A stretch of 64,000 bases of DNA from Poseidonibacter antarcticus (GTDB lineage Bacteria > Campylobacterota > Campylobacteria > Campylobacterales > Arcobacteraceae): NCBI RefSeq assembly GCF_003667345.1, contig NZ_RCWF01000001.1:248001-312000 (forward strand), in the 5' to 3' direction. Both the position numbers and the translations under genes were made by a program. Of the stretch, positions 1-64,000 are shown piece by piece; positions within the stretch are counted from its first letter, which is position 1, and every line of letters begins with the position of its first letter. The notes under the pieces are model-generated. The model was given only the letters and a program-made list of their open reading frames with translations. It ran no database searches and had not been told where the DNA came from.

Positions 1-687
1 CTCTTGTGCATACATTGGATACCATCCAGCAGCTGCCCATAAGTTTGGTAATGCATTTGCACTTATATCATAGGGAAATACTAATGGCATTTTTACTTCA
101 TCTCCTGTTACCATTTTATAAAAATTATCAGAGAATGTTTGTCCTAATTTTTTTACTTCTACATTTGTAACATCTTTATCAAAGAATTCTTTAAATGTTT
201 TTCTTTTTAACCATTGAGCAACAGGTGATTTTTCTTCAATCTCTTTTCCTGGACTATAAATCCAATCAACATCTTCTCTTGCACTAAAACACACTTTAGC
301 TTTATCTGGATTGTTTATTACTTGATAAATATTTTTTACCATATTTTTCATATCTCGTCTATCCATGATACACATTTTTTTAACACCATTTGTAGAATCA
401 ATCATTGCTTCATCTGAATTTAAACAATCGCTTTGAGTAGGATTTGTTAATGCCTTAGCATAAGCATTTAAATAAGAAAGCGTTTCATCCCATAATATAT
501 CCACATATTTTTGCTCATTAGCCGTATATTTAGCTGCTTTTGTTAAACATTTAAATTCCGCATTTTGAATATCATTTTTATCCAAAAAATTTGGTAGTTC
601 ACTAGCTTGAACATTTAGCATTAAAGATAAGCCTAACAATACTGATACACCTTTTATATATTTATTTCTTAAAACTTTTTTTTTCAT
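1..687 (-). CDS. Putative periplasmic protein, 3' end cut by window edge
   Basis: The reading frame is open from an ATG at 685-687 to the window edge, giving 229 residues of a longer protein. I chose this ATG over the one directly before it (688-690) because the AAGGAG ribosome site at 693-698 sits at a better distance. The N-terminus is basic, then hydrophobic (VSVLLGLSLMLNVQAS), a typical Sec signal peptide, so the product is probably periplasmic. The visible mature part is charged, has scattered cysteines and shows no domain I recognise. The function is unknown, and the missing C-terminal part may hold the informative motifs. Confidence 0.7.
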   Translation of the reverse strand, partial: MKKKVLRNKYIKGVSVLLGLSLMLNVQASELPNFLDKNDIQNAEFKCLTKAAKYTANEQKYVDILWDETLSYLNAYAKALTNPTQSDCLNSDEAMIDSTNGVKKMCIMDRRDMKNMVKNIYQVINNPDKAKVCFSAREDVDWIYSPGKEIEEKSPVAQWLKRKTFKEFFDKDVTNVEVKKLGQTFSDNFYKMVTGDEVKMPLVFPYDISANALPNLWAAAGWYPMYAQE

Positions 688-778
688 CATCTCTCCTTGA
701 TTAAATTTGAATTAACAAAACTTTAGCTTATTCATAATATAAAAACAAGAACTTACTTAAAAGAAAGGTAGTACCTAA

Positions 779-937
779 AAAGATACTATAGATGACTTAT
801 CTAAAGGTTTAAAGAATACAAATTTAATCAAAAGAAGAGTCAAAAATATTGGGAAAACTTATATTAAAAGAGATTTAAAACTAATTTTGGATACCTTCCA
901 AAAGAAGCAAAATCTTCTTATGAAAAGTATAATTAAT
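779..937 (+). pseudogene. Possible gene remnant, no start codon
   Basis: A 52-codon open stretch rich in Lys, Asn and Leu lies in the 263-base gap between the periplasmic protein and the cupin gene. It has no start codon or ribosome site, and a stop lies directly upstream. An open run of this length is only mildly unusual in such AT-rich DNA, so it may be chance. If it is real, it would be the tail of a decayed gene. I recognise no family. Confidence 0.15.
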
Positions 938-953
938 ATATAGTATTACATAG

Positions 954-1295
954 TTAAAGTTTTAGTACTCCTTTAACTCTATTTACAGTGTCTTTTTTAG
1001 ATAAAGTAAGGCGTACTATTGAGTCAGCATTTGCTTTTAAATCATGTTTTACATTTGCTTCTAAAACTACAATATCACCTTTTATTAGATTATAAATATT
1101 ACCATCAACACCAAAATCAATTTCACCTTCAAATATTTCTACACTAATAGGATATCCAGCTTTGTGCTCTTTCATTATTTGGTCTTTTTTAAAAACTATT
1201 CTTATCTCTTTTGATATTTCTGTTTCCATTAAAGGTGTAATTAATACTTTATTTTCATTGTATTCTAAATTTTCTAATATATTTGTTTTTTTCAT
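954..1295 (-). CDS. Small single-domain cupin protein
   Basis: The 113-residue product has the alternating short beta-strand and glycine pattern of a cupin barrel: a HKAGYP segment, then FEGEIDFGVDG, KGDIVVLEANVKHDL and a closing strand. The two histidines (in HKAG and KHDL) and a nearby glutamate could form a metal site. There is no signal peptide, so it is cytoplasmic. It is a lone gene, transcribed away from the chemoreceptor gene across a 200-base divergent promoter region. Small cupins of this type often bind metals or small ligands in stress responses; the actual ligand cannot be told from the sequence. Confidence 0.7.
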   Translation of the reverse strand: MKKTNILENLEYNENKVLITPLMETEISKEIRIVFKKDQIMKEHKAGYPISVEIFEGEIDFGVDGNIYNLIKGDIVVLEANVKHDLKANADSIVRLTLSKKDTVNRVKGVLKL

Positions 1296-1495
1296 ATTAT
1301 TTCCTTTTTGTATTTATTTAAATAATAGCAAAGTAACTTTAATTCTACCTTTAAGTAGAATATAAAATATAGAAAACATTATTATTATATTTATTATAAA
1401 ACTTATATTCATTTAGTTGTTAAATATCCATTAACTTAGATACAATTGTATATATATAATAAAAATTATTTTAATAATTTAAGGAAACATAAAAT

Positions 1496-3373
1496 ATGAA
1501 AAACATAAAAATACAAGTAAAACTTGCAATTGGTTTTGGAACACTAATTGCTATTATTATGGTATTTGGAGTCTATTCCATAATTGAATTACAAACATTA
1601 TCAAATTTAACACAAAAAATGTATAAACATCCATTTACAGTAAGTGTTGCAGTTAGAGATGTAAATCTTCAAATTGTATCAATAAACAATTCTATGAAAG
1701 ATATCGCTTTAGCTAAAAATCAGGCAGAAATACAAAATGCAATTACTAAAATAAATAGTTATGAAAAAGAAACATTTAAATATTTTGATATTTTAGAAAA
1801 AAGATTTCTCGGTAATAAAGAAAAAGTTAATGAAGCAAGAAATACCTTTACATCATGGAAAACTATTCGTGATGAAATAATTAGTTCTATTAAGAAAGGT
1901 GATAAAAAATATGCTACAAAAATTTCAAAAGAAAAAGATATAGCTCATATAAATTTATTAAATAAAAAAGTTGATTATCTTAAAGATTTTGCAAACACTA
2001 AGGGTTCAAGTTTTAATGCTATGGCTCAAGCAGAAGGCAAAAGAGCTCTTATTACAACAATTATAATACTATTTATTGCAATTTCATTTTCACTAATCAT
2101 AGGGTTAGTCATAGCCAACTGTTTAACAAGTTCTATAAAAATATTTAAAGAAGGATTATTAGATTTCTTTGCTTATTTAAATAAAGAAACTTCTTCTGTA
2201 AAAAGTATAGCCTTAAATTCAAAAGATGAAATAGGACAAATGTCAAAAGTTGTTAATAAGAATATTGAAAGTATTAAAAAAGGAATCGATGAAGATAATA
2301 ATCTAATAGAAAAAGCTAAATTAACAATATCTAGAGTAGAAAAAGGTTGGTATAGTGAAACTATTGAAGCAACAACATCCAATTCATCATTAGAAGATTT
2401 TAAAAATAGAGTAAACTCTATGATTAGAGCAACTAAACAGCATTTTATAGAAGTAAATACTGTATTAGAAGAATATTCAAATTATGATTATAGAAATGAA
2501 TTAAAATTGAACAATATTGAAAAAGGTGGAGTTCTTGAACTCTTAGTTACTGATATAAATAAGCTAAAAGATGCTATTACTACAATGTTAATAGAGAATA
2601 AATCAAACGGTTTAACCCTAGATGAAAGTTCTAATATATTATTAGTAAACGTAGATGTACTAAATACAAACTCAAATCTAGCTGCAACTGCCCTAGAAGA
2701 AACTGCTGCTGCTTTAGAAGAAATTACATCTAATGTAGAAAGTACTACAAATAATGTAATTAATATGGCATCACATGGTAATGAAGTAAAAAATTTCGTA
2801 ACTAATGGTCAAAATCTATCAAATCAAACAACAAAAGCAATGAATGAAATAAATACAGAAGTAAGCGCAATAAGTGATGCAATTAGTATAATTGATAAAA
2901 TTGCATTCCAAACAAATATACTTTCACTTAATGCAGCAGTTGAAGCAGCTACTGCAGGTGAGGCAGGAAAAGGTTTTGCAGTTGTTGCACAAGAAGTTAG
3001 AAACTTAGCTGGGAGATCAGCTGAAGCAGCAAATGAAATCAAAATATTAGTTGAAAAAGCAAATGAAAAAGCAAATAATGGTAAAAAAATATCCGATGAA
3101 ATGATAAATGGGTATACACAATTAAATGACTCTATTTCTAAAACACTTGAGTTAATTTCAAATGTGGAAATAGCTTCTAAAGAACAACAAAAAGGAATAT
3201 TCCAAATCAACGATGCTATTACATCTTTAGATCAACAAACACAAGAAAATGCTAATATCGCATTTGCTACTGATGAAGTAGCTAAACAGACAAATCTAAT
3301 TGCTAAACTTATTCTTACAAATGCAAATGAAAAAGAATTTATTGGAAAAGATAATTTAAATAGAAATAATTAA
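1496..3373 (+). CDS. Methyl-accepting chemotaxis protein
   Basis: This 625-residue transmembrane chemoreceptor has TM1 at about residues 9-30, a roughly 150-residue periplasmic helical sensor domain resembling the four-helix-bundle type, and TM2 at about 185-207. A HAMP-like linker follows, then a long coiled signalling domain. The conserved hairpin tip lies near residues 465-515 and carries [28 protein letters not shown] and [16 protein letters not shown], the signature that binds CheW and CheA. A ribosome site (AAGGAAA) lies just upstream of the ATG. It is an orphan receptor with no che genes nearby except the CheB/CheR fusion encoded downstream. The ligand is unknown. Confidence 0.93.
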
Positions 3374-3393
3374 TATGGGAATTTTCAGTAAAA

Positions 3394-3426
3394 CAAAGAG
3401 ATAAAACTTATGTTAATATCTCTTTG
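3394..3426. terminator. Bidirectional terminator hairpin
   Basis: Ten-base arms CAAAGAGATA and TATCTCTTTG enclose a 13-base loop, between the convergent ends of the chemoreceptor gene and trxA. The flanks are AT-rich on both sides, so it could serve both transcripts. Confidence 0.6.
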
Positions 3427-3436
3427 AATTTGTATT

Positions 3437-3754
3437 CTATAATAAAGAATTTATTTTATCAGCAATTGCTTGTTTAGGTGAAGCACCTATTAGTTGATCT
3501 ACAATTTTACCATCTTTCATAAAAAGCATAGTTGGTAATGATCTTACACCATATTTTGTAGCTAAATCTGTTTGTTCATCAGAGTTTACTTTACAAATTT
3601 TTGCTTTACCATCAAAATCTTCTGCTAATTGTTCAATTACAGGAGCTAGCATTCTACAAGGTCCACACCATGGAGCCCAAAAGTCTACAAGTGCAACACC
3701 CTCGTTTACATTTTCATCAAAATTTTCGTTTGTTAATTCAATATATTTACTCAT
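3437..3754 (-). CDS. trxA: Thioredoxin
   Basis: At 105 residues it is a standard-length thioredoxin, with the redox motif WCGPC (Cys30 and Cys33) preceded by FWAP, and the cis-proline segment RSLPT near residue 74. It reduces disulfides in the cytoplasm using electrons from thioredoxin reductase, which is not encoded here. It lies 50 bases downstream of the peroxiredoxin gene on the same strand. The pair makes biochemical sense, because thioredoxin recycles 2-Cys peroxiredoxins. A hairpin between the two genes may set their relative expression. Confidence 0.97.
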   Translation of the reverse strand: MSKYIELTNENFDENVNEGVALVDFWAPWCGPCRMLAPVIEQLAEDFDGKAKICKVNSDEQTDLATKYGVRSLPTMLFMKDGKIVDQLIGASPKQAIADKINSLL

Positions 3755-3779
3755 TTTATTTCCTTTTAATTTCTTTATT

Positions 3780-3812
3780 ATTTATAATATATCTTAACGA
3801 TATATTATAAAT
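3780..3812 (-). terminator. Hairpin between peroxiredoxin and trxA genes
   Basis: Perfect 14-base AT-rich arms (3780-3793 and 3799-3812) enclose the loop TTAAC. The hairpin overlaps the peroxiredoxin stop codon and lies just before the trxA ribosome site, so it may be a partial terminator or an mRNA-stabilising element within a two-gene operon. Confidence 0.5.
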
Positions 3813-4401
3813 CACCCTCGTGTTTACCTAAGTATTCAGCAACACCTTCAGTTGAAGCTTTCATACCTTCATCACCTTTAGCCCATCCTGCAGGACAAAC
3901 TTCACCATGTTCATTTGTAAATAACATTGTATCTACCATTCTAATCATTTCATCAATATTTCTACCTAATGGTAAATCATTAATAGTTGAGTGTCTTACA
4001 GTTCCATCTGCATCAATTAAGAAAGAACCTCTTAATGCTACTGATTCATTTAATAATACATCATAATCTTTTGCAATTTGTTTATTTAAATCTGCAACCA
4101 TTGGGAACTTAACTCTTCCAATTCCACCAGCTTCAACTGCTGTTTCTCTCCATGCAAAGTGAGAAAATTGAGAATCAATTGAACAACCAATTACTTGAAT
4201 TCCACGCTCAGCGAAGTCTTCAACTCTTTTTGAGAATGCAATGATTTCTGATGGACAAACAAATGTAAAATCTAATGGCCAGAAAAATAATACTGCACCT
4301 TTTTCACCAATGTTTTCGTATAAATTAAAATCTGATACTATTTGACCATCTGCAAGTACAGCTGTTGCTGTGAAATCTGGAGCTTTTTTTGTTACTAACA
4401 T
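3805..4401 (-). CDS. 2-Cys peroxiredoxin (AhpC/TSA family)
   Basis: The 198-residue product is a typical 2-Cys peroxiredoxin. The peroxidatic cysteine is Cys49 in FTFVCPSE, and the resolving cysteine is Cys169 in GEVCPAGW near the C-terminus. The family reduces hydrogen peroxide and organic peroxides in the cytoplasm, with thioredoxin or AhpF as reductant. The adjacent trxA gene suggests thioredoxin. It corresponds to the AhpC/TsaA proteins of Helicobacter and Campylobacter, which protect these microaerophiles from oxygen. A 98-base non-coding stretch upstream should hold the promoter. Confidence 0.95.
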   Translation of the reverse strand: MLVTKKAPDFTATAVLADGQIVSDFNLYENIGEKGAVLFFWPLDFTFVCPSEIIAFSKRVEDFAERGIQVIGCSIDSQFSHFAWRETAVEAGGIGRVKFPMVADLNKQIAKDYDVLLNESVALRGSFLIDADGTVRHSTINDLPLGRNIDEMIRMVDTMLFTNEHGEVCPAGWAKGDEGMKASTEGVAEYLGKHEGDL

Positions 4402-4499
4402 ATAATAAATCCTTTTTTATTTTGTTTAATTTTTTTATGTTGGAAGTATAGTAGAATATCTTTAAAGTAATCTTAATAAAATATATCAAAAGATAAAAA

Positions 4500-7400
4500 T
4501 TATCGTTTATCCAAAATTATCTTCTCATCTTTCTTTATTAATTCAATTAATTTACAAATAGGTTCTGGTACTTCTAAATAAAAACCTTGTGCAAAATCAC
4601 ATCCATTATCTTTTAGAAAATTAAATTGTTCTTTTGTTTCTATACCTTCTCCAATTATTTCAAGCTTTAATGCTTTTGCTATTGATATAGTCGCTTTAAT
4701 AATTTCTTCTGATTTTATATCAATTCCTATTTTAGATATAAAGGTTCTATCTATTTTTAATGCATTAAAAGGTTTATCAATTAAATAACCTAAATTAGAA
4801 TAACCAGTACCAAAATCATCCATAGAAAATGAAATTCCTAATTTTCTATAACGAGATAAATTTTCTTGGTTTGCAAGATTATCTACAATTAATTCTCTTT
4901 CTGTAATCTCAATAATTAGATTTTCTCCTTTTATATTGAACTTCTGCATATACTTTTTAAAAAGATGAAAAAGAGAATCATTCTTTAAATCTTTAAGCGA
5001 AAAATTTATAGATATTTTGGATTTACAATTATTATCATTTAGTAAATCATGTATACTCTTCATTACCTCAAATATAACATGTTTTGTAATTTCAGTAATA
5101 AGCTCTGATTCTTCAGCCATTGGAATAAATTTACTAGGTAATACTAAACCCAATTGAGGATGATTCCATCTAATCAATGCTTCAAGATATTCAATTTTCA
5201 TTGTTTTGAAACTAAATATAGGTTGATAAAAAACTTCAAATTCACCTTTATCTAAACCCTCCTTGACTGCATTTTCCATCATTGATTTTTCTAAAGCATT
5301 AGATGATAGTTCTTCTGTTGTAAAACGATAAGTATTTCTACCATTATTTTTTGCTTCATACATTGCAATATCTGCTTGACGTAATAATTCTTCTGCAGTT
5401 AAACCATCATTTGGATAAATACTAATACCAATACTTGATCCAATTTGAATAGAGTGTTCATTTATATTCATAATTTTAGAACTACAATCAATAAGATTTT
5501 GAGCAATTTTACCAGCAGATAAAGGAGAATCTAAATCTTCAACTATTACTACAAACTCATCTCCACCTAATCTAGCTACCGTATCTTGATTTCTTAAAAT
5601 ATTTTTAAATCTTTTTGAGACTTTTATAAGAACTTCATCTCCTACTTGATGCCCCAACCCATCATTTACAACTTTAAACCTATCTAAATCTATAAATAAA
5701 AGAGCTACGTGTTTTTTTGAACGACGTGCTTGTGCTAATGAATGTTTTAATCTATCATTAAAAAGTGTTCTATTTGGTAATTCAGTTAAAGTATCATGAT
5801 TAGCTAAATAATGTACTTTATCTTGTGATTGTTTAATTAAAGAAATATCTGTAAGAACTCCAATATATTGAATAATATTGTTGTACTTATCTAAGACTGT
5901 ATTTATATTAAGATAAGCAGGATAAGTTTCACCATCTTTGTTACGATTGATAACTTCTCCTGACCAAAATCCTGTTTTCTTTAATGTTTTAAACATTTCA
6001 TCATAAAACTTATCAGAATGTCTTCCCGATTTTAAAATATTTGTATACTTACCAATTATATTATCCCTAGAATAACCACTCATAGCTATAAAAGCAGGAT
6101 TAATATTGATTATCTTTGTTGTAGAATCAGCAATAACTATTGCTTCTTGAGTCGCATTAAAAACAATTTCTGATTGTGCATTTATTTGCTCTGCTTGTTT
6201 TTGTGCAGAAATATCTTCAATAACAGATATAAAATATAAAGGATTTTTATCTTTATCTCGTACAATAGAAACTGATAACATTGCCCAAATAATTGAACCA
6301 TCTTTTTTATAATAACGTTTTTCTAATTTATAATTTTCTTTTTCACCATTAAGTAAACTTTTTACTAAAAGTAAATCTATATTAAGATCTTCTATGCATG
6401 TAATTTTCTGAAAAGTTAAAGATAATAATTTCTTTTCACTATAACCTAAAATTTCACATAAAGATTCATTAACCCTAATCCATTTCCCAGATAAACTAAC
6501 ATGTGCAATTCCTATATTTGCTCGTTCAAAGGTATTTTTATATTTTTGTTCACTTAATGATAATTTAGATAAAACAGATTTCTCTTTTGAAATATCTGAA
6601 GCAAAAGACCATATTTGAATATTACCTTCATCATCTTTGCTCATATAATCTGATATTTTAAGAAAAGTAACCTCTTTGCCAGTTATATATAGTTCAAGAA
6701 CATAAGGACCAAATTTACCATTAAATGTAAGTTCAAACTGACGTTTTTTAAAAAGTTCATTATTTTCTTCACCAAAAAAGTCTGACCAATTTTTAGCAAG
6801 TAATCGTTCTTTACTAAGTCCTGTATATCTTTGCATAGCAGTATTAGTACGAATAAATATACCTTGTGCATTTGAAATAATAACAGCATCATTAATATTT
6901 TCAAGAACTGATTCATATCGTCTATTTAATGAACTTAAATCATTTCTAATATCAGTATTATTTTGATACATTTCTTTAAGTTCAGCATAAGCTGTTTGAA
7001 GCTCTTCATTTGTTGACTGAAGTTCTTCATTTGTAGATTGTAATTCTTCATTAGAACTTTGAAGTTCTTCATTTGAAGTTTCTAATTCTTCAATAAGTGT
7101 TTGCATATGTTCTTTAGTACGATGTAACTCTAATTCTAACATTTTATCTGAAGAGTTAATAGTATTAGATATATTAAAATTAAGTTCTGGAATATCTGTA
7201 TCTGATATTTCATTAAAATAAAAAATAAACATTCTTGAACGATTATTTATAATAGGTACAAGATATACTTTTATAAGTCGAACTTTTCCATTTGAATTTA
7301 ATGGTACATAAGAACTTGAGCTTACCTCACCATTCTTTTTTGCATTATTTACTAAACTTCTAAGATTAATAGTAAATTGTGGATCAATAATTTTATAAAG

Positions 7401-9470
7401 ATTATATGAAACATATCCTTCAGGGATATTAATATAATCAAGGTCACCTTTTTTATAAACAACTTCAAGTTGTTCATTCGTAACTATAATATTTGGCATA
7501 AGAAGCTTCGATGCTTCTAAAATTACTGTCTCTTGCAATGGTGTATTAAACTTTTTTTCTGATAATTTTTGTAATGTACTTTTTGTATAACTAGGAGCTT
7601 TTATTGTTATACTATTATAATCTTTACTTGAAGTAGGAACACTTTTAAATATTTTATTTTGCTTATCAATAGGCATAAAAAAGTGTTCAAAATTTGTTGC
7701 ATTTTCTGATTTACCTAAAAATAATAATCCATTATTACAAAGTGCATAATGAAATGTTGGCATAATATATTTTTGGGCTTCAAGATTAAAATAAATTAAT
7801 AGATTACGGCATACAATAAGGTTTAAATTTTTAAAAGGTGGATCAGCTAAAAGATTATGAAATGAGAAAACAATATTTTCACGTAAACTTTTCTTAACTT
7901 CAAATTCATTATTTTTAATTACAAAATACTTATTAATATATTCTTCACTGATTTGATTCATTGACGTTTGACTATAAATACCTTTTCTAGCTATTTTTAA
8001 AGCATCATCATCTATATCTGTAGCAAAAATCTTTATAGATAAATTCTGCTGTCTTCTTAATAACAATTCTTTTATCGTTATAGCAATTGAATATGCTTCC
8101 TCACCAGTAGATGACCCAGGCATCCACATTCTAAGTTCTGATATATCAGGATTCTCATCTAAATAATTATCAAGAAGATTTCTAAAAGATTCAAAAGCTT
8201 CTTTATCTCGAAAAAAAACTGTTACACCAATTAATATATCTTTGTATAATAATTCAACTTCTTTTTCATTTTTTTTGATAATTTCTACATAATCACTTAG
8301 TGTAGTAACTTTTAATGCAACCATACGACGTTCAATCCTTCGTCCTATAGTTGTTTTTTTATAAACAGAAAAATCGACTTTTTTATACCGATATAAAAAA
8401 TCAAATATTGTAGTAATCTCATCATTAGGCTGTGTGAGTTGATGTTTTTTAAGTACTTTTTGTCTAGGGAAATTAGCTAAGGCTACTAATTCTTCACCAA
8501 TTAAACCAGATTCAATAACAATATCTACACTACATCCATTTAATGCTGCCATTGGCATACCATCATATTTGGCACTAGTTGGTTCTTGAACAATTGTAAT
8601 TCCACCTTCAGCATTTATAGCACGCATCCCTTGTGCTCCATCTGAGCCTGTTCCTGAAAGTATTATACCAACTGCTTTATCTTTTTTCTGTTCAGCAATA
8701 GAAATAAAAAGTTGATTAACTGAAGGTTTTGGTAAAAATGAATGTTTTTCTGGAGCAGAAAGTATTATTTCATTATTTTCATTAATTTCTATATTATTAT
8801 TGGGAGGAGTAATATAAAAGATATCACTAGAAAGCACTTCTTTATTTTCTGCATCTTTAATATGAAGAGTAGTCTCACGAGAAAGTAAATCAACTAACAT
8901 AGTTTTATGTGTTGGGCTTAAATGTTGGGCAAGAACATAAGCAGTGTTATTGTCTTTAGGTAATCCTGCAACAAGAGAAGATAAAGCTTCTAATCCTCCA
9001 GCACTAGCACCTATACCTACAACCATTAAATCATGTTCACTGCTATGATGCATATTTTCACTATTATCTTCTATTAATTTTTTTTCATCAATATTAACTT
9101 TACTTTTTTTCTTTGATAAAATTGTATCAATTAAAAAAGATAGCTTTTTATAATCTACAGGTTTTAATATATGGCCACTAATCATATCATTAAATGATTC
9201 TGTTAGAAATGGTTCATTAGCATATTCACTAAGTATAATAATAGGAGTTACTTTATCAGTATTTCTGATATTATGGATTAATTCCGGAGCATTCATATCA
9301 AGCATATTTATATCAGTGATAATTAAATCAGGATTATGTGTTATAAACTTTGAAAGTCCTTCTTTCCCACTAATAGCTGAAAGTACTATTGTAAAATGTT
9401 TTTTTAAGAAATTTAAATAATCCTCACTAACTTCTTTATCTATATACAATACTGTTGCTTTATTTTTCAT
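4500..9470 (-). CDS. Receiver-CheB-CheR-PAS-GGDEF-EAL fusion sensor protein
   Basis: The product has 1656 residues and no membrane segment. Domains in order: receiver (1-118; phospho-acceptor Asp53, Lys103); CheB methylesterase (about 147-335; Ser156 in GASAGG, His183, Asp277 in GSDG); CheR methyltransferase (about 350-615; GSSTGEEAY near 452); a PAS-like region (about 645-760); a coiled coil (about 777-840) with NEELQS repeats; three PAS domains (about 850-965, 970-1095, 1100-1215); GGDEF (1302-1306, with the inhibitory-site motif RNQD at 1293); and EAL (Glu1430, DDFGTGYSNL from 1551, further metal residues present). All enzymatic motifs look intact, so it could both make and degrade c-di-GMP and edit receptor methylation. 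It is a single-gene unit. Confidence 0.93.
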   Translation of the reverse strand: MKNKATVLYIDKEVSEDYLNFLKKHFTIVLSAISGKEGLSKFITHNPDLIITDINMLDMNAPELIHNIRNTDKVTPIIILSEYANEPFLTESFNDMISGHILKPVDYKKLSFLIDTILSKKKSKVNIDEKKLIEDNSENMHHSSEHDLMVVGIGASAGGLEALSSLVAGLPKDNNTAYVLAQHLSPTHKTMLVDLLSRETTLHIKDAENKEVLSSDIFYITPPNNNIEINENNEIILSAPEKHSFLPKPSVNQLFISIAEQKKDKAVGIILSGTGSDGAQGMRAINAEGGITIVQEPTSAKYDGMPMAALNGCSVDIVIESGLIGEELVALANFPRQKVLKKHQLTQPNDEITTIFDFLYRYKKVDFSVYKKTTIGRRIERRMVALKVTTLSDYVEIIKKNEKEVELLYKDILIGVTVFFRDKEAFESFRNLLDNYLDENPDISELRMWMPGSSTGEEAYSIAITIKELLLRRQQNLSIKIFATDIDDDALKIARKGIYSQTSMNQISEEYINKYFVIKNNEFEVKKSLRENIVFSFHNLLADPPFKNLNLIVCRNLLIYFNLEAQKYIMPTFHYALCNNGLLFLGKSENATNFEHFFMPIDKQNKIFKSVPTSSKDYNSITIKAPSYTKSTLQKLSEKKFNTPLQETVILEASKLLMPNIIVTNEQLEVVYKKGDLDYINIPEGYVSYNLYKIIDPQFTINLRSLVNNAKKNGEVSSSSYVPLNSNGKVRLIKVYLVPIINNRSRMFIFYFNEISDTDIPELNFNISNTINSSDKMLELELHRTKEHMQTLIEELETSNEELQSSNEELQSTNEELQSTNEELQTAYAELKEMYQNNTDIRNDLSSLNRRYESVLENINDAVIISNAQGIFIRTNTAMQRYTGLSKERLLAKNWSDFFGEENNELFKKRQFELTFNGKFGPYVLELYITGKEVTFLKISDYMSKDDEGNIQIWSFASDISKEKSVLSKLSLSEQKYKNTFERANIGIAHVSLSGKWIRVNESLCEILGYSEKKLLSLTFQKITCIEDLNIDLLLVKSLLNGEKENYKLEKRYYKKDGSIIWAMLSVSIVRDKDKNPLYFISVIEDISAQKQAEQINAQSEIVFNATQEAIVIADSTTKIININPAFIAMSGYSRDNIIGKYTNILKSGRHSDKFYDEMFKTLKKTGFWSGEVINRNKDGETYPAYLNINTVLDKYNNIIQYIGVLTDISLIKQSQDKVHYLANHDTLTELPNRTLFNDRLKHSLAQARRSKKHVALLFIDLDRFKVVNDGLGHQVGDEVLIKVSKRFKNILRNQDTVARLGGDEFVVIVEDLDSPLSAGKIAQNLIDCSSKIMNINEHSIQIGSSIGISIYPNDGLTAEELLRQADIAMYEAKNNGRNTYRFTTEELSSNALEKSMMENAVKEGLDKGEFEVFYQPIFSFKTMKIEYLEALIRWNHPQLGLVLPSKFIPMAEESELITEITKHVIFEVMKSIHDLLNDNNCKSKISINFSLKDLKNDSLFHLFKKYMQKFNIKGENLIIEITERELIVDNLANQENLSRYRKLGISFSMDDFGTGYSNLGYLIDKPFNALKIDRTFISKIGIDIKSEEIIKATISIAKALKLEIIGEGIETKEQFNFLKDNGCDFAQGFYLEVPEPICKLIELIKKDEKIILDKR
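6993..7079 (-). repeat. 21-base repeats encoding NEELQS heptads
   Basis: Four consecutive seven-residue units (SNEELQS, SNEELQS, TNEELQS, TNEELQT) at residues 798-826 of the fusion sensor protein show up as degenerate 21-base direct repeats. This helical linker is a familiar feature of CheB/CheR/PAS proteins. The repeat is coding and in frame. Confidence 0.8.
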
Positions 9471-9629
9471 CTTGTAACCCTATATTTAATATAAGTACAT
9501 GATGGCTAAATATTATAAAAAGTTATACTTAATTTATTGAAAATGATGCTTCTTTTACTTAATTATTTTTAAAATTATATTACTCTTTTTAAATATTTTT
9601 TTATAAAAAAAGTAGATATATAGAGCTAT

Positions 9630-9659
9630 ATAAAGACTAAAATTTTTACTAGTCTTTAT
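9630..9659 (-). terminator. Terminator hairpin downstream of glnS
   Basis: Ten-base arms ATAAAGACTA and TAGTCTTTAT enclose a 10-base loop, ten bases beyond the end of the glutaminyl-tRNA synthetase gene. The rest of the 198-base gap up to the next gene is featureless AT-rich DNA. Confidence 0.5.
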
Positions 9660-9668
9660 ATTATTTTA

Positions 9669-11936
9669 TTATTTTAATTTTTCTGCAACTAATTTATTCA
9701 CTACTTTTGGATTTGCTTTTCCACCTGTAGTTTTTAAAACTTGTCCTACAAAGAAACCTAATAGTTTTGTATTTCCTGCTTTGAACTTTGCTACATTATC
9801 AGGATTTTTTGCAATTACCTCATCAATAATAGGTGAAATAACTTCAGGATCACTTATTTGAATAAGTCCTTTTTCTTCTACTATTTGTTTTGGACTTTTT
9901 CCATTTTTTGCAAGTTCTTCAAATACTTCTTTTGCAATTTTACTTGAAATTATTCCATCATCTATTAGTTTTACAAGTTCTACTATATCATTTGCTGTAA
10001 ATTTTAATTGAGCTATTTCTTTTTCTTTTAGTTCTCTAGCTACTTCGTTTACAACCATATTTGCAAGAGAAATTGGACTTTTTAATAAATTTAAACAATC
10101 TTGATAAAAAGAGCTTAAAGCTTCATCTCTTGCTAAAATATTAGATACTTCAGTATTTAGCCCAAGTTCCTTTGTATAAGTATCAAATAACTCTTTTTGC
10201 TCATTATTCATAGCTTCTTCTGTACCAATTACTTGAGTTTTAGCAGTCTGTTTTTTCGTTTCTTTTGTTTCTTTTGCTTGAGGTTTAACTGTTTTAGTTT
10301 TTTTAGCCCAAGAATCTTTTAATCCTACAATTCTATTAAATACTGGATTTTCTTCACTTGAATCAACTGGATCTACATAAAAATATCCTTGTCGTTCAAA
10401 CTGAAATCTTTCATCGATTTTATCATCAATAACTGCAGGTTCTACTAATGCATTTTTTATTATCTTTAAAGAATCAGGATTTATATCTTCTAACCCTTGA
10501 GGAGCTTCTGATTTAAATAATCTATCATAAAGTCTTATTTCAACTTTTTTAGCTTCTTTTGCACTAAGCCATTGAATAGCACTTTTAACTTTTATACCGC
10601 TTGTATCTGAACCACTTTTTGAATTTGGATAATATTCTGCTTTTATTTCTAAAATATTTCCATTTTCATCTTTTATAACTTCTTTACATGAAATAATAAA
10701 TCCGTGTCTAAGACGTACTGGTTGATTTGGTGTAAGACGGAAGTAACCTTTTGGAGGATTTTCCATAAAATCTTCTCTTTCAATATAAATCTCTTTTGAA
10801 AAAGGTATTTTTCTTGAACCCTCTTTTGGTACATCATGAGGATAATATGAAGCGTCAATTTCTTCACTTCCTTCATAATTTTCAATTGTTACTTTAAGTG
10901 GATCGAGTACACACATAACACGAGGTACTTTTTTGTTTAAATCATCTCTAATACAAAATTCTAATTGAGAAACATCAACCATTGAGTTTGCTTTAGCAAT
11001 TCCAATTTGCTCACAAAAGTTTAAAATAGACTCTTTTGTGTACCCTCTTCTTTTATATCCTGCAATTGTTGGCATTCTAGGATCATCCCAACCGCTTACT
11101 TTTTCTTCTTGAACTAATTCTAAAAGTTTTCGCTTACTCATTACAGTATAGTTTATACCTAAACGTGCGAATTCACTTTGGTAAGGTCTTGGCAATTTAA
11201 GTTCAAGTTCATCTAAAACCCAATCATAAATATCACGATTATTTTCAAATTCTAATGTACAAATAGAGTGAGAAACACCTTCAATATAATCAGATAAACA
11301 ATGAGCAAAATCATACATTGGATAAATACACCAATCATCACCTGTTCTAAAATGATGTGCATGTCTAATACGATATAAAAGAGGATCTCTCATTTTCATA
11401 TTTGCTGCACTCATATCAATTTTTGCTCTTAGTACGTGTTCACCGTCTTTGAACTCACCATTTTTCATTCGCTCTAAAAGGTCTAAGTTTTCTTCAATAG
11501 TACGATTAGCATATTCACTTCTTTTTCCAGCTTCTTTTACAGTCCCTCTATATTCACGGATTTGCTCTTCTGTTAAACTATCAACATAGGCTTTACCCAT
11601 TTTAATAAGCTGTACTGCATAATCATATATTTTAGGAAAATAATCAGAAGTAAAATGTATATTATCACCCCAATCATATCCAAGCCATAAAACTGCATCT
11701 TTTAGGGCTTCTACATATTTTGTATCTTCTTTAGTTGGATTTGTATCATCCATTCTTAAATTACAATGACCATTATAATCACGTGCAATACCAAAATTTA
11801 TAAAAATAGACTTTGCATGTCCTATATGTGGAAAGCCATTTGGCTCAGGAGGAAATCTTGTAATTATCTCTTTGTATTTACCTGATTTTAAATCTTCTTC
11901 AACTTTGATACGTAAAAAATCTTTGCTTTGACTCAT
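9669..11936 (-). CDS. glnS: Glutaminyl-tRNA synthetase with C-terminal YqeY-like domain
   Basis: This class I synthetase attaches glutamine to tRNA-Gln. The HIGH motif is at residues 37-40 (GFPHIGH) and the KMSKS-type loop is VMSKRK near 265-270. The catalytic and anticodon-binding parts occupy about 1-545. A lysine/threonine-rich linker (about 545-580) joins a helical tail (about 585-755) resembling YqeY and the GatB C-terminal tRNA-binding domain. The start is the ATG at 11934-11936 giving MSQSKDFLR; an in-frame TTG 51 bases upstream lacks support. The length of 755 is well above the usual 550 because of the tail. Campylobacter and Helicobacter are known to lack GlnRS and to use GatCAB amidation, so its presence is notable. 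Confidence 0.95.
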   Translation of the reverse strand: MSQSKDFLRIKVEEDLKSGKYKEIITRFPPEPNGFPHIGHAKSIFINFGIARDYNGHCNLRMDDTNPTKEDTKYVEALKDAVLWLGYDWGDNIHFTSDYFPKIYDYAVQLIKMGKAYVDSLTEEQIREYRGTVKEAGKRSEYANRTIEENLDLLERMKNGEFKDGEHVLRAKIDMSAANMKMRDPLLYRIRHAHHFRTGDDWCIYPMYDFAHCLSDYIEGVSHSICTLEFENNRDIYDWVLDELELKLPRPYQSEFARLGINYTVMSKRKLLELVQEEKVSGWDDPRMPTIAGYKRRGYTKESILNFCEQIGIAKANSMVDVSQLEFCIRDDLNKKVPRVMCVLDPLKVTIENYEGSEEIDASYYPHDVPKEGSRKIPFSKEIYIEREDFMENPPKGYFRLTPNQPVRLRHGFIISCKEVIKDENGNILEIKAEYYPNSKSGSDTSGIKVKSAIQWLSAKEAKKVEIRLYDRLFKSEAPQGLEDINPDSLKIIKNALVEPAVIDDKIDERFQFERQGYFYVDPVDSSEENPVFNRIVGLKDSWAKKTKTVKPQAKETKETKKQTAKTQVIGTEEAMNNEQKELFDTYTKELGLNTEVSNILARDEALSSFYQDCLNLLKSPISLANMVVNEVARELKEKEIAQLKFTANDIVELVKLIDDGIISSKIAKEVFEELAKNGKSPKQIVEEKGLIQISDPEVISPIIDEVIAKNPDNVAKFKAGNTKLLGFFVGQVLKTTGGKANPKVVNKLVAEKLK

Positions 11937-12391
11937 TATTATTAAACCTTTGATTTTGAAACTCTTATTAGATAGATATTTTATCAAATTTGTGCTTATA
12001 GCATCTAAGTGTTGGTATTATCATAATCTAAATTTATGTTTCTAACTAATAAGATTAAATTTTAAAATACATACTTAGAATCATCTATCTTATATTTTAC
12101 TTGTTCCTCTAGCAAAGAAATATTTTTATATTAATGTAATTTACTTTTTAGAAAAGAAGAAATTACGAAAGAAAATAATGATTATATAAAACTTCACTTC
12201 TTTTGTTCCATAATCCCTTTAGGTTTGTGGAAATTTACAGTATTTACTTTTTGAATACTTTATCGAACACGCAAAACTAATATGAGTGCTTCGTACTCCA
12301 AATATAAGAGATTGTAGTAGCGTCTCATATCACTTTCCAAGTGCATGTGATTGTTAGCTTCGTAAGACAAGCCACAACATTTAACTACTTA
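11937..12391. other. 455-base intergenic region, composition shift
   Basis: I see no gene here. The part nearest glnS is AT-rich like the genome. From about 12,220 onward the sequence becomes visibly richer in G and C and contains small hairpins (for example GAGT-GCTTCGT-ACTC near 12290). This matches the composition of the adjoining DUF1826 gene and may belong to the same acquired segment. Confidence 0.4.
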
Positions 12392-13087
12392 TCAATTAAA
12401 ATCCAGAGTTAATACCAAACGCTTTTCATTCGCTGGTACTACTGGTGAACGGTGGACTAAGCCCGCATTTTCATTATCTTCCCAAAGCGTACCTTTGAGC
12501 AATGCAACATCACCACAACCTAGTTGCTGGATATCACTTTCACTTTGGTAAAGGCCAGATTCACTGTCAGGCAACCCGTTACTACCCCACCCTAGCTTTG
12601 TGTAATCAAGCACCTCATGTGGCAGCCATTCTGAGGCTATACTCTGATAAGTCGTCACAAGGCGGCAAGGCACTCTATCAACATGAAATTTAGGGCACAT
12701 CGCTCCATCTAAAACTTTCAAGCGTATGGCTGCTTGTTTAAGTCCAAATAAATAACAAAACATATCCACAAGCTCAGCAATATCTTCGCTTACTTCGGCC
12801 ATATTGTTATTAAAAGATTTGCTAACACGCGAAAGCGCGTCTTTTGGATTTAAAATCATTCTTGTTTGAAATGTAGGATTTAATTCCAAAAACGTTTTCA
12901 CTGAATTTTGCAAAGCAGCAGGTAACTTACGCTGCCAAATGGCTATATTGATTTCTGATTGATAGATATCACTAAAAACCGTTGGATGATTATCCTGCAC
13001 CCTATGTCGATAGGTTACAGGCATTGTCGCAAAAGGTTTGGGGCTCCATTCACTAGCAAGATTGAAATTCTTTTCATTTAGCATCAT
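12392..13087 (-). CDS. DUF1826 family protein, probably acquired
   Basis: The 231-residue cytoplasmic protein resembles the DUF1826 family. Visible features are a conserved KFHVDRVPCRLVTTY segment, a GCGDVALLKGTLW segment and LVHRSPVV near the end. The His-x-Asp and the later His suggest a metal-binding cupin-like fold, which is my inference. As I recall, family members in Gammaproteobacteria tend to sit beside zinc-homeostasis genes such as COG0523 GTPases; none is present here. Base composition is clearly GC-richer than every neighbour, and codon use differs (many GGC, GCC and CGC codons), which points to horizontal transfer. An AAAGGAAAG ribosome site precedes the two adjacent ATG codons. 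Confidence 0.7.
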   Translation of the reverse strand: MMLNEKNFNLASEWSPKPFATMPVTYRHRVQDNHPTVFSDIYQSEINIAIWQRKLPAALQNSVKTFLELNPTFQTRMILNPKDALSRVSKSFNNNMAEVSEDIAELVDMFCYLFGLKQAAIRLKVLDGAMCPKFHVDRVPCRLVTTYQSIASEWLPHEVLDYTKLGWGSNGLPDSESGLYQSESDIQQLGCGDVALLKGTLWEDNENAGLVHRSPVVPANEKRLVLTLDFN

Positions 13088-13157
13088 TCTTTCCTTTCAC
13101 ACTCATTGAAATATAATAGGCAAATAATAGTGTATTAATGCAAATTATTTTTCTTTT

Positions 13158-13174
13158 ATGCAACTTTATCGCAT
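13158..13174. promoter_or_regulatory. Palindromic operator-like site 1
   Basis: ATGCAACTTTATCGCAT is an imperfect inverted repeat with outer arms ATGC and GCAT. It shares the core ATGCAACTT-nn-TCGCA with a second copy 49 bases away, between the divergent DUF1826 gene and the small broken gene. It is a likely repressor site; the regulator is unknown. A Fur-family zinc regulator is one candidate, given the DUF1826 context. Confidence 0.45.
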
Positions 13175-13206
13175 TTGATTTTTGAATTATAATATAAGTT
13201 GTTTAA

Positions 13207-13224
13207 ATGCAACTTAGTCGCAGT
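13207..13224. promoter_or_regulatory. Palindromic operator-like site 2
   Basis: ATGCAACTTAGTCGCAGT contains the near-perfect 15-base palindrome TGCAACTTAGTCGCA and is the second copy of the motif at 13158. It lies 28 bases before the ATG of the small plus-strand frame at 13252. Confidence 0.5.
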
Positions 13225-13251
13225 ACTATGAGCCAATCAAAGGAGTAGATT

Positions 13252-13356
13252 ATGGCAGAGGGAAAATGTAAAATTCATTAAGATCATTATGATGAGCATA
13301 GTTTAGAAGTTAATGAAACTAACACAAATAAGTGTAATCCATTTAATAAACTATAA
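13252..13356 (+). pseudogene. Small Cys/His-containing gene with in-frame stop
   Basis: A good ribosome site (AAAGGAG, six bases before the ATG) starts a 34-codon frame that is broken by TAA at codon 10 (13279-13281). Around the stop it reads MAEGKCKIH, then DHYDEHSLEVNETNTNKC and a short tail. The clustered Cys, His and Asp residues suggest a small metal-binding peptide. It is transcribed divergently from the DUF1826 gene and shares its palindromes, so the two probably arrived together. It could instead be a nine-residue leader peptide. I do not recognise a family. Confidence 0.35.
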
Positions 13357-13456
13357 ATTAAAGAATTAGAACTTATCTTATTTGTTTGTAAACTTAAATA
13401 CATTACTAATATTAGTAATACTTCTATATTTCATAGGAAATCAAAAAAATTATATT

Positions 13457-13717
13457 TTACTTTGAAAGTTCTTCTAAAGCTTCAATTGCTGAGTAAGCTT
13501 TTTCTTTTTGTACAAAAATATGATCATGGTAATAACCAGCAACAACATCTGCAGATATTCCATATGAAGTCAATTTATTTGAAAAAGCAGCAGTAAGTCC
13601 AACTACATCTAAACTTGAATGAATTTCAAGTGTAATTTTGCTAAATATTGATTCATAAGAAAGCCCACTTTCATCAACTCTATTTTTCGATATGAAATGT
13701 ATTGTATATTTTTTTGC
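13457..13717 (-). pseudogene. N-terminally truncated ACT-domain protein remnant
   Basis: The 86-codon frame ends in a normal stop and encodes the conserved C-terminal part of a small ACT-domain protein. It includes the segments FISKNRVDESGLSYESIFSKI, ITLEIHSSLDVVGLTAAFSN and VVAGYYHDHIFV, with the last two matching the ligand-domain pattern of that family. A stop codon (13718-13720) lies upstream and there is no usable start codon, so the first half is missing or shifted out of frame near a run of seven A. Intact relatives are about 130 residues long. It is probably a decayed amino-acid-sensing protein. Confidence 0.6.
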
Positions 13718-13818
13718 TTAAACTGTAGGTTTTGGAACTTTCACTAAATTATTAAACTATAATATCTATTAATGCTTATCATAGTTACTGAAACAAAACT
13801 CTAACCGGTCTCAAAAAA

Positions 13819-13837
13819 CTAGAGATTAAATCTCTAG
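13819..13837 (-). terminator. Rho-independent terminator of the SQR/DUF1641 operon
   Basis: CTAGAGATTAAATCTCTAG forms an 8-base perfect stem with a 3-base loop. Read on the minus strand it is followed by TTTTTT. It lies seven bases after the DUF1641 stop codon. Confidence 0.8.
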
Positions 13838-13843
13838 TTTAAT

Positions 13844-14197
13844 TTATAATTGTTTTCCAATACCCTTAGTAAGATTTAACATAAATGCTAAACCTTTTCT
13901 TGTATCTTCATCTTTCATTAATTTTAATAATGTAAATACTGATGGTATTTCATTTTTTTCTGTTTCTCTTTTGGCATATCTAACTGCATTTTCTGTTACA
14001 AAACCTGCTGTTGTCATATTATCAATTGAATTTACCATTTTTTCAACCATTGGAGTTGTTGTCATTTCTATTTGGTCAGATAAAACAGCTAATAAATCTA
14101 TTAGATTATCTATTCTTCCCGTTTGAACTAACATAGTCATTTTATCTTCTATTTTTTGCATTTCTGCTGATTTTTTTATTTTAATTTCTTCACTCAT
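13844..14197 (-). CDS. DUF1641 family protein
   Basis: The 117-residue, helical, soluble protein has the pattern of DUF1641: a central NLIDLLAVLSDQIEMTTTPMVEKM segment and a C-terminal KLMKDEDTRKGLAFMLNLTKGIG. Genes of this family commonly stand next to sulfide:quinone oxidoreductase-like flavoproteins, as here, where it starts nine bases after the end of the flavoprotein gene in a two-gene operon. No catalytic residues are evident. A role as partner or assembly factor of the flavoprotein is inferred from context only. Confidence 0.8.
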   Translation of the reverse strand: MSEEIKIKKSAEMQKIEDKMTMLVQTGRIDNLIDLLAVLSDQIEMTTTPMVEKMVNSIDNMTTAGFVTENAVRYAKRETEKNEIPSVFTLLKLMKDEDTRKGLAFMLNLTKGIGKQL

Positions 14198-14206
14198 AAA
14201 TTACTC

Positions 14207-15397
14207 CTATAACATTCCTCGAGCTGCTGCCCAATATAAACCTTTATTAAAACCTAATCTAACAAAACTACCTAACTTACTACAAGGTGTTGGTTTAACA
14301 TCTTCTTCATAGTCATACCATAAAGGCATACCACAACTAAGCCCCATTTGTGCAACTGCTATTACTTTTCCATCATAAGATTCTGTTGGATACCCATATC
14401 TTAATTCTGCAGCAATATTATCAACAACTACATCAGTTTGATTATGAATAGTCCCTCCAGCTTTTGATACAGATAAATCTACTGCATCACCTAAAGTATA
14501 TACATTATCTAAACCTTCAACTTTTAATGTTTTTTTATCTGTAGGTAACCAACCCTCTCCATCTAATGCTTTAGTAGCTAATTTTGAATCTCTTACTACT
14601 TTTGCAGCTATAAAAGGAGGTGTTGACATTAAAATATCAAAAGGTATTTCTTCACCTTCTTCTGAATATGCTATTTTCTTTTCTGCATCTACTTTATTTA
14701 ATGTAAAACTTGATTTATGTTTTATATTCATTTCATCAAACATTGAAGGTAAAACTTTTGAAGTTGTTTCTTGTAAAAATAGACCATCAATTATTGTTTG
14801 TGCAACTTTTGGATAAGTATAAACAATTTCAACATCATCTCTAACGCCTTTTTCTATTAAATAATCATTTAGCATTATTGTTGTTTCAAGTGGAGCAATA
14901 CCACATTGGTGTGGAATATCTGGAGTTTTAGGGAAACTAACAGTAATTAGTACTCTACCTTTTTTTATTTTTTCAAATTTTTCGGCTAATTTTTTAGCAC
15001 CTTCATAAGAATAAAACCAATCTCCACCCTCTTCTAAACCAGGGATTCTATTGGCTGCTATTTCACATCCTGTAGCAATTACAAGATAATCATAATTATA
15101 TTTTTTACCACTTTGTGCTTTTACATAGTTTTCTTTTGTATTAAATTCAATAGCTTCATCAATAAAAAAATCTATTTCAGGCATTAAAAGTGATTTTTGT
15201 TCTCTTACAAATTCATCTCCAGCTGATTTATGAAAAGCTACATACATAGCCCCTGGTTTATATACATGTTTTGAAGAATTTGAAATCAATGTGATTTGTA
15301 ATTCATCTCTATCAATTTCAGGCATAAGTTTTTTCGCTAAGTTATTAGCTGTCATAGTACCAGCAGTTCCACCACCGACAATAAGAATTTTCTTCAT
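14207..15397 (-). CDS. Sulfide:quinone oxidoreductase-like flavoprotein
   Basis: The 396-residue FAD enzyme of the pyridine-nucleotide-disulfide fold has the dinucleotide motif GGGTAGT at residues 8-14, VIATG near 106 and a second FAD motif TLGDAVD. Cys111, Cys165 (in PHQCGIAP) and Cys355 (in GLSCGMP) are candidates for the redox cysteines that SQR enzymes use to pass sulfide electrons to quinone. The start is the ATG at 15395-15397, with AAGGAG seven bases upstream; the frame extends 15 codons further without a ribosome site. SQRs attach to the inner membrane. A triple direct repeat lies upstream and a two-component pair is encoded next door. Flavocytochrome c-like or polysulfide roles remain possible. 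Confidence 0.8.
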   Translation of the reverse strand: MKKILIVGGGTAGTMTANNLAKKLMPEIDRDELQITLISNSSKHVYKPGAMYVAFHKSAGDEFVREQKSLLMPEIDFFIDEAIEFNTKENYVKAQSGKKYNYDYLVIATGCEIAANRIPGLEEGGDWFYSYEGAKKLAEKFEKIKKGRVLITVSFPKTPDIPHQCGIAPLETTIMLNDYLIEKGVRDDVEIVYTYPKVAQTIIDGLFLQETTSKVLPSMFDEMNIKHKSSFTLNKVDAEKKIAYSEEGEEIPFDILMSTPPFIAAKVVRDSKLATKALDGEGWLPTDKKTLKVEGLDNVYTLGDAVDLSVSKAGGTIHNQTDVVVDNIAAELRYGYPTESYDGKVIAVAQMGLSCGMPLWYDYEEDVKPTPCSKLGSFVRLGFNKGLYWAAARGML

Positions 15398-15427
15398 ATA
15401 TATCTCCTTGTAAAATTTTATACAAAT

Positions 15428-15433
15428 ATTGTA
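15428..15433 (-). promoter_or_regulatory. Predicted -10 box of the SQR gene
   Basis: On the minus strand the hexamer is TACAAT, 31 bases before the SQR start codon. A 17-base spacer would put the -35 box inside the TATAAG repeat array, as in promoters where an OmpR/PhoB-type activator replaces the -35 contact. Confidence 0.45.
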
Positions 15434-15453
15434 ACAAAGCAAGACAAGAAAAG

Positions 15454-15481
15454 TATAAGAGAACTATAAGGTTTTTATAAG
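15454..15481. promoter_or_regulatory. Triple TATAAG repeat, candidate response-regulator site
   Basis: TATAAG occurs at 15454, 15465 and 15476, exactly 11 bases apart, in the 87-base gap between the response-regulator stop and the SQR start. Direct repeats with an 11-base period are the hallmark of OmpR/PhoB-type binding sites, and the neighbouring response regulator has that type of output domain. Confidence 0.65.
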
Positions 15482-15484
15482 ATT

Positions 15485-16168
15485 TTAAGGAAGAATTATC
15501 ATATAACCTAGACCTTTTAGGTTTTCAAGAAATTTACTATAAAGTTTTTTACGCAAGCCAACTATTACCATACGAATAGCATCGGGAGTTGTATTTTCTT
15601 CCCAAATATTTTGCTCAATAAATTCTAAAGAAATATATGTATTTTTATTTTTTAAAAATAATTCTAATAATAATAACTCTTTTTTAGTAAGCTTTATAAG
15701 TTTATCTTGTTTATACAACATTTTATTAGAACTATCAAAGAAAAATCCTTCCCCTAAATCAACTCTTTCTAAATTCTTTTGAGAGATTTTAAGGTGAGAA
15801 GATATACCAACAAGCAATTCATCAATATCTATTGGTTTCTTTAAATAAAAATCTACCCCGCTTTGAACTGCACGATTTATATAAATAGTGTTATTGAAAG
15901 CTGTCATTACTATTCTTATAGTTTTATCATTTATTTTAGTGATTTTATCTAAAAATGCTAAACCATCCATATCAGGCATTTGAATATCTGCTAAAACGAC
16001 ATCTGTGTTATTATTTTTAAATAATTCTATAGCTTTTATAGCATTTGGAGCTGTGTAAACTTCTTTAAAATAAATTTGCAATACTCTTGATAACCATTTT
16101 AAGGTACTTGAATCATCTTCTACTATTAAAATACTACTATTTTGTAAACGCTTATGGATAATACTCAC
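15485..16168 (-). CDS. OmpR-type response regulator
   Basis: The 227-residue product has an N-terminal receiver (about 10-125; acidic pocket VEDD at 16-19, phospho-acceptor Asp61 in LADIQMPDMDG, Lys near 109 in LKKP). A C-terminal winged-helix DNA-binding domain (about 135-227) contains LTKKELLLLELFLKNK and a recognition-helix region DAIRMVIVGLRKKL. It lies ten bases after the sensor kinase gene. Its likely targets include the SQR/DUF1641 operon directly downstream, where a matching 11-base-period repeat is found. Confidence 0.93.
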   Translation of the reverse strand: MSIIHKRLQNSSILIVEDDSSTLKWLSRVLQIYFKEVYTAPNAIKAIELFKNNNTDVVLADIQMPDMDGLAFLDKITKINDKTIRIVMTAFNNTIYINRAVQSGVDFYLKKPIDIDELLVGISSHLKISQKNLERVDLGEGFFFDSSNKMLYKQDKLIKLTKKELLLLELFLKNKNTYISLEFIEQNIWEENTTPDAIRMVIVGLRKKLYSKFLENLKGLGYMIILP

Positions 16169-16178
16169 TTCAAACTTC

Positions 16179-17615
16179 CTACTTTTTTAAATAGATACAA
16201 AACATTGTCCCTTCTTTATAATTTTTGACAGCTAAAGAACCTTTCATATGATGTTCAATTATCATTTTGGACATATAAAGTCCAATTCCACTACCTTTTT
16301 CTTTTGTTGTGAAGTATGGATCGAATATTTTAGGAAGATTTTTTTCTTCTATTCCTCCGCCATTATCAAAGATTTCTATTTTAAGTTTATTATCTAAAGA
16401 TTCTATATTAATTTTTACAAAACCATTTTTGATTTTATTATCTACTATTGCCATCATTGAATTTGATAACATATTCATAATAACTTGTCTAAATTCATTT
16501 GAGAAACCTAATATATTTAAGTCTTCATTTTCTTTTACATTTATAGAAACAGTTATTTTATTTATATTTAATTGAGCATCAATTAATCTTATAGCATCTT
16601 TAATATTACTTAAAACATCAAATATCTCTTTTTTCTTAGTAATACGGAAAAAATCACTAAAATCATCAATTGTGTGAGTCATATATGATACTTTTTCCAT
16701 CATTTCTTCTTCAAATTCAAGTAAAAATTCTTTTTGTATCTTTTGTTCATTTGATATATGTCTTAAACCTTGAATCATCAGACCTAAACCATTTAAAGGT
16801 TGTCTCCATTGATGGGCAATTGAATCAATCATTTCTCCCATAGCAGCAAGTCTTGATTGATGACACATAATTTCATATTGTTGAGTTCTTTTTGATACTT
16901 CTAACTCAACTTGCTTTTTTAATTCTTCTTGATATTTTATATCATCTGTAATATCTGAAGTAATCATTACTATTGTATCTGTCATTTCTAAATAACTTAA
17001 AGACATACTAGCGTTCATATATTCACCAGATTTTGAGATACAAATCTTACGAAAATTTACAACACTACCTTCTTTTATAGCTTTTTTTATTGCCCTTTTA
17101 GAAGATGTTTTATATTCATTGGAAGATAAAGAGATACAAGATTCTTTATATAATTCTTCCATTGTATATCCCATCATTTTTTGAAAGAAATTATTTGCAT
17201 ATAAAAACATTCCTCTCTTATCTAAAATAGAAATTCCATTAGCAGCTAAGTCAAATACAGCTTGTAATTCTTGTTCTTTTGAATATTTTATATTAAAATA
17301 TTTTGTTATATCAAAAAAAAATAAAGCTTTTAGATTGTCTTTTTCAAGTTTACTAATAGATATTTCAAATTTATATTCTTTCCAATCAATTATAATCTCT
17401 TTTTTTTTATTTTCTAATAACTTTTTTATTTCTAAATAAGAAGTTTTTGGAAATATATCTTTTAATTGTTTATTATTTACAGAAGGAAATTTCTTAGAGT
17501 ACTTACCTAAAGTTTCTACAACTTTTTCTTCTGAATTAAAAATTAAGACTATTGTTTTTGGAATTGATTTTAGATAGGCTAAATTAGAATTTTTTAATAA
17601 CAAATAAGACTCCAT
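16179..17615 (-). CDS. PAS-domain sensor histidine kinase
   Basis: The 478-residue kinase has no membrane segments, so it senses something inside the cell or is membrane-associated through partners. It has an N-terminal unassigned region (1-110) and a PAS domain (about 115-225; ANGISILDKRG and ANNFFQKMMGYTMEEL). The dimerisation and phosphoacceptor helix has His268 in SIAHQWRQPLN, an H-box type common in Campylobacterota and Deltaproteobacteria. The ATPase domain (about 350-478) has DNGGGI and GSGIGLYMSK. It forms a two-gene operon with the response regulator. The PAS ligand is unknown; sulfide, redox state or oxygen would fit the context. Confidence 0.93.
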   Translation of the reverse strand: MESYLLLKNSNLAYLKSIPKTIVLIFNSEEKVVETLGKYSKKFPSVNNKQLKDIFPKTSYLEIKKLLENKKKEIIIDWKEYKFEISISKLEKDNLKALFFFDITKYFNIKYSKEQELQAVFDLAANGISILDKRGMFLYANNFFQKMMGYTMEELYKESCISLSSNEYKTSSKRAIKKAIKEGSVVNFRKICISKSGEYMNASMSLSYLEMTDTIVMITSDITDDIKYQEELKKQVELEVSKRTQQYEIMCHQSRLAAMGEMIDSIAHQWRQPLNGLGLMIQGLRHISNEQKIQKEFLLEFEEEMMEKVSYMTHTIDDFSDFFRITKKKEIFDVLSNIKDAIRLIDAQLNINKITVSINVKENEDLNILGFSNEFRQVIMNMLSNSMMAIVDNKIKNGFVKINIESLDNKLKIEIFDNGGGIEEKNLPKIFDPYFTTKEKGSGIGLYMSKMIIEHHMKGSLAVKNYKEGTMFCIYLKK

Positions 17616-17702
17616 TTTAAGAAAATTTAAAAAACTATATCATAATTTACTTTTTTCTCTAAGATAATTAAAAATATTTATTCATTTAGATACAATTCCT
17701 AA

Positions 17703-18845
17703 ATGGAAAATATCAAAAAACTCACAATACTTACTTTACTTTTAATAGCAATGACAACATCCATGTCAAATGTTGCAATTGTAACGGCTTTACCTCATCT
17801 AAAAGAATACTTTACAGATATTGCAAATATAGAATTTTACTCACGGCTTATGCTTACACTACCTTCACTTGCTATTGCACTTCTTGCACCTTTTTTGGGA
17901 CATTTGATTTTTAAGTTTGGAAAAAAACGTGCTGTTATTATTGCTCTTATTTCTTTTTCTTTAACAGGAAGTGCTGGTTTATATCTTGATAGTATACAAA
18001 TGCTTTTATTTTCAAGAGCTTTATTTGGTGTATGTGTAGCAACTTTAATGATTGTTTCTACTTCACTTATTGGTGATTATTTTAAAGAGCAAAATAGACA
18101 CAAGTTTATGGGTTATCAAAGTGCTTTTATGGCTTTGGGTGGTGTTGTATTTGTATTAGGTGGTGGAGTTTTATCTGATATTTCTTGGCGTTATTCTTTT
18201 GGTATTTATTTGATTGGCTTTTTATTAGTGCCTTTGGCTATAACGCAACTTAAAGAAGTGATTGTAAAAGATGAAACGCAAATTGATATTGAAATAAATT
18301 CTAGAATGTATTATATATATTTTCTTGCATTTTTTTATATGTTAATATTTTTTATATTACCTACTCAAATTCCATTTTTGATAATCGAAACATTTAAAGC
18401 TAGTGGTAGTTTTGCTGGGACTATAATCGCCTTGGCTTTTTTATCAAATGCTTTAGGAGCTATAAGTTTCCCAAAACTAAAAGCAAGATTTTCTTATTCT
18501 AGTATTTATATTATTGGTTTAACAATCATAGCTATTGGTTTTTCAGGTGTTGGATTTATAAATCATATATACTTTTTCTTTCTAACAAGTCCCTTACTTG
18601 GCTTTGGTGGTGGTTTGATGATGACAAATATGACTGCATGGATGTTAAGTAAGACTAGTGCTAAAAAAAGAGTTAAAACATCAGGGTATTTTACAAGTGC
18701 TTTATTTTTGGGACAGTTTAGCTCACCTATAGTATTTCATCCACTTGTGAATTCTTTAGGAGTTCAAAGTTTTTTCTTTACTATAGGTATTTCTTTATTA
18801 GCTATTATAGGATCTATTTTAGTCTATATAAAAAATAAATATTAA
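17703..18845 (+). CDS. MFS transporter, drug-efflux type
   Basis: The 380-residue protein has about 12 predicted membrane helices. Family features are an N-terminal SNVAIVTALPHLKEYF, the loop GHLIFKFGKKRAV between helices 2 and 3 (the MFS D/GxxxD-R-x-G/KR-type motif) and a helix-5 glycine-rich GGVVFVLGGGVLSD. It belongs to the drug:proton antiporter type related to Bcr/CflA and CynX-like carriers. It is encoded divergently from the sensor kinase across an 87-base gap, so shared control is possible. The substrate cannot be told. Confidence 0.85.
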   Translation: MENIKKLTILTLLLIAMTTSMSNVAIVTALPHLKEYFTDIANIEFYSRLMLTLPSLAIALLAPFLGHLIFKFGKKRAVIIALISFSLTGSAGLYLDSIQMLLFSRALFGVCVATLMIVSTSLIGDYFKEQNRHKFMGYQSAFMALGGVVFVLGGGVLSDISWRYSFGIYLIGFLLVPLAITQLKEVIVKDETQIDIEINSRMYYIYFLAFFYMLIFFILPTQIPFLIIETFKASGSFAGTIIALAFLSNALGAISFPKLKARFSYSSIYIIGLTIIAIGFSGVGFINHIYFFFLTSPLLGFGGGLMMTNMTAWMLSKTSAKKRVKTSGYFTSALFLGQFSSPIVFHPLVNSLGVQSFFFTIGISLLAIIGSILVYIKNKY

Positions 18846-18857
18846 GAAAATATATTA

Positions 18858-19724
18858 TTATACTTCATCTGGTACATATATTAAGATATCATTTTTAACA
18901 TTTTCCATCATATATAAAGCAATTGAACCATAAAGAAATGAATCTGCATTATTTACACCATTTGAACCAAGGACTACAAGGTCTTTATTTTCTTCTTCTG
19001 TTTTAGATAATAATACTTCACTTATAGCATTATATACTTCAATAAGTTCACTATTTGTAATTTTATTCACTTTTTTAAACTCTTCAAATCTCTCTTTGGC
19101 TCTTTGAGTTATATCTTCTTGAATTTCTTTTTTATGCTCAAGTGAGTCATGAAAAGTCAATGTGAAGTCATTTACTTGTTTATATGCATGGATTACTTTT
19201 AAATTACTATTTTCAAAAAATTCTTTTGTAAAATTTATACTTTTTAGTGAAATTGGTGATAAATCTGTAAATGCTAAAATATCTTTATAATCTTTTTCAC
19301 AATTATTTTTTACAATTAATACAGGTAATTTTGTATTTTGTATGATTTTAACAGATGTAGAACCAAAAACTTTTGTTTTAAAATTATCAATACTATTTAC
19401 ACCAACCACAATAAGTGAAGGATTTATTTCTTTTGCCATATCAATAATTAAACTTGTTGGAGTAGAAATCTGTACTACAATAGAATATTCAATATTTTTC
19501 TCTTGAAGGTTTGTTATTATTTTTTCAATATTTTCTTTTGCTTTTGTTATTAATTCTTCATCATTAGAACGAGAAAAGTACTTATCAAATAATCCTTTAT
19601 CTATTGCATGAACAATAGTTAATTTTGCACCTATTGATTTTACTAAGTTAAATGCTCTTTTTAAAACTTCAATACTAGATTTTGAAAAATCAATTCCTAC
19701 TAAAATATTTCTTTTGATACTCAT
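18858..19724 (-). CDS. Universal stress protein with two UspA domains
   Basis: The 288-residue tandem Usp protein has domain 1 at about 1-145, starting NILVGIDFSKSS and ending with VVGVNS and a GSTSVKIIQNTKLPVLIV-type nucleotide loop. Domain 2 is at about 150-288, beginning ILAFTDLS and ending VVLGSNGVNNADSFLYGSIALYM. The first domain keeps an ATP-binding-like G-x2-G-x9-G(S/T) pattern in variant form. The start is the ATG at 19722-19724, with GGAGAAAG upstream; a TTG 12 bases further up would overlap that ribosome site. It is a single-gene unit, convergent with the MFS gene. Confidence 0.92.
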   Translation of the reverse strand: MSIKRNILVGIDFSKSSIEVLKRAFNLVKSIGAKLTIVHAIDKGLFDKYFSRSNDEELITKAKENIEKIITNLQEKNIEYSIVVQISTPTSLIIDMAKEINPSLIVVGVNSIDNFKTKVFGSTSVKIIQNTKLPVLIVKNNCEKDYKDILAFTDLSPISLKSINFTKEFFENSNLKVIHAYKQVNDFTLTFHDSLEHKKEIQEDITQRAKERFEEFKKVNKITNSELIEVYNAISEVLLSKTEEENKDLVVLGSNGVNNADSFLYGSIALYMMENVKNDILIYVPDEV

Positions 19725-19814
19725 TACTTTCTCCAATGTTAATATTATAATACATTATATTATATAAGTTGTAATATTAACACAATCATAGTTAGTAACT
19801 GTTTATTTATATTA

Positions 19815-21218
19815 TTATATTTCTTCTCTTTTATCTTTAGAAATACGTCTATTTGAATTTTTCTTTTTTGATCTTAATCTTTGTTTTAGTTCTTTAAATT
19901 TTTGTTTATCTTCTTGACGTACATTTGCTGATGAGTGATCCATATCTTCACCCATAGAAATATCAAGCATTTCACTTTTTTTCATTTTAAGTATTTGTGA
20001 TGGGAATACACTTCTATGTCCTGTAATTAAAAAAGTGATCACAACAGATACAGCAGCATAAGGAGCTATTTCTAAACCAAATAACTCAACTGCCATAATA
20101 ATAGATGCAATAGGAGCATTTGTTGCACCTGCTAATAAACTAACAAATCCAATAGCAGCAAAAAAAGCAATATGATCACCAATTAATGTACCAAATAAAT
20201 GCCCACTTGTAGCACCTACGAAAAACAATGGAGTTAAAACTCCACCACTTCCACCTGTTGATAATGTAATTGAAGTAAAAATAGTTTTTAAAATAAAAGC
20301 ATACCAAGGTATATCAGTTTCAATACTTGTATCTGAGAAAAAAGTACTATTAACTGTATCTAATCCTAAACCAAAATACTCATCTCCAAAGAAATAAGCT
20401 AAGATAATAAGAATAGTCCCACCAAAAAAGGCTTTTAAATAAGCATTTACTTTTATTGAATTTATAGCTTTTTCAGAAGATTTTAGAAATGTGATAAAAA
20501 AATCTGCAATAATTCCAAAAAATAAACCAGCTAGTACAACTTTCCCAATTAGCGGAAGTTCAAGCGGTATTGCTTGTGAAAATCTCATATCAAAATATGT
20601 ATAGTTCAATCCTAAAAATTGTGCTGTTGTAAAAGCAGCAAATCCTGCTATTAAAGAAGGAAGTAAAACATCATACATAATAATTCCAACAATTAAAACT
20701 TCAACACCAAAAATCGCACCTGAAATAGGTGTTCCAAAAACAGCCGCAAAACCTGCACTAATCCCACAAATTACGATTTTTTTCCTATGCTCTTGCGTAA
20801 ATCTAAAGGTATCAGCAAGAAAAGAAGCTACACCCGCACCAATTTGTGCTGCTGGTCCTTCTTTACCCGCTGATCCACCTGCAAAAATAGTAATAACTGT
20901 AGCTACTAGCTTTACAGGTATTACCAAAATATCAATCTTTCCATTTTTTTTATGAATTGCTTCAATAACTTTTTCTGTTCCATGACCCTTTGCATTTGGT
21001 GCAAATGTTTTAGTAAGCCATACTGTAAAGACTAAAGCAAAAGGTAATAAATAATAATACTTAAATCCTAGAGAATCTCTAGAATCTTCTGCATATTGTA
21101 ATATATCAACGAAAAAGGTAACAACTCCACCTATTACAATACCAATAATTGTTGAAATAATAAGCCATTTACTAACGGAAAAGAAGATAATTGATTGTTC
21201 TAAGAAGTGTTTTTTCAT
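19815..21218 (-). CDS. ClC-family chloride channel or transporter
   Basis: The 467-residue membrane protein has ClC signatures: GHGTEKV (78-84, position of the first anion-binding motif), GSAGKEGPAAQIG with the gating-type Glu120, and STGGSGGVLTPLFFVGA in the second half. The fast-gate glutamate is present, so either channel or H+/Cl- exchange is possible. The C-terminus is a charged, lysine/arginine-rich cytoplasmic tail of about 55 residues without CBS domains. The gene is transcribed divergently from the small DUF2892 gene. Other anions such as fluoride or nitrate cannot be excluded. Confidence 0.92.
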   Translation of the reverse strand: MKKHFLEQSIIFFSVSKWLIISTIIGIVIGGVVTFFVDILQYAEDSRDSLGFKYYYLLPFALVFTVWLTKTFAPNAKGHGTEKVIEAIHKKNGKIDILVIPVKLVATVITIFAGGSAGKEGPAAQIGAGVASFLADTFRFTQEHRKKIVICGISAGFAAVFGTPISGAIFGVEVLIVGIIMYDVLLPSLIAGFAAFTTAQFLGLNYTYFDMRFSQAIPLELPLIGKVVLAGLFFGIIADFFITFLKSSEKAINSIKVNAYLKAFFGGTILIILAYFFGDEYFGLGLDTVNSTFFSDTSIETDIPWYAFILKTIFTSITLSTGGSGGVLTPLFFVGATSGHLFGTLIGDHIAFFAAIGFVSLLAGATNAPIASIIMAVELFGLEIAPYAAVSVVITFLITGHRSVFPSQILKMKKSEMLDISMGEDMDHSSANVRQEDKQKFKELKQRLRSKKKNSNRRISKDKREEI

Positions 21219-21367
21219 AATGAGACTTTTGATTCTATATTTAAAAGTATTATAACATTTCTATAGTAGATTATACTTAAGTTAAGCTAAGTTTTATAAC
21301 TTTCAAATATCTATAAGTTTTATAAGATATAATTATGTAAATTCAAGTATTATTATAAGGATAAGTT

Positions 21368-21565
21368 ATGAATATTTATGAAAAAATTAGAAAAACATGT
21401 CGACCAATTAGAATAGTAGTAGGCTTAGTATTAATTGCTATAGGGTACTTTACAGCTAATCCATGGTTTTATTTAGGTGTTATACCTTTACTTGCAGGAT
21501 TAACAAATTTTTGTCCAGCTTGTATTATTTCGAAAAAATGTGATTTAAAGAAAAAAGAAGATTAA
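21368..21565 (+). CDS. DUF2892 (YgaP-type) small membrane protein
   Basis: The 65-residue protein has two membrane helices (about 17-31 and 34-48) and a FCPACIISKKC segment at the C-terminal side. It matches the inner-membrane domain found alone or joined to rhodanese domains in YgaP. The cysteine pair could carry sulfur or bind metal. A ribosome site (AAGGATAAG) precedes the ATG. Linkage to sulfur handling is plausible but is inferred from the family. Confidence 0.8.
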   Translation: MNIYEKIRKTCRPIRIVVGLVLIAIGYFTANPWFYLGVIPLLAGLTNFCPACIISKKCDLKKKED

Positions 21566-21571
21566 TTTCTT

Positions 21572-21649
21572 TTAGAAAAAATAAGTTTTAATTATATCGG
21601 CTAGTATATATACAACTAATAATGTAAAAATGATTTTGTTTGTATTCAT
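21572..21649 (-). CDS. Possible 25-residue hydrophobic peptide
   Basis: A short frame beginning ATG encodes MNTNKIIFTLLVVYILADII followed by five more residues, a single predicted membrane helix with polar ends. It is convergent with the DUF2892 gene and ends seven bases from it. The ribosome site (AAGAAAAGAG) is weak. It may be a small membrane peptide, or chance in AT-rich DNA where hydrophobic codons are common. Confidence 0.25.
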   Translation of the reverse strand: MNTNKIIFTLLVVYILADIIKTYFF

Positions 21650-21750
21650 ATATAAACTCTTTTCTTACAATTGTATATATATTGCCCCAAGTATTTAATT
21701 AATCATTAACTATTTTTTCATATAATCAATTTTTAATTAAAAGGATTCGT

Positions 21751-22047
21751 ATGTTAAAAACAGCATTTGAAAGATTTAGAATTATATCTATAATTGAGGG
21801 TCTTTCATTTTTATTATTAGTATTTGTAGCAATGCCTATTAAATATTTAGGAGACAATCCTGAACCTGTTAGATTCGCAGGAATGGGTCACGGAGTATTA
21901 TTTATACTATTTTGTATGGCACTTTTTCATGTAATGATTAAATGTAAATGGAATAAAGGTAGTGGTTTCCAATTATTTGTATATTCATTAATTCCATTTG
22001 GTTTTATCATGATTGAAAATAAACTAAAAAAACTAGAAAGAGATTAG
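21751..22047 (+). CDS. DUF3817 membrane protein
   Basis: The 98-residue membrane protein begins FERFRIISIIEGLSFLLLVFVAMPIKY and contains a central GMGHGVLFILF and a FQLFVYSLIPFG segment. These are the conserved parts of DUF3817, a family of three-helix integral membrane proteins sometimes fused to transporters. An AAAAGGATTC ribosome site precedes the ATG. The function is unknown. It is followed after five bases by the DUF420 gene, so the two form an operon. Confidence 0.85.
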   Translation: MLKTAFERFRIISIIEGLSFLLLVFVAMPIKYLGDNPEPVRFAGMGHGVLFILFCMALFHVMIKCKWNKGSGFQLFVYSLIPFGFIMIENKLKKLERD

Positions 22048-22052
22048 TCTTT

Positions 22053-22526
22053 ATGCTCTTTGATTCTGGTTTTTTAAGAACCAGTGCACCTTTTTATATG
22101 GATTTTGTAACCATTTATTTTTTATTTTTTCCTGTGTTAATGGCTTTTACAATATATTTAGCAGTTAAAAAAAAATATAAAGAACATTTTATTTCACAAG
22201 GTGTATTGTTAATAATAACAATAACTATAATTCTAGTTTTTGAAATAGGACTTAGAATATCTGGTGGTTTTATAGAGTATTCAAAAGAAAGTAGTTTTTC
22301 ATATACTTTTATGCTAATATTTTTAATTATTCATATTCTAATAGCAATTATTGCTTTAATAGCTTGGGTATATTTATTTATTACATCACTTAAATTATAT
22401 AGAAAGAACCAATTAAAAGAAATTAAAAATTCAAATCATAAAAAAATGGGTAAGTTGATATTTTTAGGTTTAACTATCAGTTCATTAATGGGAGTATGTA
22501 TTTATATATTCTTATTTGTATTTTAA
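22053..22526 (+). CDS. DUF420 membrane protein
   Basis: The 157-residue protein has four predicted membrane helices. The opening FLRTSAPFYMDFVTIYFLFFP, the FEIGLRISGG motif and a histidine-containing helix (IIHILIAIIALIAW) fit DUF420, a family often encoded near cytochrome oxidase assembly genes. No oxidase genes are in view. It is the last gene of the DUF3817 pair, and a strong hairpin follows its stop codon. Confidence 0.8.
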   Translation: MLFDSGFLRTSAPFYMDFVTIYFLFFPVLMAFTIYLAVKKKYKEHFISQGVLLIITITIILVFEIGLRISGGFIEYSKESSFSYTFMLIFLIIHILIAIIALIAWVYLFITSLKLYRKNQLKEIKNSNHKKMGKLIFLGLTISSLMGVCIYIFLFVF

Positions 22527-22532
22527 AATGTT

Positions 22533-22561
22533 AAGTGTAATTTATTTTATAAATTACACTT
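22533..22561. terminator. Bidirectional terminator hairpin
   Basis: Perfect 13-base arms (22533-22545 and 22549-22561, AAGTGTAATTTAT and its complement) enclose a TTT loop between the convergent DUF420 and thiI genes. Confidence 0.75.
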
Positions 22562-22571
22562 CATATAAGAG

Positions 22572-24032
22572 TTATGGTCTATAAACTCTTATATTTGTAA
22601 AGTTCTCTGCATCTCTTAGATATTGAGCGTGTAGTTGGCTTAAAATACCTTTATCACAATAAAATAAGTATTGTTTATCTTGTGGTAATTTTTTGAATTC
22701 GCTTTTTAATTTAAAAAATGGGATTTTAAGAGTTTCAACTGAAGTTTCTATACAATCATCACTTTGTCTAATATCAATAACTGTAAAATCTTCACTACTT
22801 AAATCACTTATTATTTCCATTTGTCCAATATCTGAAATATCATTTACAATTTCATGAACTTTTATACTAACAGCATTTTCAACTGCTTTATCTAAAACTG
22901 TATAATCAAATTTTCGTGATTCTTCTTCCATTCTTTTATATGAACCGTGTGTAATAGGATTTTTTGAGATTACACCACAATATTCAGGCATAGTTTCTGC
23001 AAATCTTCTTGTACCAATTTCATCTGCAATACCCATAATTTCAGGTTTATTCATAGTAGATAATGGTCTTAAGATAAGTTTATTTGTAAATTGGTCTATT
23101 AAAGCTAAATTTCGTAAAGTTTGGCTTGATACTTGTGCAACACTTTCACCTGTTAAAAGTGCATCAATTCCCATTTCATCAGCTATTTTCTCAGAAGCTT
23201 TTAGCATCAATCTTTTTAAAGTTACACCCATATAAGATTCAGCAGTTGATCTAAATATTTCAGTAACTACATCATCAAATGGTACTGATATAAAAGATAC
23301 TTCATGTGAAGCTCCGAATTTACTCCATAAATATAAAGCAACTTGTTTTACACCAATTTCATGAGCAATTCCACCTAAATTAAAGAAAATAAAGTGTGTT
23401 TTAATTCCTCTTTTCATAGTAAGATATGAGGCAACTGTAGAATCAAATCCACCTGACATTAAAGATAAAATATCACCTTGTGTTCCTAGAGGAAAACCGC
23501 CAAGAGCTTTATATCTTGATGTAATAATATTTAATTGATTATCAACAAGTTCAATTTTGATTGTAACTTCTGCTGTTCTTAAATCTACACCTTTAGTATT
23601 ATTATGTGCTAGCATATATCCACCAACAGTTTGTTCTATTTGAGTAGATTTAAAATCATGAGTTCCTGAACGCTTTGCACGAACTACAAAAGTTTTACCT
23701 TCTATTTCTTGGTGCATTGCTTCATTTACTGTTACTTTTATTTGATCTAAAGTAGTTATTTTATCAAACTGTAAAGCTTCAAGAATTTGTTCAACTCCTG
23801 GTGTTTCTAGTAGTTTGATTCTAACTTCTGTAACTAAATCAATAGGACATACTACTTCAATTTTATCAAAAAATTTTCGTAGGTTAATCTCCTCATTGAT
23901 TTGTTTTAAAAGTTTAGTAAGATTATTAAAAAGTTGGTTAATCATTTGCTTTTTAGCAGATGATCCTTTTATCATAATCTCTGGGAAAAATTTAATTATA
24001 AATTTTTGTGTTTTAACTTGCGGTTTATCCAT
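22572..24032 (-). CDS. thiI: tRNA 4-thiouridine synthase ThiI with rhodanese domain
   Basis: This 486-residue sulfurtransferase makes 4-thiouridine in tRNA and, in the long form, supplies sulfur for the thiamine thiazole. It has an N-terminal ferredoxin-like/THUMP region (about 1-175), a PP-loop ATPase domain (LSLMSGGFDSTVASY near 190) and a C-terminal rhodanese domain (about 395-486) with the persulfide cysteine in FYCDKGILSQ. The long form with the rhodanese domain resembles the enterobacterial enzyme, so both roles are possible. It stands alone between converging and diverging neighbours. Confidence 0.95.
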   Translation of the reverse strand: MDKPQVKTQKFIIKFFPEIMIKGSSAKKQMINQLFNNLTKLLKQINEEINLRKFFDKIEVVCPIDLVTEVRIKLLETPGVEQILEALQFDKITTLDQIKVTVNEAMHQEIEGKTFVVRAKRSGTHDFKSTQIEQTVGGYMLAHNNTKGVDLRTAEVTIKIELVDNQLNIITSRYKALGGFPLGTQGDILSLMSGGFDSTVASYLTMKRGIKTHFIFFNLGGIAHEIGVKQVALYLWSKFGASHEVSFISVPFDDVVTEIFRSTAESYMGVTLKRLMLKASEKIADEMGIDALLTGESVAQVSSQTLRNLALIDQFTNKLILRPLSTMNKPEIMGIADEIGTRRFAETMPEYCGVISKNPITHGSYKRMEEESRKFDYTVLDKAVENAVSIKVHEIVNDISDIGQMEIISDLSSEDFTVIDIRQSDDCIETSVETLKIPFFKLKSEFKKLPQDKQYLFYCDKGILSQLHAQYLRDAENFTNIRVYRP

Positions 24033-24108
24033 TTTGTAAAGACCTTATGTATTAATTATTCGCGATTATATCATAAGCCTTTTAAAAAATAGCATTATTA
24101 AAAAATAC

Positions 24109-25578
24109 CTAAGTTGCTTTCTTTTGTGTTTGAAAAGTCTTTAGAACTTTTTTGTATTTTCTATCACTATTACATTGAATTAATAACATATCATTTTTCT
24201 CTAAAAGAGTTGAACCTGTTGGTTTAATATAATCATTTTCTCTTTTTATTAAAAGAATTAAAAAATCAGCTGGTAAATCAAGCTCAACAATACTTAAACC
24301 AATAACTTTAGATTCTTCTTCAATATAAAACTGCTTTAATGTATGATAAAAAAGTGGTGATGCAATAACATTTTCAGCTTTAAAGTTTTTACTTTTTGAT
24401 TCAACTTTTAACCATTTTGCTACTATAGGAAGTGTTGCACCTTGAATTAATATTGAAAACAAAACAATAAAAAATACAATATTAAAAATCAAATTTGATT
24501 TTTCAAATCCTTGTAAATATGGATATGTTGCTAAAATAATTGGAACAGCACCTCTTAATCCAACCCACGAAATAAATGTTTTTTCCTTAATAGTAAATGA
24601 TGAAAACATTGTACTTAAAAAAACTCCAGCAGGTCTTGCTACAAACATTAACCATAAAGCAATAGCTAAACCAGATATTGCAACATCAGGAAGTTCAGAA
24701 GGAAAAACTAAAAGTCCAAGGGCTAGGAAAACTGCAATTTGCATAATCCAAGATAAACCATCGTGAAAACCAGTTAAATTCTTTTTATGAACAAACTCTC
24801 TTGTGTTTGCTACAATTCCCGCCATATAAACAGCTAAGAAACCATTTCCTTCTAGTAATGAAGTTGAAGAGAATAAAAGTAAAATCCATCCAATTGTAAA
24901 AACAGGATAAAGACCATAAAAACTTAAGTGAATTCTATTTAAAATAATTGGTAATAAATACCCAAATAAATATCCTAAAATTCCACCAATAAAAAATTGT
25001 AAGAAAAATTTGAAAATCCACTCAGAAGCACTTGATGTTTCAGGTAGCATTATAATTTGTAAAATAGCAACTGTTAAAAAAATTGCCATAGGGTCATTAC
25101 TTCCTGATTCAAGTTCTAGAAGAGGAGAAAGTCTCTTTTTTAAAGATATTCCTTTTGCTCTTAAAATTGCAAAAACTGCTGCTGCATCTGTTGAAGAAAT
25201 AATTGCACCAAGTAATAATGACTCTAAAAATGTAAAATCTAATAAATAATAAACACATAAAGCTACAAAAAATGCAGTAAACAACACTCCAAAAGTTGCA
25301 AGCATTAAACCATTTTTTAAAACAGGTTTAATAGATTTCCAAACAGTATCTAATCCACCACCAAAAAGTATAAAAATTAATGCTAGTGTTCCAATATTTT
25401 GAGCTAATTCAACATTGTCAAACTCAATACCCAAAATTCCATCAGAACCAGCTAGCATACCAAGTCCTAAAAATATAAATAATGATGGTATTCCAAATGT
25501 AGTAGATAATTTACTAGCAACTACACTAAGCAACATTAAAAAAGCGGTAATTAATAAATATAATTCAATTGTTGCCAT
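24109..25578 (-). CDS. CPA1-family cation/proton antiporter (NhaP2-like)
   Basis: The 489-residue protein has about 12 membrane helices, then a cytoplasmic TrkA-C-like domain (about 400-485). Transport motifs are STDAAAVFAILR, the ESGSNDPMA segment with the Asn-Asp pair expected for electroneutral antiport, and GLRGAVPIILATYP. The regulatory C-terminal domain is typical of NhaP2/CvrA potassium/proton antiporters, so K+ or Na+ export in exchange for protons is the likely role. An AAGGATG ribosome site precedes the ATG. It starts ten bases after the unknown gene at 25589 and is probably co-transcribed with it. Confidence 0.9.
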   Translation of the reverse strand: MATIELYLLITAFLMLLSVVASKLSTTFGIPSLFIFLGLGMLAGSDGILGIEFDNVELAQNIGTLALIFILFGGGLDTVWKSIKPVLKNGLMLATFGVLFTAFFVALCVYYLLDFTFLESLLLGAIISSTDAAAVFAILRAKGISLKKRLSPLLELESGSNDPMAIFLTVAILQIIMLPETSSASEWIFKFFLQFFIGGILGYLFGYLLPIILNRIHLSFYGLYPVFTIGWILLLFSSTSLLEGNGFLAVYMAGIVANTREFVHKKNLTGFHDGLSWIMQIAVFLALGLLVFPSELPDVAISGLAIALWLMFVARPAGVFLSTMFSSFTIKEKTFISWVGLRGAVPIILATYPYLQGFEKSNLIFNIVFFIVLFSILIQGATLPIVAKWLKVESKSKNFKAENVIASPLFYHTLKQFYIEEESKVIGLSIVELDLPADFLILLIKRENDYIKPTGSTLLEKNDMLLIQCNSDRKYKKVLKTFQTQKKAT

Positions 25579-25588
25579 TTACATCCTT

Positions 25589-26005
25589 TTAAAATACAAA
25601 AGCAATATCAGCAATAGAAATATTATACATATTTACTTTTACACCATGACTATCAAGTACAGAATATGAAATAGTTAAATCATTTGGATTTTCTATAGTT
25701 TTATTTTTTTCTACAAATTCTACATATTTTTCATAATCAATAACACTATAAATAAATTTAGCTTTTTCTTTAAAACTAATATTATCAATATATTTTTCAT
25801 AAACTTCTTTATACATATTTTTATCATATTTATCATAAAAATTTTTCTTATACATCAACTCACAATATGAATCTTTTTTAAACTCATTTGAAGAATATGT
25901 AAAATAATCATCTGCGATAATTGTTTCTAAATTTTTATGTATTTCAAAAAGATTATATTTTTTATATCCATTTTCATCTGATATTTCATGAGTTGTTTTT
26001 ATCAT
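25589..26005 (-). CDS. Hypothetical protein, 138 residues
   Basis: I do not recognise this protein. It is soluble, very rich in Tyr, Lys, Asn and Asp, with no signal peptide or membrane helix, and has a predicted mix of helix and strand. The middle contains repeated tyrosine/lysine segments (FYDKYDKNMYKEVYEKYID). It is the first gene of a likely pair with the antiporter gene and is transcribed divergently from the efflux operon, so it may share the 130-base control region with it. Confidence 0.6.
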   Translation of the reverse strand: MIKTTHEISDENGYKKYNLFEIHKNLETIIADDYFTYSSNEFKKDSYCELMYKKNFYDKYDKNMYKEVYEKYIDNISFKEKAKFIYSVIDYEKYVEFVEKNKTIENPNDLTISYSVLDSHGVKVNMYNISIADIAFVF

Positions 26006-26088
26006 ATTTTATTCCTAATTTTTCGCTGATAATATCATATACTTATTTATAAGCTTATGATTTAAATTATTTCTTAGACTAGCTACCC

Positions 26089-26094
26089 TATAAT
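26089..26094 (+). promoter_or_regulatory. -10 box of the efflux operon
   Basis: TATAAT lies directly before, and by one base within, the TTAGAACA palindrome, 42 bases upstream of the TolC-fusion start codon. Confidence 0.6.
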
Positions 26095-26111
26095 TAGAAC
26101 AAATGTTCTAA
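26094..26111. promoter_or_regulatory. Perfect palindrome, likely TetR operator
   Basis: TTAGAACAAATGTTCTAA has perfect 8-base arms with a 2-base centre. It abuts the TATAAT box and covers the expected transcription start, so a bound repressor would block initiation. The operon's last gene encodes a TetR-family protein, the natural candidate for the binder. Confidence 0.75.
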
Positions 26112-26135
26112 ACTTTATATCTAAAAAGGAGAACG

Positions 26136-28457
26136 ATGAAAAAGTTAATAATTTCACTGTTTCTAATGAGTTTTTTTCTACTAACACTTGAAGCTTCTGT
26201 TAATATTGCAGTTTTAAGTGATAGCAAAAGTCAATTCAAAAAAGAGACAGCTCTAAAACTTAAACAAGAACTACAAGACCTAACAAATGGTGAATTTAAA
26301 ATAAGCTTTCCAAGATCAAAGCAATTCTATGGAGATTTTTCTACTGTTGATTTGAAAAAGCACCTAAAAGATTTACAAGAAGATTCTAAAGTAGATATGA
26401 TTATTACTATTGGTTTACGTGCAAGCCAAATAGCTCGTAAAAGCAAACTACAAAACAAAGCAGTTTTTGCTCCTTTTATTTTTCAAACTATTACACCTAA
26501 AAAAGATGAAAGTGGAATAAAAAACTTTAATTATTTAAGAGTTGATATATCATTTAAAGATGAACTTGAAAGATTTTTAGAAGTTACAAATTTTTCAAAC
26601 TTATCTATTATGATAGATGAAGATCTTTATCAAAGTTTTCCAAAAGCAATAAAACATATTAAAACTATTGCAAATGAAAAAAGAATTAATCTTAATTTTA
26701 TTCGTCAAAAAAATCCAAATGATAACTTGATAGATAAAATTCCTACAAACAGTGATGCAATTATGATTGCAGCTCTTCCACAAATAACTAAAAAGGCAAA
26801 AGAAGAACTAATAAATGGATTGATTTTGAAAAAACTCCCTTCTTATAGTTTAACACCTGAAATTAATGTTGAAGAAGGGATTTTAGCTTCATCTATAAAT
26901 CAAGATAAATTTAAAAGACGTTTAAGAAAACTTAGTTTAAATATCCAAGCGGTACTTCGTGGAGAAAAAGCTAGTAAACAAGATATTTTATTTAAAGAAA
27001 AGCATAATCTTACAATTAATATGCAAACAGCTAGAAGTATTGATGTTTATCCAAATTTTAAACTATTAAGAGATATTAAACTTTTAAATGAAGAACAAAA
27101 GAATATTAAAGCTTTAACATTAGAACAAATAGCAAAAGAAGCAGTTCAAAATAATTTATCTATCATAAGTGGAAAATTAGGTGTTAAAGCAAGTGAACAA
27201 ACAATTGAAGAGGTAAAATCTGTATTTTATCCACAAATTACAGCTAGCTTGGATTATTCACAATTAAATGATGATAATATCTATGTTGAAACTGGTTTTT
27301 ATGCGCAAAAAACTTCAGAAGCTTCTATTAGCTTACAACAAATACTCTTTTCTGAAAAAGCCCTAGCAAACTTAGAAATACAAAAAGAGTTACAAATATC
27401 AAAAGAAGCACAGCAAGAAGCACTAGAATTGGAAGTAATAAAACAAGCTACAACACTTTATTTAAAAGTATTAGTAAGTAAAACTTATACAAAAATTGCA
27501 AGTGATAATTTAGCTCTAACACAAAGAAATCTTAAACTTGCAAAAAGTCGTGTTTCATCAGGTGCATCAGATCGTTCGGATCTTTATTATTGGGAAAGTA
27601 AAATAAGTAGTACAAAACAAAATCTTTTAGATGCAAAAGCAAATGTTTCAAAAGTTAAAGACCTTTTAAAACGTATTTTACATCGTCCTTTAGAAGAAAA
27701 TATTTCTATTGCTTCAATCAGTCTTGAACAATTACATAAATTAATAGGAAATCAACGACTTATAAAAGAAGTGGCAAATGAAAAAAGCTATAAACAAATG
27801 GCAAACTTTTTTATTAAACACGCACTAAAAAATGCACCTGAATTAAAAAGTCTAAATGCTAATTTATCAGCTCAAAGAAGACAACTTTTATCACAAGAAC
27901 GTGATTATTATACACCTAGTGTGATTTTAGCTGGTGAAGTAAATCATGTTTTTGATGAACAAAGAACAATAGATAGCTTTTCTCTTGAAAATGATACAAA
28001 CTGGCAAGCTGTTGTTAAACTTTCATTACCACTTTATGAAGGTGGTGCAAAAAATGCTAGAAAACAACGAACGCAATTACAATTACAACAGCTTCAATCA
28101 AAATATTTAGACCAAATAGAGGGCATAAAAAGAAATATCTGGGAAGATATGCACGCTATAAAAGCTAGTTATCCTTCTATTGAATTATCAAAACAAGCCG
28201 CACAATCTGCACAAAAAAGTTTTGAACTTATAAGTGCAAACTATGCAAAAGGAACACGAGCTATGACTGACCTTTTGATTTCACAAAATGCAAAACTAGC
28301 AGCAGATAGTGCATCAGCAAATGCGGTATATCAATTTTTAATTGATTTTACAAAACTACAACGAGATATTGCTTCTTTTGATTTTTTCCTTAACCGTAAG
28401 GGATATAATACATTAGCTCATACTTTAGAAACAACACTTAAAACAAATAAGGAGTAA
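26136..28457 (+). CDS. TolC-type outer-membrane efflux protein with N-terminal ABC_sub_bind-like domain
   Basis: The 773-residue exported protein has a signal peptide (1-20, ending LTLEAS). Residues about 21-305 look like the substrate-binding fold of the ABC_sub_bind family: NIAVLSDS at the start, DMIITIGLRASQIA near 87-100, GILASSINQDKF, and the family-typical end ILFKEKHNLTINMQTARSIDV. From about 326 (ALTLEQIAKEAVQNN) to the end it is a TolC/OMF channel with the usual duplicated coiled-coil halves. Ordinary TolC proteins are about 450-500 residues, so the first 300 are an addition. It heads a six-gene operon with its own adaptor, ABC transporter and regulator. Confidence 0.88.
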   Translation: MKKLIISLFLMSFFLLTLEASVNIAVLSDSKSQFKKETALKLKQELQDLTNGEFKISFPRSKQFYGDFSTVDLKKHLKDLQEDSKVDMIITIGLRASQIARKSKLQNKAVFAPFIFQTITPKKDESGIKNFNYLRVDISFKDELERFLEVTNFSNLSIMIDEDLYQSFPKAIKHIKTIANEKRINLNFIRQKNPNDNLIDKIPTNSDAIMIAALPQITKKAKEELINGLILKKLPSYSLTPEINVEEGILASSINQDKFKRRLRKLSLNIQAVLRGEKASKQDILFKEKHNLTINMQTARSIDVYPNFKLLRDIKLLNEEQKNIKALTLEQIAKEAVQNNLSIISGKLGVKASEQTIEEVKSVFYPQITASLDYSQLNDDNIYVETGFYAQKTSEASISLQQILFSEKALANLEIQKELQISKEAQQEALELEVIKQATTLYLKVLVSKTYTKIASDNLALTQRNLKLAKSRVSSGASDRSDLYYWESKISSTKQNLLDAKANVSKVKDLLKRILHRPLEENISIASISLEQLHKLIGNQRLIKEVANEKSYKQMANFFIKHALKNAPELKSLNANLSAQRRQLLSQERDYYTPSVILAGEVNHVFDEQRTIDSFSLENDTNWQAVVKLSLPLYEGGAKNARKQRTQLQLQQLQSKYLDQIEGIKRNIWEDMHAIKASYPSIELSKQAAQSAQKSFELISANYAKGTRAMTDLLISQNAKLAADSASANAVYQFLIDFTKLQRDIASFDFFLNRKGYNTLAHTLETTLKTNKE

Positions 28458-28464
28458 GTCTTTT

Positions 28465-29442
28465 ATGAAAAAAATTATCTATCTTATACTTATAGTAATA
28501 GTTGCCATTGGTGCTAAATTTGCTTATGATTATATGAATAAACCTTCAGCTTTAGAGGGATTTGCCTTTGGTAATGGAAGAATAGAGACAACGCAAGTTG
28601 ATATTTCTACTAAACTTCCAGGAAGACTAGAATCTGTTTTAGTTAAAGAAGGTGATATGGTAAAAAAAGGTGATGTTCTTGCACGACTTGATAGTAATGA
28701 ACTAAATGCAAAATTATCACAAGCAAAAGCTCAAGTTGAACAAACAAAACAACAAAAAAACTATGCACTTGCACTTGTACGTGAAAGTCAAAGTACATTA
28801 AATTATAGTAAAAAAAATCTAGCACGTGCAAAAGCACTTTATATAGATGATAATATTCCTTTAGCTAACTTACAAGAAAGTCAAACAGCAGTAGAACGTG
28901 CTAAAGCAGCCTTAGAAGCTGCAAAAGTACAAGTAATAAGTGCTGATGCTAGTATTAAAGCAGCACAAGCACAAGTTAAAACTATTCAAGTAAATATAGA
29001 TGATAGTACACTTTATTCACCTATTAACGGAAGAGTACTTTATCGTTTAGTAGAAGAAGGTGAAGTTGTAGGAAGTGGTGGAAAAATTCTTTCAGTTTTA
29101 GAACTTACTGATACTTTTATGACTATATTTTTACCTACATCTCAAGCTGGTTTAGTTGATATTGGTTCAAAAGCACGTATAGTATTAGATGCTTTACCTA
29201 ATCTTGCAATTCCTGCAACAGTTAGTTTTATCTCTCCTCAAGCACAATTTACACCAAAAGAGATTGAAACACAAAGTGAGCGAGAAAAATTAATGTTTCG
29301 TGTAAAAGTTAAAATAAACCCTCTTTTACTTTCACAACATCTTAAAAAAATAAAAACAGGTCTTCCAGGAATTGCATATATTCGTTTAGATGAAACTAAA
29401 CCTTGGCCACAAATGCTTAGTAATGTAGCGAAAATCAAATAA
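28465..29442 (+). CDS. HlyD/YbhG-type membrane fusion protein
   Basis: The 325-residue periplasmic adaptor has an N-terminal membrane anchor (about 3-20), then a lipoyl/barrel half ending [12 protein letters not shown] coiled-coil hairpin (about 75-170) is rich in Ala, Gln and Lys, and a second lipoyl half ([22 protein letters not shown]) is followed by a beta-barrel domain. This arrangement links an inner-membrane ABC exporter to TolC. It starts seven bases after the TolC-fusion gene and ends two bases before the ATPase gene. It is closest in layout to YbhG of the YbhGFSR exporter. Confidence 0.93.
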
Positions 29443-29444
29443 TT

Positions 29445-32162
29445 ATGAACACTGTAGCCAAACTAAGCCATGTAACACACCGTTATGGTAAAGATATAGC
29501 TATTGATGATATTAGCTTAGATATTCCATCTGGTTGTATGCTTGGATTAATTGGACCAGATGGTGTTGGTAAATCTTCAGTCTTAGCTCTTATTTCAGGA
29601 GTTAGAAAACTACAAAGTGGAAATATTCAAGTATTAGATGTTGATATTAATAATAAAAAACAAAGAAATAATATTTGTCCAAGAATTGCATATATGCCAC
29701 AAGGACTTGGTAAAAACCTTTATATGTCACTTTCTGTTTATGAAAATATTGAGTTTTTTGCACGTCTTTTTGAACAAGATAAAAAACAAAGAACTGCCAG
29801 AATTGAAATGCTACTTGAAAGTACAGGTCTTTTAAACTTCAAAAATAGACCAGCAGGAAAACTTTCAGGTGGAATGAAACAAAAGCTAGGACTTTGTTGC
29901 GCACTTATTCATGACCCTGATTTACTAATACTAGATGAACCAACTACAGGAGTTGACCCACTTTCACGTAGACAATTTTGGACACTTATAGATAAAATAC
30001 GTAGCAATAGAAAAGATATGAGTGTTTTAGTTGCTACTGCTTATATGGAAGAAGCCCAACAGTTTGATTATCTTATTGCAATGGATGATGGAAAAGTGCT
30101 TTATACAGGTAGCCCAAAAACATTAAAAGAACAAACAAAAAGTGATGATCTTGATGCTGCTTTTATAGCCCTACTTCCAGAGGAAAAACGCTCAAATCAT
30201 AAAAAGCTTGTAGTTCCTCCTTATAAAGATAATCAATCTGACTATGCTATAGTTGCTGAAAATTTAACTATGAAATTTGGTGATTTTACAGCAGTTGACC
30301 ATGTTAATTTCAAAATTAGAAAAGGTGAAATATTTGGATTTTTAGGCTCAAATGGTTGTGGAAAAACTACTACAATGAAAATGCTTACAGGACTTATTGC
30401 ACCAAGTGAAGGGAAAGCATGGTTATTTGGAAAAGCTGCTAATAGTCGGGATTTAGAAATTCGTAAAAATGTTGGATTTATGACACAAGCTTTTTCTCTT
30501 TACTCTGAATTAACTGTTTATCAAAATCTTCTTTTACATGCACAACTTTTTCATATAGAAAAGGAAAAAATAGAGCCTAGAATAGAAGAAATGTTAGTAC
30601 GTTTTGATTTAGAAGAATATAAAAAAAGTTTTGCTTCTAGTTTACCACTTGGTATTAGACAGCGTTTATCTTTGGCTGTTGCAGTAATTCATAAACCGCA
30701 AATGCTTATTCTTGATGAACCAACTTCAGGAGTTGACCCAATTTCACGTGATAACTTTTGGGAATTATTAATTGATTTAGCAAGAAATGATGGTGTTACT
30801 ATTTTTATTTCAACACACTTTATGAATGAAGGTGAGCGTTGTGATCGAATATCATTGATGCACCAAGGTAAAGTTCTTGATAGTGATACACCAAAAGCAC
30901 TTACTTTAAAAAGAGGGAAAGATAAGCTTGAAGATGCATTTATTGAATATCTTGAAGAAGCTAGTCAAGAGAAAATAACAAATACCGAAGTTAAAATCTC
31001 ACAAACAAGTCAAAGTAAACAAACTAAAAGAAAATATTTTAGTTTTGATAGACTCTTTGGATATAGCTATAGAGAATCTTTAGAACTAATTCGTGATCCA
31101 ATACGTTTGACGTTTGCACTTGTAGGAATGATATTTTTACTCTTTATTATGGGTTATGGTATTACTATGGATGTAGAGGACTTACATTTTTCAGCACTTG
31201 ATAATGATAAAAGTCCACAAAGTAGAGACTATATTCAAAATATTTCTGGTTCGCGTTATTTTATTGAACAAAAAGAGTTATCTTCACAATCTGAACTTGA
31301 TTTACGTATGAAAAGTGGAGAATTAGCTGTTGCTATTGTTATCCCTCCAGGATTTGGTAAAAAACTACTCCGTGGAGAATCTGTAGAAGTTTCAGCTTGG
31401 GTGGATGGTGCGATGCCTTTTAGAGCCGAGACAATTAGCGGTTATTTATTAGGAATGCATTATGATTATATTCAAAAATTAGTTATGCAAACTTATGGAA
31501 TAACACCAGCACTTAGTTCGGCAAATATTGAAATGAGATATTGGTATAATCCTGATTTTAAAAGTATTTTTGCAATGGTTCCTGCTGTTATTCCTATTTT
31601 ACTTATTTTTGTACCTGCTATTTTAATGGCACTTAGTGTTGTACGAGAAAAAGAAATGGGTTCTATTACAAACTTTTATGCAACTCCTGTTACAAAACTA
31701 GAATTTTTAATTGGTAAACAATTACCATATATATTAGTAAGTATGATAGGATTCTTTGGCTTGCTCTGTCTTGCTGTTTGGGTTTTTGCTGTGCCTATTA
31801 AAGGAAGTTTAATAACCTTTAGTTTTGCAGCATTACTTTATATTATTACAACTACAGGATTGGGTTTACTTATTTCTTCTTTTGCTAAAACGCAAATTGC
31901 AGCATTAGCAGGAACGGCGATATTAACACTTATTCCTACTATTAACTTTTCAGGACTAAAAGATCCTGTTAGTTCACTTGAAGGAATTGGTGCAATTATT
32001 GGTGCAATATTTCCTGTAACATATTTTATTAATATTAGTAGAGGACTTTTTAGTAAAGCTGTTGAAATATCTGCACTTTATCATGATTTATTAGCCTTAT
32101 TTATTGCAATAATTATAATTACTCTTAGTAGTATTTTATTACTAAAAAAACAGGAGTTATAA
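29445..32162 (+). CDS. ABC exporter: two ATPase domains fused to a permease
   Basis: The 905-residue protein has ATPase domain 1 at about 5-240 (Walker [10 protein letters not shown] at 37-45, signature SGGMKQ at 141, Walker B LILDEP at 161). ATPase domain 2 is at about 265-500 (Walker [22 protein letters not shown]), and its signature motif is the degenerate LPLGIRQRL in place of LSGGQ. Residues about 545-905 form an ABC-2 permease with one N-terminal helix, a periplasmic domain and five C-terminal helices. The layout equals YbhF joined to a permease, as in RbbA/YhiH-like proteins. It overlaps the next permease gene by one base (TAATG). Confidence 0.93.
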
Positions 32163-33280
32163 TGATAAAGCATTTAAAAAATATTTTTCGTCTTGGAATT
32201 AAAGAGTTTCAAACATTATGGCGTGATAAAGTAATGGTAATTTTAATTGCTTATATTTTCTCTTTTGCTATTTATATTGATGCTACCTCAACATCTGTAG
32301 AAATTCATAATGCCTCTATTGTTTTTGTTGACCAAGATCATTCATCTCTTTCTGTACGCATTGTAGATGCATTTTATCCTCCACGTTTTAAAAAAGAAGG
32401 TATTGTTTCACAAAAAGAAGCAGATAATGGAATGGATGAAGGGACATATACCTTTGCTGTTATAATTCCTTCTGGTTTTGAGAAAAAGATAATTAATGGT
32501 AAAATAGCCAATTTACAACTAAATATTGATGCAACACGTATGACGCAAGCTGGTATTGGTGCTGGATATATTCAACAAATAATTTCAAAAGAAGTAAATG
32601 TATTTTTACAAAAACCTACAACAGTTTTACCTATTAATCTAATAACAAGAATGAAATATAATCCAAATTTACAAAGTACTTGGTTTGGTAGTGTAATGGC
32701 AATTATCAATTATATTTCAATGCTTTCAATTATGCTAGCAGGTGCTGCACTTATTAGAGAAAGAGAACACGGAACACTTGAACATCTTATGGTTTTACCT
32801 ATTAATGCTACTGAAATTATGCTTGCTAAAGTATGGTCAATGGGACTTGTAGTACTTGTAGCTGTTATTTTCGCATTACAATTTATTGTTCAAGGAGTAT
32901 TAGATGTACCAATAGCTGGTTCTATTCCTCTATTTTTATTAGGAACTACCTTAATTTTATTTGCTACTACATCTATGGGGATTTTTATGGGAACGGTTGC
33001 ACGAACAATGCCTCAATTTGGTTTGATATTTATTATGACAATTATTCCTATTATGATTCTTTCAGGAACATTAACACCATTTGAAAGTATGCCCAAGGCT
33101 TTACAATATTTAATGCACCTAGTTCCAACGAGTCATTTTGTTGATTTTGCACAGGCGGTACTTTATAGAGGTGCTGGTTTTAATGTAGTATGGATAGATA
33201 TGTTATGGATTTTATTAATTGGTATAGTATTTTTTCTTTTAACATTGATGATATTTAGAAAAAGTTTGGAGTCTGAATGA
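32162..33280 (+). CDS. ABC-2 type permease
   Basis: The 372-residue inner-membrane permease has one N-terminal helix (about 24-42), a large periplasmic domain (about 45-170) and five helices towards the C-terminus, with the ABC-2 signature region GAALIREREHGTLEHLMVLP. It resembles YbhR/YhhJ and should pair with the permease half of the preceding ATPase fusion. Its start overlaps that gene's stop, and its stop overlaps the PPK2 start (ATGA), which indicates translational coupling through the operon. Confidence 0.93.
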   Translation: MIKHLKNIFRLGIKEFQTLWRDKVMVILIAYIFSFAIYIDATSTSVEIHNASIVFVDQDHSSLSVRIVDAFYPPRFKKEGIVSQKEADNGMDEGTYTFAVIIPSGFEKKIINGKIANLQLNIDATRMTQAGIGAGYIQQIISKEVNVFLQKPTTVLPINLITRMKYNPNLQSTWFGSVMAIINYISMLSIMLAGAALIREREHGTLEHLMVLPINATEIMLAKVWSMGLVVLVAVIFALQFIVQGVLDVPIAGSIPLFLLGTTLILFATTSMGIFMGTVARTMPQFGLIFIMTIIPIMILSGTLTPFESMPKALQYLMHLVPTSHFVDFAQAVLYRGAGFNVVWIDMLWILLIGIVFFLLTLMIFRKSLESE

Positions 33281-34038
33281 AAAATAAAAAAACATATAAA
33301 AAAGAGCTTTATGATTTACAAGTTGAGTTAGTAAAGTATCAAAGTTATGTAATTAAAAAACAACTAAAAGTTTGCTTACTTTTTGAAGGTAGAGATACAG
33401 CAGGAAAAGATGGAACTATAAAACGTTTTACTGAACATTTAAGTCCTAGAGAAGCTAGAGTTGTTGCACTAAATAAACCTTCAAATAGAGATACAAAATC
33501 TTGGTATTTTCAACGATATGTTCCGCATTTACCAGAAGATGGTGAAATAGTTTTTTTTAATCGTAGTTGGTATAATCGTGCTGGAGTTGAAAAAGTTATG
33601 GGTTTTTGTACTCAAGAGCAGTATGTAAGATTTATGCAAGAAGTTGGTAGCTTTGAACATTTATTAACACATTCTCAAATTCATTTTTTCAAGTACTATC
33701 TTGATATTTCCAAAAATGCACAAAAACAACGACTTGCCTCAAGAAGAAAAGACCCACTAAAACAATGGAAAATAAGCCCAATTGATAATAAAGCACAAAG
33801 TATGTGGAATGATTATTCAAAAGCTAGAGATGCAATGTTTAGTAAAACAAGTTTCATCTATGCACCTTGGTATATTGTTCATACTGATTGTAAGAAAAAA
33901 GCTCGTATCAATGTTATTAAACACTTTTTAAGTCATGTAGAATATCCAAATAAAGATGAGGAAAAACTCATTTATGATACTAATATAGTTTTTAAATTCA
34001 ATGTCAAATATTATGAACAAGATTTAATAACAAAATAG
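33277..34038 (+). CDS. ppk2: Polyphosphate kinase 2
   Basis: The 253-residue PPK2-family enzyme has the P-loop-like Walker A FEGRDTAGKDGTIKRF (about 37-52), the Walker B region FFNRSWYNRAGVEKVMGF (about 93-110) and the lid segment LASRRKDPLKQWKISPID. The family transfers phosphate between polyphosphate and nucleoside phosphates. The length matches single-domain class I enzymes, which mostly make NTPs from NDPs; the exact class cannot be fixed by eye. Its place inside an efflux operon, translationally coupled to the permease by an ATGA overlap, is unusual. Confidence 0.92.
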   Translation: MKNKKTYKKELYDLQVELVKYQSYVIKKQLKVCLLFEGRDTAGKDGTIKRFTEHLSPREARVVALNKPSNRDTKSWYFQRYVPHLPEDGEIVFFNRSWYNRAGVEKVMGFCTQEQYVRFMQEVGSFEHLLTHSQIHFFKYYLDISKNAQKQRLASRRKDPLKQWKISPIDNKAQSMWNDYSKARDAMFSKTSFIYAPWYIVHTDCKKKARINVIKHFLSHVEYPNKDEEKLIYDTNIVFKFNVKYYEQDLITK

Positions 34039-34049
34039 AAAGAACATAT

Positions 34050-34706
34050 ATGTCAAAACGAAAAAATAATATTATTGAAACATCTATTAGTCTTTTTAAT
34101 AAAAAAGGTTATATGAATACTTCTACACGACATATTGCTCAGAGTATGAATATTAGTGTAGGAAATCTTTACTATTATTTTAAAAATAAAGAAGATATTT
34201 TAATTGAGATTTTCAATCATTTTATTGATGAAATTCTTTATGAAGTAAAAAAGATAAATTTCCAAGAAGATACTATGTTTCTTTTTGAAAATCTTTTGAT
34301 TAATAATTATCAAATAGAACGTAAGTATGCTTTTTTAACTATAGAGATTAATACAATTATTATGAGTAATCCAAACTTTAGAAAAATACGTCAAGAATCT
34401 CTTTTTTTAGAAATTGATTTATTTAAAAAGCTTATTAAACACCAAATCAAATTTGGTTATTTTATAAAGCTAGCTGAAGAAGAAATTAACTTTCTTATTT
34501 CAAATGTCTGGACTATTGCTGTTAATAGTTATACTTTTTGGTCTCTTTTAGACAAAAATATTGAAGAGAATTTAAAAAACTCAATACGCAATATTTATTA
34601 CTTTTTAAAACCATATTTTACTCAAAAAAGATTGGCATTAAAAGAACCTATTAAAAGTCAAGAAGAGTTAGAGTTTAAACTTGATGATATATCTGCCCTA
34701 CACTAA
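34050..34706 (+). CDS. TetR-family regulator of the efflux operon
   Basis: The 218-residue regulator has an N-terminal TetR helix-turn-helix (about 8-55; SLFNKKGYMNTSTRHIAQSM then ISVGNLYYYFKNKEDIL), followed by an all-helical ligand domain with no recognised family. It is the last gene of the operon, 11 bases after the PPK2 gene. The perfect palindrome over the operon promoter is the likely binding site, giving self-controlled repression. Its 3' end overlaps the convergent hypF gene by 32 bases. Confidence 0.92.
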   Translation: MSKRKNNIIETSISLFNKKGYMNTSTRHIAQSMNISVGNLYYYFKNKEDILIEIFNHFIDEILYEVKKINFQEDTMFLFENLLINNYQIERKYAFLTIEINTIIMSNPNFRKIRQESLFLEIDLFKKLIKHQIKFGYFIKLAEEEINFLISNVWTIAVNSYTFWSLLDKNIEENLKNSIRNIYYFLKPYFTQKRLALKEPIKSQEELEFKLDDISALH

Positions 34707-36918
34707 TTCCACCATCATTTAAAGGAATTTTTTTACTATAATAAAACTCTCTATCTTCTTTTTCTAATTTGTCAATTAATATTTCTAATAATGTTTTATT
34801 TTGAAAAACTCCTCCACTTAAAACAAGAGGTAAATCTTTATAATTATTTGCAATATCTAAAATTATATTTACTAATGTATTTATAAATTTTGAACAAATT
34901 ATTTTAGGATTTGATTCAAGTACTATCTCTTTAATCATTTTTTTAATATCAATTTGATTATCAGTTATTTCATAAGTAAAAGCTTCATTTATTTTTTCAT
35001 CATAATTTTTCTCACATTGAAGTCCTGTTTGCCCTTCATAACTTTGAGTATGTAAGATATTAGCAAAAGATGCAATAGCATCAAATAAACGCCCTATTGA
35101 GCTTGTAAGTGGTGAGTTTAATCCTTTTTGCCACATTGTATAAAGCATTTTAATTTCATTTGTTTTAAAAGCTTTTACACAAGGAATTTCTAAAGATAAC
35201 ACTTCTTCTAAACTAAAGCTATCAAATAAAAGTGAAAGTGCCACTCTTTTTGGTTCTTTTACAGCTTTTTCTCCACCTAATAGTTTAAAATATTTTAAAT
35301 GATTTACTCTTTTATAATTTTTTCTATTTGCTAAAAAAACCTCTCCACCCCAAATATTTCCATCATCTCCATAACCTGTTCCATCAAAGGCAATTGCTAA
35401 TACTTCTTTTTCGAGATTATATTCAGCCATAGTTGAAAGAATATGAGCATAATGATGTTGTACTTGGATTAAACCTAATGAAGGGTTTTCTTGTTTTAAT
35501 TTTAAAGCATATTTTGTAGACTCATAATTTGGATGCTTATCACAAACTATAGTGTCAGGTTCAAAATCGTAAAAATCTTTAAATGTTTGTATTGTTCGCT
35601 TTAAATACTCTATAGAGTCTATAGAGTTTAAATCACCAATATAAGGTGATAAAATTATATTATCTTCAAAAGCTAAACTAATAGTAGATTTTTGATTTGC
35701 ACCTAAGGCTAATATCTTTTTTGATGTTTTTTTTTGATGTTTTAAAGCTGTTGGTGTATAAGCTCTTGCATTTCTTAATTTACTAATATCATTTTTGACA
35801 ATTTGTATAACAGAATCATCACAGGCATTTATAATATCTCTATTAAAATCTAATACATAATCAACTGTATTGGCTAATTTTTCCAAGATTTCATCTTTGA
35901 ATCTTATAATTGGTTCATCTTTTAAATTTGCACTAGTTGCTACAATTGGATTATCTAAATATCTAAATAATAAATGATGAACAGCAGTATAAGCTATAAA
36001 ACAACCTAAATGATTAATATTAGGGGCTAGGCATTCACAAAGTATTGTATTTTGTTTTTTCTTTACTAAAACTATTGGTTTTTCTTTTGAGTTTAAAACC
36101 TCTTCTTCTTTTATAGATATATTTGCATTATTTTTAATACTATTAATATCTTTAAACATTACAGCAAATGGTTTATTTGGTCTATTTTTACGATTTCTTA
36201 ATTCATTTATAGCTTTTTCATTTGTCGCATCACAAATAATATGAAAACCACCTAATCCTTTAATAGCAACTATACTTCCTTTATTTACTAAGTGTGCTAT
36301 TTGTTTTATTGCATCTATATCTTGACTTATTAATTCATTATAATTATTATATAAACTTACATTTGGACCACAAAAAGAACAAGAAACTGGTTGTGCATGG
36401 TATCTTCTATTTGTAGGGTCTTTATACTCTTTTGCACATTTATCACATAAGTCAAATTCACTCATTGAGGTGTTTTTTCTATCATAAGGAATTGTTTTGA
36501 TAATTGAATATCTAGGTCCACAATTTGTACAGTTTGTTAAAGCATAGTTATATCTAAAATTATTTTTATCATTAATATCTGCAATACAATCATCACAAAT
36601 AGCCATATCAGGCAAAATCATTGTAGATTTATTATTTGAGTTTGTACTTTGGATTATCTCAAAAGATTTATATTCTTTTTGTGAACTTATTATTTCATAT
36701 TTTATATCATCTATTTTAGCTAATTTTAAAGAATTATTTTCAAGTTCAAAAATAAAATCCTTAAAGCTTTTATCATCACAATAAAGAAGAATATTTACAC
36801 CTTTGTCATCATTATTTACCCAACCGTTTATATTATATTTTAAAGCTAAATTATAAACAAAAGGACGAAAACCTACACCTTGTACAATTCCTTTTACTTG
36901 AATACTATATGAATTCAT
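34675..36918 (-). CDS. hypF: Carbamoyltransferase HypF
   Basis: The 747-residue HypF makes the thiocarbamoyl group that becomes the cyanide ligands of the [NiFe] active site. It has an acylphosphatase domain (1-90; GIVQGVGFRPFVYNLA), zinc-finger pairs (CDDC, CTNC, CDKC, CSFC between about 107 and 186), a YrdC-like domain (about 205-380; KGLGGFHIICDA) and a Kae1-like C-terminal domain (QVQHHYAHILSTMAEY, AFDGTGYGDDGNIWGGE). All four parts are present. The other hyp genes are not in this window. It lies eight bases after the ferritin-like/VIT1 gene. Confidence 0.96.
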   Translation of the reverse strand: MNSYSIQVKGIVQGVGFRPFVYNLALKYNINGWVNNDDKGVNILLYCDDKSFKDFIFELENNSLKLAKIDDIKYEIISSQKEYKSFEIIQSTNSNNKSTMILPDMAICDDCIADINDKNNFRYNYALTNCTNCGPRYSIIKTIPYDRKNTSMSEFDLCDKCAKEYKDPTNRRYHAQPVSCSFCGPNVSLYNNYNELISQDIDAIKQIAHLVNKGSIVAIKGLGGFHIICDATNEKAINELRNRKNRPNKPFAVMFKDINSIKNNANISIKEEEVLNSKEKPIVLVKKKQNTILCECLAPNINHLGCFIAYTAVHHLLFRYLDNPIVATSANLKDEPIIRFKDEILEKLANTVDYVLDFNRDIINACDDSVIQIVKNDISKLRNARAYTPTALKHQKKTSKKILALGANQKSTISLAFEDNIILSPYIGDLNSIDSIEYLKRTIQTFKDFYDFEPDTIVCDKHPNYESTKYALKLKQENPSLGLIQVQHHYAHILSTMAEYNLEKEVLAIAFDGTGYGDDGNIWGGEVFLANRKNYKRVNHLKYFKLLGGEKAVKEPKRVALSLLFDSFSLEEVLSLEIPCVKAFKTNEIKMLYTMWQKGLNSPLTSSIGRLFDAIASFANILHTQSYEGQTGLQCEKNYDEKINEAFTYEITDNQIDIKKMIKEIVLESNPKIICSKFINTLVNIILDIANNYKDLPLVLSGGVFQNKTLLEILIDKLEKEDREFYYSKKIPLNDGGISVGQIYHQV

Positions 36919-36925
36919 AAGCTAA

Positions 36926-37807
36926 TTATATCTCTATTCCAAAGTAATATTTCACAATATAACCTATTAAAAATGAAATTATAGCTACTCCAAAAGTAAT
37001 CATTGACATTTGTAAAACTCTTGTAGTAAAGTTTAAATCTTTTGCAACACTAATATAAAAATTATATGAAATAATGGCTAAAAATGCACAAATAAACATC
37101 ATTATCAAAGAATAAGCCATTGTTTCAAAAATAAAAAATGGAGCAACTAAAATAGCTGTTGTTAAAATATATGAAACTCCTGTATAAAGAGAGTATATAA
37201 TAGGTTTAATAATTTGAGATGGATTTTCTTTTGCTTCAAAATATGCTGAACCAGCCATTGATAAAGATGCTGCTATTCCCATAATCAAACCTGTAAATCC
37301 AACAACTATACTTTTATCAAAAGCTAAGGCAATTCCACTTAATGTTCCTGTTAATTCTACTAAAGCATCGTTCATACCCAAAACTATAGCCCCGGCATAT
37401 ACAAGCTTCTTATCCTTTAACATTTCTATTAGTTCAAGTTCATGCTCTGATTCTTGTTTGTATATTTCTCTTGATTCTGGATATATTTCAAAAAGCTCTT
37501 TATAAAATTCTTCTGCACCCTCTTCTCTTTTTTCTAAAGATTTTAATGCAAAAGAAGTTCCTAAAACTTTAACAAGAAGAATAAACCACCAAACAACAAG
37601 CTTCTGAGCTTGTATTTCTTGTTCTGTAATTTTTAACCAAAAATTATAATGTACTTTTTCTTCTTTAGCAATTTTTTCAAAAACTATTTTATTATTCTGA
37701 TCATCTTGATAAGAAGCTAAAGTCATATATATAGTATAATCATTTATTTCATTTTGTTGTTGAATTAAAGCTTTTCTTAAATTCACTTTTTCTGATGTTT
37801 TGTTCAT
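36926..37807 (-). CDS. Ferritin-like/VIT1-family iron transporter
   Basis: The 293-residue protein starts with a ferritin-like helical domain (about 5-130; EKIAKEEKVHYNFW and KQESEHELELIEML give the Glu and Glu-x-x-His metal ligands). It continues with a VIT1/CCC1 transporter part of about five helices (GMNDALVELTGTLSGIALAF, GIAASLSMAGSAYFEAKENP). Such proteins move iron or manganese out of the cytoplasm (MbfA type) or into stores. Its place between hydE/DUF389 and hypF may relate to iron for [NiFe] enzymes, which is inference from position. Confidence 0.88.
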   Translation of the reverse strand: MNKTSEKVNLRKALIQQQNEINDYTIYMTLASYQDDQNNKIVFEKIAKEEKVHYNFWLKITEQEIQAQKLVVWWFILLVKVLGTSFALKSLEKREEGAEEFYKELFEIYPESREIYKQESEHELELIEMLKDKKLVYAGAIVLGMNDALVELTGTLSGIALAFDKSIVVGFTGLIMGIAASLSMAGSAYFEAKENPSQIIKPIIYSLYTGVSYILTTAILVAPFFIFETMAYSLIMMFICAFLAIISYNFYISVAKDLNFTTRVLQMSMITFGVAIISFLIGYIVKYYFGIEI

Positions 37808-37816
37808 AATATTTTC

Positions 37817-39733
37817 CTAATCCATTTCTATTATTGGAATAATTTTTAAAACTATTTTTTTATCAACTGTTTTTTCTAACTTTTTTTTTATTATCTTATA
37901 TTTATCTAAAGACAATTGATTATTAGAAATAACTTCTATATTAATAAAAATTTTATTTTCTTTATTTTCTATTGTATGAATATTTAATTCTATTTTTTCA
38001 TTATTTAAAACCATAGATTTAATACTATTCAATTTATTGAAATAATCATTTTTTTCAACAACTTGCATAAATGAAAAGTATAAAGGTATTGTAATAAGTA
38101 GCATTAAAATAGATGTATAAAAAATTCCTTTTTTGGCTCTTTTTACAGGTGCAAAACCTAAAACTATAAAAGTTAAAGCAGCACTAAGAGTAATTCCTAC
38201 TAGGTTTGTAATAAAAAGTAAAAAAGAACCATAAATTACTTCAATATTTCCAAGACCTATACCAATTCCTGTAACACTTAAAGGTGGAACTAATGCAACT
38301 GCAATTGCAACACCAGCTAAAGATTTGGCAACTTCTTCTTTTGAAGTAGCATAAGCACCTGCAATTCCTGAAAAAACTGCAACCATCAAATCTAATAAAT
38401 TAGGATTTAATCTTCCTTGCATTTGGGATGTTATTTGCTCTAGTGGTATAAAAAAAGTATATAAACTAGAAAATAATAAAGCCATAAAAACACCAAAAAC
38501 TAATGTTCTTGCACTGTTTGCTAACAAAAATGTATCAGCACGAACAACTCCCATTGATAAAGAAATAATAGGAGCCATTAAAGGTGCTAATATCATAGCC
38601 CCTATAATTACAGGTGAAGAGTTTGCAAAAAGTCCTGTAGTTGCAAGAAGTGTACTTAAAATCATTAAAATCAAATATGTATAAGAAAAATTAGCTGAAT
38701 CTCTTAAACTTCCTAATAATTCTTTAAAATCATCATCACTTGCTTTTTTGAATAAAGGTAATTTACCTCCAATTAAAATACTACTTACTTCAGACTTTGG
38801 TAATGAATTTACTTTTATTACATCTTTTTCTTCTATTTGATTTCCATCATTTTTTACAATTTTTAGTAAGTTTCTACCTAAATGAATATTTAAAGAGTCT
38901 TGTAAAACTTCAACTTTAATATTTGATGATTGATATACATCCATATCATCAATCTTATAATCTAATATTTCTTTTGAAGAAATTGTAAGACTTGAAGCTT
39001 TTATAAAACCCAAACTCTTGGGTAAAGAAATTAATGAAATTTTTTGATAAAAAAAGATTGCTAATAAGTACACAACATAAGAAATCAATGAAGTAGGAGC
39101 AAGAATATAAGCATTTAACTTTCCATCATGAATAGATAATTCATCTCGTATTGCTGATTCTTGATTTGTAATGGAAGAATGTTCAAGTATCGTAATTCCA
39201 GAAGCTGCTGTTTGTATTGAGTTTTCTTTTGAAGTAGTTAGAGTATAACTTTTAAATCTAATATTTCTAAGATTATTAAAAAATATTCTGATTTTTTCAA
39301 GTCTACTATTTTCATTATAATTAAATCTATTCATTCCATGCATATCACCAATAGAAATACGATTTAAAGCAATATAATCATTACATTTTAATAAATCAAT
39401 TTTACTTAAAAGCTCTAAATTAAAAGCATCTTCAATAGCTTCATTTAAATCTTTTGAAATAGCATAATTTTTTATACTATTTGAACAATTTTCATTTGGT
39501 AAGATTGCAATTGAAATATTTGTATTTAGATGATTTTGGAAAAAAGTTTTAATATTTTTATCATCTAAATATAAAAGAAAAAGAGTATCTTTTATTTTTA
39601 CAGTATTTGTAAATATCTCATTAGGTGAAAATACTAATATTTCACCTTTATATTTTTCTTTTATATTCTCATAAATTTCATTAAGAATATTTTCATCTTT
39701 TTCATTTGTAATAAAATAAATATCTTTATACAT
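37817..39733 (-). CDS. DUF389 family membrane protein
   Basis: The 638-residue protein has a hydrophilic N-terminal part (about 1-330, with one helix near 215-235). A conserved membrane core of about six helices contains the DUF389 signature SPVIIGAMILAPLMAPIISLSMG and GVAIAVALVPPLSVTGIGIG. A soluble tail of about 80 residues follows. The N-terminal part contains a segment resembling a lipid-kinase-like or nucleotide fold (AILPNENCSNSIKNYAISKDLNEAI, as in diacylglycerol-kinase-type proteins), so it may be a fusion. The function of DUF389 is unknown. It starts 42 bases after hydE and ends nine bases before the VIT1 gene. Confidence 0.82.
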   Translation of the reverse strand: MYKDIYFITNEKDENILNEIYENIKEKYKGEILVFSPNEIFTNTVKIKDTLFLLYLDDKNIKTFFQNHLNTNISIAILPNENCSNSIKNYAISKDLNEAIEDAFNLELLSKIDLLKCNDYIALNRISIGDMHGMNRFNYNENSRLEKIRIFFNNLRNIRFKSYTLTTSKENSIQTAASGITILEHSSITNQESAIRDELSIHDGKLNAYILAPTSLISYVVYLLAIFFYQKISLISLPKSLGFIKASSLTISSKEILDYKIDDMDVYQSSNIKVEVLQDSLNIHLGRNLLKIVKNDGNQIEEKDVIKVNSLPKSEVSSILIGGKLPLFKKASDDDFKELLGSLRDSANFSYTYLILMILSTLLATTGLFANSSPVIIGAMILAPLMAPIISLSMGVVRADTFLLANSARTLVFGVFMALLFSSLYTFFIPLEQITSQMQGRLNPNLLDLMVAVFSGIAGAYATSKEEVAKSLAGVAIAVALVPPLSVTGIGIGLGNIEVIYGSFLLFITNLVGITLSAALTFIVLGFAPVKRAKKGIFYTSILMLLITIPLYFSFMQVVEKNDYFNKLNSIKSMVLNNEKIELNIHTIENKENKIFINIEVISNNQLSLDKYKIIKKKLEKTVDKKIVLKIIPIIEMD

Positions 39734-39775
39734 TTAATTTAATCCTTTAGGATTCATATTATAGTATAAGCAATT

Positions 39776-41326
39776 TTAATAATCTAGTGGATACTCTTTT
39801 GGAATTAATAAATTATAATTTTTTGAAAGTGTTTTATTAACTTTTGTTAATAAAATAGAATTTCCTATCATATCTCCACAAAGTACAACATCTTTTGCTT
39901 TTGTCTCTTTTCCTATTTCATTTGCGTAATTACAAATAAATTCACTTAAACTTTCATAAAAAGAGTAACATAATGTTCCCGTATCTACATCTGCCATTTT
40001 ATATGACATTATAGATTGAATTATTTTTCTATGATCTAAATAATTAACATCATCAATACTAACTAATTTCATATCAATTTGGATTCCACTTTTTACATTT
40101 ACACTTAAAGCTTTATCTTCAAACTCTTTTGCATTATTAAGACCTAGAACTTTTGCACACATATTTAAAATTGATTCAAAACCATTTGTATCATCTGAAA
40201 CATCTTCTTTTAAATAACTTGCAAATTTTTTTGTATAGTTTGTAATCAATCGTTCACAATGCTCATCAATTTCTGAAATCTCTTCCATACAATGTTTTAC
40301 GTTATTATGCATATTTGGAATTAAAATAACATCACGAACACCTTTTCCTGGCATATTAATCGCAATTGAACTACTATTACTTTTTAAAGAAAAATATACT
40401 CCTACAGTTGGCATTAATCTTTTTGCATATTGAGCAAGAACGGCTTTATAAACTCCACCATTATCATCAAAATACTCTTTTGATGAATTATATTTTTTAT
40501 TTGCCGTATAATCAAACTTAGGGAATAAGCCCTTATCTCCACGGATTATTATATTTTTATCATTAAAATATGTAATTTTTAAACCATCTTGATATACCTC
40601 ATCATTTATATACAATACATAGTTAATATCTTTTTGTTTTAAAGCATTAGCAAAAAGAACAGTTTCCTTATCATCAGGAATTTTTGCATAAATAAAGTTT
40701 GTAGAAGAAAACTCTTTTTTAGCATTTTTTAAAATCTTAAATTTTAGTTTTACCAAAGGTCTTTCAATAGAACAAATAAGTTGTAAATCTTTATTACTTA
40801 CATCAAATATTTCACTTAACTTATTAATATTTGTTATTAAAAGTTTTACTTCATATCCCTTTTTCTCAAAATCTTCTCTTATATCCTTATTTGGTAAGAA
40901 TATGTTTTTTAAACCATTATGTGTTTCAAATCTTGAAACTTCACCTCTTGAAATACTTACAATATCATTTAAAAAATCTATATCATTTGTATCAATAATA
41001 TTTTTTATAGCATCATTTGTAAGTAAAGAAAGATTTTGTTTTACATCTTTTTCTTCTAGTTCTTCAATTGAATCATCAAATTTTTCAATCACATAAGATT
41101 TTCCAATAAATATAGAAAGAGGAAGTTTCTTTTCTAAAATAAAAAAGAAATTTTCTATTTCTTCTGCTTTTGCATTAAAAGTAAGTAATATAAAACCTCT
41201 ATATTGCTTACATATTGCATCGATATTAGATATTTTAATCAATTTTTCTATGATTTTCTTAAAATATCCATTTGTTGAGTTAAACTCTATTTTATAAATT
41301 AATTGCATGTCTAATATCTTCTTCAT
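39776..41326 (-). CDS. hydE: HydE, hydrogenase-associated HypF-like protein
   Basis: The 516-residue soluble protein resembles HydE of the Wolinella and Helicobacter hydABCDE operons in position and size. Its C-terminal third looks like the end of HypF/Kae1 (a CYSFYESLSEFICNYANEI helix and VVLCGDMIGNSILL). The N-terminal parts have no clear motif. In those bacteria the protein is needed for hydrogenase activity, but its reaction is not settled. The start overlaps hydD by 35 bases. A second ATG at 41306-41308 (six codons in, with AGAAGA upstream) is equally possible. Confidence 0.8.
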   Translation of the reverse strand: MKKILDMQLIYKIEFNSTNGYFKKIIEKLIKISNIDAICKQYRGFILLTFNAKAEEIENFFFILEKKLPLSIFIGKSYVIEKFDDSIEELEEKDVKQNLSLLTNDAIKNIIDTNDIDFLNDIVSISRGEVSRFETHNGLKNIFLPNKDIREDFEKKGYEVKLLITNINKLSEIFDVSNKDLQLICSIERPLVKLKFKILKNAKKEFSSTNFIYAKIPDDKETVLFANALKQKDINYVLYINDEVYQDGLKITYFNDKNIIIRGDKGLFPKFDYTANKKYNSSKEYFDDNGGVYKAVLAQYAKRLMPTVGVYFSLKSNSSSIAINMPGKGVRDVILIPNMHNNVKHCMEEISEIDEHCERLITNYTKKFASYLKEDVSDDTNGFESILNMCAKVLGLNNAKEFEDKALSVNVKSGIQIDMKLVSIDDVNYLDHRKIIQSIMSYKMADVDTGTLCYSFYESLSEFICNYANEIGKETKAKDVVLCGDMIGNSILLTKVNKTLSKNYNLLIPKEYPLDY

Positions 41327-41879
41327 TTGGAATTCTTGTTAAATGTTCACCATTATAACTACCTATCATACTTTTTACTATATCAGGTATTGCTATATTA
41401 TCAACTTTTGTAACTTTTACATCTAATGATTGTATTTCTTTTATTGCATGAGCTATAAACTCTTCAAATTTGTCTTCCATAATTTTTGTTAAACCAATTT
41501 CAACACTCATTATATCTTGAGGAACTATTCCTAAAATTGTAACATCTGCATGGGAATTTAGAGCAGATACGATTTCTAGCATTTCAACTATTTCAACTTC
41601 ATGTGCAGTTTTTCGATAACTTCCTAAACCAAGGAGTACATCAGAAGGAAGTCTATATATTTCTCCTGCTTTATCTTCAATAGACACAGTATCTAAAATA
41701 ATAACATTTTCATAATCTTGGAAGTATGTCATTAGTTTAAACCCTAATGTTCCACCATCTATAATTTCAATATCTCCATCTAAACTATAATTTTGTTTTA
41801 TAAACTCTGAAGCATAAATACCAATACCTTCATCTTTAAAAAGCATATTCCCTACACCAATTACAATACTTTTTTTCAT
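41292..41879 (-). CDS. hydD: Hydrogenase maturation protease HydD
   Basis: The 195-residue HyaD/HybD-family endopeptidase removes the C-terminal extension of the large subunit after nickel insertion. Visible are GVGNMLFKDEGIGI (nickel-sensing Glu/Asp in KDEG), IIDGGTLGF, ILDTVSIEDKAGEIY and a later HEVEIVEML histidine, all in the family's places. Its substrate is most likely HydB, which has a 23-residue extension after its last histidine. It follows hydC by 46 bases, with a large hairpin in between, and has a strong AGGAGG ribosome site. Confidence 0.95.
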   Translation of the reverse strand: MKKSIVIGVGNMLFKDEGIGIYASEFIKQNYSLDGDIEIIDGGTLGFKLMTYFQDYENVIILDTVSIEDKAGEIYRLPSDVLLGLGSYRKTAHEVEIVEMLEIVSALNSHADVTILGIVPQDIMSVEIGLTKIMEDKFEEFIAHAIKEIQSLDVKVTKVDNIAIPDIVKSMIGSYNGEHLTRIPNEEDIRHAINL

Positions 41880-41892
41880 ACTTTCCTCCTAA

Positions 41893-41920
41893 TTGATTGA
41901 AGCTTTAAAGCTTCAATCAA
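41893..41920 (-). terminator. 28-base perfect palindrome between hydC and hydD
   Basis: Arms of TTGATTGAAGCTTT and its exact complement form a long hairpin directly after the hydC stop and just before the AGGAGG of hydD. There is no T-run after it on the minus strand, so it is more likely an attenuator or RNA-stabilising element that separates structural from maturation genes than a full terminator. Confidence 0.6.
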
Positions 41921-41925
41921 GATAT

Positions 41926-42648
41926 TTATTTTTCTTCTTCTTTATCTTTTACAAATTTACTACCACCAACAACAATTGCAATATCACCTTCTTGCCAATA
42001 AATAGTTCTCCATATTTGATAATAAATATGACACATAACCCATGCAATAATAAAATACATAGAAGTATGATGGGCTATTCTAACCCCCATATTTCCACCA
42101 AATACACTTAGTGTCCAATCAGTTGTAAGATGAAGCATAGCAGGCCACCATGTTCCAATTGAACTTTCACCTGAAGCTAAACCATGTACATATAATTGTA
42201 AACCAGAAAAAAGCATAAATACAAGTAATAAGTGAAAAATTGTAAAATATACAATATTAAAAGAATCATTATGAGTTGAATCAAATTTCTTTCTTCTATT
42301 AAATGTAATTAAATTAAAAAATACTTCAAAAAATTCTACTATATTTTTCTTATTAGGAATTAATTTTTTATAAGATTTTTCAAATCTTGAGAAAAAATAT
42401 AAATAGCCAATTAAAATAGATGTAACATCAAAAATAATAGCAACAATTAAATGTCCCCATCTATTCCAAGCCATAACATACTTATCAACAGCAGGATCTG
42501 CAATAAATGTTTGATAATAAGGATGTCCTATATATAAACCGGTTGCAACAGCTACTATCATACATAATGCATTAGTCCAATGCATTATTCTCATAGTAGC
42601 CGTCATTCTCTCAACCTTTTTTAATTTAGGCACGGCTAGTTCCTCCAA
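41926..42648 (-). CDS. hydC: Hydrogenase cytochrome b subunit
   Basis: The 240-residue di-heme cytochrome b of the HyaC/HydC family has four membrane helices. Likely heme ligands are His28 in MRIMHWTNAL, His66 in WGHLIVAI and histidines in the last two helices (RIAHHTSMYFIIAWVMCHIYY). It anchors the periplasmic hydrogenase and passes electrons to menaquinone. Its start overlaps the hydB end by 23 bases in another frame, which points to translational coupling and fixed stoichiometry. Confidence 0.95.
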   Translation of the reverse strand: MEELAVPKLKKVERMTATMRIMHWTNALCMIVAVATGLYIGHPYYQTFIADPAVDKYVMAWNRWGHLIVAIIFDVTSILIGYLYFFSRFEKSYKKLIPNKKNIVEFFEVFFNLITFNRRKKFDSTHNDSFNIVYFTIFHLLLVFMLFSGLQLYVHGLASGESSIGTWWPAMLHLTTDWTLSVFGGNMGVRIAHHTSMYFIIAWVMCHIYYQIWRTIYWQEGDIAIVVGGSKFVKDKEEEK

Positions 42649-44368
42649 TTGGGTCTACTTTATAAACCCCTAATTCTTTTCCATTTGTATCAATAATATG
42701 AACAGCACAAGCAATACAAGGATCAAAACTATGTACAGTTCTTAAAATTTCAAGTGGTTGATCAGGATTTGCTACTTTTGTACCAATTAAAGATGATTCA
42801 TAAGCACCAAGTCTACCTTTGTAATCTCTAGGAGCTGCATTCCAAGTTGAGGGAACAACAGCTTGATAATTAGCTACTTTTCCGTCTTTTATTTTAATCC
42901 AGTGACCTAAACCACCTCTTGGAGCTTCTTCCATACCAAAACCTTGAGCATCAGCTGAAAGTGAATCAAAGTCAAATTCTGTCCAAGTTGATAAATCACC
43001 ATTTGCAGTATTTGAAGCTAATTCATCACACCATTCCATCATAATATCAGCCATAATTTCAGACTCAATTGCACGTGCTGCTGTTCTTCCAACTGTTGAA
43101 AATAATACTTTTATTGGTAAATTCCCTTGTTTTAAGAATCTTGTTACATATTTAGTAATTCTTTCATCACCTTTTGCAACACCAACAATCATTCTTGCAA
43201 GTGGTCCAACTTCCATTCTTTCATCATCATAAAGTGGAGATTTAATCCAAGAATATTTATTTTCTGTATCTAAATAAGCAATATTGTCTTCTTTTTTACC
43301 AAAACCTGTATAGTTAGGTTTTGTTTCACCATCATAAGGATGTAAGTTTGTTTTACCTTCATACCATGAATGCGTAACATCTTCTGTAATTTTTGTTTGG
43401 TCTATTTCAAAAACTTTTGATAGATCTTTATTTTTTACAATTCCTGATGGGAATAACATAGAACCTTTATACATAGGTAAGTCATCAGTTCTAAAACCAC
43501 CATAAGCCATAAAGTTTCCTAAACCACCACCAATTCCTTCTAGTGCTTCATCTGCATACATAGTTCCAGCCATATAAACATCTGGTAAATATGATTCTTT
43601 ACAAAATTTTGTAGCTTTTTTAAGAAGTTGTTTAAATTCAGCAATTCTTGCAGGATTTTTAATATCTTGAACACAAGTTACACCACCTACAACAAATGAT
43701 TGAGGATGTGGATTTTTTCCACCAAAGATTGCCATCATTTTCCCAAGTTCTCTTTGAACTTCTAGGGCATCTAAATAGTGAGATAAACCAATTAAGTTTT
43801 GTTCAGGAGTAAGTTTAAAACCTTTTGAACCCCAGTAAGCATTTCCAAAAATCCCAAGTCTTCCTTGTTTTACATATCTTGTAACTCTTTGTTGTACTTC
43901 TGCATAAACAGTTTCGCTTGCATTCCAAGGTTGATGTCCTGAAAGTCCAGCCCATTTATGAGCTTCTTTAACTGTAGCTTTTGGATCTGCTTTAAGTGCT
44001 TCTGTGATATCAACCCAATCAAGTGCATGTAAGTGATAAAAGTGAACGATATGATCGTGTAAATATAATGCACCTTGAACTAAGTTTCTAACAAGTCTTG
44101 CATTTTTTGGAATTGTTACATTAAAAGCGTGTTCAACAGCTTCAATACTTCTTTGATAATGTGTACCTGTACAAACACCACAAATTCTCATAGCAAGAAG
44201 TCCACAATCTCTAGGATCTCTTCCTTTTAAAATTTCTTCAATACCTCTAAACATTGTAGAAGAAGTATAAGCATCAGTTACAACATTGTTTTCATCAATT
44301 ATAGCTTCAACTCTAAGATGTCCTTCAATTCTCGTAATTGGATCAATTACTAAGTGTTTTTTTGCCAT
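42626..44368 (-). CDS. hydB: [NiFe]-hydrogenase large subunit, membrane uptake type
   Basis: The 580-residue catalytic subunit has the nickel-binding L1 motif RICGVCTGTH (Cys63, Cys66) and the L2 motif DPCIACAVH (Cys551, Cys554, His557). A 23-residue C-terminal extension after His557 would be removed by HydD during maturation. The subunit is carried across the membrane by the Tat signal of its HydA partner. It starts three bases after the end of hydA. It belongs with the group 1 H2-uptake enzymes used for respiration. Confidence 0.97.
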   Translation of the reverse strand: MAKKHLVIDPITRIEGHLRVEAIIDENNVVTDAYTSSTMFRGIEEILKGRDPRDCGLLAMRICGVCTGTHYQRSIEAVEHAFNVTIPKNARLVRNLVQGALYLHDHIVHFYHLHALDWVDITEALKADPKATVKEAHKWAGLSGHQPWNASETVYAEVQQRVTRYVKQGRLGIFGNAYWGSKGFKLTPEQNLIGLSHYLDALEVQRELGKMMAIFGGKNPHPQSFVVGGVTCVQDIKNPARIAEFKQLLKKATKFCKESYLPDVYMAGTMYADEALEGIGGGLGNFMAYGGFRTDDLPMYKGSMLFPSGIVKNKDLSKVFEIDQTKITEDVTHSWYEGKTNLHPYDGETKPNYTGFGKKEDNIAYLDTENKYSWIKSPLYDDERMEVGPLARMIVGVAKGDERITKYVTRFLKQGNLPIKVLFSTVGRTAARAIESEIMADIMMEWCDELASNTANGDLSTWTEFDFDSLSADAQGFGMEEAPRGGLGHWIKIKDGKVANYQAVVPSTWNAAPRDYKGRLGAYESSLIGTKVANPDQPLEILRTVHSFDPCIACAVHIIDTNGKELGVYKVDPIGGTSRA

Positions 44369-44370
44369 TT

Positions 44371-45603
44371 TTATTCTTCTCCCTCATCTGATTTTTTACC
44401 AGCAACTGCACTTGCAATTGCATGAACACCAATACCAACAGTTGTTGCTGTTAATAATCCTAAACCAAATTCATCTACAGTTTTTTCAACTCCACCTGTT
44501 GGTGCTTTGATATTTGCATCAGCCATTGGTCGCTCATAAGCATATTTATCCCAGAAATCAGGTTCAGAACATCCAATACAACCACGTCCTACACCAATAG
44601 GCCAGTTTGTACCTTCGTTATAACGAACAATTGAACAGTTATTGAAAGTCATAGGACCTTTACATCCTACTTTATATAAACAGAAGTTGTTTTTAGCACC
44701 TTCATCACCCCATTCTTCTACGAATTCACCAGCATCAAAGTGTGCTCGTCTTTCACAGTTATCATGGATTCTATAACCAAATGCGAATTTTGGTCTTAGA
44801 AGTGAATCTAATTCTGGAATTTGACCAGTTAAAACATAATGTAAAATTACACCAACCATATTTGCAGGATTTGCAGGACAGGCAGGAATATTTACAATTG
44901 GTTTACCTTTTACTAAATCCATAACACCAACAGCACCAGTTGGATTAGGTGCAGCTGCTGGAATTCCACCAAATGTTGCACAAGTACCAACAGCTACAAC
45001 AGCAGCTGAATCATTTGCCATTCTAATTAAATGATCATGGAAAGTTTCACCACTTGCACCAATTGTTCCAAATTGACCATTATTAGCCATAGGAATAGCA
45101 CCCTCCACAAATAATAAATATTGACCTTTGAAGTGTTCAACTGCTTCTTCTAGTTGCTTATCAGCATCATGACCTGCTGCTGCTTGAAGAGTTTCTTGAT
45201 ACTCTAAACTTAATACATCAAATAATAAATCATCAACAGTAGGAGCTGCACTTCTTAAAAGTGCTTCTGAATTTCCTGCACAATCTTGTAACTCAATCCA
45301 AATTACAGGAACTCTATTCATAAGTTCAGTAGCTTCTGCAACTAAAGGAGCAAACATTGGAGGTAACATAAGTGTTGCAGTTGTTGCACTAACCCACTTC
45401 ATAAAATCTCTTCTGTTTATACCTTCACTATCAATTATATCTATTAAATCTATTTCTTTAAGAGGTTCTTGTGCTCTTAAAGTTTTTAAACGTGACTTTG
45501 CTTGATTAAATAAGGTATTGTAAAAAGCTTCACCCTTATTTGTCTCTATTCTTCCTGATTTTTGGGTAAAAACTTTTTTTACCATTTCTGCAGAATCAAT
45601 CAT
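44371..45603 (-). CDS. hydA: [NiFe]-hydrogenase small subunit, membrane uptake type
   Basis: The 410-residue iron-sulfur subunit has the Tat motif NRRDFMKWV (Arg64-Arg65), unusually far from the N-terminus, and a C-terminal membrane helix (LLTATTVGIGVHAIASAVAG). Cluster ligands for the medial and distal clusters are present (HDNC, NNFC, VGC, FNNC, GCIGC). At the proximal cluster the expected CxxC is CAGN (Cys108, Asn111), while the other two cysteines (VGTC, PACP) are kept. The start is the ATG at 45601-45603, with AAAGGAGAG upstream; the frame extends 24 codons further without support. Confidence 0.95.
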   Translation of the reverse strand: MIDSAEMVKKVFTQKSGRIETNKGEAFYNTLFNQAKSRLKTLRAQEPLKEIDLIDIIDSEGINRRDFMKWVSATTATLMLPPMFAPLVAEATELMNRVPVIWIELQDCAGNSEALLRSAAPTVDDLLFDVLSLEYQETLQAAAGHDADKQLEEAVEHFKGQYLLFVEGAIPMANNGQFGTIGASGETFHDHLIRMANDSAAVVAVGTCATFGGIPAAAPNPTGAVGVMDLVKGKPIVNIPACPANPANMVGVILHYVLTGQIPELDSLLRPKFAFGYRIHDNCERRAHFDAGEFVEEWGDEGAKNNFCLYKVGCKGPMTFNNCSIVRYNEGTNWPIGVGRGCIGCSEPDFWDKYAYERPMADANIKAPTGGVEKTVDEFGLGLLTATTVGIGVHAIASAVAGKKSDEGEE

Positions 45604-45624
45604 ATATAACTCTCCTTTAAAAAA

Positions 45625-45638
45625 TGAATGTTCATTTA
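45625..45638. promoter_or_regulatory. hydA upstream palindrome 1
   Basis: TGAATGTTCATTTA sits in a 16-base inverted repeat (AAATGAA-TG-TTCATTT, 45622-45637) just upstream of the hydA ribosome site. It is related to two further sites at 45684 and 45771. Confidence 0.5.
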
Positions 45639-45683
45639 CTAAAAGCAAATTATCAAGTATAGACTTAACTAACACTTAAAAGA

Positions 45684-45697
45684 TGAACGGTCATTCA
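45684..45697. promoter_or_regulatory. hydA upstream palindrome 2
   Basis: TGAACGGTCATTCA matches an ideal TGAATGATCATTCA at 12 of 14 places. It is the second of three related inverted repeats in front of hydA. Confidence 0.5.
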
Positions 45698-45770
45698 TAG
45701 CATAAACATAGCTTTTTAAGTATATGTATAATTTTATTTTTTAAGGAGTACCAAAGTTTGGTGTTTATAA

Positions 45771-45784
45771 TGAATAAGTATTCA
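45771..45784. promoter_or_regulatory. hydA upstream palindrome 3
   Basis: TGAATAAGTATTCA lies within the perfect 18-base palindrome AATGAATA-AG-TATTCATT (45769-45786). It is the most distal of three related sites in the 292-base hupL-like/hydA gap, which otherwise holds only AT-rich DNA. Confidence 0.55.
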
Positions 45785-45895
45785 TTTATATATAATTAAT
45801 AATAGTAATTATCGGAATTAAATTTTATTTAATTTTTTTTCATAATGTTACTTTTATATACAATTATGTTTAATAATTAATAACTTAGATTCAAA

Positions 45896-47260
45896 CTAAT
45901 GTGTTGTACAAACAGAGCAAACATCAAAGCTTCTCAATATTATTTTGGCTATTTCAATATTTGGTGAACCAATAATTGCTTCTTGTGCTACGCCATTTTC
46001 ATTTTTATTTTTAGGTCCTAGATTCCAAACTGTTGGGGTAATCACATCGTAGTTTTTTATTTTTCCATTTTGAATTATTACATTATGATATAAAGAACCA
46101 CGACATGCTTCTACTACCGCTTTTCCTTGTCCATTTTCAATATCTTTTAATGAGTATTTTGGTTTTATAAAAGACTCTTCTGATATATCTACTTTTGAAA
46201 TAAGATTTTTAGTACTTTCTAATAAATGGGCTAATTCATCCATTCTTGCTAGAACCCGAACCATTGCAGAGTCATTGTACTGCTTGTGTAATTCTTTTAT
46301 AAACTTTCTATTTGACTCTTTAGAAATTAAAGCACGTGATAAAGGTCCTGTTTCAAAAAAAGAATTATTATAACTTACACTTTTAGACCAAGTTGTTTTT
46401 GAAGAGTTATTCTCTTCTTTATTTAAGCTAAAGGTATGTTCACTGCTCTCTTTTATTTTTCCTAAATCAATTTTATATGCGGTTCTTTGTCTAATTATTC
46501 CTTCATCAAATAATGAAGAGGAAGCTAATGAAATAAATCTATCGTGAGAAGTTCCTAATTTTTGTAAAGAATTAGTTATTGCAATATTTTTAAAATATTC
46601 TAAATCACCTTTTAATAAATCTAAATCTTTGATATTTGAAAAAGATAAATATGTATCAAAATCAACTCCACTTATAGAGTTTTCAAAAAATCTAATCGCA
46701 TAATCCATATAGTTTTGAATTGAAGTGAGTTCCAATAATGTTGGATCACTCATAACACCACCTGGAATCATATATGAAGTATGAGGCCATTGTCCACCAA
46801 TAAGTGCTAAACCTTTTATAGTTTCACTTGCAGTTTTTGAAGCTTCTAACCATCTGCTTCCTTTAAGCGGTGTATAAATTCCTAAATCAGAATTTTGCAG
46901 TTTTACAATATCTGGCATAATAAACATATAGAACCATTTTATATGAGAATCAATAATTTCAATATTAAGACCTATTTCTCTTAATAATAAAGATTTAGGA
47001 GTTAAAGTCAAAGGTTCATTTAAATTTTTATAAATATCTTCCAAAGCTTCAACACTAGCTTTTAAATGAGCTTGTCCGCAAATACCACAAATTCTTGGAG
47101 TATATACAAGTGCATCAAGTGGTGATTTTCCTTTTAAAATATATTCAAAACCTCTAAAGTTTAAAAAATCTATTGAAGCATCACAAATAACACCATTTTT
47201 CCAAGAACACGATAACTTTGCTTCGCCTTCAATTCTTTCAACTAAATCAATTGTTTTCAT
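45896..47260 (-). CDS. Second [NiFe]-hydrogenase large subunit, no C-terminal extension
   Basis: The 454-residue subunit has L1 PRICGICGQAH (near residues 55-65) and L2 SFDVCSVCTTH, where the histidine is the very last residue. It therefore needs no maturation protease. This trait is typical of the group 2 type, including H2-sensing HupV/HoxC. It is shorter than HydB and only distantly like it. The pair with the small subunit encoded upstream has no Tat signal, so the enzyme is cytoplasmic. Whether it is an H2 sensor or a soluble uptake enzyme cannot be decided from sequence alone. Confidence 0.88.
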   Translation of the reverse strand: MKTIDLVERIEGEAKLSCSWKNGVICDASIDFLNFRGFEYILKGKSPLDALVYTPRICGICGQAHLKASVEALEDIYKNLNEPLTLTPKSLLLREIGLNIEIIDSHIKWFYMFIMPDIVKLQNSDLGIYTPLKGSRWLEASKTASETIKGLALIGGQWPHTSYMIPGGVMSDPTLLELTSIQNYMDYAIRFFENSISGVDFDTYLSFSNIKDLDLLKGDLEYFKNIAITNSLQKLGTSHDRFISLASSSLFDEGIIRQRTAYKIDLGKIKESSEHTFSLNKEENNSSKTTWSKSVSYNNSFFETGPLSRALISKESNRKFIKELHKQYNDSAMVRVLARMDELAHLLESTKNLISKVDISEESFIKPKYSLKDIENGQGKAVVEACRGSLYHNVIIQNGKIKNYDVITPTVWNLGPKNKNENGVAQEAIIGSPNIEIAKIILRSFDVCSVCTTH

Positions 47261-47262
47261 AT

Positions 47263-48156
47263 TTATTCCATTAGCTTTTTATTTAATCTATCTATTTTAA
47301 AAGTTTTTGCAATTCCTGTAAGTGATAAATATGCACGTTTTGAAATACCTAAAGGTACATCTTGAGGTATTCCAATATTCTTCTTAGTTTCTAGCATATC
47401 ATTTCTTGGAAAGTCATTTTCAGTACAGCCAATACATGGCATCCCTACTCTTGTTTTTGAGCTAATATCATTCCATAATATTTTATTACATGAACTATGT
47501 GTCATAGGACCTCGACATCCTTGCTCATAAAATAAGCAACCCTCTTTTTCTCCAAAAGAGCCTTCTATTTTCCATTCAAAGTATTCATTTCTAGTACATC
47601 CGTGATGTGCTAAAGTACTATATAATTCAATAGGTCTTTTTTCTTTATCTAAAGATATTTTTCCATAAGCTTTTAGGGTAAAAAGAGTTTGAAGTATCCA
47701 TTCTGGATGAACAGGACAGCCATTTAGATTTATAATTTCGTGTTTTAAGTTTTTTAATATCTTTTCATTTATATTTTCTTTGATTCCAGAAATAGTTTTA
47801 TCTTCTTCAAATTTTTTATGAATACCACCATAACAAGCACAAGAACCAACTGCAATAATATAATTTGCTTTTAATGCAAGTTTATTTAATAAGTCATTAG
47901 TTGTACTGTTTTTAAGTGCAAATATATCTTTATTTGAAGAAATAGCACCCTCAACTAATAAATAATCAATTTTTTCTTTTTGATTTAAAATATCTTCAAG
48001 TGTTTTATCAACAGTTAAAGAAGGATGATAGATAAGATCAAAACTATTTAAAAACAGTTCTAATCTTGCAGAATTTGCACTTAAGAGTGAGTGAGTATTA
48101 CCATTACAAGTAATAGCTTGAAACCATACAATTGTAGGTTTTTGCTTATTCGTCAT
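47263..48156 (-). CDS. Second [NiFe]-hydrogenase small subunit, cytoplasmic
   Basis: The 297-residue subunit has no signal peptide and no membrane anchor. Ligand motifs are ITCNGN (Cys17, Asn20 in place of the usual second Cys), VGSCACYGG, NGCPVHPEW, HHGCTRNEY, then GCLFYEQGCRGPMTHSSC and MPCIGC, enough for three clusters except for the altered proximal ligand. It starts inside the end of the TetR gene (11-base overlap), so regulator and hydrogenase are made together. It pairs with the extension-less large subunit encoded next. Confidence 0.88.
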   Translation of the reverse strand: MTNKQKPTIVWFQAITCNGNTHSLLSANSARLELFLNSFDLIYHPSLTVDKTLEDILNQKEKIDYLLVEGAISSNKDIFALKNSTTNDLLNKLALKANYIIAVGSCACYGGIHKKFEEDKTISGIKENINEKILKNLKHEIINLNGCPVHPEWILQTLFTLKAYGKISLDKEKRPIELYSTLAHHGCTRNEYFEWKIEGSFGEKEGCLFYEQGCRGPMTHSSCNKILWNDISSKTRVGMPCIGCTENDFPRNDMLETKKNIGIPQDVPLGISKRAYLSLTGIAKTFKIDRLNKKLME

Positions 48157-48739
48157 ACTTTAATGCTCGATATATATTATCAGCAACAGCATCTGAATAA
48201 AAAAGTAACTCTTTTTCTAGTACTTTTTCACCACTTAAAAAAGCAAATCCACCAAGACAACCCATAATCATTGCAAAAGCAGGGAAAAAGTCTTGTTCTC
48301 TAAACTCTTTATTTTGAGCACCTTCATCTAAAAGAATCATAACTTCTGTTACAAATTCTCCTACACAAATAAAACCTTCACAACCTTGATTAAATACTTC
48401 TCTATTAGATAAGTATACTCTTAAAAAGTATTCAACTACCTCAGGTGATTTAGTAACATTTTGTAAGTATCTTCTAGTAAATAAATATATTTTTTCTTTT
48501 GAAGTTATTTCCATCTCATTTACATTTCTTAACTCTTTAGCTAAAACATTTGTAGAATATTTAATAGCATATTTAGCAAGTTCTTCTTTAGAAGAAAAAT
48601 AATTATACATATTTCCAACACTCATTTTCATTGCTTTTGCAATATCTGGAATTGTAGTATTATAAAAACCTTTTGTAGAAAATAGTTTTAGTGAGTTTTC
48701 AATTATAGAGTTTTTTTTTATCTCTTTAGCTACTGAAAT
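48146..48739 (-). CDS. TetR-family regulator, apparent ATT start
   Basis: Read from the first ATG at 48629-48631 the protein is only 161 residues and lacks its first DNA-binding helices. The frame continues upstream for 36 more codons and encodes a proper TetR start: NSIIENSLKLFSTKGFYNTTIPDIAKAM then KMSVGNMYNYFSSKEEL. No ATG, GTG or TTG exists in that stretch. ATT at 48737-48739 follows AAGGA by six or seven bases, giving 197 residues, the normal TetR length. The C-terminal domain resembles YcdC/TetR_C-type helices. It is coupled to the soluble hydrogenase genes and probably controls hydrogenase expression. Confidence 0.75.
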   Translation of the reverse strand: MSVAKEIKKNSIIENSLKLFSTKGFYNTTIPDIAKAMKMSVGNMYNYFSSKEELAKYAIKYSTNVLAKELRNVNEMEITSKEKIYLFTRRYLQNVTKSPEVVEYFLRVYLSNREVFNQGCEGFICVGEFVTEVMILLDEGAQNKEFREQDFFPAFAMIMGCLGGFAFLSGEKVLEKELLFYSDAVADNIYRALKYDE

Positions 48740-49046
48740 GATTTATCCTTGAGAATCTTATTTTACATATAATAGTACATTTCATATTAATAAAAAGTGA
48801 ATTTTGCTTAATGTAATTAAATTATCAAAAGAGTAATTTTATCACTAAAATTTAACAAATTTGTTAATAACTAATAATTAATGAACAGATTTTATATATA
48901 AAATACATAAGTATCCAAAAAATTGCATATTATTTACACTATTTTATACTTATTCTGTCAAGTTATAAGTTACAATATAAGCTAACTATTGAACTTATTT
49001 ACTTAAATAATAGTTATAACTATTAAACTAGCTAGAAAGGTCTAGA
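48740..49046. other. 307-base divergent promoter region
   Basis: This is non-coding AT-rich DNA between the TetR gene and the symporter gene. It holds two perfect palindromes: TTAACAAATTTGTTAA (48852-48867) and an 18-base one at 49008-49025. I see no small gene or RNA gene. Confidence 0.5.
49008..49025. promoter_or_regulatory. 18-base perfect palindrome before the AGCS gene
   Basis: TAATAGTTATAACTATTA has perfect 9-base arms and ends 21 bases before the symporter ATG, the usual place for a repressor operator. The regulator is unknown. Confidence 0.45.
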
Positions 49047-50558
49047 ATGAAAGTATTAAAAAAAATACTATTTTACATAGTATTATTATGCTCACCAAGT
49101 ATAATGTTTGCTGAAGAACTCGTGGGATTTGATCAAAAAGTTGATCAATTTTTCAGTAATTACTTAGGTTGGTTTGCAAATACCATTTTTTATGGTGTAA
49201 AAATCGAAGATGGTGTAACATTTCCCTTAATTGTAGGTTGGCTATTTGTAGCAGCTATTGTCTTTACATTTTATTTTGGTTTTATTCAATTTAAACAAAT
49301 CAAATTATCTATAGATATAGTATCAGGAAAGTTTACAAATCCTGATGTAAAAGAAAAAGGTGAAGTTTCACATTTCCAAGCACTTACGACTGCATTGTCA
49401 GGTACTGTAGGTCTTGGTAATATTGCAGGGGTTGGTGTTGCATTAGCAATTGGTGGACCAGGGGCAACTTTTTGGATGATTGTTTGTGGTTTATTTGGAA
49501 TGGCTTCAAAATTCACAGAGTGTACTTTGGGTGTAAAATATAGAAATGAACATGCAGATGGAACAGTATCAGGTGGTCCAATGCATTATTTAACAAAAGC
49601 ATTTAAAGAAAAAGGAAGTCCAAGAATTGGTAGAATTTTAGCAGTTGGTTTTGCTATTATGACAATATTTGCAACACTTGGTGCTGGTAATATGTTCCAA
49701 GGAAATCAAGCTAATGCAATGATTGTTCAAACATTTGGATTAGATGCTGGGTATGGTTGGATTACAGGTGTTGTTATGGCTGTTTTAGTTGCATCGGTTA
49801 TTATAGGTGGAATGCCTGCAATTGCTACAGTTACTTCTAAACTTGTTCCTTTTATGGCAGCTTTATACATAGGAATGGCAATTATTGTTTTAGCAGCACA
49901 TTATGATCAAATAGGAAATGCTTTTGAGCAAATTTTTGTTGGAGCATTTACAGGTGCTGGTGTTGCTGGTGGTTTTATTGGAGCATTAATTCAAGGTTTA
50001 AAAAGAGCTACATTTTCAAATGAAGCTGGTGTTGGATCAGCAGCTATTGCCCATTCAGCGGTAAAAACAAAAGAACCAATTACAGAAGGTTTAGTTTCAT
50101 TACTCGAACCATTTATTGATACAGTTGTAATTTGTACTATTACTGCTTTAGTTATTACTATTTCAGGAATGAATACAGGTGAATTAAGTGGAGTAAAATT
50201 AACAGCTGCTGCATTTACTGAAACTGCTTCTATTTTTGAATACTTATTAGCAATTGCTGTAATTATGTTTGCATTCTCTACTATGATTTCATGGTCGTAT
50301 TATGGTTTAAAAGCATGGACTTATCTTTTTGGTAAAACAAAAATTACTGAACTTGTTTATAAAGCTTTATTTTGTATATTCGTAGTTATTGGTGCAAGTA
50401 TTAGTTTTGGAGCTGTTATTGACTTCTCTGATGCTGCATTATTTGCAATGTCTATATTTAATATAATTGGGCTATATTATTTAATGCCTATTGTTAAAGC
50501 AGAGTTAAAATCTTTCCTAGCAAGAGTTGAATCTGGTGAAATTAAAAAATACCGATAG
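49047..50558 (+). CDS. Sodium:alanine/glycine symporter (AGCS family)
   Basis: The 503-residue transporter has about 11 helices after a signal-like first helix. Family motifs are ATALSGTVGLGNIAGVGVAL, GGPGATFWMIVCGLFGM and KRATFSNEAGVGSAAIAHSA. It takes up alanine or glycine with sodium. Amino acids are main carbon sources for Arcobacter-like bacteria, so this fits a nutrient-uptake role. It is a single gene with its own promoter palindrome and a terminator after it. Confidence 0.95.
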   Translation: MKVLKKILFYIVLLCSPSIMFAEELVGFDQKVDQFFSNYLGWFANTIFYGVKIEDGVTFPLIVGWLFVAAIVFTFYFGFIQFKQIKLSIDIVSGKFTNPDVKEKGEVSHFQALTTALSGTVGLGNIAGVGVALAIGGPGATFWMIVCGLFGMASKFTECTLGVKYRNEHADGTVSGGPMHYLTKAFKEKGSPRIGRILAVGFAIMTIFATLGAGNMFQGNQANAMIVQTFGLDAGYGWITGVVMAVLVASVIIGGMPAIATVTSKLVPFMAALYIGMAIIVLAAHYDQIGNAFEQIFVGAFTGAGVAGGFIGALIQGLKRATFSNEAGVGSAAIAHSAVKTKEPITEGLVSLLEPFIDTVVICTITALVITISGMNTGELSGVKLTAAAFTETASIFEYLLAIAVIMFAFSTMISWSYYGLKAWTYLFGKTKITELVYKALFCIFVVIGASISFGAVIDFSDAALFAMSIFNIIGLYYLMPIVKAELKSFLARVESGEIKKYR

Positions 50559-50574
50559 TAAAAAAATAAATTAA

Positions 50575-50606
50575 AATATCTTCAGTCTAAAAAGACTGAG
50601 GATATT
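50575..50606. terminator. Bidirectional terminator hairpin
   Basis: Thirteen-base arms AATATCTTCAGTC and GACTGAGGATATT (one mismatch pair) enclose a loop of six bases (TAAAAA). It lies between the convergent AGCS and NSS transporter genes and is followed by T-rich sequence on the plus strand. Confidence 0.7.
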
Positions 50607-50615
50607 TCTCTTTAT

Positions 50616-51962
50616 TTAAAATTTAAATATTCCCGTCTCATTCAAAATTACTAAAATAAGTGCAATAGGAATAATATATCTAACCATAAAGAACCATACT
50701 TTTGTAATAGTTTTACCTAATAAAGGTATTAACTCAGCATTGATTTTATTTTCATCCATAAAGTGACCTACAAATACAACTACTAAAATTCCTCCTAAAG
50801 GAACTAAAACAGTAGAAGCTACAAAATCTAACCAATCAAATAGATTTTTACTTCCTATCATTAACATAGGTGAATAATCAGTAATATTTGATAATAATGC
50901 TGCAATACCTAATATATAAAAGAAAAGACTACAAATAAGTGCAGCTTTTAATCTTGTATAATTAAATCTATTTACGAAAAAAGAAACCATTGGTTCTAAC
51001 ATTGAAATAGCAGATGTGATACCAGCAAAAGCAATAGCTATAAAAAATAAAATAGCTAGAAATGTACCAATACTTCCAAACTCATAAAATACAGATGGAA
51101 GAGAAATAAATACAAGCCCTGCTCCTTTTGTAGACTCAGCACCTTTATCAAATAATAATGTAAAGATAATAAGACCAGCGATAATTGCAACTAAGGTATC
51201 AATAACTGCGATTATTAATGATGATTTTACAATATTAACATGCTTAGGAAGTGATGCTGCATATGTGATAATAATACCCATACCTAAAGATAAAGTATAA
51301 AAAGCTTGCCCAATAGCTACAATAATTGCTTCTGAACTTAACTTCGTAAAATCAGGATTAAACATAAAAGTTACAGCTTTTGAAAAACTTTCAACAGAAA
51401 GAGAATATATAAAAAGAATTGATAAAATCAATGCTAATAAAGGCATTAAAATCTTATTGATTCTTTCAATTCCATCCTTTACCCCATTTAAAATAATAGA
51501 AGTAACTAATACAAATACAATTGTATGATACATAAATTGAGTTTGTAAATCTGATGTTAGTAATGTCATAAAGATATTTTTTGATTCTTCAATATTTGAA
51601 GGTAAAGATTGAAAAGAAACTACAATATAATGAAAAATCCAACCAATTACAACAGAATAATAAGATAGAATAATCAAAGGAACGATTACCATAAAACCAG
51701 CATATTTCCAAAGATTTTTTTTCTTAGTTGCTAAATTTTCAAACATACTAACAGCATCGCTTTGACCTAATTTCCCAATTAAAAGCTCTGCAATTAATAC
51801 AAATATCCCAATAAACAAAGCAGTTATTAAATATACTAAAACAAATGCACCACCACCATATTCTCCTGTAACATAAGGAAACTTCCAAATATTACCTAAA
51901 CCAACAGCCGAACCAACCGCTGCTAAAATAAATCCAAACCTACTAAATCGTACTGTACTCAT
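50616..51962 (-). CDS. Sodium-dependent transporter (NSS/SNF family)
   Basis: The 448-residue protein has 11-12 helices and opens with the family signature GFILAAVGSAVGLGNIWKFPYVTGEYGGGAFVLVYL, which forms the sodium and substrate site in LeuT-type proteins. Bacterial members carry amino acids such as tryptophan, tyrosine or leucine with sodium. The substrate is not predictable here. It is convergent with the AGCS transporter gene. Confidence 0.95.
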   Translation of the reverse strand: MSTVRFSRFGFILAAVGSAVGLGNIWKFPYVTGEYGGGAFVLVYLITALFIGIFVLIAELLIGKLGQSDAVSMFENLATKKKNLWKYAGFMVIVPLIILSYYSVVIGWIFHYIVVSFQSLPSNIEESKNIFMTLLTSDLQTQFMYHTIVFVLVTSIILNGVKDGIERINKILMPLLALILSILFIYSLSVESFSKAVTFMFNPDFTKLSSEAIIVAIGQAFYTLSLGMGIIITYAASLPKHVNIVKSSLIIAVIDTLVAIIAGLIIFTLLFDKGAESTKGAGLVFISLPSVFYEFGSIGTFLAILFFIAIAFAGITSAISMLEPMVSFFVNRFNYTRLKAALICSLFFYILGIAALLSNITDYSPMLMIGSKNLFDWLDFVASTVLVPLGGILVVVFVGHFMDENKINAELIPLLGKTITKVWFFMVRYIIPIALILVILNETGIFKF

Positions 51963-52088
51963 ATATATCCTTAAAAATAAAGCTTAAATATTATCTAAAG
52001 TAGCTTTAAAAAAAATAATTTAAAAGGAATAATGAAAGTTAAAATTGAAAAATTGAAAAAAAAGTGTGGGGGAAAAGAGGAGAAGACG

Positions 52089-52118
52089 TAGATAAGTTAG
52101 GAGGACCTAACTTATCTA
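52089..52118 (-). terminator. Strong hairpin downstream of acnB
   Basis: Perfect 13-base arms (TAGATAAGTTAGG and its complement) enclose a 4-base loop, 12 bases after the acnB stop. A T-rich run follows only some 35 bases later on the minus strand, so it may act as a terminator or protect the mRNA end. The rest of the 167-base gap to the NSS gene shows nothing further. Confidence 0.65.
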
Positions 52119-52129
52119 TGAAATAGTTC

Positions 52130-54703
52130 TTAAGAGTGAACTAAGTTTGTTAATTGTTCTGGAGAAACTTGGTTGAAGTTTAAGTATTTATAAACACCCT
52201 CTTTGTTTTTCTCAGTAATTTTCTTAGGTACAATTTCCATGTACTCAGCTTTTGTTGGAAGTCTACCTAAAAGTGCAGTTACTGCAGCAACTTCAGCAGA
52301 TCCAAGATAAACTTGAGAACCTTTTCCTAATCTATTATCAAAGTTTCTTGTAGATGTAGAGAATACAGCTGCACCTTCAGAAACTGATGCTTGGTTACCC
52401 ATACATAATGAACAACCAGGAATTTCAAGTCTTGCACCCGCAGCTGCAAAGATTGAGTAATACCCTTCTTCAGTTAATTGTTCTTTATCCATTTTTGTTG
52501 GTGGTGCAACCCATAATTTAGTTGGAACTTCACCTTCACCTTTAAGTACTTCACCTAAAGCTCTGAATAATCCGATATTAGTCATACAAGAACCTACAAA
52601 TACTTCATCAATATTTTTAATTCTTTTATCATCAGCTAAAATGTTAGTTAATGTATCAACATCATCTGGATCATTTGGACAAGCTAAGATTGGCTCAGTA
52701 ATTGTATTTAAATCAATTTCAATAGTTGCAGAATATTGAGCATCTGCATCTGGAGTAATTAATTCAGGATTAGCAATCCATTCTCTCATTTTATCAGCTC
52801 TTCTTTGAAGTGTTCTAGCATCTTCATAACCTTCTTCAATCATTTTTTCGATTAAAGCAATATTTGAAGATAAGTACTCAATAATTGGTTCTTTATCTAA
52901 TTGAACAGAACAAGCTGCTGCTGATCTTTCTGCTGCTGAATCTGATAATTCGAATGCTTGTTCAACTTTTAAGTCTGGTAAACCTTGAATTTCAATAATT
53001 GTTCCAGCGAATACATTTTTTTTACCTTTTTTCTCAACAGTTAATAAACCATCTTGAATAGCTTGGTAAGGAATAGCATTAACTAAATCTCTTAAAGTAA
53101 TTCCTGGTTGCATTTCACCTTTGAATTTAACTAAAACAGATTCAGGCATAGTTAAAGGCATAGCACCTGTTACAGCTGCGAATGCGATAAGACCAGAACC
53201 AGCTGGGAATGAAATACCAATTGGGAATCTTGTATGAGAATCTCCACCAGTACCAACAGTATCTGGTAAACATAATCTATTTAACCATGAGTGAATAACA
53301 CCATCACCTGGTCTTAATGTAACTCCACCTCTTGAAGAAATAAATTCAGGTAAAGTATGTCTTAATTTAATATCTGCAGGTTTTGGATAAGCTGCTGTAT
53401 GACAGAATGATTGCATAACCATATCAGCACCAAATGATAATGCTGCTAATTCTTTAATCTCATCTCTAGTCATTGGTCCAGTTGTATCTTGTGATCCAAC
53501 AGTTGTAGCAATTGGTTCAACATACATACCAGGTTTAACACCTTCAATACCACACGCTCGTCCAACCATTTTTTGTGCTTGAGTAAATCCTTTACCATTA
53601 TCAGCAGGTTGTGTAGGAGCTATAAATGCAGTAGTAGGTTCTAATCCTAAAGTTTCTCTTGCTTTTACAGTAAGACCTTTACCAATAATTAATGGAATTC
53701 TTCCACCTGCTCTCATTTCATCTGTTAATGTATTTGGAGCTAAATCGAACTCAGAAACAGTTTTACCATCTTTAATGATTTCACCAGCATATGGTTTTAA
53801 AGTAATAACATCACCAGTTTCTAAAGCATCAACAGAAGCTTCAATTGGTAAACATCCTGAATCTTCTGCAGTATTGAAGAAAATTGGAGCAATAATAGAA
53901 CCAATAACAACACCACCAGTTCTTTTATTTGGAACACCAGGGATATCTCTACCCATGTGCCATTGAACTGAGTTAATTCCAGATTTTCTAGATGAACCAG
54001 TACCAACAACATCACCAACATATGCTAATGGATTACCTTTAGCTTTAAGTTCTTCCATTGTTTCTAATGGATTTTCCATTCTTGATTGTAACATTGCAGT
54101 TGCATGTAAAGGAATATCTGATCTAGTAAATGCAACAGTTGCAGGAGATAAATCATCTGTATTTGTTTCACCAGGAATTTTATAAACTGTTAAAGTAATT
54201 TCTTCTTCTAATGCAGGTTTATTAGTAAACCATTCTGCATTTGCCCAAGACTCAATAACTTCTTTTGCTTTAGCATTTCCAGCATCCATTAAATCTTTAA
54301 CATCATTAAATGCATCATATACTAAAATAGTATTTTTTAATTCAGTTGCAGCTGCTTCTGCAACTTCATCAATTTTAAGTGCTTCGATTAATGGAGTAAC
54401 ATTAAATCCACCCATCATTGTTCCTAAAATTCTTACAGCTTCAGCTTTTGAAATTACTGAACATGTAACATTTCCTTGAACAATGTCATTTAGAAATGCA
54501 GCTTTTACATAAGCAGCATCATCAACACCTGGATTGATTTTATTATTGAATAAATCTAAACAATAATCTGCTTCTTTAACTGGATCAGCTTTTAATAATT
54601 CAACTAACTCAGCAGTTTGCTCAGCAGTTAAAGCTAATGGAGGTAGTCCACCTTCATTTTGTCTTTCTTCTGTATGCGCTTTATAATTAACTAATAAACT
54701 CAT
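52130..54703 (-). CDS. acnB: Aconitate hydratase B
   Basis: This 857-residue AcnB-type aconitase converts citrate to isocitrate in the TCA cycle. It has the AcnB-specific N-terminal HEAT-like domain (1-160), then the swivel domain (about 165-380; [14 protein letters not shown]) and the catalytic domains. The [4Fe-4S] ligands lie in VGSCMTNIG and [10 protein letters not shown]. AcnB is the only aconitase in many Campylobacterota. The family can also act as an iron-responsive RNA-binding protein when the cluster is lost. Confidence 0.97.
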
Positions 54704-55030
54704 ATTATAATGTCTCCTAATTTGATTTAATTTATGGAATGATTATACCACAATGCTCAAAATAAGTATGTACAATTATTGTAAAGAGATGTACAGTTTT
54801 TATTTATGTAAACAAAAGTTACACAAATATCTTACAAAAATAAATATTGACTAAGAATAGCTAGTATAAGCTCTAGGAATACATCTTTTTATCTAATATA
54901 TTATGACTATTTTTATTTTCACACTACTGTAAATAAACTATATTCTTATTTTGTACAATTTCTGTTCGCTATACAATTGTGTAATTCAAAGCTTTGTAAT
55001 ATTATAATTTAATTTAAATATCTACAAAGG
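54704..55030. promoter_or_regulatory. Divergent acnB/thioesterase promoter region with TGTACARTT repeats
   Basis: The 327-base gap holds no gene. TGTACAATT (54769), TGTACAGTT (54790), TGTACAATT (54952) and TATACAATT (54970) form two pairs, one near each gene start. TACAATTATTGTA (54771-54783) is a perfect palindrome. These could be sites for a shared regulator, but such strings are also common in AT-rich DNA. Confidence 0.35.
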
Positions 55031-55474
55031 ATGATTTTGATTAAACAATTAGAAAAAAAGTTACATAATGAAATACCACTAACGAACTTAATGAAATTAA
55101 AAATACATAAGTATAATGATAAAGAACTTATTACAACTGCCCCTTTATCTATTAATATAAATGATAAAGGTACAGCATTTGGTGGAAGTTTAAGTACTAT
55201 AACTATTATTTCAAGCTGGTGTATGTGTTGGTTAATATCAAAAGAGTTGAATATAGATAATAAAAATATCGTTGTTATTAAAAATGAAAACTCGTATTTA
55301 AAACCAGTAAGTAAAGATATTATCTGTTATACAAAGAAACCAAGTCTTGAAGAAATATTAATTGTAAAAGAAAAGATTCAAAGAAAAGGAAGTGCTTCTA
55401 TAAAAATAGAATCAAAGATTATTCAAGACAATCAAATATGTGTAGAATTTAATGGTATTTATGTAATTAATTAA
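55031..55474 (+). CDS. YiiD_C-type thioesterase
   Basis: The 147-residue hot-dog-fold protein matches the thioesterase domain at the C-terminus of YiiD: PLTNLMKLKI at the start, the central helix region NDKGTAFGGSLSTITIISSWCMCWL, and closing strands. It is likely to split acyl-CoA or acyl-ACP thioesters; the substrate is unknown. It stands alone without the acetyltransferase half that YiiD carries. An AAAGGATG ribosome site overlaps the start. The downstream genes follow closely and may be co-transcribed. Confidence 0.8.
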   Translation: MILIKQLEKKLHNEIPLTNLMKLKIHKYNDKELITTAPLSININDKGTAFGGSLSTITIISSWCMCWLISKELNIDNKNIVVIKNENSYLKPVSKDIICYTKKPSLEEILIVKEKIQRKGSASIKIESKIIQDNQICVEFNGIYVIN

Positions 55475-55522
55475 TTTTTCTTATTTTATTTTGATATACT
55501 TTCAAGAAAAATAGGAATACTT

Positions 55523-55777
55523 ATGAACAAAATTCAAGAACTTGAAAAACTATTAAAAGAAGATGTTTTAGCAGAACTAGATGAGAATATCGATGAATTA
55601 TTAGATATTGTTGAAGGTAAAAAAAGTACAAAAGAAGATAAAGACGAATTAAAATATATGGAAGATATTAAACTATATTTTGATGAAGTTCTTCTTGATA
55701 TTGAGAATAATAACTTAAAAGAAGATGATGCAATAGAAATTTTAGAAGTTTTAGAAGAAATGAGAATAGATAAATAA
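55523..55777 (+). CDS. Small acidic helical protein
   Basis: I do not recognise this 84-residue protein. It is almost entirely Glu, Asp, Lys, Leu and Ile in heptad-like order, so it should form one or two coiled-coil helices. It has no cysteine and no membrane segment. Its stop lies one base before the ATG of the YeeE/YedE transporter gene, so the two are surely translated from one message, and it may be a partner of that transporter. An ATAGGAATA ribosome site precedes the ATG. Confidence 0.75.
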   Translation: MNKIQELEKLLKEDVLAELDENIDELLDIVEGKKSTKEDKDELKYMEDIKLYFDEVLLDIENNNLKEDDAIEILEVLEEMRIDK

Positions 55778-55778
55778 T

Positions 55779-56858
55779 ATGTTTGAATTAGAAATATTCG
55801 AAACAGTTAATCTTCTAGCTTTACTACTTGGGACTACTTTTGGGATGGTAGCACAAAAACAACAATTTTGTTTTAGTGGTTCAATAAAAGATTATATGCT
55901 TACAAAATCTACAAAAAGAGCTTCTTCTGTTGTAATGGCAATGATTGTTGCAATTATTGCAAGTACATTTATATCAAGTTATTTTGATATTGATTTAACA
56001 GATACTAACTTCTTCAAAGAAGATATAAACTATTTTGTCATTATATTTGGTGGTATTTTATTTGGTACTGGTATGATGTTAGCAGATGGTTGTGGAAATA
56101 GACAATTAATCAAATTTGCACAAGGTGATTCAAACTCTTTAATAACTATTATTTTTATAGCAATTTTTGCATATGCAACTACAAAAGGTTTATTATATGA
56201 TGTATTTAGTCCAATTACTAATAATGAAACACTAATACATTTATCATCTTATATCCAAAATGTTCAAATGAATATATATGTAGTTTTAGCTGTACTTTTT
56301 GCTCTTTTATTATATTTAATTAAAAAAATTAAAAGAATATTTTCTCTTTGGGATGGTGTTGTTATTGGTATTTTAATTTCTCTTGCTTGGTTAATTACAG
56401 GAGTTATTGGTGAAGAAAGTATGGAAAGAATTATTCCACTAGAAGGAATAACTTTTGTTTATCCAACTGCTAAATCTCTTGAATTATTTATGTTTTATCA
56501 AGTAAATGAATTATCATTCCCTATTTCAATAGTTATAGGAGTTTTACTAGGAACATTTATAATGTCATTTATAAATAAAAAATACAGCTTTGGATGTACA
56601 GCAGCACAAAATATTAATAGAACAAAATATAATATGATAGGTGGAGCACTTATGGGAACAGGTGGTGTTTTATCAATTGGTTGTACAGTTGGACAAGGAT
56701 TAACAGGACTTTCAACTCTTGCTTTTGCTTCAGCACTTGCAATCATTTCAATTATGGGTTCAGGAATTATAACTGCAATTATTTTGAATAAAAAGAATAA
56801 GTTACCAATGTGTTTTATTTTTGAATGGCAAGATAATCCTAATGATTATCAGATTTAA
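55779..56858 (+). CDS. YeeE/YedE-family sulfur transporter (TsuA-like)
   Basis: The 359-residue membrane protein has about nine to ten helices. The conserved cysteine motifs are in KQQFCFSGS, MMLADGCGNRQLIKFAQGD, KYSFGCTAAQN and SIGCTVGQGLTG, as in the thiosulfate transporter TsuA of the YeeE/YedE family. It probably imports thiosulfate or a related sulfur species through cysteine relay sites. It fits the sulfur theme of the window (SQR-like enzyme, ThiI). No TusA-like gene is adjacent; the neighbour is the small acidic protein. Confidence 0.87.
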   Translation: MFELEIFETVNLLALLLGTTFGMVAQKQQFCFSGSIKDYMLTKSTKRASSVVMAMIVAIIASTFISSYFDIDLTDTNFFKEDINYFVIIFGGILFGTGMMLADGCGNRQLIKFAQGDSNSLITIIFIAIFAYATTKGLLYDVFSPITNNETLIHLSSYIQNVQMNIYVVLAVLFALLLYLIKKIKRIFSLWDGVVIGILISLAWLITGVIGEESMERIIPLEGITFVYPTAKSLELFMFYQVNELSFPISIVIGVLLGTFIMSFINKKYSFGCTAAQNINRTKYNMIGGALMGTGGVLSIGCTVGQGLTGLSTLAFASALAIISIMGSGIITAIILNKKNKLPMCFIFEWQDNPNDYQI

Positions 56859-56884
56859 GTCTTAGATTTAAAAATCTAAGACTT
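56857..56884. terminator. Bidirectional terminator overlapping two gene ends
   Basis: Perfect 13-base arms (AAGTCTTAGATTT and its complement) with an AA centre overlap both the YeeE/YedE stop codon and the end of the convergent methyltransferase gene. Confidence 0.75.
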
Positions 56885-57649
56885 AGCCATCTGAAAAAAT
56901 ACAATAGATGCAGCTATTGCTGCATTTAAGCTTGTAACTTCTTCACTAATATCAATTTTTAAAATTTCATCAGATAAATCAATAACTTCTTGCTGCGCTC
57001 CAAATCCCTCACTTCCTATTACAATTGCTGATTTTTTTGGGAATTCAAATTTGTGTAAAGATATTGCATTTTCATGATTTGCAGTTGTTAGTACTTTATA
57101 TCCATGAGTTTGAAGTTTTATTAAATCACTTACTAAAGTATTCGTTTTATATACTTTTATATTAAATAAATTTCCAGTTGAGACTCTAATACATCTTCGT
57201 ATAAATGGTGAGCAAGTTTTTTCATCAATAATTAAAGTATTAATATTAAAAGCTGCACAAGAACGTACAATTGAACCTACATTTTCAGGAGATGTAAGTC
57301 CATTTAGAACAACTACATTTCCTTTTATATCTTCAAAATTTATATATTTTGGTTTATCTATTAAAGCTAACATTCCTTGATGGATTTTATGCCCTACTAT
57401 CTCTTTCATTACCTCATTATTTGCTGTGAATATTGGAAAATCAATATCTTTACAATTTTGTTTTAAAAAATCTAAATGCTCAAGCGTAGTAAAAACTTTA
57501 TGTATTTTAATATTTGTTGAAAAAAGCTTTTTGAATACATTTTTACTCTCAACTACAACTTGATTTTCATCAACTAAAGATTTTCTCAAAGAGATAAACT
57601 CTTTTATTCTTACATCGCTTATATCGTTTATTTCGATTATCTCTTGCAT
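56876..57649 (-). CDS. TrmH/SpoU-family RNA 2'-O-methyltransferase
   Basis: The 257-residue enzyme has an N-terminal substrate-binding part and a SPOUT catalytic domain with motif 1 NGLTSPENVGSIVRS (about 116-130), motif 2 IVIGSEGFG and motif 3 VTSLNAAIAASIVFFQM. It methylates ribose 2'-OH in rRNA or tRNA with S-adenosylmethionine. The exact target (23S rRNA or tRNA) cannot be named from sequence. It starts 14 bases after the DMT transporter gene, so the two are probably co-transcribed. Confidence 0.92.
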   Translation of the reverse strand: MQEIIEINDISDVRIKEFISLRKSLVDENQVVVESKNVFKKLFSTNIKIHKVFTTLEHLDFLKQNCKDIDFPIFTANNEVMKEIVGHKIHQGMLALIDKPKYINFEDIKGNVVVLNGLTSPENVGSIVRSCAAFNINTLIIDEKTCSPFIRRCIRVSTGNLFNIKVYKTNTLVSDLIKLQTHGYKVLTTANHENAISLHKFEFPKKSAIVIGSEGFGAQQEVIDLSDEILKIDISEEVTSLNAAIAASIVFFQMAKS

Positions 57650-57663
57650 TATTTCTAATGTCC

Positions 57664-58554
57664 TTATTTCTTAAAAAAGAAGTTTTTTATTGCTTTTAAA
57701 TATTGTGCTGAACTTATAAAAGAACCTACAATAATAAATATACAAGCCAATGTTACAGCTGTTGTAAATTCTGCATATCCTAATACTACAAGTAAAAGTG
57801 TAGATAAAAGCGGTGTAAAATATGATATTGAGCCAAGTAGTTTAATATCTGCATTTTTAACAGCATAATCCCATAAATAAAAAGCCCCACCAACAGGTCC
57901 TAGTCCCAACATCAATATTCCAAATAATTCTGTACTATTAGGAATAACAGTAGTTTCAAATATAAAATGACAAATTCCTGCTAATATTGATGTAGCTATA
58001 CAAAAACCAGTAACTGCAAAAGTTGGAATATGTGATAGTGTTCTTGAAATAACAGAATAAGATGCCCATATTAAAGCTGAAGTTACAGCAAATATATATC
58101 CCCACATATATTGTGTTTCAAAAGAAAAACTTCCACCTTTTGAAACCAAAAGAAATGCACCTATTAATCCTAATATTGCACCTAGAATATGAAACCATCT
58201 TAATTTTTCATTTGGTAAAAAAGATGAAAAAATCACTATTAATAATGGCCATAAATAATTTATTAAATTAGCTTCAACAGCAGGAGCATTTTTAATTGCC
58301 AAAAAGTAAAAGAAGTGATAACCAAATAATCCACTTATTCCAATAATCCAAGCTTTAGCAGGAATTTTAAATAATTGTTTTACATGTACTTTTTGTTTCT
58401 TTAATATCGCAAGTCCTACAAAAGATGCAACAAAAAAGGCCATTGATGTTAACTCAAATGCTGGAATATTTGTTGTAAAAATAGAAAAAAGTGCAAGAGA
58501 AGAATATAATAAAATAGTAATAACTCCGTTTATATTTCCTCGTTTAGCTTGCAT
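57664..58554 (-). CDS. EamA-family (DMT) transporter
   Basis: The 296-residue protein has ten predicted helices in two EamA repeats (about 5-135 and 148-285). The first repeat contains GLFGYHFFYFLAIKNAPAVEANLINYLWPLLIVIFS and the second GPVGGAFYLWDYAVKNADIKLLGSISYFTPLLS, both typical of drug/metabolite exporters such as YedA and RhtA relatives. The substrate is unknown; amino acids or metabolites are usual. It is the first gene of a pair with the methyltransferase. Confidence 0.9.
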   Translation of the reverse strand: MQAKRGNINGVITILLYSSLALFSIFTTNIPAFELTSMAFFVASFVGLAILKKQKVHVKQLFKIPAKAWIIGISGLFGYHFFYFLAIKNAPAVEANLINYLWPLLIVIFSSFLPNEKLRWFHILGAILGLIGAFLLVSKGGSFSFETQYMWGYIFAVTSALIWASYSVISRTLSHIPTFAVTGFCIATSILAGICHFIFETTVIPNSTELFGILMLGLGPVGGAFYLWDYAVKNADIKLLGSISYFTPLLSTLLLVVLGYAEFTTAVTLACIFIIVGSFISSAQYLKAIKNFFFKK

Positions 58555-58709
58555 TGATTACTCTTAATTTTGTATATTTCATTTTTATTCTTTATAATAA
58601 TTTTTTGTAAGGATACAATATTTGTAATTATCTCTAGCTTTTATTAATTGTAGCTAATACTATAATTAGATACAATAAGCAAAATAATAATTAAGATAGG
58701 AAAAATATT

Positions 58710-59477
58710 ATGAAAGAATTAAGAAATATTGTTTTAATAATTAGTACATTATTTATAATTCTAGGATGTACGCATAAAACACCTTATACAAATAGGTCAC
58801 AAATGATTTTTATGTCAGCACAAGAAGAATTAGCTCTAGGGGAAAGTTCATATAAACAAGCATTATCTCAAGCAAAAGTTATAAATAATACCTATGATTC
58901 AAGAAGAGTAAAAGTTATTGGAGAGAAAATTGCAAAAGCAGCAAATAGACCTGATTTTAAATGGGAATTTAATCTAGTTGAAAATGAAGCTATGAATGCT
59001 TTTTGTCTTCCTGGAGGAAAAGTAGTTGTTTATACAGGAATTTTAAAAGCAGCTAAAAATGATGCTCAATTAGCTACTGTAATGTCTCACGAAGTAGCTC
59101 ATGCACTTGCTCGCCATGGTGCTGAGAGAATGAGTTCAGCAAAAGTTCAACAAGGAATCCAATTACTTGGAAATGTTGTACTTTCTGCTACTGCTCCTGA
59201 ATATACAAATACATTTAATCAAGCATATGGAGTAGGAACTCAATTAGGTGTTATGCTTCCTTATGGAAGATTACAAGAAAGTGAAGCTGATGAAATTGGT
59301 ATCTATTTAATGGTAAAAGCTGGTTATAATCCAAATGAAGCATTAAAGTTTTGGAAAAATATGAGTGAAGGTAAAGAATCTCAAAACGAATTCTTTTCAA
59401 CTCACCCTAGTTCATCAACAAGAATTCAAAATATAAAAAATACTATTGCTAAAATTAAAGGAACTAATAATGGATAA
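58710..59477 (+). CDS. M48-family metalloprotease, lipoprotein
   Basis: The 255-residue protein has a lipoprotein signal (ILGC, acylated Cys20). The M48 zinc motif is HEVAH at 127-131 and the third ligand Glu lies in ESEADEIGI. It matches the LoiP/YcaL periplasmic proteases, which degrade misfolded or mis-assembled outer-membrane proteins. The C-terminal THPSSSTRIQNI is also family-typical. The end overlaps the start of the TM2 gene by eight bases. Confidence 0.93.
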   Translation: MKELRNIVLIISTLFIILGCTHKTPYTNRSQMIFMSAQEELALGESSYKQALSQAKVINNTYDSRRVKVIGEKIAKAANRPDFKWEFNLVENEAMNAFCLPGGKVVVYTGILKAAKNDAQLATVMSHEVAHALARHGAERMSSAKVQQGIQLLGNVVLSATAPEYTNTFNQAYGVGTQLGVMLPYGRLQESEADEIGIYLMVKAGYNPNEALKFWKNMSEGKESQNEFFSTHPSSSTRIQNIKNTIAKIKGTNNG

Positions 59478-59769
59478 TCTTCAATTAGAAAAAATAAAAA
59501 CACAACAATTAAGTGTACTCTTAGCTTATCTTTTATGGTGGTTTTTAGGTATTTTTGGAATGCATAGACTATACACAAAACAAAGTTATTGGTGGATATA
59601 TTTAGTTTTAGGAATAATTGGAATTATCTCTACTATTATATTTATTGGATATTTAATTTTATTAGGTTTATTTATTTTATGGATAATAGATGGTTTTAGA
59701 TTAAATAATATTGTAAAAGACTATAATTTAAAAGTTCTAGAAGATTTTGAGAAAACATTAAATAAGTAA
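59470..59769 (+). CDS. TM2-domain protein
   Basis: The 99-residue membrane protein has two helices joined by a short turn. The TM2 signature is LLWWFLGIFGMHRLYTKQSYWWIYLVLG, then an IDGFRLNN tail where the family usually has an Asp-rich end. The start is the ATG at 59470; the frame reaches eight codons further upstream but only inside the M48 gene. The overlap with that gene suggests translational coupling. The function of bacterial TM2 proteins is not established. Confidence 0.85.
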   Translation: MDNLQLEKIKTQQLSVLLAYLLWWFLGIFGMHRLYTKQSYWWIYLVLGIIGIISTIIFIGYLILLGLFILWIIDGFRLNNIVKDYNLKVLEDFEKTLNK

Positions 59770-59779
59770 TATTTAAAAT

Positions 59780-59812
59780 TTAGTTGAAATCAATTTGATT
59801 GATTTCAACTAA
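59780..59812. terminator. Terminator hairpin between TM2 and yebC genes
   Basis: Perfect 15-base arms (TTAGTTGAAATCAAT and its complement) enclose a TTG loop between convergent genes. A short T-rich run follows on the minus strand, so it mainly serves yebC. Confidence 0.7.
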
Positions 59813-59819
59813 AAAAAGT

Positions 59820-60530
59820 TTATATCATATTTGTATAAACAGCTTGAACATCATCATCATCTTCAAGTTTTTCTAATAACTTTCCAACTTCTTCTTGTTG
59901 TTCTTCTGTAAATTCTTGAGGATTATTAGATATTCTTTCTAATTTAGCTTTAGTAAGTTCAATACCCATTTCTTCAAATGCATGATTTAATGTACCAAAA
60001 TCTTTATAATCAGCTGTTACAAGTACAATTCCATCTTCTTCTTCTATTTCTTCAAGTCCAGCATCAATAAGTTCTAATTCTAACTCTTCTAAATCCATAT
60101 CTTCAGTTTTATTAAATTCAAAAAGTGCTTTTCTATCAAACATAAATTCTAAAGAACCAGTTGGTGCTAATGAACCACCATTTTTATTAAAATACATTTT
60201 AACATTTGCAACTGTTCTTGTATTGTTATCTGTAGCAGTTTCTACAAAAATCAATGCACCATGAGGACCTTTTCCTTCAAAGTTAACATCTGTATAGTTA
60301 AGAGAATCTTTTCCACTTGCTCTTTTAATAGCAGCTTCAATATTTGTTTTTGGCATATTTTCTGATTTTGCATTTAAAATTGCTGTTCTAAGTGCTGCAT
60401 TCATTTCAGGATCTGGAACACCAGCTTTTGCTGCCATTTCAATAGCTTTTGCTAATTTAGGAAACAATCTTGACATTGCTCCCCATCTTTTTAATTTTGA
60501 CGCTTTTCTATATTCAAAGGCTCTACCCAT
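59820..60530 (-). CDS. yebC: YebC/PmpR-family regulator or translation factor
   Basis: The 236-residue protein has the full YebC length. It shows [30 protein letters not shown] at the start, the conserved [16 protein letters not shown] and the [12 protein letters not shown]-like [13 protein letters not shown], and an acidic C-terminal domain. Members are described as DNA-binding regulators, and more recently as factors that help ribosomes through difficult sequences. It is a lone gene, divergent from the M23 peptidase gene. Confidence 0.95.
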
Positions 60531-60643
60531 TATAACTCCAATAGTTTATTTTTCAAATTTTATTTGAATTATATCACGATTGTAATAATAGATAAATAAG
60601 TTACTAAAACTAATCCTTAAATATTTTTGGATAATATTAATTT

Positions 60644-61495
60644 ATGAAAAGAATATTAATAATACTACTAATTCTAATTTACAATTTATTTGCATTAAAT
60701 ATAAGTCAAAATATTGTAAAAAATGCAAATACTGTTTTAGTGGAAATCAACAAAAAAAATATATCCGATGTCAAACTTACATTTGATAAACAAAATATAG
60801 ATTTTTTTAAAAATAAATTTAAAAAAAATACTTATTCTGCACTAGTTCCAATTTCTTATTATCAAAAAAGGAAAGATTATAAAGTAATTGTTTCATATAT
60901 TGAAAATAATAAAAGAGTCTTTAAAGGTTTAAAATTAAAAGTTATTGATGGAAAATACAAAAGTGAAGTTATCAATGTTTCAAGTAATAAACTTAAACCA
61001 AATCCTGCAAGAGTAGCAAGAACAAAAAAAGAGTACACGCAAGCTATGAAGGTTTATAATAGCAAAACACAAGAAATATTATGGAATGAGGATTTTATTT
61101 ATCCTTTAAACACTAAAATAACTAGTGCATTTGGAACAAAACGAGTATATAATGGACAATTAAAATCATATCATGGCGGTACAGATTTTAGAGCTGCTAA
61201 TGGAACTAAAATCATTGCTTCTAACTCTGGTATTGTACGAATTGCGCAAAATAGATTTTATGCTGGTAATTCTATTGTAATTGATCATGGTTTTGGTGTT
61301 TATTCTTGTTATTATCACTTAAGTAAAATGAACTTTAAAGAAGGTGATTTTATAAAAAAAGGTCAAGTTTTAGGTCTTAGTGGAAGTACAGGAAGAATAA
61401 CAGGTCCTCATTTACATTTTGCTTTTAGAATTAATGGTATTCAAGTAGATCCACTTAATGCTATATTTGTATTAAATCAATTAAAAAAGCCATAA
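60644..61495 (+). CDS. M23-family peptidoglycan endopeptidase
   Basis: The 283-residue secreted peptidase has a signal peptide (1-17). An N-terminal beta domain of about 110 residues is followed by the LytM catalytic domain (about 155-283). Zinc and catalytic residues are His177 and Asp181 in HGGTDFRA, His225 in YYHLS and His256/His258 in GPHLHFAF. All motif residues are present, so it should be an active D,D-endopeptidase, similar to the Csd/Pgp3-type cell-shape enzymes of the Campylobacterota. It precedes mlaA by 65 bases. Confidence 0.92.
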   Translation: MKRILIILLILIYNLFALNISQNIVKNANTVLVEINKKNISDVKLTFDKQNIDFFKNKFKKNTYSALVPISYYQKRKDYKVIVSYIENNKRVFKGLKLKVIDGKYKSEVINVSSNKLKPNPARVARTKKEYTQAMKVYNSKTQEILWNEDFIYPLNTKITSAFGTKRVYNGQLKSYHGGTDFRAANGTKIIASNSGIVRIAQNRFYAGNSIVIDHGFGVYSCYYHLSKMNFKEGDFIKKGQVLGLSGSTGRITGPHLHFAFRINGIQVDPLNAIFVLNQLKKP

Positions 61496-61560
61496 AACAT
61501 ACTTAAACATTGTTTTCACATTTTTCCTATATAATACAAAAAATATTAAGAAGGAAAAGT

Positions 61561-62382
61561 TTGAAAAATATTATTCTAATTATTTCACTAGCTTTATTTT
61601 TTAACGCCTGCGCTGTTAAAGAAGCTATAAATGCAAATAAAAACAATCAAAATAATATAAAAGTTGCACAAGAAACTAAACAATCTAAAGCTTTAGATTC
61701 TGATGATTTTGGGGATGAGTTTGAAGATGAGTTTGAAGATGAAAAAGTTGAAATATTCGATCCTTTAAGTGGATACAATCGAGTAATGACTTCTTTTAAT
61801 GATAAAGTTTATATTTATGCTCTAGACCCAATTGCTACAGGATATACATATGTTCTACCACAAACAGTAAGAATTGGGATTTCCAATTTTTTTAGTAATT
61901 TACTGTTTCCATTAAGATTTACAAATAATTTATTACAATTAAAGTTTGCAAATTCTACTGAAGAATTAGGAAGATTTTTAATAAATTCTACTTTTGGTTT
62001 ATTAGGATTTATGGACCCAGCAAAAGATGAATTAGGTTGGAATGAGCATAATGAAGATTTTGGACAAACATTAGGTTTTTATGGTCTAGGGGAAGGTTTT
62101 CATGTAGTATTACCACTATTAGGACCATCAAATTTAAGAGATATGATTGGCTTAGCTGCTGATTCATATATAAATCCATTAACAACAACTGGTTCAAGTG
62201 ATATACAATATAAAATTCCTAATAATTCATTAGAGAATATAGGAATTACAACAGAAAAAACTATAAATTCAACATCACTAAGATTGGGACAATATGAAAA
62301 TATAAGAAAAGATGCTTTAGATTTATATCCGTTTTTAAGAGATATTTACAACCAAGCTAGAAAAAAACAAATTGAGGAATAA
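61561..62382 (+). CDS. mlaA: MlaA/VacJ outer-membrane lipoprotein
   Basis: The 273-residue lipoprotein has a lipobox LFFNAC (Cys17) and an acidic repeat DDFGDEFEDEFEDEK after it. The MlaA core has DPLSGYNRVMTSFNDKVYIYALDP, NFFSNLLFPLRFTNNLLQ and FGQTLGFYGLGEGFHVVLPLLGPS. It removes stray phospholipids from the outer leaflet of the outer membrane. The start is the TTG at 61561, with AAGGA five bases before; the frame extends 17 codons further without signal-peptide character or ribosome site. It is followed after two bases by mlaC. Confidence 0.93.
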   Translation: MKNIILIISLALFFNACAVKEAINANKNNQNNIKVAQETKQSKALDSDDFGDEFEDEFEDEKVEIFDPLSGYNRVMTSFNDKVYIYALDPIATGYTYVLPQTVRIGISNFFSNLLFPLRFTNNLLQLKFANSTEELGRFLINSTFGLLGFMDPAKDELGWNEHNEDFGQTLGFYGLGEGFHVVLPLLGPSNLRDMIGLAADSYINPLTTTGSSDIQYKIPNNSLENIGITTEKTINSTSLRLGQYENIRKDALDLYPFLRDIYNQARKKQIEE

Positions 62383-62384
62383 CA

Positions 62385-62984
62385 ATGAGATTAAAAAATA
62401 TATTCAAGATATTACTATTAATTACTTTTGCAATAACATCAGCAAATGCACTAAAAAAAGACAATTTAAAAGAAGAAATGGGAAATAAAATTAATGCAAT
62501 TTTACTCGTTTTAAAAGATAAAAATATACAAAAAGATCAAAAAGGTGAAAAAATTGTTGAGATTATAGATTCCGTATTTGATTATAATACAATGTCAAAA
62601 ATTGCCTTAGGTAAAAAAACTTGGAAATCTATTTCAAAAGAAAAAAGAGAAGAGTTTGTAAAAGTATTTGAAAGAAAATTAAAAAATTCATATATTGGTA
62701 AACTTGAATTATATACAGACCAGCAGGTAAAAATCATTGAGTTAATAACATATAAAAGAACTAGACTACAATTAGTAACTGAATTATTAGGAGAAGATGA
62801 TACTTATGAGATAAACTATAATTTTTACAAGAACAGAAAAACAAATGAATGGTTTATTTATGATGTTGATTTAATAGGTGTTAGTATAATTCAAACATAT
62901 AGAAAACAATTTTCTGGTTTACTAAAAGAAAAAACTTTTGATGAAATGTTAGAGACATTAAAAGAAGCAAATGAAAAAAACTAA
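62385..62984 (+). CDS. mlaC: MlaC-family phospholipid-binding protein
   Basis: The 199-residue periplasmic protein has a signal peptide (1-22, ITSANA). The Ttg2D/MlaC fold is visible in IIDSVFDYNTMSKIALGKKTWKSISKEKREEFVKVF and WFIYDVDLIGVSIIQTYRKQF. It ferries phospholipids between the outer and inner membranes. It lies between mlaA and an RND transporter gene rather than beside mlaFED, and its stop touches the next ATG. Confidence 0.93.
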   Translation: MRLKNIFKILLLITFAITSANALKKDNLKEEMGNKINAILLVLKDKNIQKDQKGEKIVEIIDSVFDYNTMSKIALGKKTWKSISKEKREEFVKVFERKLKNSYIGKLELYTDQQVKIIELITYKRTRLQLVTELLGEDDTYEINYNFYKNRKTNEWFIYDVDLIGVSIIQTYRKQFSGLLKEKTFDEMLETLKEANEKN

Positions 62985-64000
62985 ATGATAAAAAAAATAT
63001 ATGATAATATAATCTTAAAATTTCCTATTGCAGTATTACTTGTATTATTTACTAGTATTTCTGTTTTAGGATACTATGCAACAAAACTTGAAATTGATGC
63101 ATCTGCTGAAACATTACTTTTAGATAATGATAAAGATTTAAAATTTTCTCGAGAAGTAAATAAGAGATTTTATAATCCAAATTTTCTAGTTGTAACGTAT
63201 TCACCAAAAAGTGACCTACTCTCAAAAGAAAGCTTAGATGGATTGAAAAAGCTATCAGATGACCTACTAAAAGTGGAAAATATTGAGAGTATTACTTCTA
63301 TTTTAAATGTCCCTTTAGTTCAATCTCCAATTCGTCCAATTGCTGATTTAGTAAAAGGGGTTGAAACTTTAAGTACTAAAAAATATGATTTAGCTTTAGT
63401 AAAAAAAGAGCTTTTAACATCTGAACTTTATTCTAATAATTTAGTAAGTCCTGATTTTAAAACTACTGCTATGATGCTACATCTAAAAAATGACACAAAA
63501 TATTCTGAACTTTTAGATAAAAGAAATAGTTTATTAACTAAAAAAAGAGCAAATACTATTACAAATAAAGAGTTAGTGCTCTTAAATAAAACGATAATTG
63601 AGTTTAAAAATTATAGAGATATAATAAGAAAAAAAGAAGCTAATGAAATTAAGAACATTAGAACAATAATTCATAAATATGATAATCAAAACGCATCTAT
63701 TTTCCTTGGTGGGATAAATATGATAGCAAATGATATTGTAGCTTTTGTACGAAGTGATTTATTAATTTATGGTTCAACATTAGTATTTTTACTTATATTC
63801 ATTTTATGGTATATTTTTAGACATTTAAGATGGATTGTATTACCTCTTGTTATATGTCTTTTATCAGTAGTCTCAACAGCAGGAGTCTTAGGTCTATTTA
63901 ATTGGGAAGTTACTGTAATTTCTTCAAACTTTATAGCCTTACAGCTTATTATTACAATATCTATTGTTCTTCATTTAATTGTGCGATATAGAGAATTAAA
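62985..64000 (+). CDS. RND/MMPL-type transporter, 3' end cut by window edge
   Basis: The first 338 residues are in view. There is an N-terminal membrane helix (about 13-33), a periplasmic domain beginning with YYATKLEIDASAETLL (the usual RND start), and further membrane helices from about 260 (LLIYGSTLVFLLIFILWYIF, LPLVICLLSVVSTAGVLG). It resembles HpnN/MMPL-like exporters. The ATG follows the mlaC stop directly, so the three genes form one operon. The missing part should hold the rest of the first and the second membrane bundle. Confidence 0.88.
   Translation, partial: MIKKIYDNIILKFPIAVLLVLFTSISVLGYYATKLEIDASAETLLLDNDKDLKFSREVNKRFYNPNFLVVTYSPKSDLLSKESLDGLKKLSDDLLKVENIESITSILNVPLVQSPIRPIADLVKGVETLSTKKYDLALVKKELLTSELYSNNLVSPDFKTTAMMLHLKNDTKYSELLDKRNSLLTKKRANTITNKELVLLNKTIIEFKNYRDIIRKKEANEIKNIRTIIHKYDNQNASIFLGGINMIANDIVAFVRSDLLIYGSTLVFLLIFILWYIFRHLRWIVLPLVICLLSVVSTAGVLGLFNWEVTVISSNFIALQLIITISIVLHLIVRYREL

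Follow-up and report, generated by a model that had tools for sequence, protein, structure and literature searches.

The window analyzed here, a stretch of 64,000 nucleotides of the Poseidonibacter antarcticus genome, carries on its minus strand consecutive genes for a PAS-type sensor histidine kinase, an OmpR/PhoB-type response regulator, a protein of the sulfide:quinone oxidoreductase (SQR) family and a DUF1641 protein. An 87-bp gap separates the stop codon of the response regulator gene (15485) from the ATG of the SQR-family gene (15397), both genes lying on the minus strand, and this gap holds a set of short direct repeats and a predicted promoter. On the minus strand it reads CTTATAAAAAC CTTATAGTTCT CTTATACTTTT CTTGTCTTGCT TTGTTACAAT. 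The features of the locus, in the direction of transcription, are:

16179..17615, minus strand: PAS-type sensor histidine kinase (PAS and HATPase_c domains)
15485..16168, minus strand: OmpR/PhoB-type response regulator (Response_reg and Trans_reg_C domains), predicted binder of the repeats
15477..15481, minus strand: repeat copy 1, CTTAT (hexamer CTTATA at 15476-15481), exact CTTAT in 23 of 24 orthologous loci
15466..15470, minus strand: repeat copy 2, CTTAT (hexamer at 15465-15470), exact CTTAT in all 24 loci
15455..15459, minus strand: repeat copy 3, CTTAT (hexamer at 15454-15459), exact in 18 of 24 loci and otherwise mostly TTTAT
15444..15448, minus strand: repeat copy 4, CTTGT here and CTTnT in most relatives, with the C kept in 23 of 24 loci and exact CTTAT in 3
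15428..15435, minus strand: extended −10 element G-T-TACAAT (G at 15435, hexamer at 15433-15428), its G, TA and T being kept in all 24 loci
15404..15409, minus strand: ribosome-binding site AAGGAG of the SQR gene, read directly from the sequence
14207..15397, minus strand: SQR-family flavoprotein of 396 aa (Pyr_redox_2), the predicted target, its start taken as the ATG at 15397
13844..14197, minus strand: DUF1641 protein (PF07849), second gene of the predicted target operon
13813..13840, minus strand: hairpin and T run after DUF1641, a possible terminator (perfect inverted repeat, T residues following on the minus strand)

The best PDB matches of the SQR-family protein were sulfide:quinone oxidoreductases (E = 1e-23), and its cysteines C111, C165, C355 and C372 are invariant in 23 SQR orthologs. 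C165 aligns with a cysteine of human SQR, and the second cysteine aligns inexactly. Assignment to the SQR type III selenoprotein subtype (NF049943) is not supported, as the score of 281 bits falls well below the curated score of 525. The DUF1641 gene is found directly 3' of the SQR gene in all loci long enough to show it. Further downstream, positions 13457-13720 of the window encode an ACT_7 domain on the minus strand (PF13840, E = 4.6e-11), outside the list of open reading frames of at least 80 aa; this region is possibly a remnant, a truncated gene or an undetected small gene.

The response regulator matches the receiver domain PF00072 (3.4e-24) and the output domain PF00486 (5e-11). This Trans_reg_C match bears out the OmpR-type output domain that an earlier note on this DNA had attributed to the adjacent two-component system. 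Receiver residues D61, T89 and K111 and the recognition helix DAIRM...LRKK are conserved among regulator orthologs. A PAS kinase and an SQR-like target had also been named as parts of a predicted circuit; both are borne out, with a PAS domain identified in the kinase and an SQR-family gene, DUF1641 behind it, as the predicted target.

On the plus strand, TATAAG occurs at 15454-15459, 15465-15470 and 15476-15481, the triple hexamer with an exact 11-bp period that the earlier note had described. Read in the SQR sense, on the minus strand, the element is CTTAT-N6-CTTAT-N6-CTTAT, followed in the same register by a degenerate fourth copy (CTTGT) and then by the extended −10. The count of three hexamers is thus right for the exact copies, and the element has four in all, the degenerate one having been missed. 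TACAAT lies 20 bases beyond the third hexamer, as previously read, on the minus strand at 15433-15428. With the −10 hexamer assumed at −12, the copies fall at about −60, −49, −38 and −27 from the predicted start. The earlier placement of the hexamers at the −35 box holds for copy 3, the only one to overlap the predicted promoter's −35 position; copies 1 and 2 are farther upstream, and copy 4 falls in the interval from −35 to −10.

The repeat is far above chance expectation. Counting non-low-complexity hexamers with three evenly spaced occurrences (period 8-16 bp) retrieved two such triples in the 64-kb window, with the TATAAG triple being the sole one at period 11. First-order Markov simulations of 64 kb averaged 0.01 triples of period 11, or 0.18 when periods of 8-16 were pooled, and when the intergenic region was shuffled, any such triple at period 11 appeared in 25 of 200,000 shuffles. 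The exact pattern CTTATN6CTTATN6CTTAT has one match in the 2.9-Mb genome of the organism. Across 398 genomes of the order the exact triple was found in 12, and in 8 of these it is the SQR site; three further matches (G351, G278 and G164) look like local tandem arrays, and the remaining one (G373, L067), close to the gene of an iron-sulfur protein, is AT-rich sequence with no relation to the SQR site.

SQR orthologs (71-82% identity) collected from whole genomes and GTDB contigs yielded 24 distinct loci, the labelled ones belonging to Arcobacter, Malaciobacter, Sulfuricurvum, Sulfurovum, Sulfurimonas and other Campylobacterota. According to the earlier note, its idea would be refuted if the repeats were not conserved in relatives that keep the gene order. 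The idea passed this test, since all 24 loci have the element in the gap that separates the regulator stop codon from the SQR start codon, and the conservation lends good support to the predicted circuit. Pairwise identity reaches 96% in copies 1-3 and 74% in copy 4, as compared to 48% in the spacers and 35% in the DNA just downstream of the −10. The G-n-TAnnnT of the extended −10 is present in all 24 loci at a constant distance from the repeats, and the distance from the −10 to the ATG ranges from 26 to 42. Since the spacing is fixed to the −10 and not to the ATG, the element appears to be a promoter element acting at the DNA level rather than an RNA or coding feature. It is also retained across local GC contents of 26-53%, which excludes a by-product of AT richness.

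The genes around the element are equally tightly associated. The order kinase, regulator, repeats, SQR, DUF1641 is constant in all sufficiently long contigs, and in the loci compared the regulator was never found apart from the repeat element. Regulator orthologs (51-62% identity) are well set apart from the next proteins, which reach 39% at most, and the genomes that have them are exactly those with SQR orthologs (10 of 298). The distribution of the cassette across families is patchy, which suggests that it may have been transferred or lost as one unit.

Response regulators of the OmpR/PhoB class bind head-to-tail direct repeats with 11-bp spacing. Every one of the 24 loci has four direct repeats of this kind near the promoter, in phase and 11 bp from centre to centre, the last of them degenerate. 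We consider it likely that a two-component circuit dedicated to a single target uses the element as its operator and activates the adjacent sqr gene through it. In such a circuit, a probably soluble PAS histidine kinase would phosphorylate the adjacent OmpR/PhoB-type regulator, and the phosphorylated regulator would bind the four CTTAT half-sites, head to tail and one helical turn apart, as one or two dimers. The bound protein would then substitute for the missing −35 box and recruit sigma-70 polymerase to the conserved extended −10, turning on the sqr-DUF1641 operon. Binding by this regulator, activation as opposed to repression, and use of the TACAAT −10 are all steps that we infer.

The repeats might instead be a general feature of sigma-70 promoters in the Campylobacterota, a periodic A/T-rich upstream element read by the polymerase with no specific regulator. 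Sigma-70 promoters of C. jejuni do show a periodic A/T-rich upstream pattern and have an extended −10 in place of a −35 box (PMC3656092). The SQR promoter has a C. jejuni-like extended −10, and a general epsilonproteobacterial A/T periodicity could account for part of the periodicity of the repeats (PMC3656092). However, the columns that hold the C of the copies rank with the most informative of the alignment (up to 2.4 bits; one row, L007, is out of register), and this C is retained in loci at 40-53% GC. We also scored 95 upstream regions, taken from the window and from the long loci, for three CTTAT copies at period 11 (maximum score 15). All 13 SQR promoters scored 14-15, whereas the highest non-SQR scores were 14 (one region), 13 (one region, ahead of the L036 kinase gene) and 12 (two regions), with all others at 11 or less; periods of 8-10 and 12-14 gave nothing comparable in the 95 regions. 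The promoter scores and the informative C are therefore better explained by a sequence-specific protein than by the sigma-70 pattern, and we regard the general promoter feature as very unlikely.

If a specific protein reads the repeats, it could in principle be another, global transcription factor, with the adjacent two-component system controlling something else; gene neighborhood, after all, does not prove control. The non-SQR region scoring 14 of 15 (L041, positions 1163-1262, Malaciobacter halophilus) lies between the gene of a different OmpR-type regulator and a yceI-like gene, and may reflect chance or a related motif. A global regulator nevertheless fits poorly with the single exact instance and the lack of genome-wide excess over the reversed control. 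In the organism's own genome, allowing two mismatches gave 44 matches versus 54 for the reversed control, and a composite pattern of two copies plus a spaced −10 gave 13 versus 26, so that no excess was seen with either. The first of these comparisons argues that there is no genome-wide family of sites and that the element is specific to the SQR promoter. Indeed, the search of this genome for a regulon with the exact triple and the composite pattern did not find a second credible target. In addition, copy 1 is close to the regulator gene itself, lying 2-25 bp past its stop codon in the loci where this was measurable. Control by a global factor thus seems to us very unlikely.

The proposed operator resembles the binding sites of PceP, an OmpR-type regulator of Sulfurospirillum. 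PceP binds CTATW-N17-CTATW within CTATA repeats that are separated by gaps of six, the middle one lying in the −35; binding needs repeats both upstream and downstream of the −35, and the protein is described as an activator (PMC7755780). The two systems share the phylum, a regulator of the OmpR type, direct repeats of 5 bp separated by six (an 11-bp period), a middle copy at −35 with the outer copies 22 bp apart (17 bp between them), and a respiratory enzyme operon as the target, activated by PceP and presumably activated here. Indeed, copies 2, 3 and 4, at columns 11, 22 and 33 with the −10 hexamer at column 48, reproduce the PceP geometry. The element is not a PceP site proper, as CTATW is absent and CTTAT is found in the 24 loci. 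Unlike the PceSP system, it has four copies, and one target was found for it, where the PceSP regulon comprises some eight transcripts. The kinase in the window is apparently soluble, in contrast to the membrane-associated PceS, and the targets differ (SQR versus a dehalogenase).

This geometry also bears on the direction of control. The same regulator could bind its site as a repressor that is released by the signal, and since copy 4 lies between −35 and −10, a protein bound there could block the polymerase. The fixed place of the element over the −35, together with the extended −10, instead matches activator sites of the PceP type (PMC7755780). Repression is accordingly rather unlikely in our assessment.

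Other known systems share parts of the arrangement. NreBC of Bacillus licheniformis activates sqr-pdo in response to sulfide (PMC9918477). As proposed for our locus, a PAS-type kinase and a response regulator activate a nearby sqr; in contrast, NreBC belongs to another phylum, resides in a gram-positive cluster with a YrkD repressor, and uses another binding site. NreC is of the NarL type, not the OmpR type. ArcA sites contain 2-5 direct repeats at 11 bp, with three to five being common (PMC3798270). ArcA and PhoB sites are similar to the element in being tandem direct repeats, 11 bp from centre to centre, often in more than two copies, and differ from it in sequence; the position of ArcA sites in the promoter is variable, whereas that of the SQR element is fixed.

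If the regulator controls its own operon as well, similar repeats might be found before the kinase gene. Consistent copies were not found in the upstream regions of the kinase genes, and autoregulation of the kinase-regulator operon is therefore not supported. In the window, the kinase gene shares an 87-bp intergenic region (17616-17702) with a divergent MFS transporter gene, and this region has no CTTAT element. Two close relatives (L031 and L036) have two CTTAT-like copies, 11 bp apart, upstream of the kinase gene, followed by a −10-like TATGATATAG, which suggests that the kinase and regulator genes may be autoregulated in these two only.

The signal perceived by the kinase, for which the earlier note had suggested sulfide or polysulfide, is the least certain part of the circuit. 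The kinase does not reach the curated cut-off of any specific sensor family, and a fold search returned general PAS-histidine kinase matches only. In its structural model, of moderate confidence (pLDDT 76, pTM 0.41), an N-terminal PAS-like domain that is poorly conserved precedes a second, highly conserved PAS domain and a kinase core; judging from this model and from the domains detected, the protein is probably soluble. All 19 kinase orthologs share two cysteines of this second domain, C160 and C192, which most paralogs lack. Among about twenty more distant kinases that were compared, only L115, a large kinase in another family, has both. There (G113), a minus-strand kinase region, 38% identical to the kinase in the window, lies within an open frame of 1361 residues that adjoins a receiver-GGDEF gene, and its PAS cysteines are found in TSCIELS...KSCFAKDG; the two-cysteine PAS sensor may thus recur here in a different context.

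In a sequence comparison with the PDB, the second PAS domain matched LOV-type proteins best, with C160 aligned to the flavin-adduct cysteine of LOV photoreceptors. A LOV photosensor was rejected, since the NCRFLQ signature is absent; the kinase has ESCISL at this place, and SCISLS is invariant or nearly so in its orthologs. A second precedent is offered by ArcB, in which two conserved cysteines in the cytoplasmic PAS region can form quinone-controlled disulfides (reviewed in PMC8534201). The kinase in the window likewise has two conserved PAS cysteines, although their positions and the kinase architecture differ from those of ArcB, which is a membrane-bound hybrid kinase.

The invariant PAS cysteines, the LOV-adduct position and the SQR target together make it plausible that the kinase senses a thiol, sulfane sulfur or redox state. 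More speculatively, it would sense cytoplasmic sulfide, sulfane sulfur or the quinone/thiol redox state through C160 and C192. We raise only tentatively the possibility that it is a new cytoplasmic sulfur sensor, in which C160 and C192 (the latter on a core strand) would react either with sulfide or with the SQR product (sulfane sulfur or polysulfide) and thereby set the phosphorylation of the regulator.

Campylobacterota are major sulfide oxidizers in vents, sediments and oxygen-poor water. Our search of the literature for an SQR regulator in this phylum found none, and sections of a 2019 review of respiratory regulation in the phylum mention SQR and name no regulator (PMC6682613). The locus described here offers a conserved and testable candidate circuit, with its sensor, regulator, operator, promoter and one target, and it is present, among others, in the named strain Malaciobacter halophilus DSM 18005. 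The two cysteines of the PAS domain point to a specific chemistry of sensing; if the kinase does respond to the product or substrate of SQR, the cassette would form a closed loop that senses this compound and is carried through the Campylobacterota as a single block.

Follow-up and report, generated by a model that had tools for sequence, protein, structure and literature searches.

An outer-membrane factor with an N-terminal ABC_sub_bind-related domain, conserved beside exporter pumps

In tripartite exporters the choice of substrate is ascribed to the pump and the adaptor, and the outer-membrane channel is regarded as a shared exit. A gene of Poseidonibacter antarcticus that places a substrate-binding-like domain in front of a TolC channel raises the question of what such a domain does at the outer-membrane end of an export system. 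The gene lies in a stretch of 64,000 nucleotides (hereafter the window), where it opens a series of closely packed genes that goes on with those for an adaptor, RbbA, YhhJ, PPK2 and TetR:

26094..26111, no strand: 18-bp palindrome TTAGAACAAATGTTCTAA with perfect 8-bp arms, likely a TetR operator
26136..28457, plus strand: complete fusion gene, 773 aa, a single ORF, member of a conserved family
26136..26195, plus strand: signal peptide, residues 1-20 (translation MKKLIISLFLMSFFLLTLEA); homologues also begin with hydrophobic leaders
26196..27089, plus strand: N-domain, residues 21-318, a type I binding-protein domain related to ABC_sub_bind (PF04392)
27111..28400, plus strand: TolC/OMF domain, about residues 326-755, two OEP repeats (PF02321)
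28465..29442, plus strand: HlyD/YhiI-like periplasmic adaptor (membrane fusion protein); HlyD_D23; PRK03598 (secretion protein HlyD) at 138 bits, below cut-off
29445..32162, plus strand: RbbA, two ATPase domains and an ABC-2 membrane domain (NF033858, 1492.9 bits, cut-off 1050)
32162..33280, plus strand: YhhJ-like ABC-2 permease
33277..34038, plus strand: PPK2 polyphosphate kinase (PF03976, 309 bits)
34050..34706, plus strand: TetR-family regulator, last gene of the operon (PF00440, 51 bits)

A binding-protein relative ahead of a complete channel

In the ORF translation of the window the fusion gene reads continuously from the ATG at 26136 to the stop ending at 28457, with an AGGAG ribosome-binding site 5' of the ATG, and its signal peptide, judged by eye, has no lipobox cysteine. 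The earlier note had taken the C-terminal part for a complete TolC, and this is borne out by a PF02321 (OEP) match over residues ~329-741 (117.5 bits in 2 stretches, cut-off 22) that covers two full-length repeats; TIGR01844 (type_I_sec_TolC) scores 142.7 bits on the same part, under its own cut-off of 225. As predicted from its sequence, this OMF part should form a trimeric outer-membrane channel. Two full-length OEP repeats are common to the fusion and to ordinary OMFs, but the latter begin right after the signal peptide or lipid anchor, whereas the fusion carries about 300 residues before the first repeat.

For these residues the earlier note had proposed the PF04392 pattern (residues 21-305), a proposal that fails on the single sequence and holds for the family. 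PF04392 is not matched by the window protein itself (Pfam, gathering score 25.9 bits), the only Pfam match of the isolated window N-domain is DctP with an E-value of 0.01, and several other single members also lack a PF04392 match. On the other hand, 6 of 11 homologous N-domains from Campylobacterota do match PF04392, the best at 1.4e-10 and the N-domain of L033 at 38.6 bits against the cut-off of 25.9, and a profile of the 11 N-domains reaches VC_1101 (3lkv) with an E-value of 0.004, in register over the C-terminal two thirds. We also built an N-domain profile from 31 fusion sequences and compared it by hhalign with the TrpX-like importer protein of the same genome (L042), which gave 98.4% (E 8e-15, 243 columns) and, in global mode, 99.2% (E 1e-18, 293 columns), while column-shuffled control profiles reached at most 0.5%. 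The match spans the whole domain and includes the C-terminal IN..TA..I...P..LL segment, in line with the claim that the ABC_sub_bind pattern runs through to its typical end.

A structural comparison, which the earlier note had suggested, points the same way as far as a weak model allows. The AlphaFold model of the N-domain was made from three input sequences (pLDDT 61), and a fold search with it placed 6hnj, 6hni, 3lft and 3lkv at ranks 1-4 (Z 11.3-11.5), that is, CD0873, SP1069 (TrpX-like) and VC_1101, all of them ABC_sub_bind proteins; the rmsd to these top neighbours is 7-9 Å, so that the arrangement of the lobes in the model is unreliable. Other type I binding proteins and LacI-type regulators follow at slightly lower Z, a rank that on this model would still be compatible with either group as neighbours. 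A full-length model, likewise from three input sequences, had a pLDDT of 44 and was left out of the analysis. Taken together, the PF04392 matches of homologues and the profile-profile match show that the fusion N-domain is homologous to ABC_sub_bind.

VC_1101 (3lkv), SP1069 (3lft) and CD0873 (6hni) share length and order of elements with the N-domain, and are free or lipid-anchored importer components that bind the aromatic amino acids Phe, Trp or Tyr (PMC6816091). The N-domain differs from them in being fused to an OMF, in having exporter genes as neighbours and in its motifs, since TDP and DNT, common to four importer proteins, are replaced in the fusion profile. We infer that these two motifs have a role in ligand contact, and any ligand of the N-domain is probably something other than an aromatic amino acid. 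Beyond the fusions, the N-domain profile found free-standing proteins of 320-390 aa in large proteobacterial genomes, and a viral collection yielded no relatives. The window genome also holds two ORFs of ~725-730 aa (L043 and L044) with N-terminal PF04392 matches, by which ABC_sub_bind domains recur in further large proteins of the genome.

Spread of the fusion and its pairing with pumps

We surveyed 397 genomes of Campylobacterota and 369 of Gammaproteobacteria. The N-domain is present in 11 of the former, always within a fused ORF of about 780-880 aa, and the search for the same fusion in Campylobacterota that the earlier note had called for found it at 12 loci, one of them in a Sulfurimonas MAG. 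More than 25 genomes besides that of the window have ORFs of this two-part build, 770-870 aa long, and the fusion is not restricted to Campylobacterota: about 20 of the 369 gammaproteobacterial genomes carry it, it was found in a gammaproteobacterial MAG, and it is present in 1 of 299 genomes sampled across the phylum of the Gammaproteobacteria. In Sulfuricurvum kujiense it is borne on plasmid pSULKU01 (WP_041667226.1, annotated "ABC transporter substrate binding protein").

The OMF halves of every tested fusion form one clade (support 99/99), separate from other OMFs, the divergence of N and C halves is correlated (r 0.88), and conservation is similar in the two (0.465 versus 0.502). Thus, N-domain and OMF were joined once, long ago, and have since been kept together under selection, with both halves constrained. 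What began as a single oddity thereby grows into a conserved family of OMFs placed in an operon context, a variant of the tripartite exporter. The papers open to search, which included literature on RbbA, YhiI and YhhJ function, yielded no prior description of a PF04392/PF02321 or binding-protein-TolC fusion. The two accessions, PF04392 and PF02321, co-occur in a list of the Burkholderia surface immunoproteome.

The window operon is of the RbbA type, with an RbbA equivalog above its cut-off flanked by a YhiI-like adaptor and a YhhJ-like permease, and thus supplies the exporter context that had been claimed for the fusion gene; importer permease or ATPase genes were not found beside it. The earlier note had, however, named YbhFSR-type partners, which does not fit: YbhFSR consists of a separate YbhF ATPase and two permeases, YbhS and YbhR, whereas here a single gene joins the ATPase with an ABC-2 domain and one further permease follows, as in RbbA/YhhJ. 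The order of adaptor, RbbA and permease is identical to that of E. coli yhiI-rbbA-yhhJ, to which the window operon adds a dedicated fused OMF, TetR and PPK2; the E. coli operon is not known to have an adjacent fused OMF. One published RbbA study carries a retraction notice (PMC12169533).

This pairing recurs across genomes. The window YhhJ is 60-72% identical to the YhhJ genes adjoining other Campylobacterota fusions, and among the 11 genomes of this phylum that carry the fusion, 10 have the YhiI-RbbA-YhhJ set, the remaining one (L037) having an adaptor and an RND pump instead. Full RbbA was detected in 10/11 genomes with the fusion versus 6/386 without it (397 Campylobacterota; Fisher p 4e-15), and the YhiI-RbbA-YhhJ operons of those six genomes (L105-L110) lack an adjacent fused OMF. 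In Gammaproteobacteria an adaptor and a pump are next door at 17 of the 18 loci whose neighbours could be read (9 RbbA, 8 RND), the exception being L131 (4826-7141), where a fusion OMF stands without adjoining adaptor or pump; outside these 18, the reading frame of L126 is broken and the contig ends at L046. The fusion gene is mostly last at the gammaproteobacterial RbbA-type loci, and this difference in gene order indicates that the linkage between fusion and pump was kept despite rearrangement. RND pumps accompany the fusions at L037, L125, L127-L130 and L132-L134, and the type of pump switched at least a few times on the fusion tree. Thus, the fusion pairs near-constantly with an adaptor and an ABC-2 or RND pump.

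A further close comparison is with TetR-OMF-MFP-RND operons (L002-L006, L164-L178), which share a similar TetR and the same operator with the window and whose OMFs are 27-30% identical to the fusion OMF, but have an N-terminal region of only ~115 aa where the fusion has its N-domain of ~300 aa. The sister-group OMFs among them (L002-L006, L168-L178) are 585-604 aa long, and their N-terminal region looks alpha/beta by eye. Compared with the ABC_sub_bind profile by hhalign, the ~115-aa region scored 0.2%, with two collinear sub-threshold pieces only. We do not claim these regions as one-lobe remnants of a binding domain, as there is no significant match and the OMFs form a sister group rather than nesting within the fusions.

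Proposed roles of the N-domain

We consider it about an even chance that the fusion is an exit duct whose N-domain senses its surroundings. In such a system, a whole ABC_sub_bind-type binding protein joined to the N-terminus of an OMF would belong to an outer-membrane exit duct dedicated to a tripartite exporter under TetR control (see below), with YhiI as adaptor and RbbA and YhhJ as ABC-2 pump. Three copies of the N-domain would stand as a periplasmic collar around the channel, beside the docking site of the adaptor; each may report or catch a periplasmic ligand, either the cargo or a molecule signalling it, and closure of the two lobes could favour adaptor docking or channel opening. The placement of the collar follows from where OMF N-termini arise: the N-terminal lipid anchor of OprM originates at the equatorial domain (PMC8277102), and by this analogy a three-part collar of N-domains should lie near the adaptor. 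A globular partner can be accommodated there, as indicated by the E. coli lipoprotein YbjP, which sits on the equatorial belt of TolC in a 3:3 complex (PMC13095208).

The pattern of conservation bears on whether the N-domain still binds anything. Two residues at the ends of strands that face the expected cleft, D9 and G73, do not vary among the 31 fusion sequences, D141 is kept in 27/31, and the full two-lobe length is retained throughout; these features favour the ligand-responsive reading. They also speak against the main alternative, since a mere spacer would not require them. This alternative, which we regard as somewhat doubtful yet the most serious of the competing explanations, holds that ligand binding has been lost and that the N-domain is a structural collar, a scaffold that positions the OMF for adaptor docking, for stabilisation of the trimer or for placement relative to peptidoglycan or membrane. 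The loss of the importer motifs TDP and DNT would fit such a scaffold, as would the absence of preferential conservation in the cleft (strand C-terminal loops versus the rest, p 0.71, on the low-confidence model) and the location of the best conserved residues, among them R244, ALN (247-249), INM.TA (274-279) and P286, close to the link to the OMF. The fusion also works with two unrelated pump types, and YbjP on TolC provides a precedent (PMC13095208).

Pumps of the RbbA and RND types can evidently work without the N-domain, given the sister OMFs with their ~115-aa regions and the six RbbA operons that lack an adjacent fused OMF, a point against the ligand-responsive reading.

It is highly improbable that the N-domain acts in uptake, as a parked binding protein that passes a nutrient on to an importer encoded elsewhere; membership in a family of tyrosine-, phenylalanine- and tryptophan-binding importer proteins would suit this idea, but the canonical importer cassette of the genome has its own ABC_sub_bind protein (L042), the fusions adjoin exporter genes rather than importer permeases, and the ligand motifs of the N-domain differ. 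A frameshift or an assembly error joining two genes, an objection anticipated in the earlier note, is practically inconceivable and refuted by many independent homologues, as more than 25 assemblies, each independent of the others, contain the fusion, among them single-contig chromosomes and plasmid pSULKU01, and nothing was found in favour of an artefact.

Channels of a conserved branch that bear an entire binding-protein domain and serve pumps of two unrelated kinds suggest that an exporter can have a site of recognition or control at its outer-membrane end. If the N-domain does respond to a ligand, as we propose, finding that ligand would be a testable way to learn what RbbA exporters transport.

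Control of the operon

The palindrome (26094-26111) and the end of a TATAAT -10 box (26089-26094) overlap just 5' of the fusion ATG, and the window genome has a single other exact copy of the palindrome core, which lies within an ORF. Of 15 related TetR-OMF-MFP-RND operons from the same bacterial family, at least 12 have this site, TAGAACA-NN-TGTTCTA, ahead of the TetR gene, often doubled; loci that share it with the window operon include L002, L005 and L168-L175. The window TetR (34050-34706) is 50% identical to the TetR of one related RND operon, the one compared. This resemblance, together with the recurrence of the site before related TetR operons, makes the TetR at 34050 a likely repressor of the window operon, acting through the palindrome. 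TetR control is typical for pumps of toxic small molecules.

The start of PPK2 overlaps the stop of yhhJ, and PPK2 is therefore probably co-transcribed with the exporter genes. PPK2, which here lies between permease and TetR, was not seen among the genes of the other fusion operons read. In three related fusion operons (L032, L034 and L036) a different palindrome (AATTCATAAAATGAATTAAGTTCATTTTATGAATT in L036) precedes the TetR gene and is probably the operator proper to those operons.
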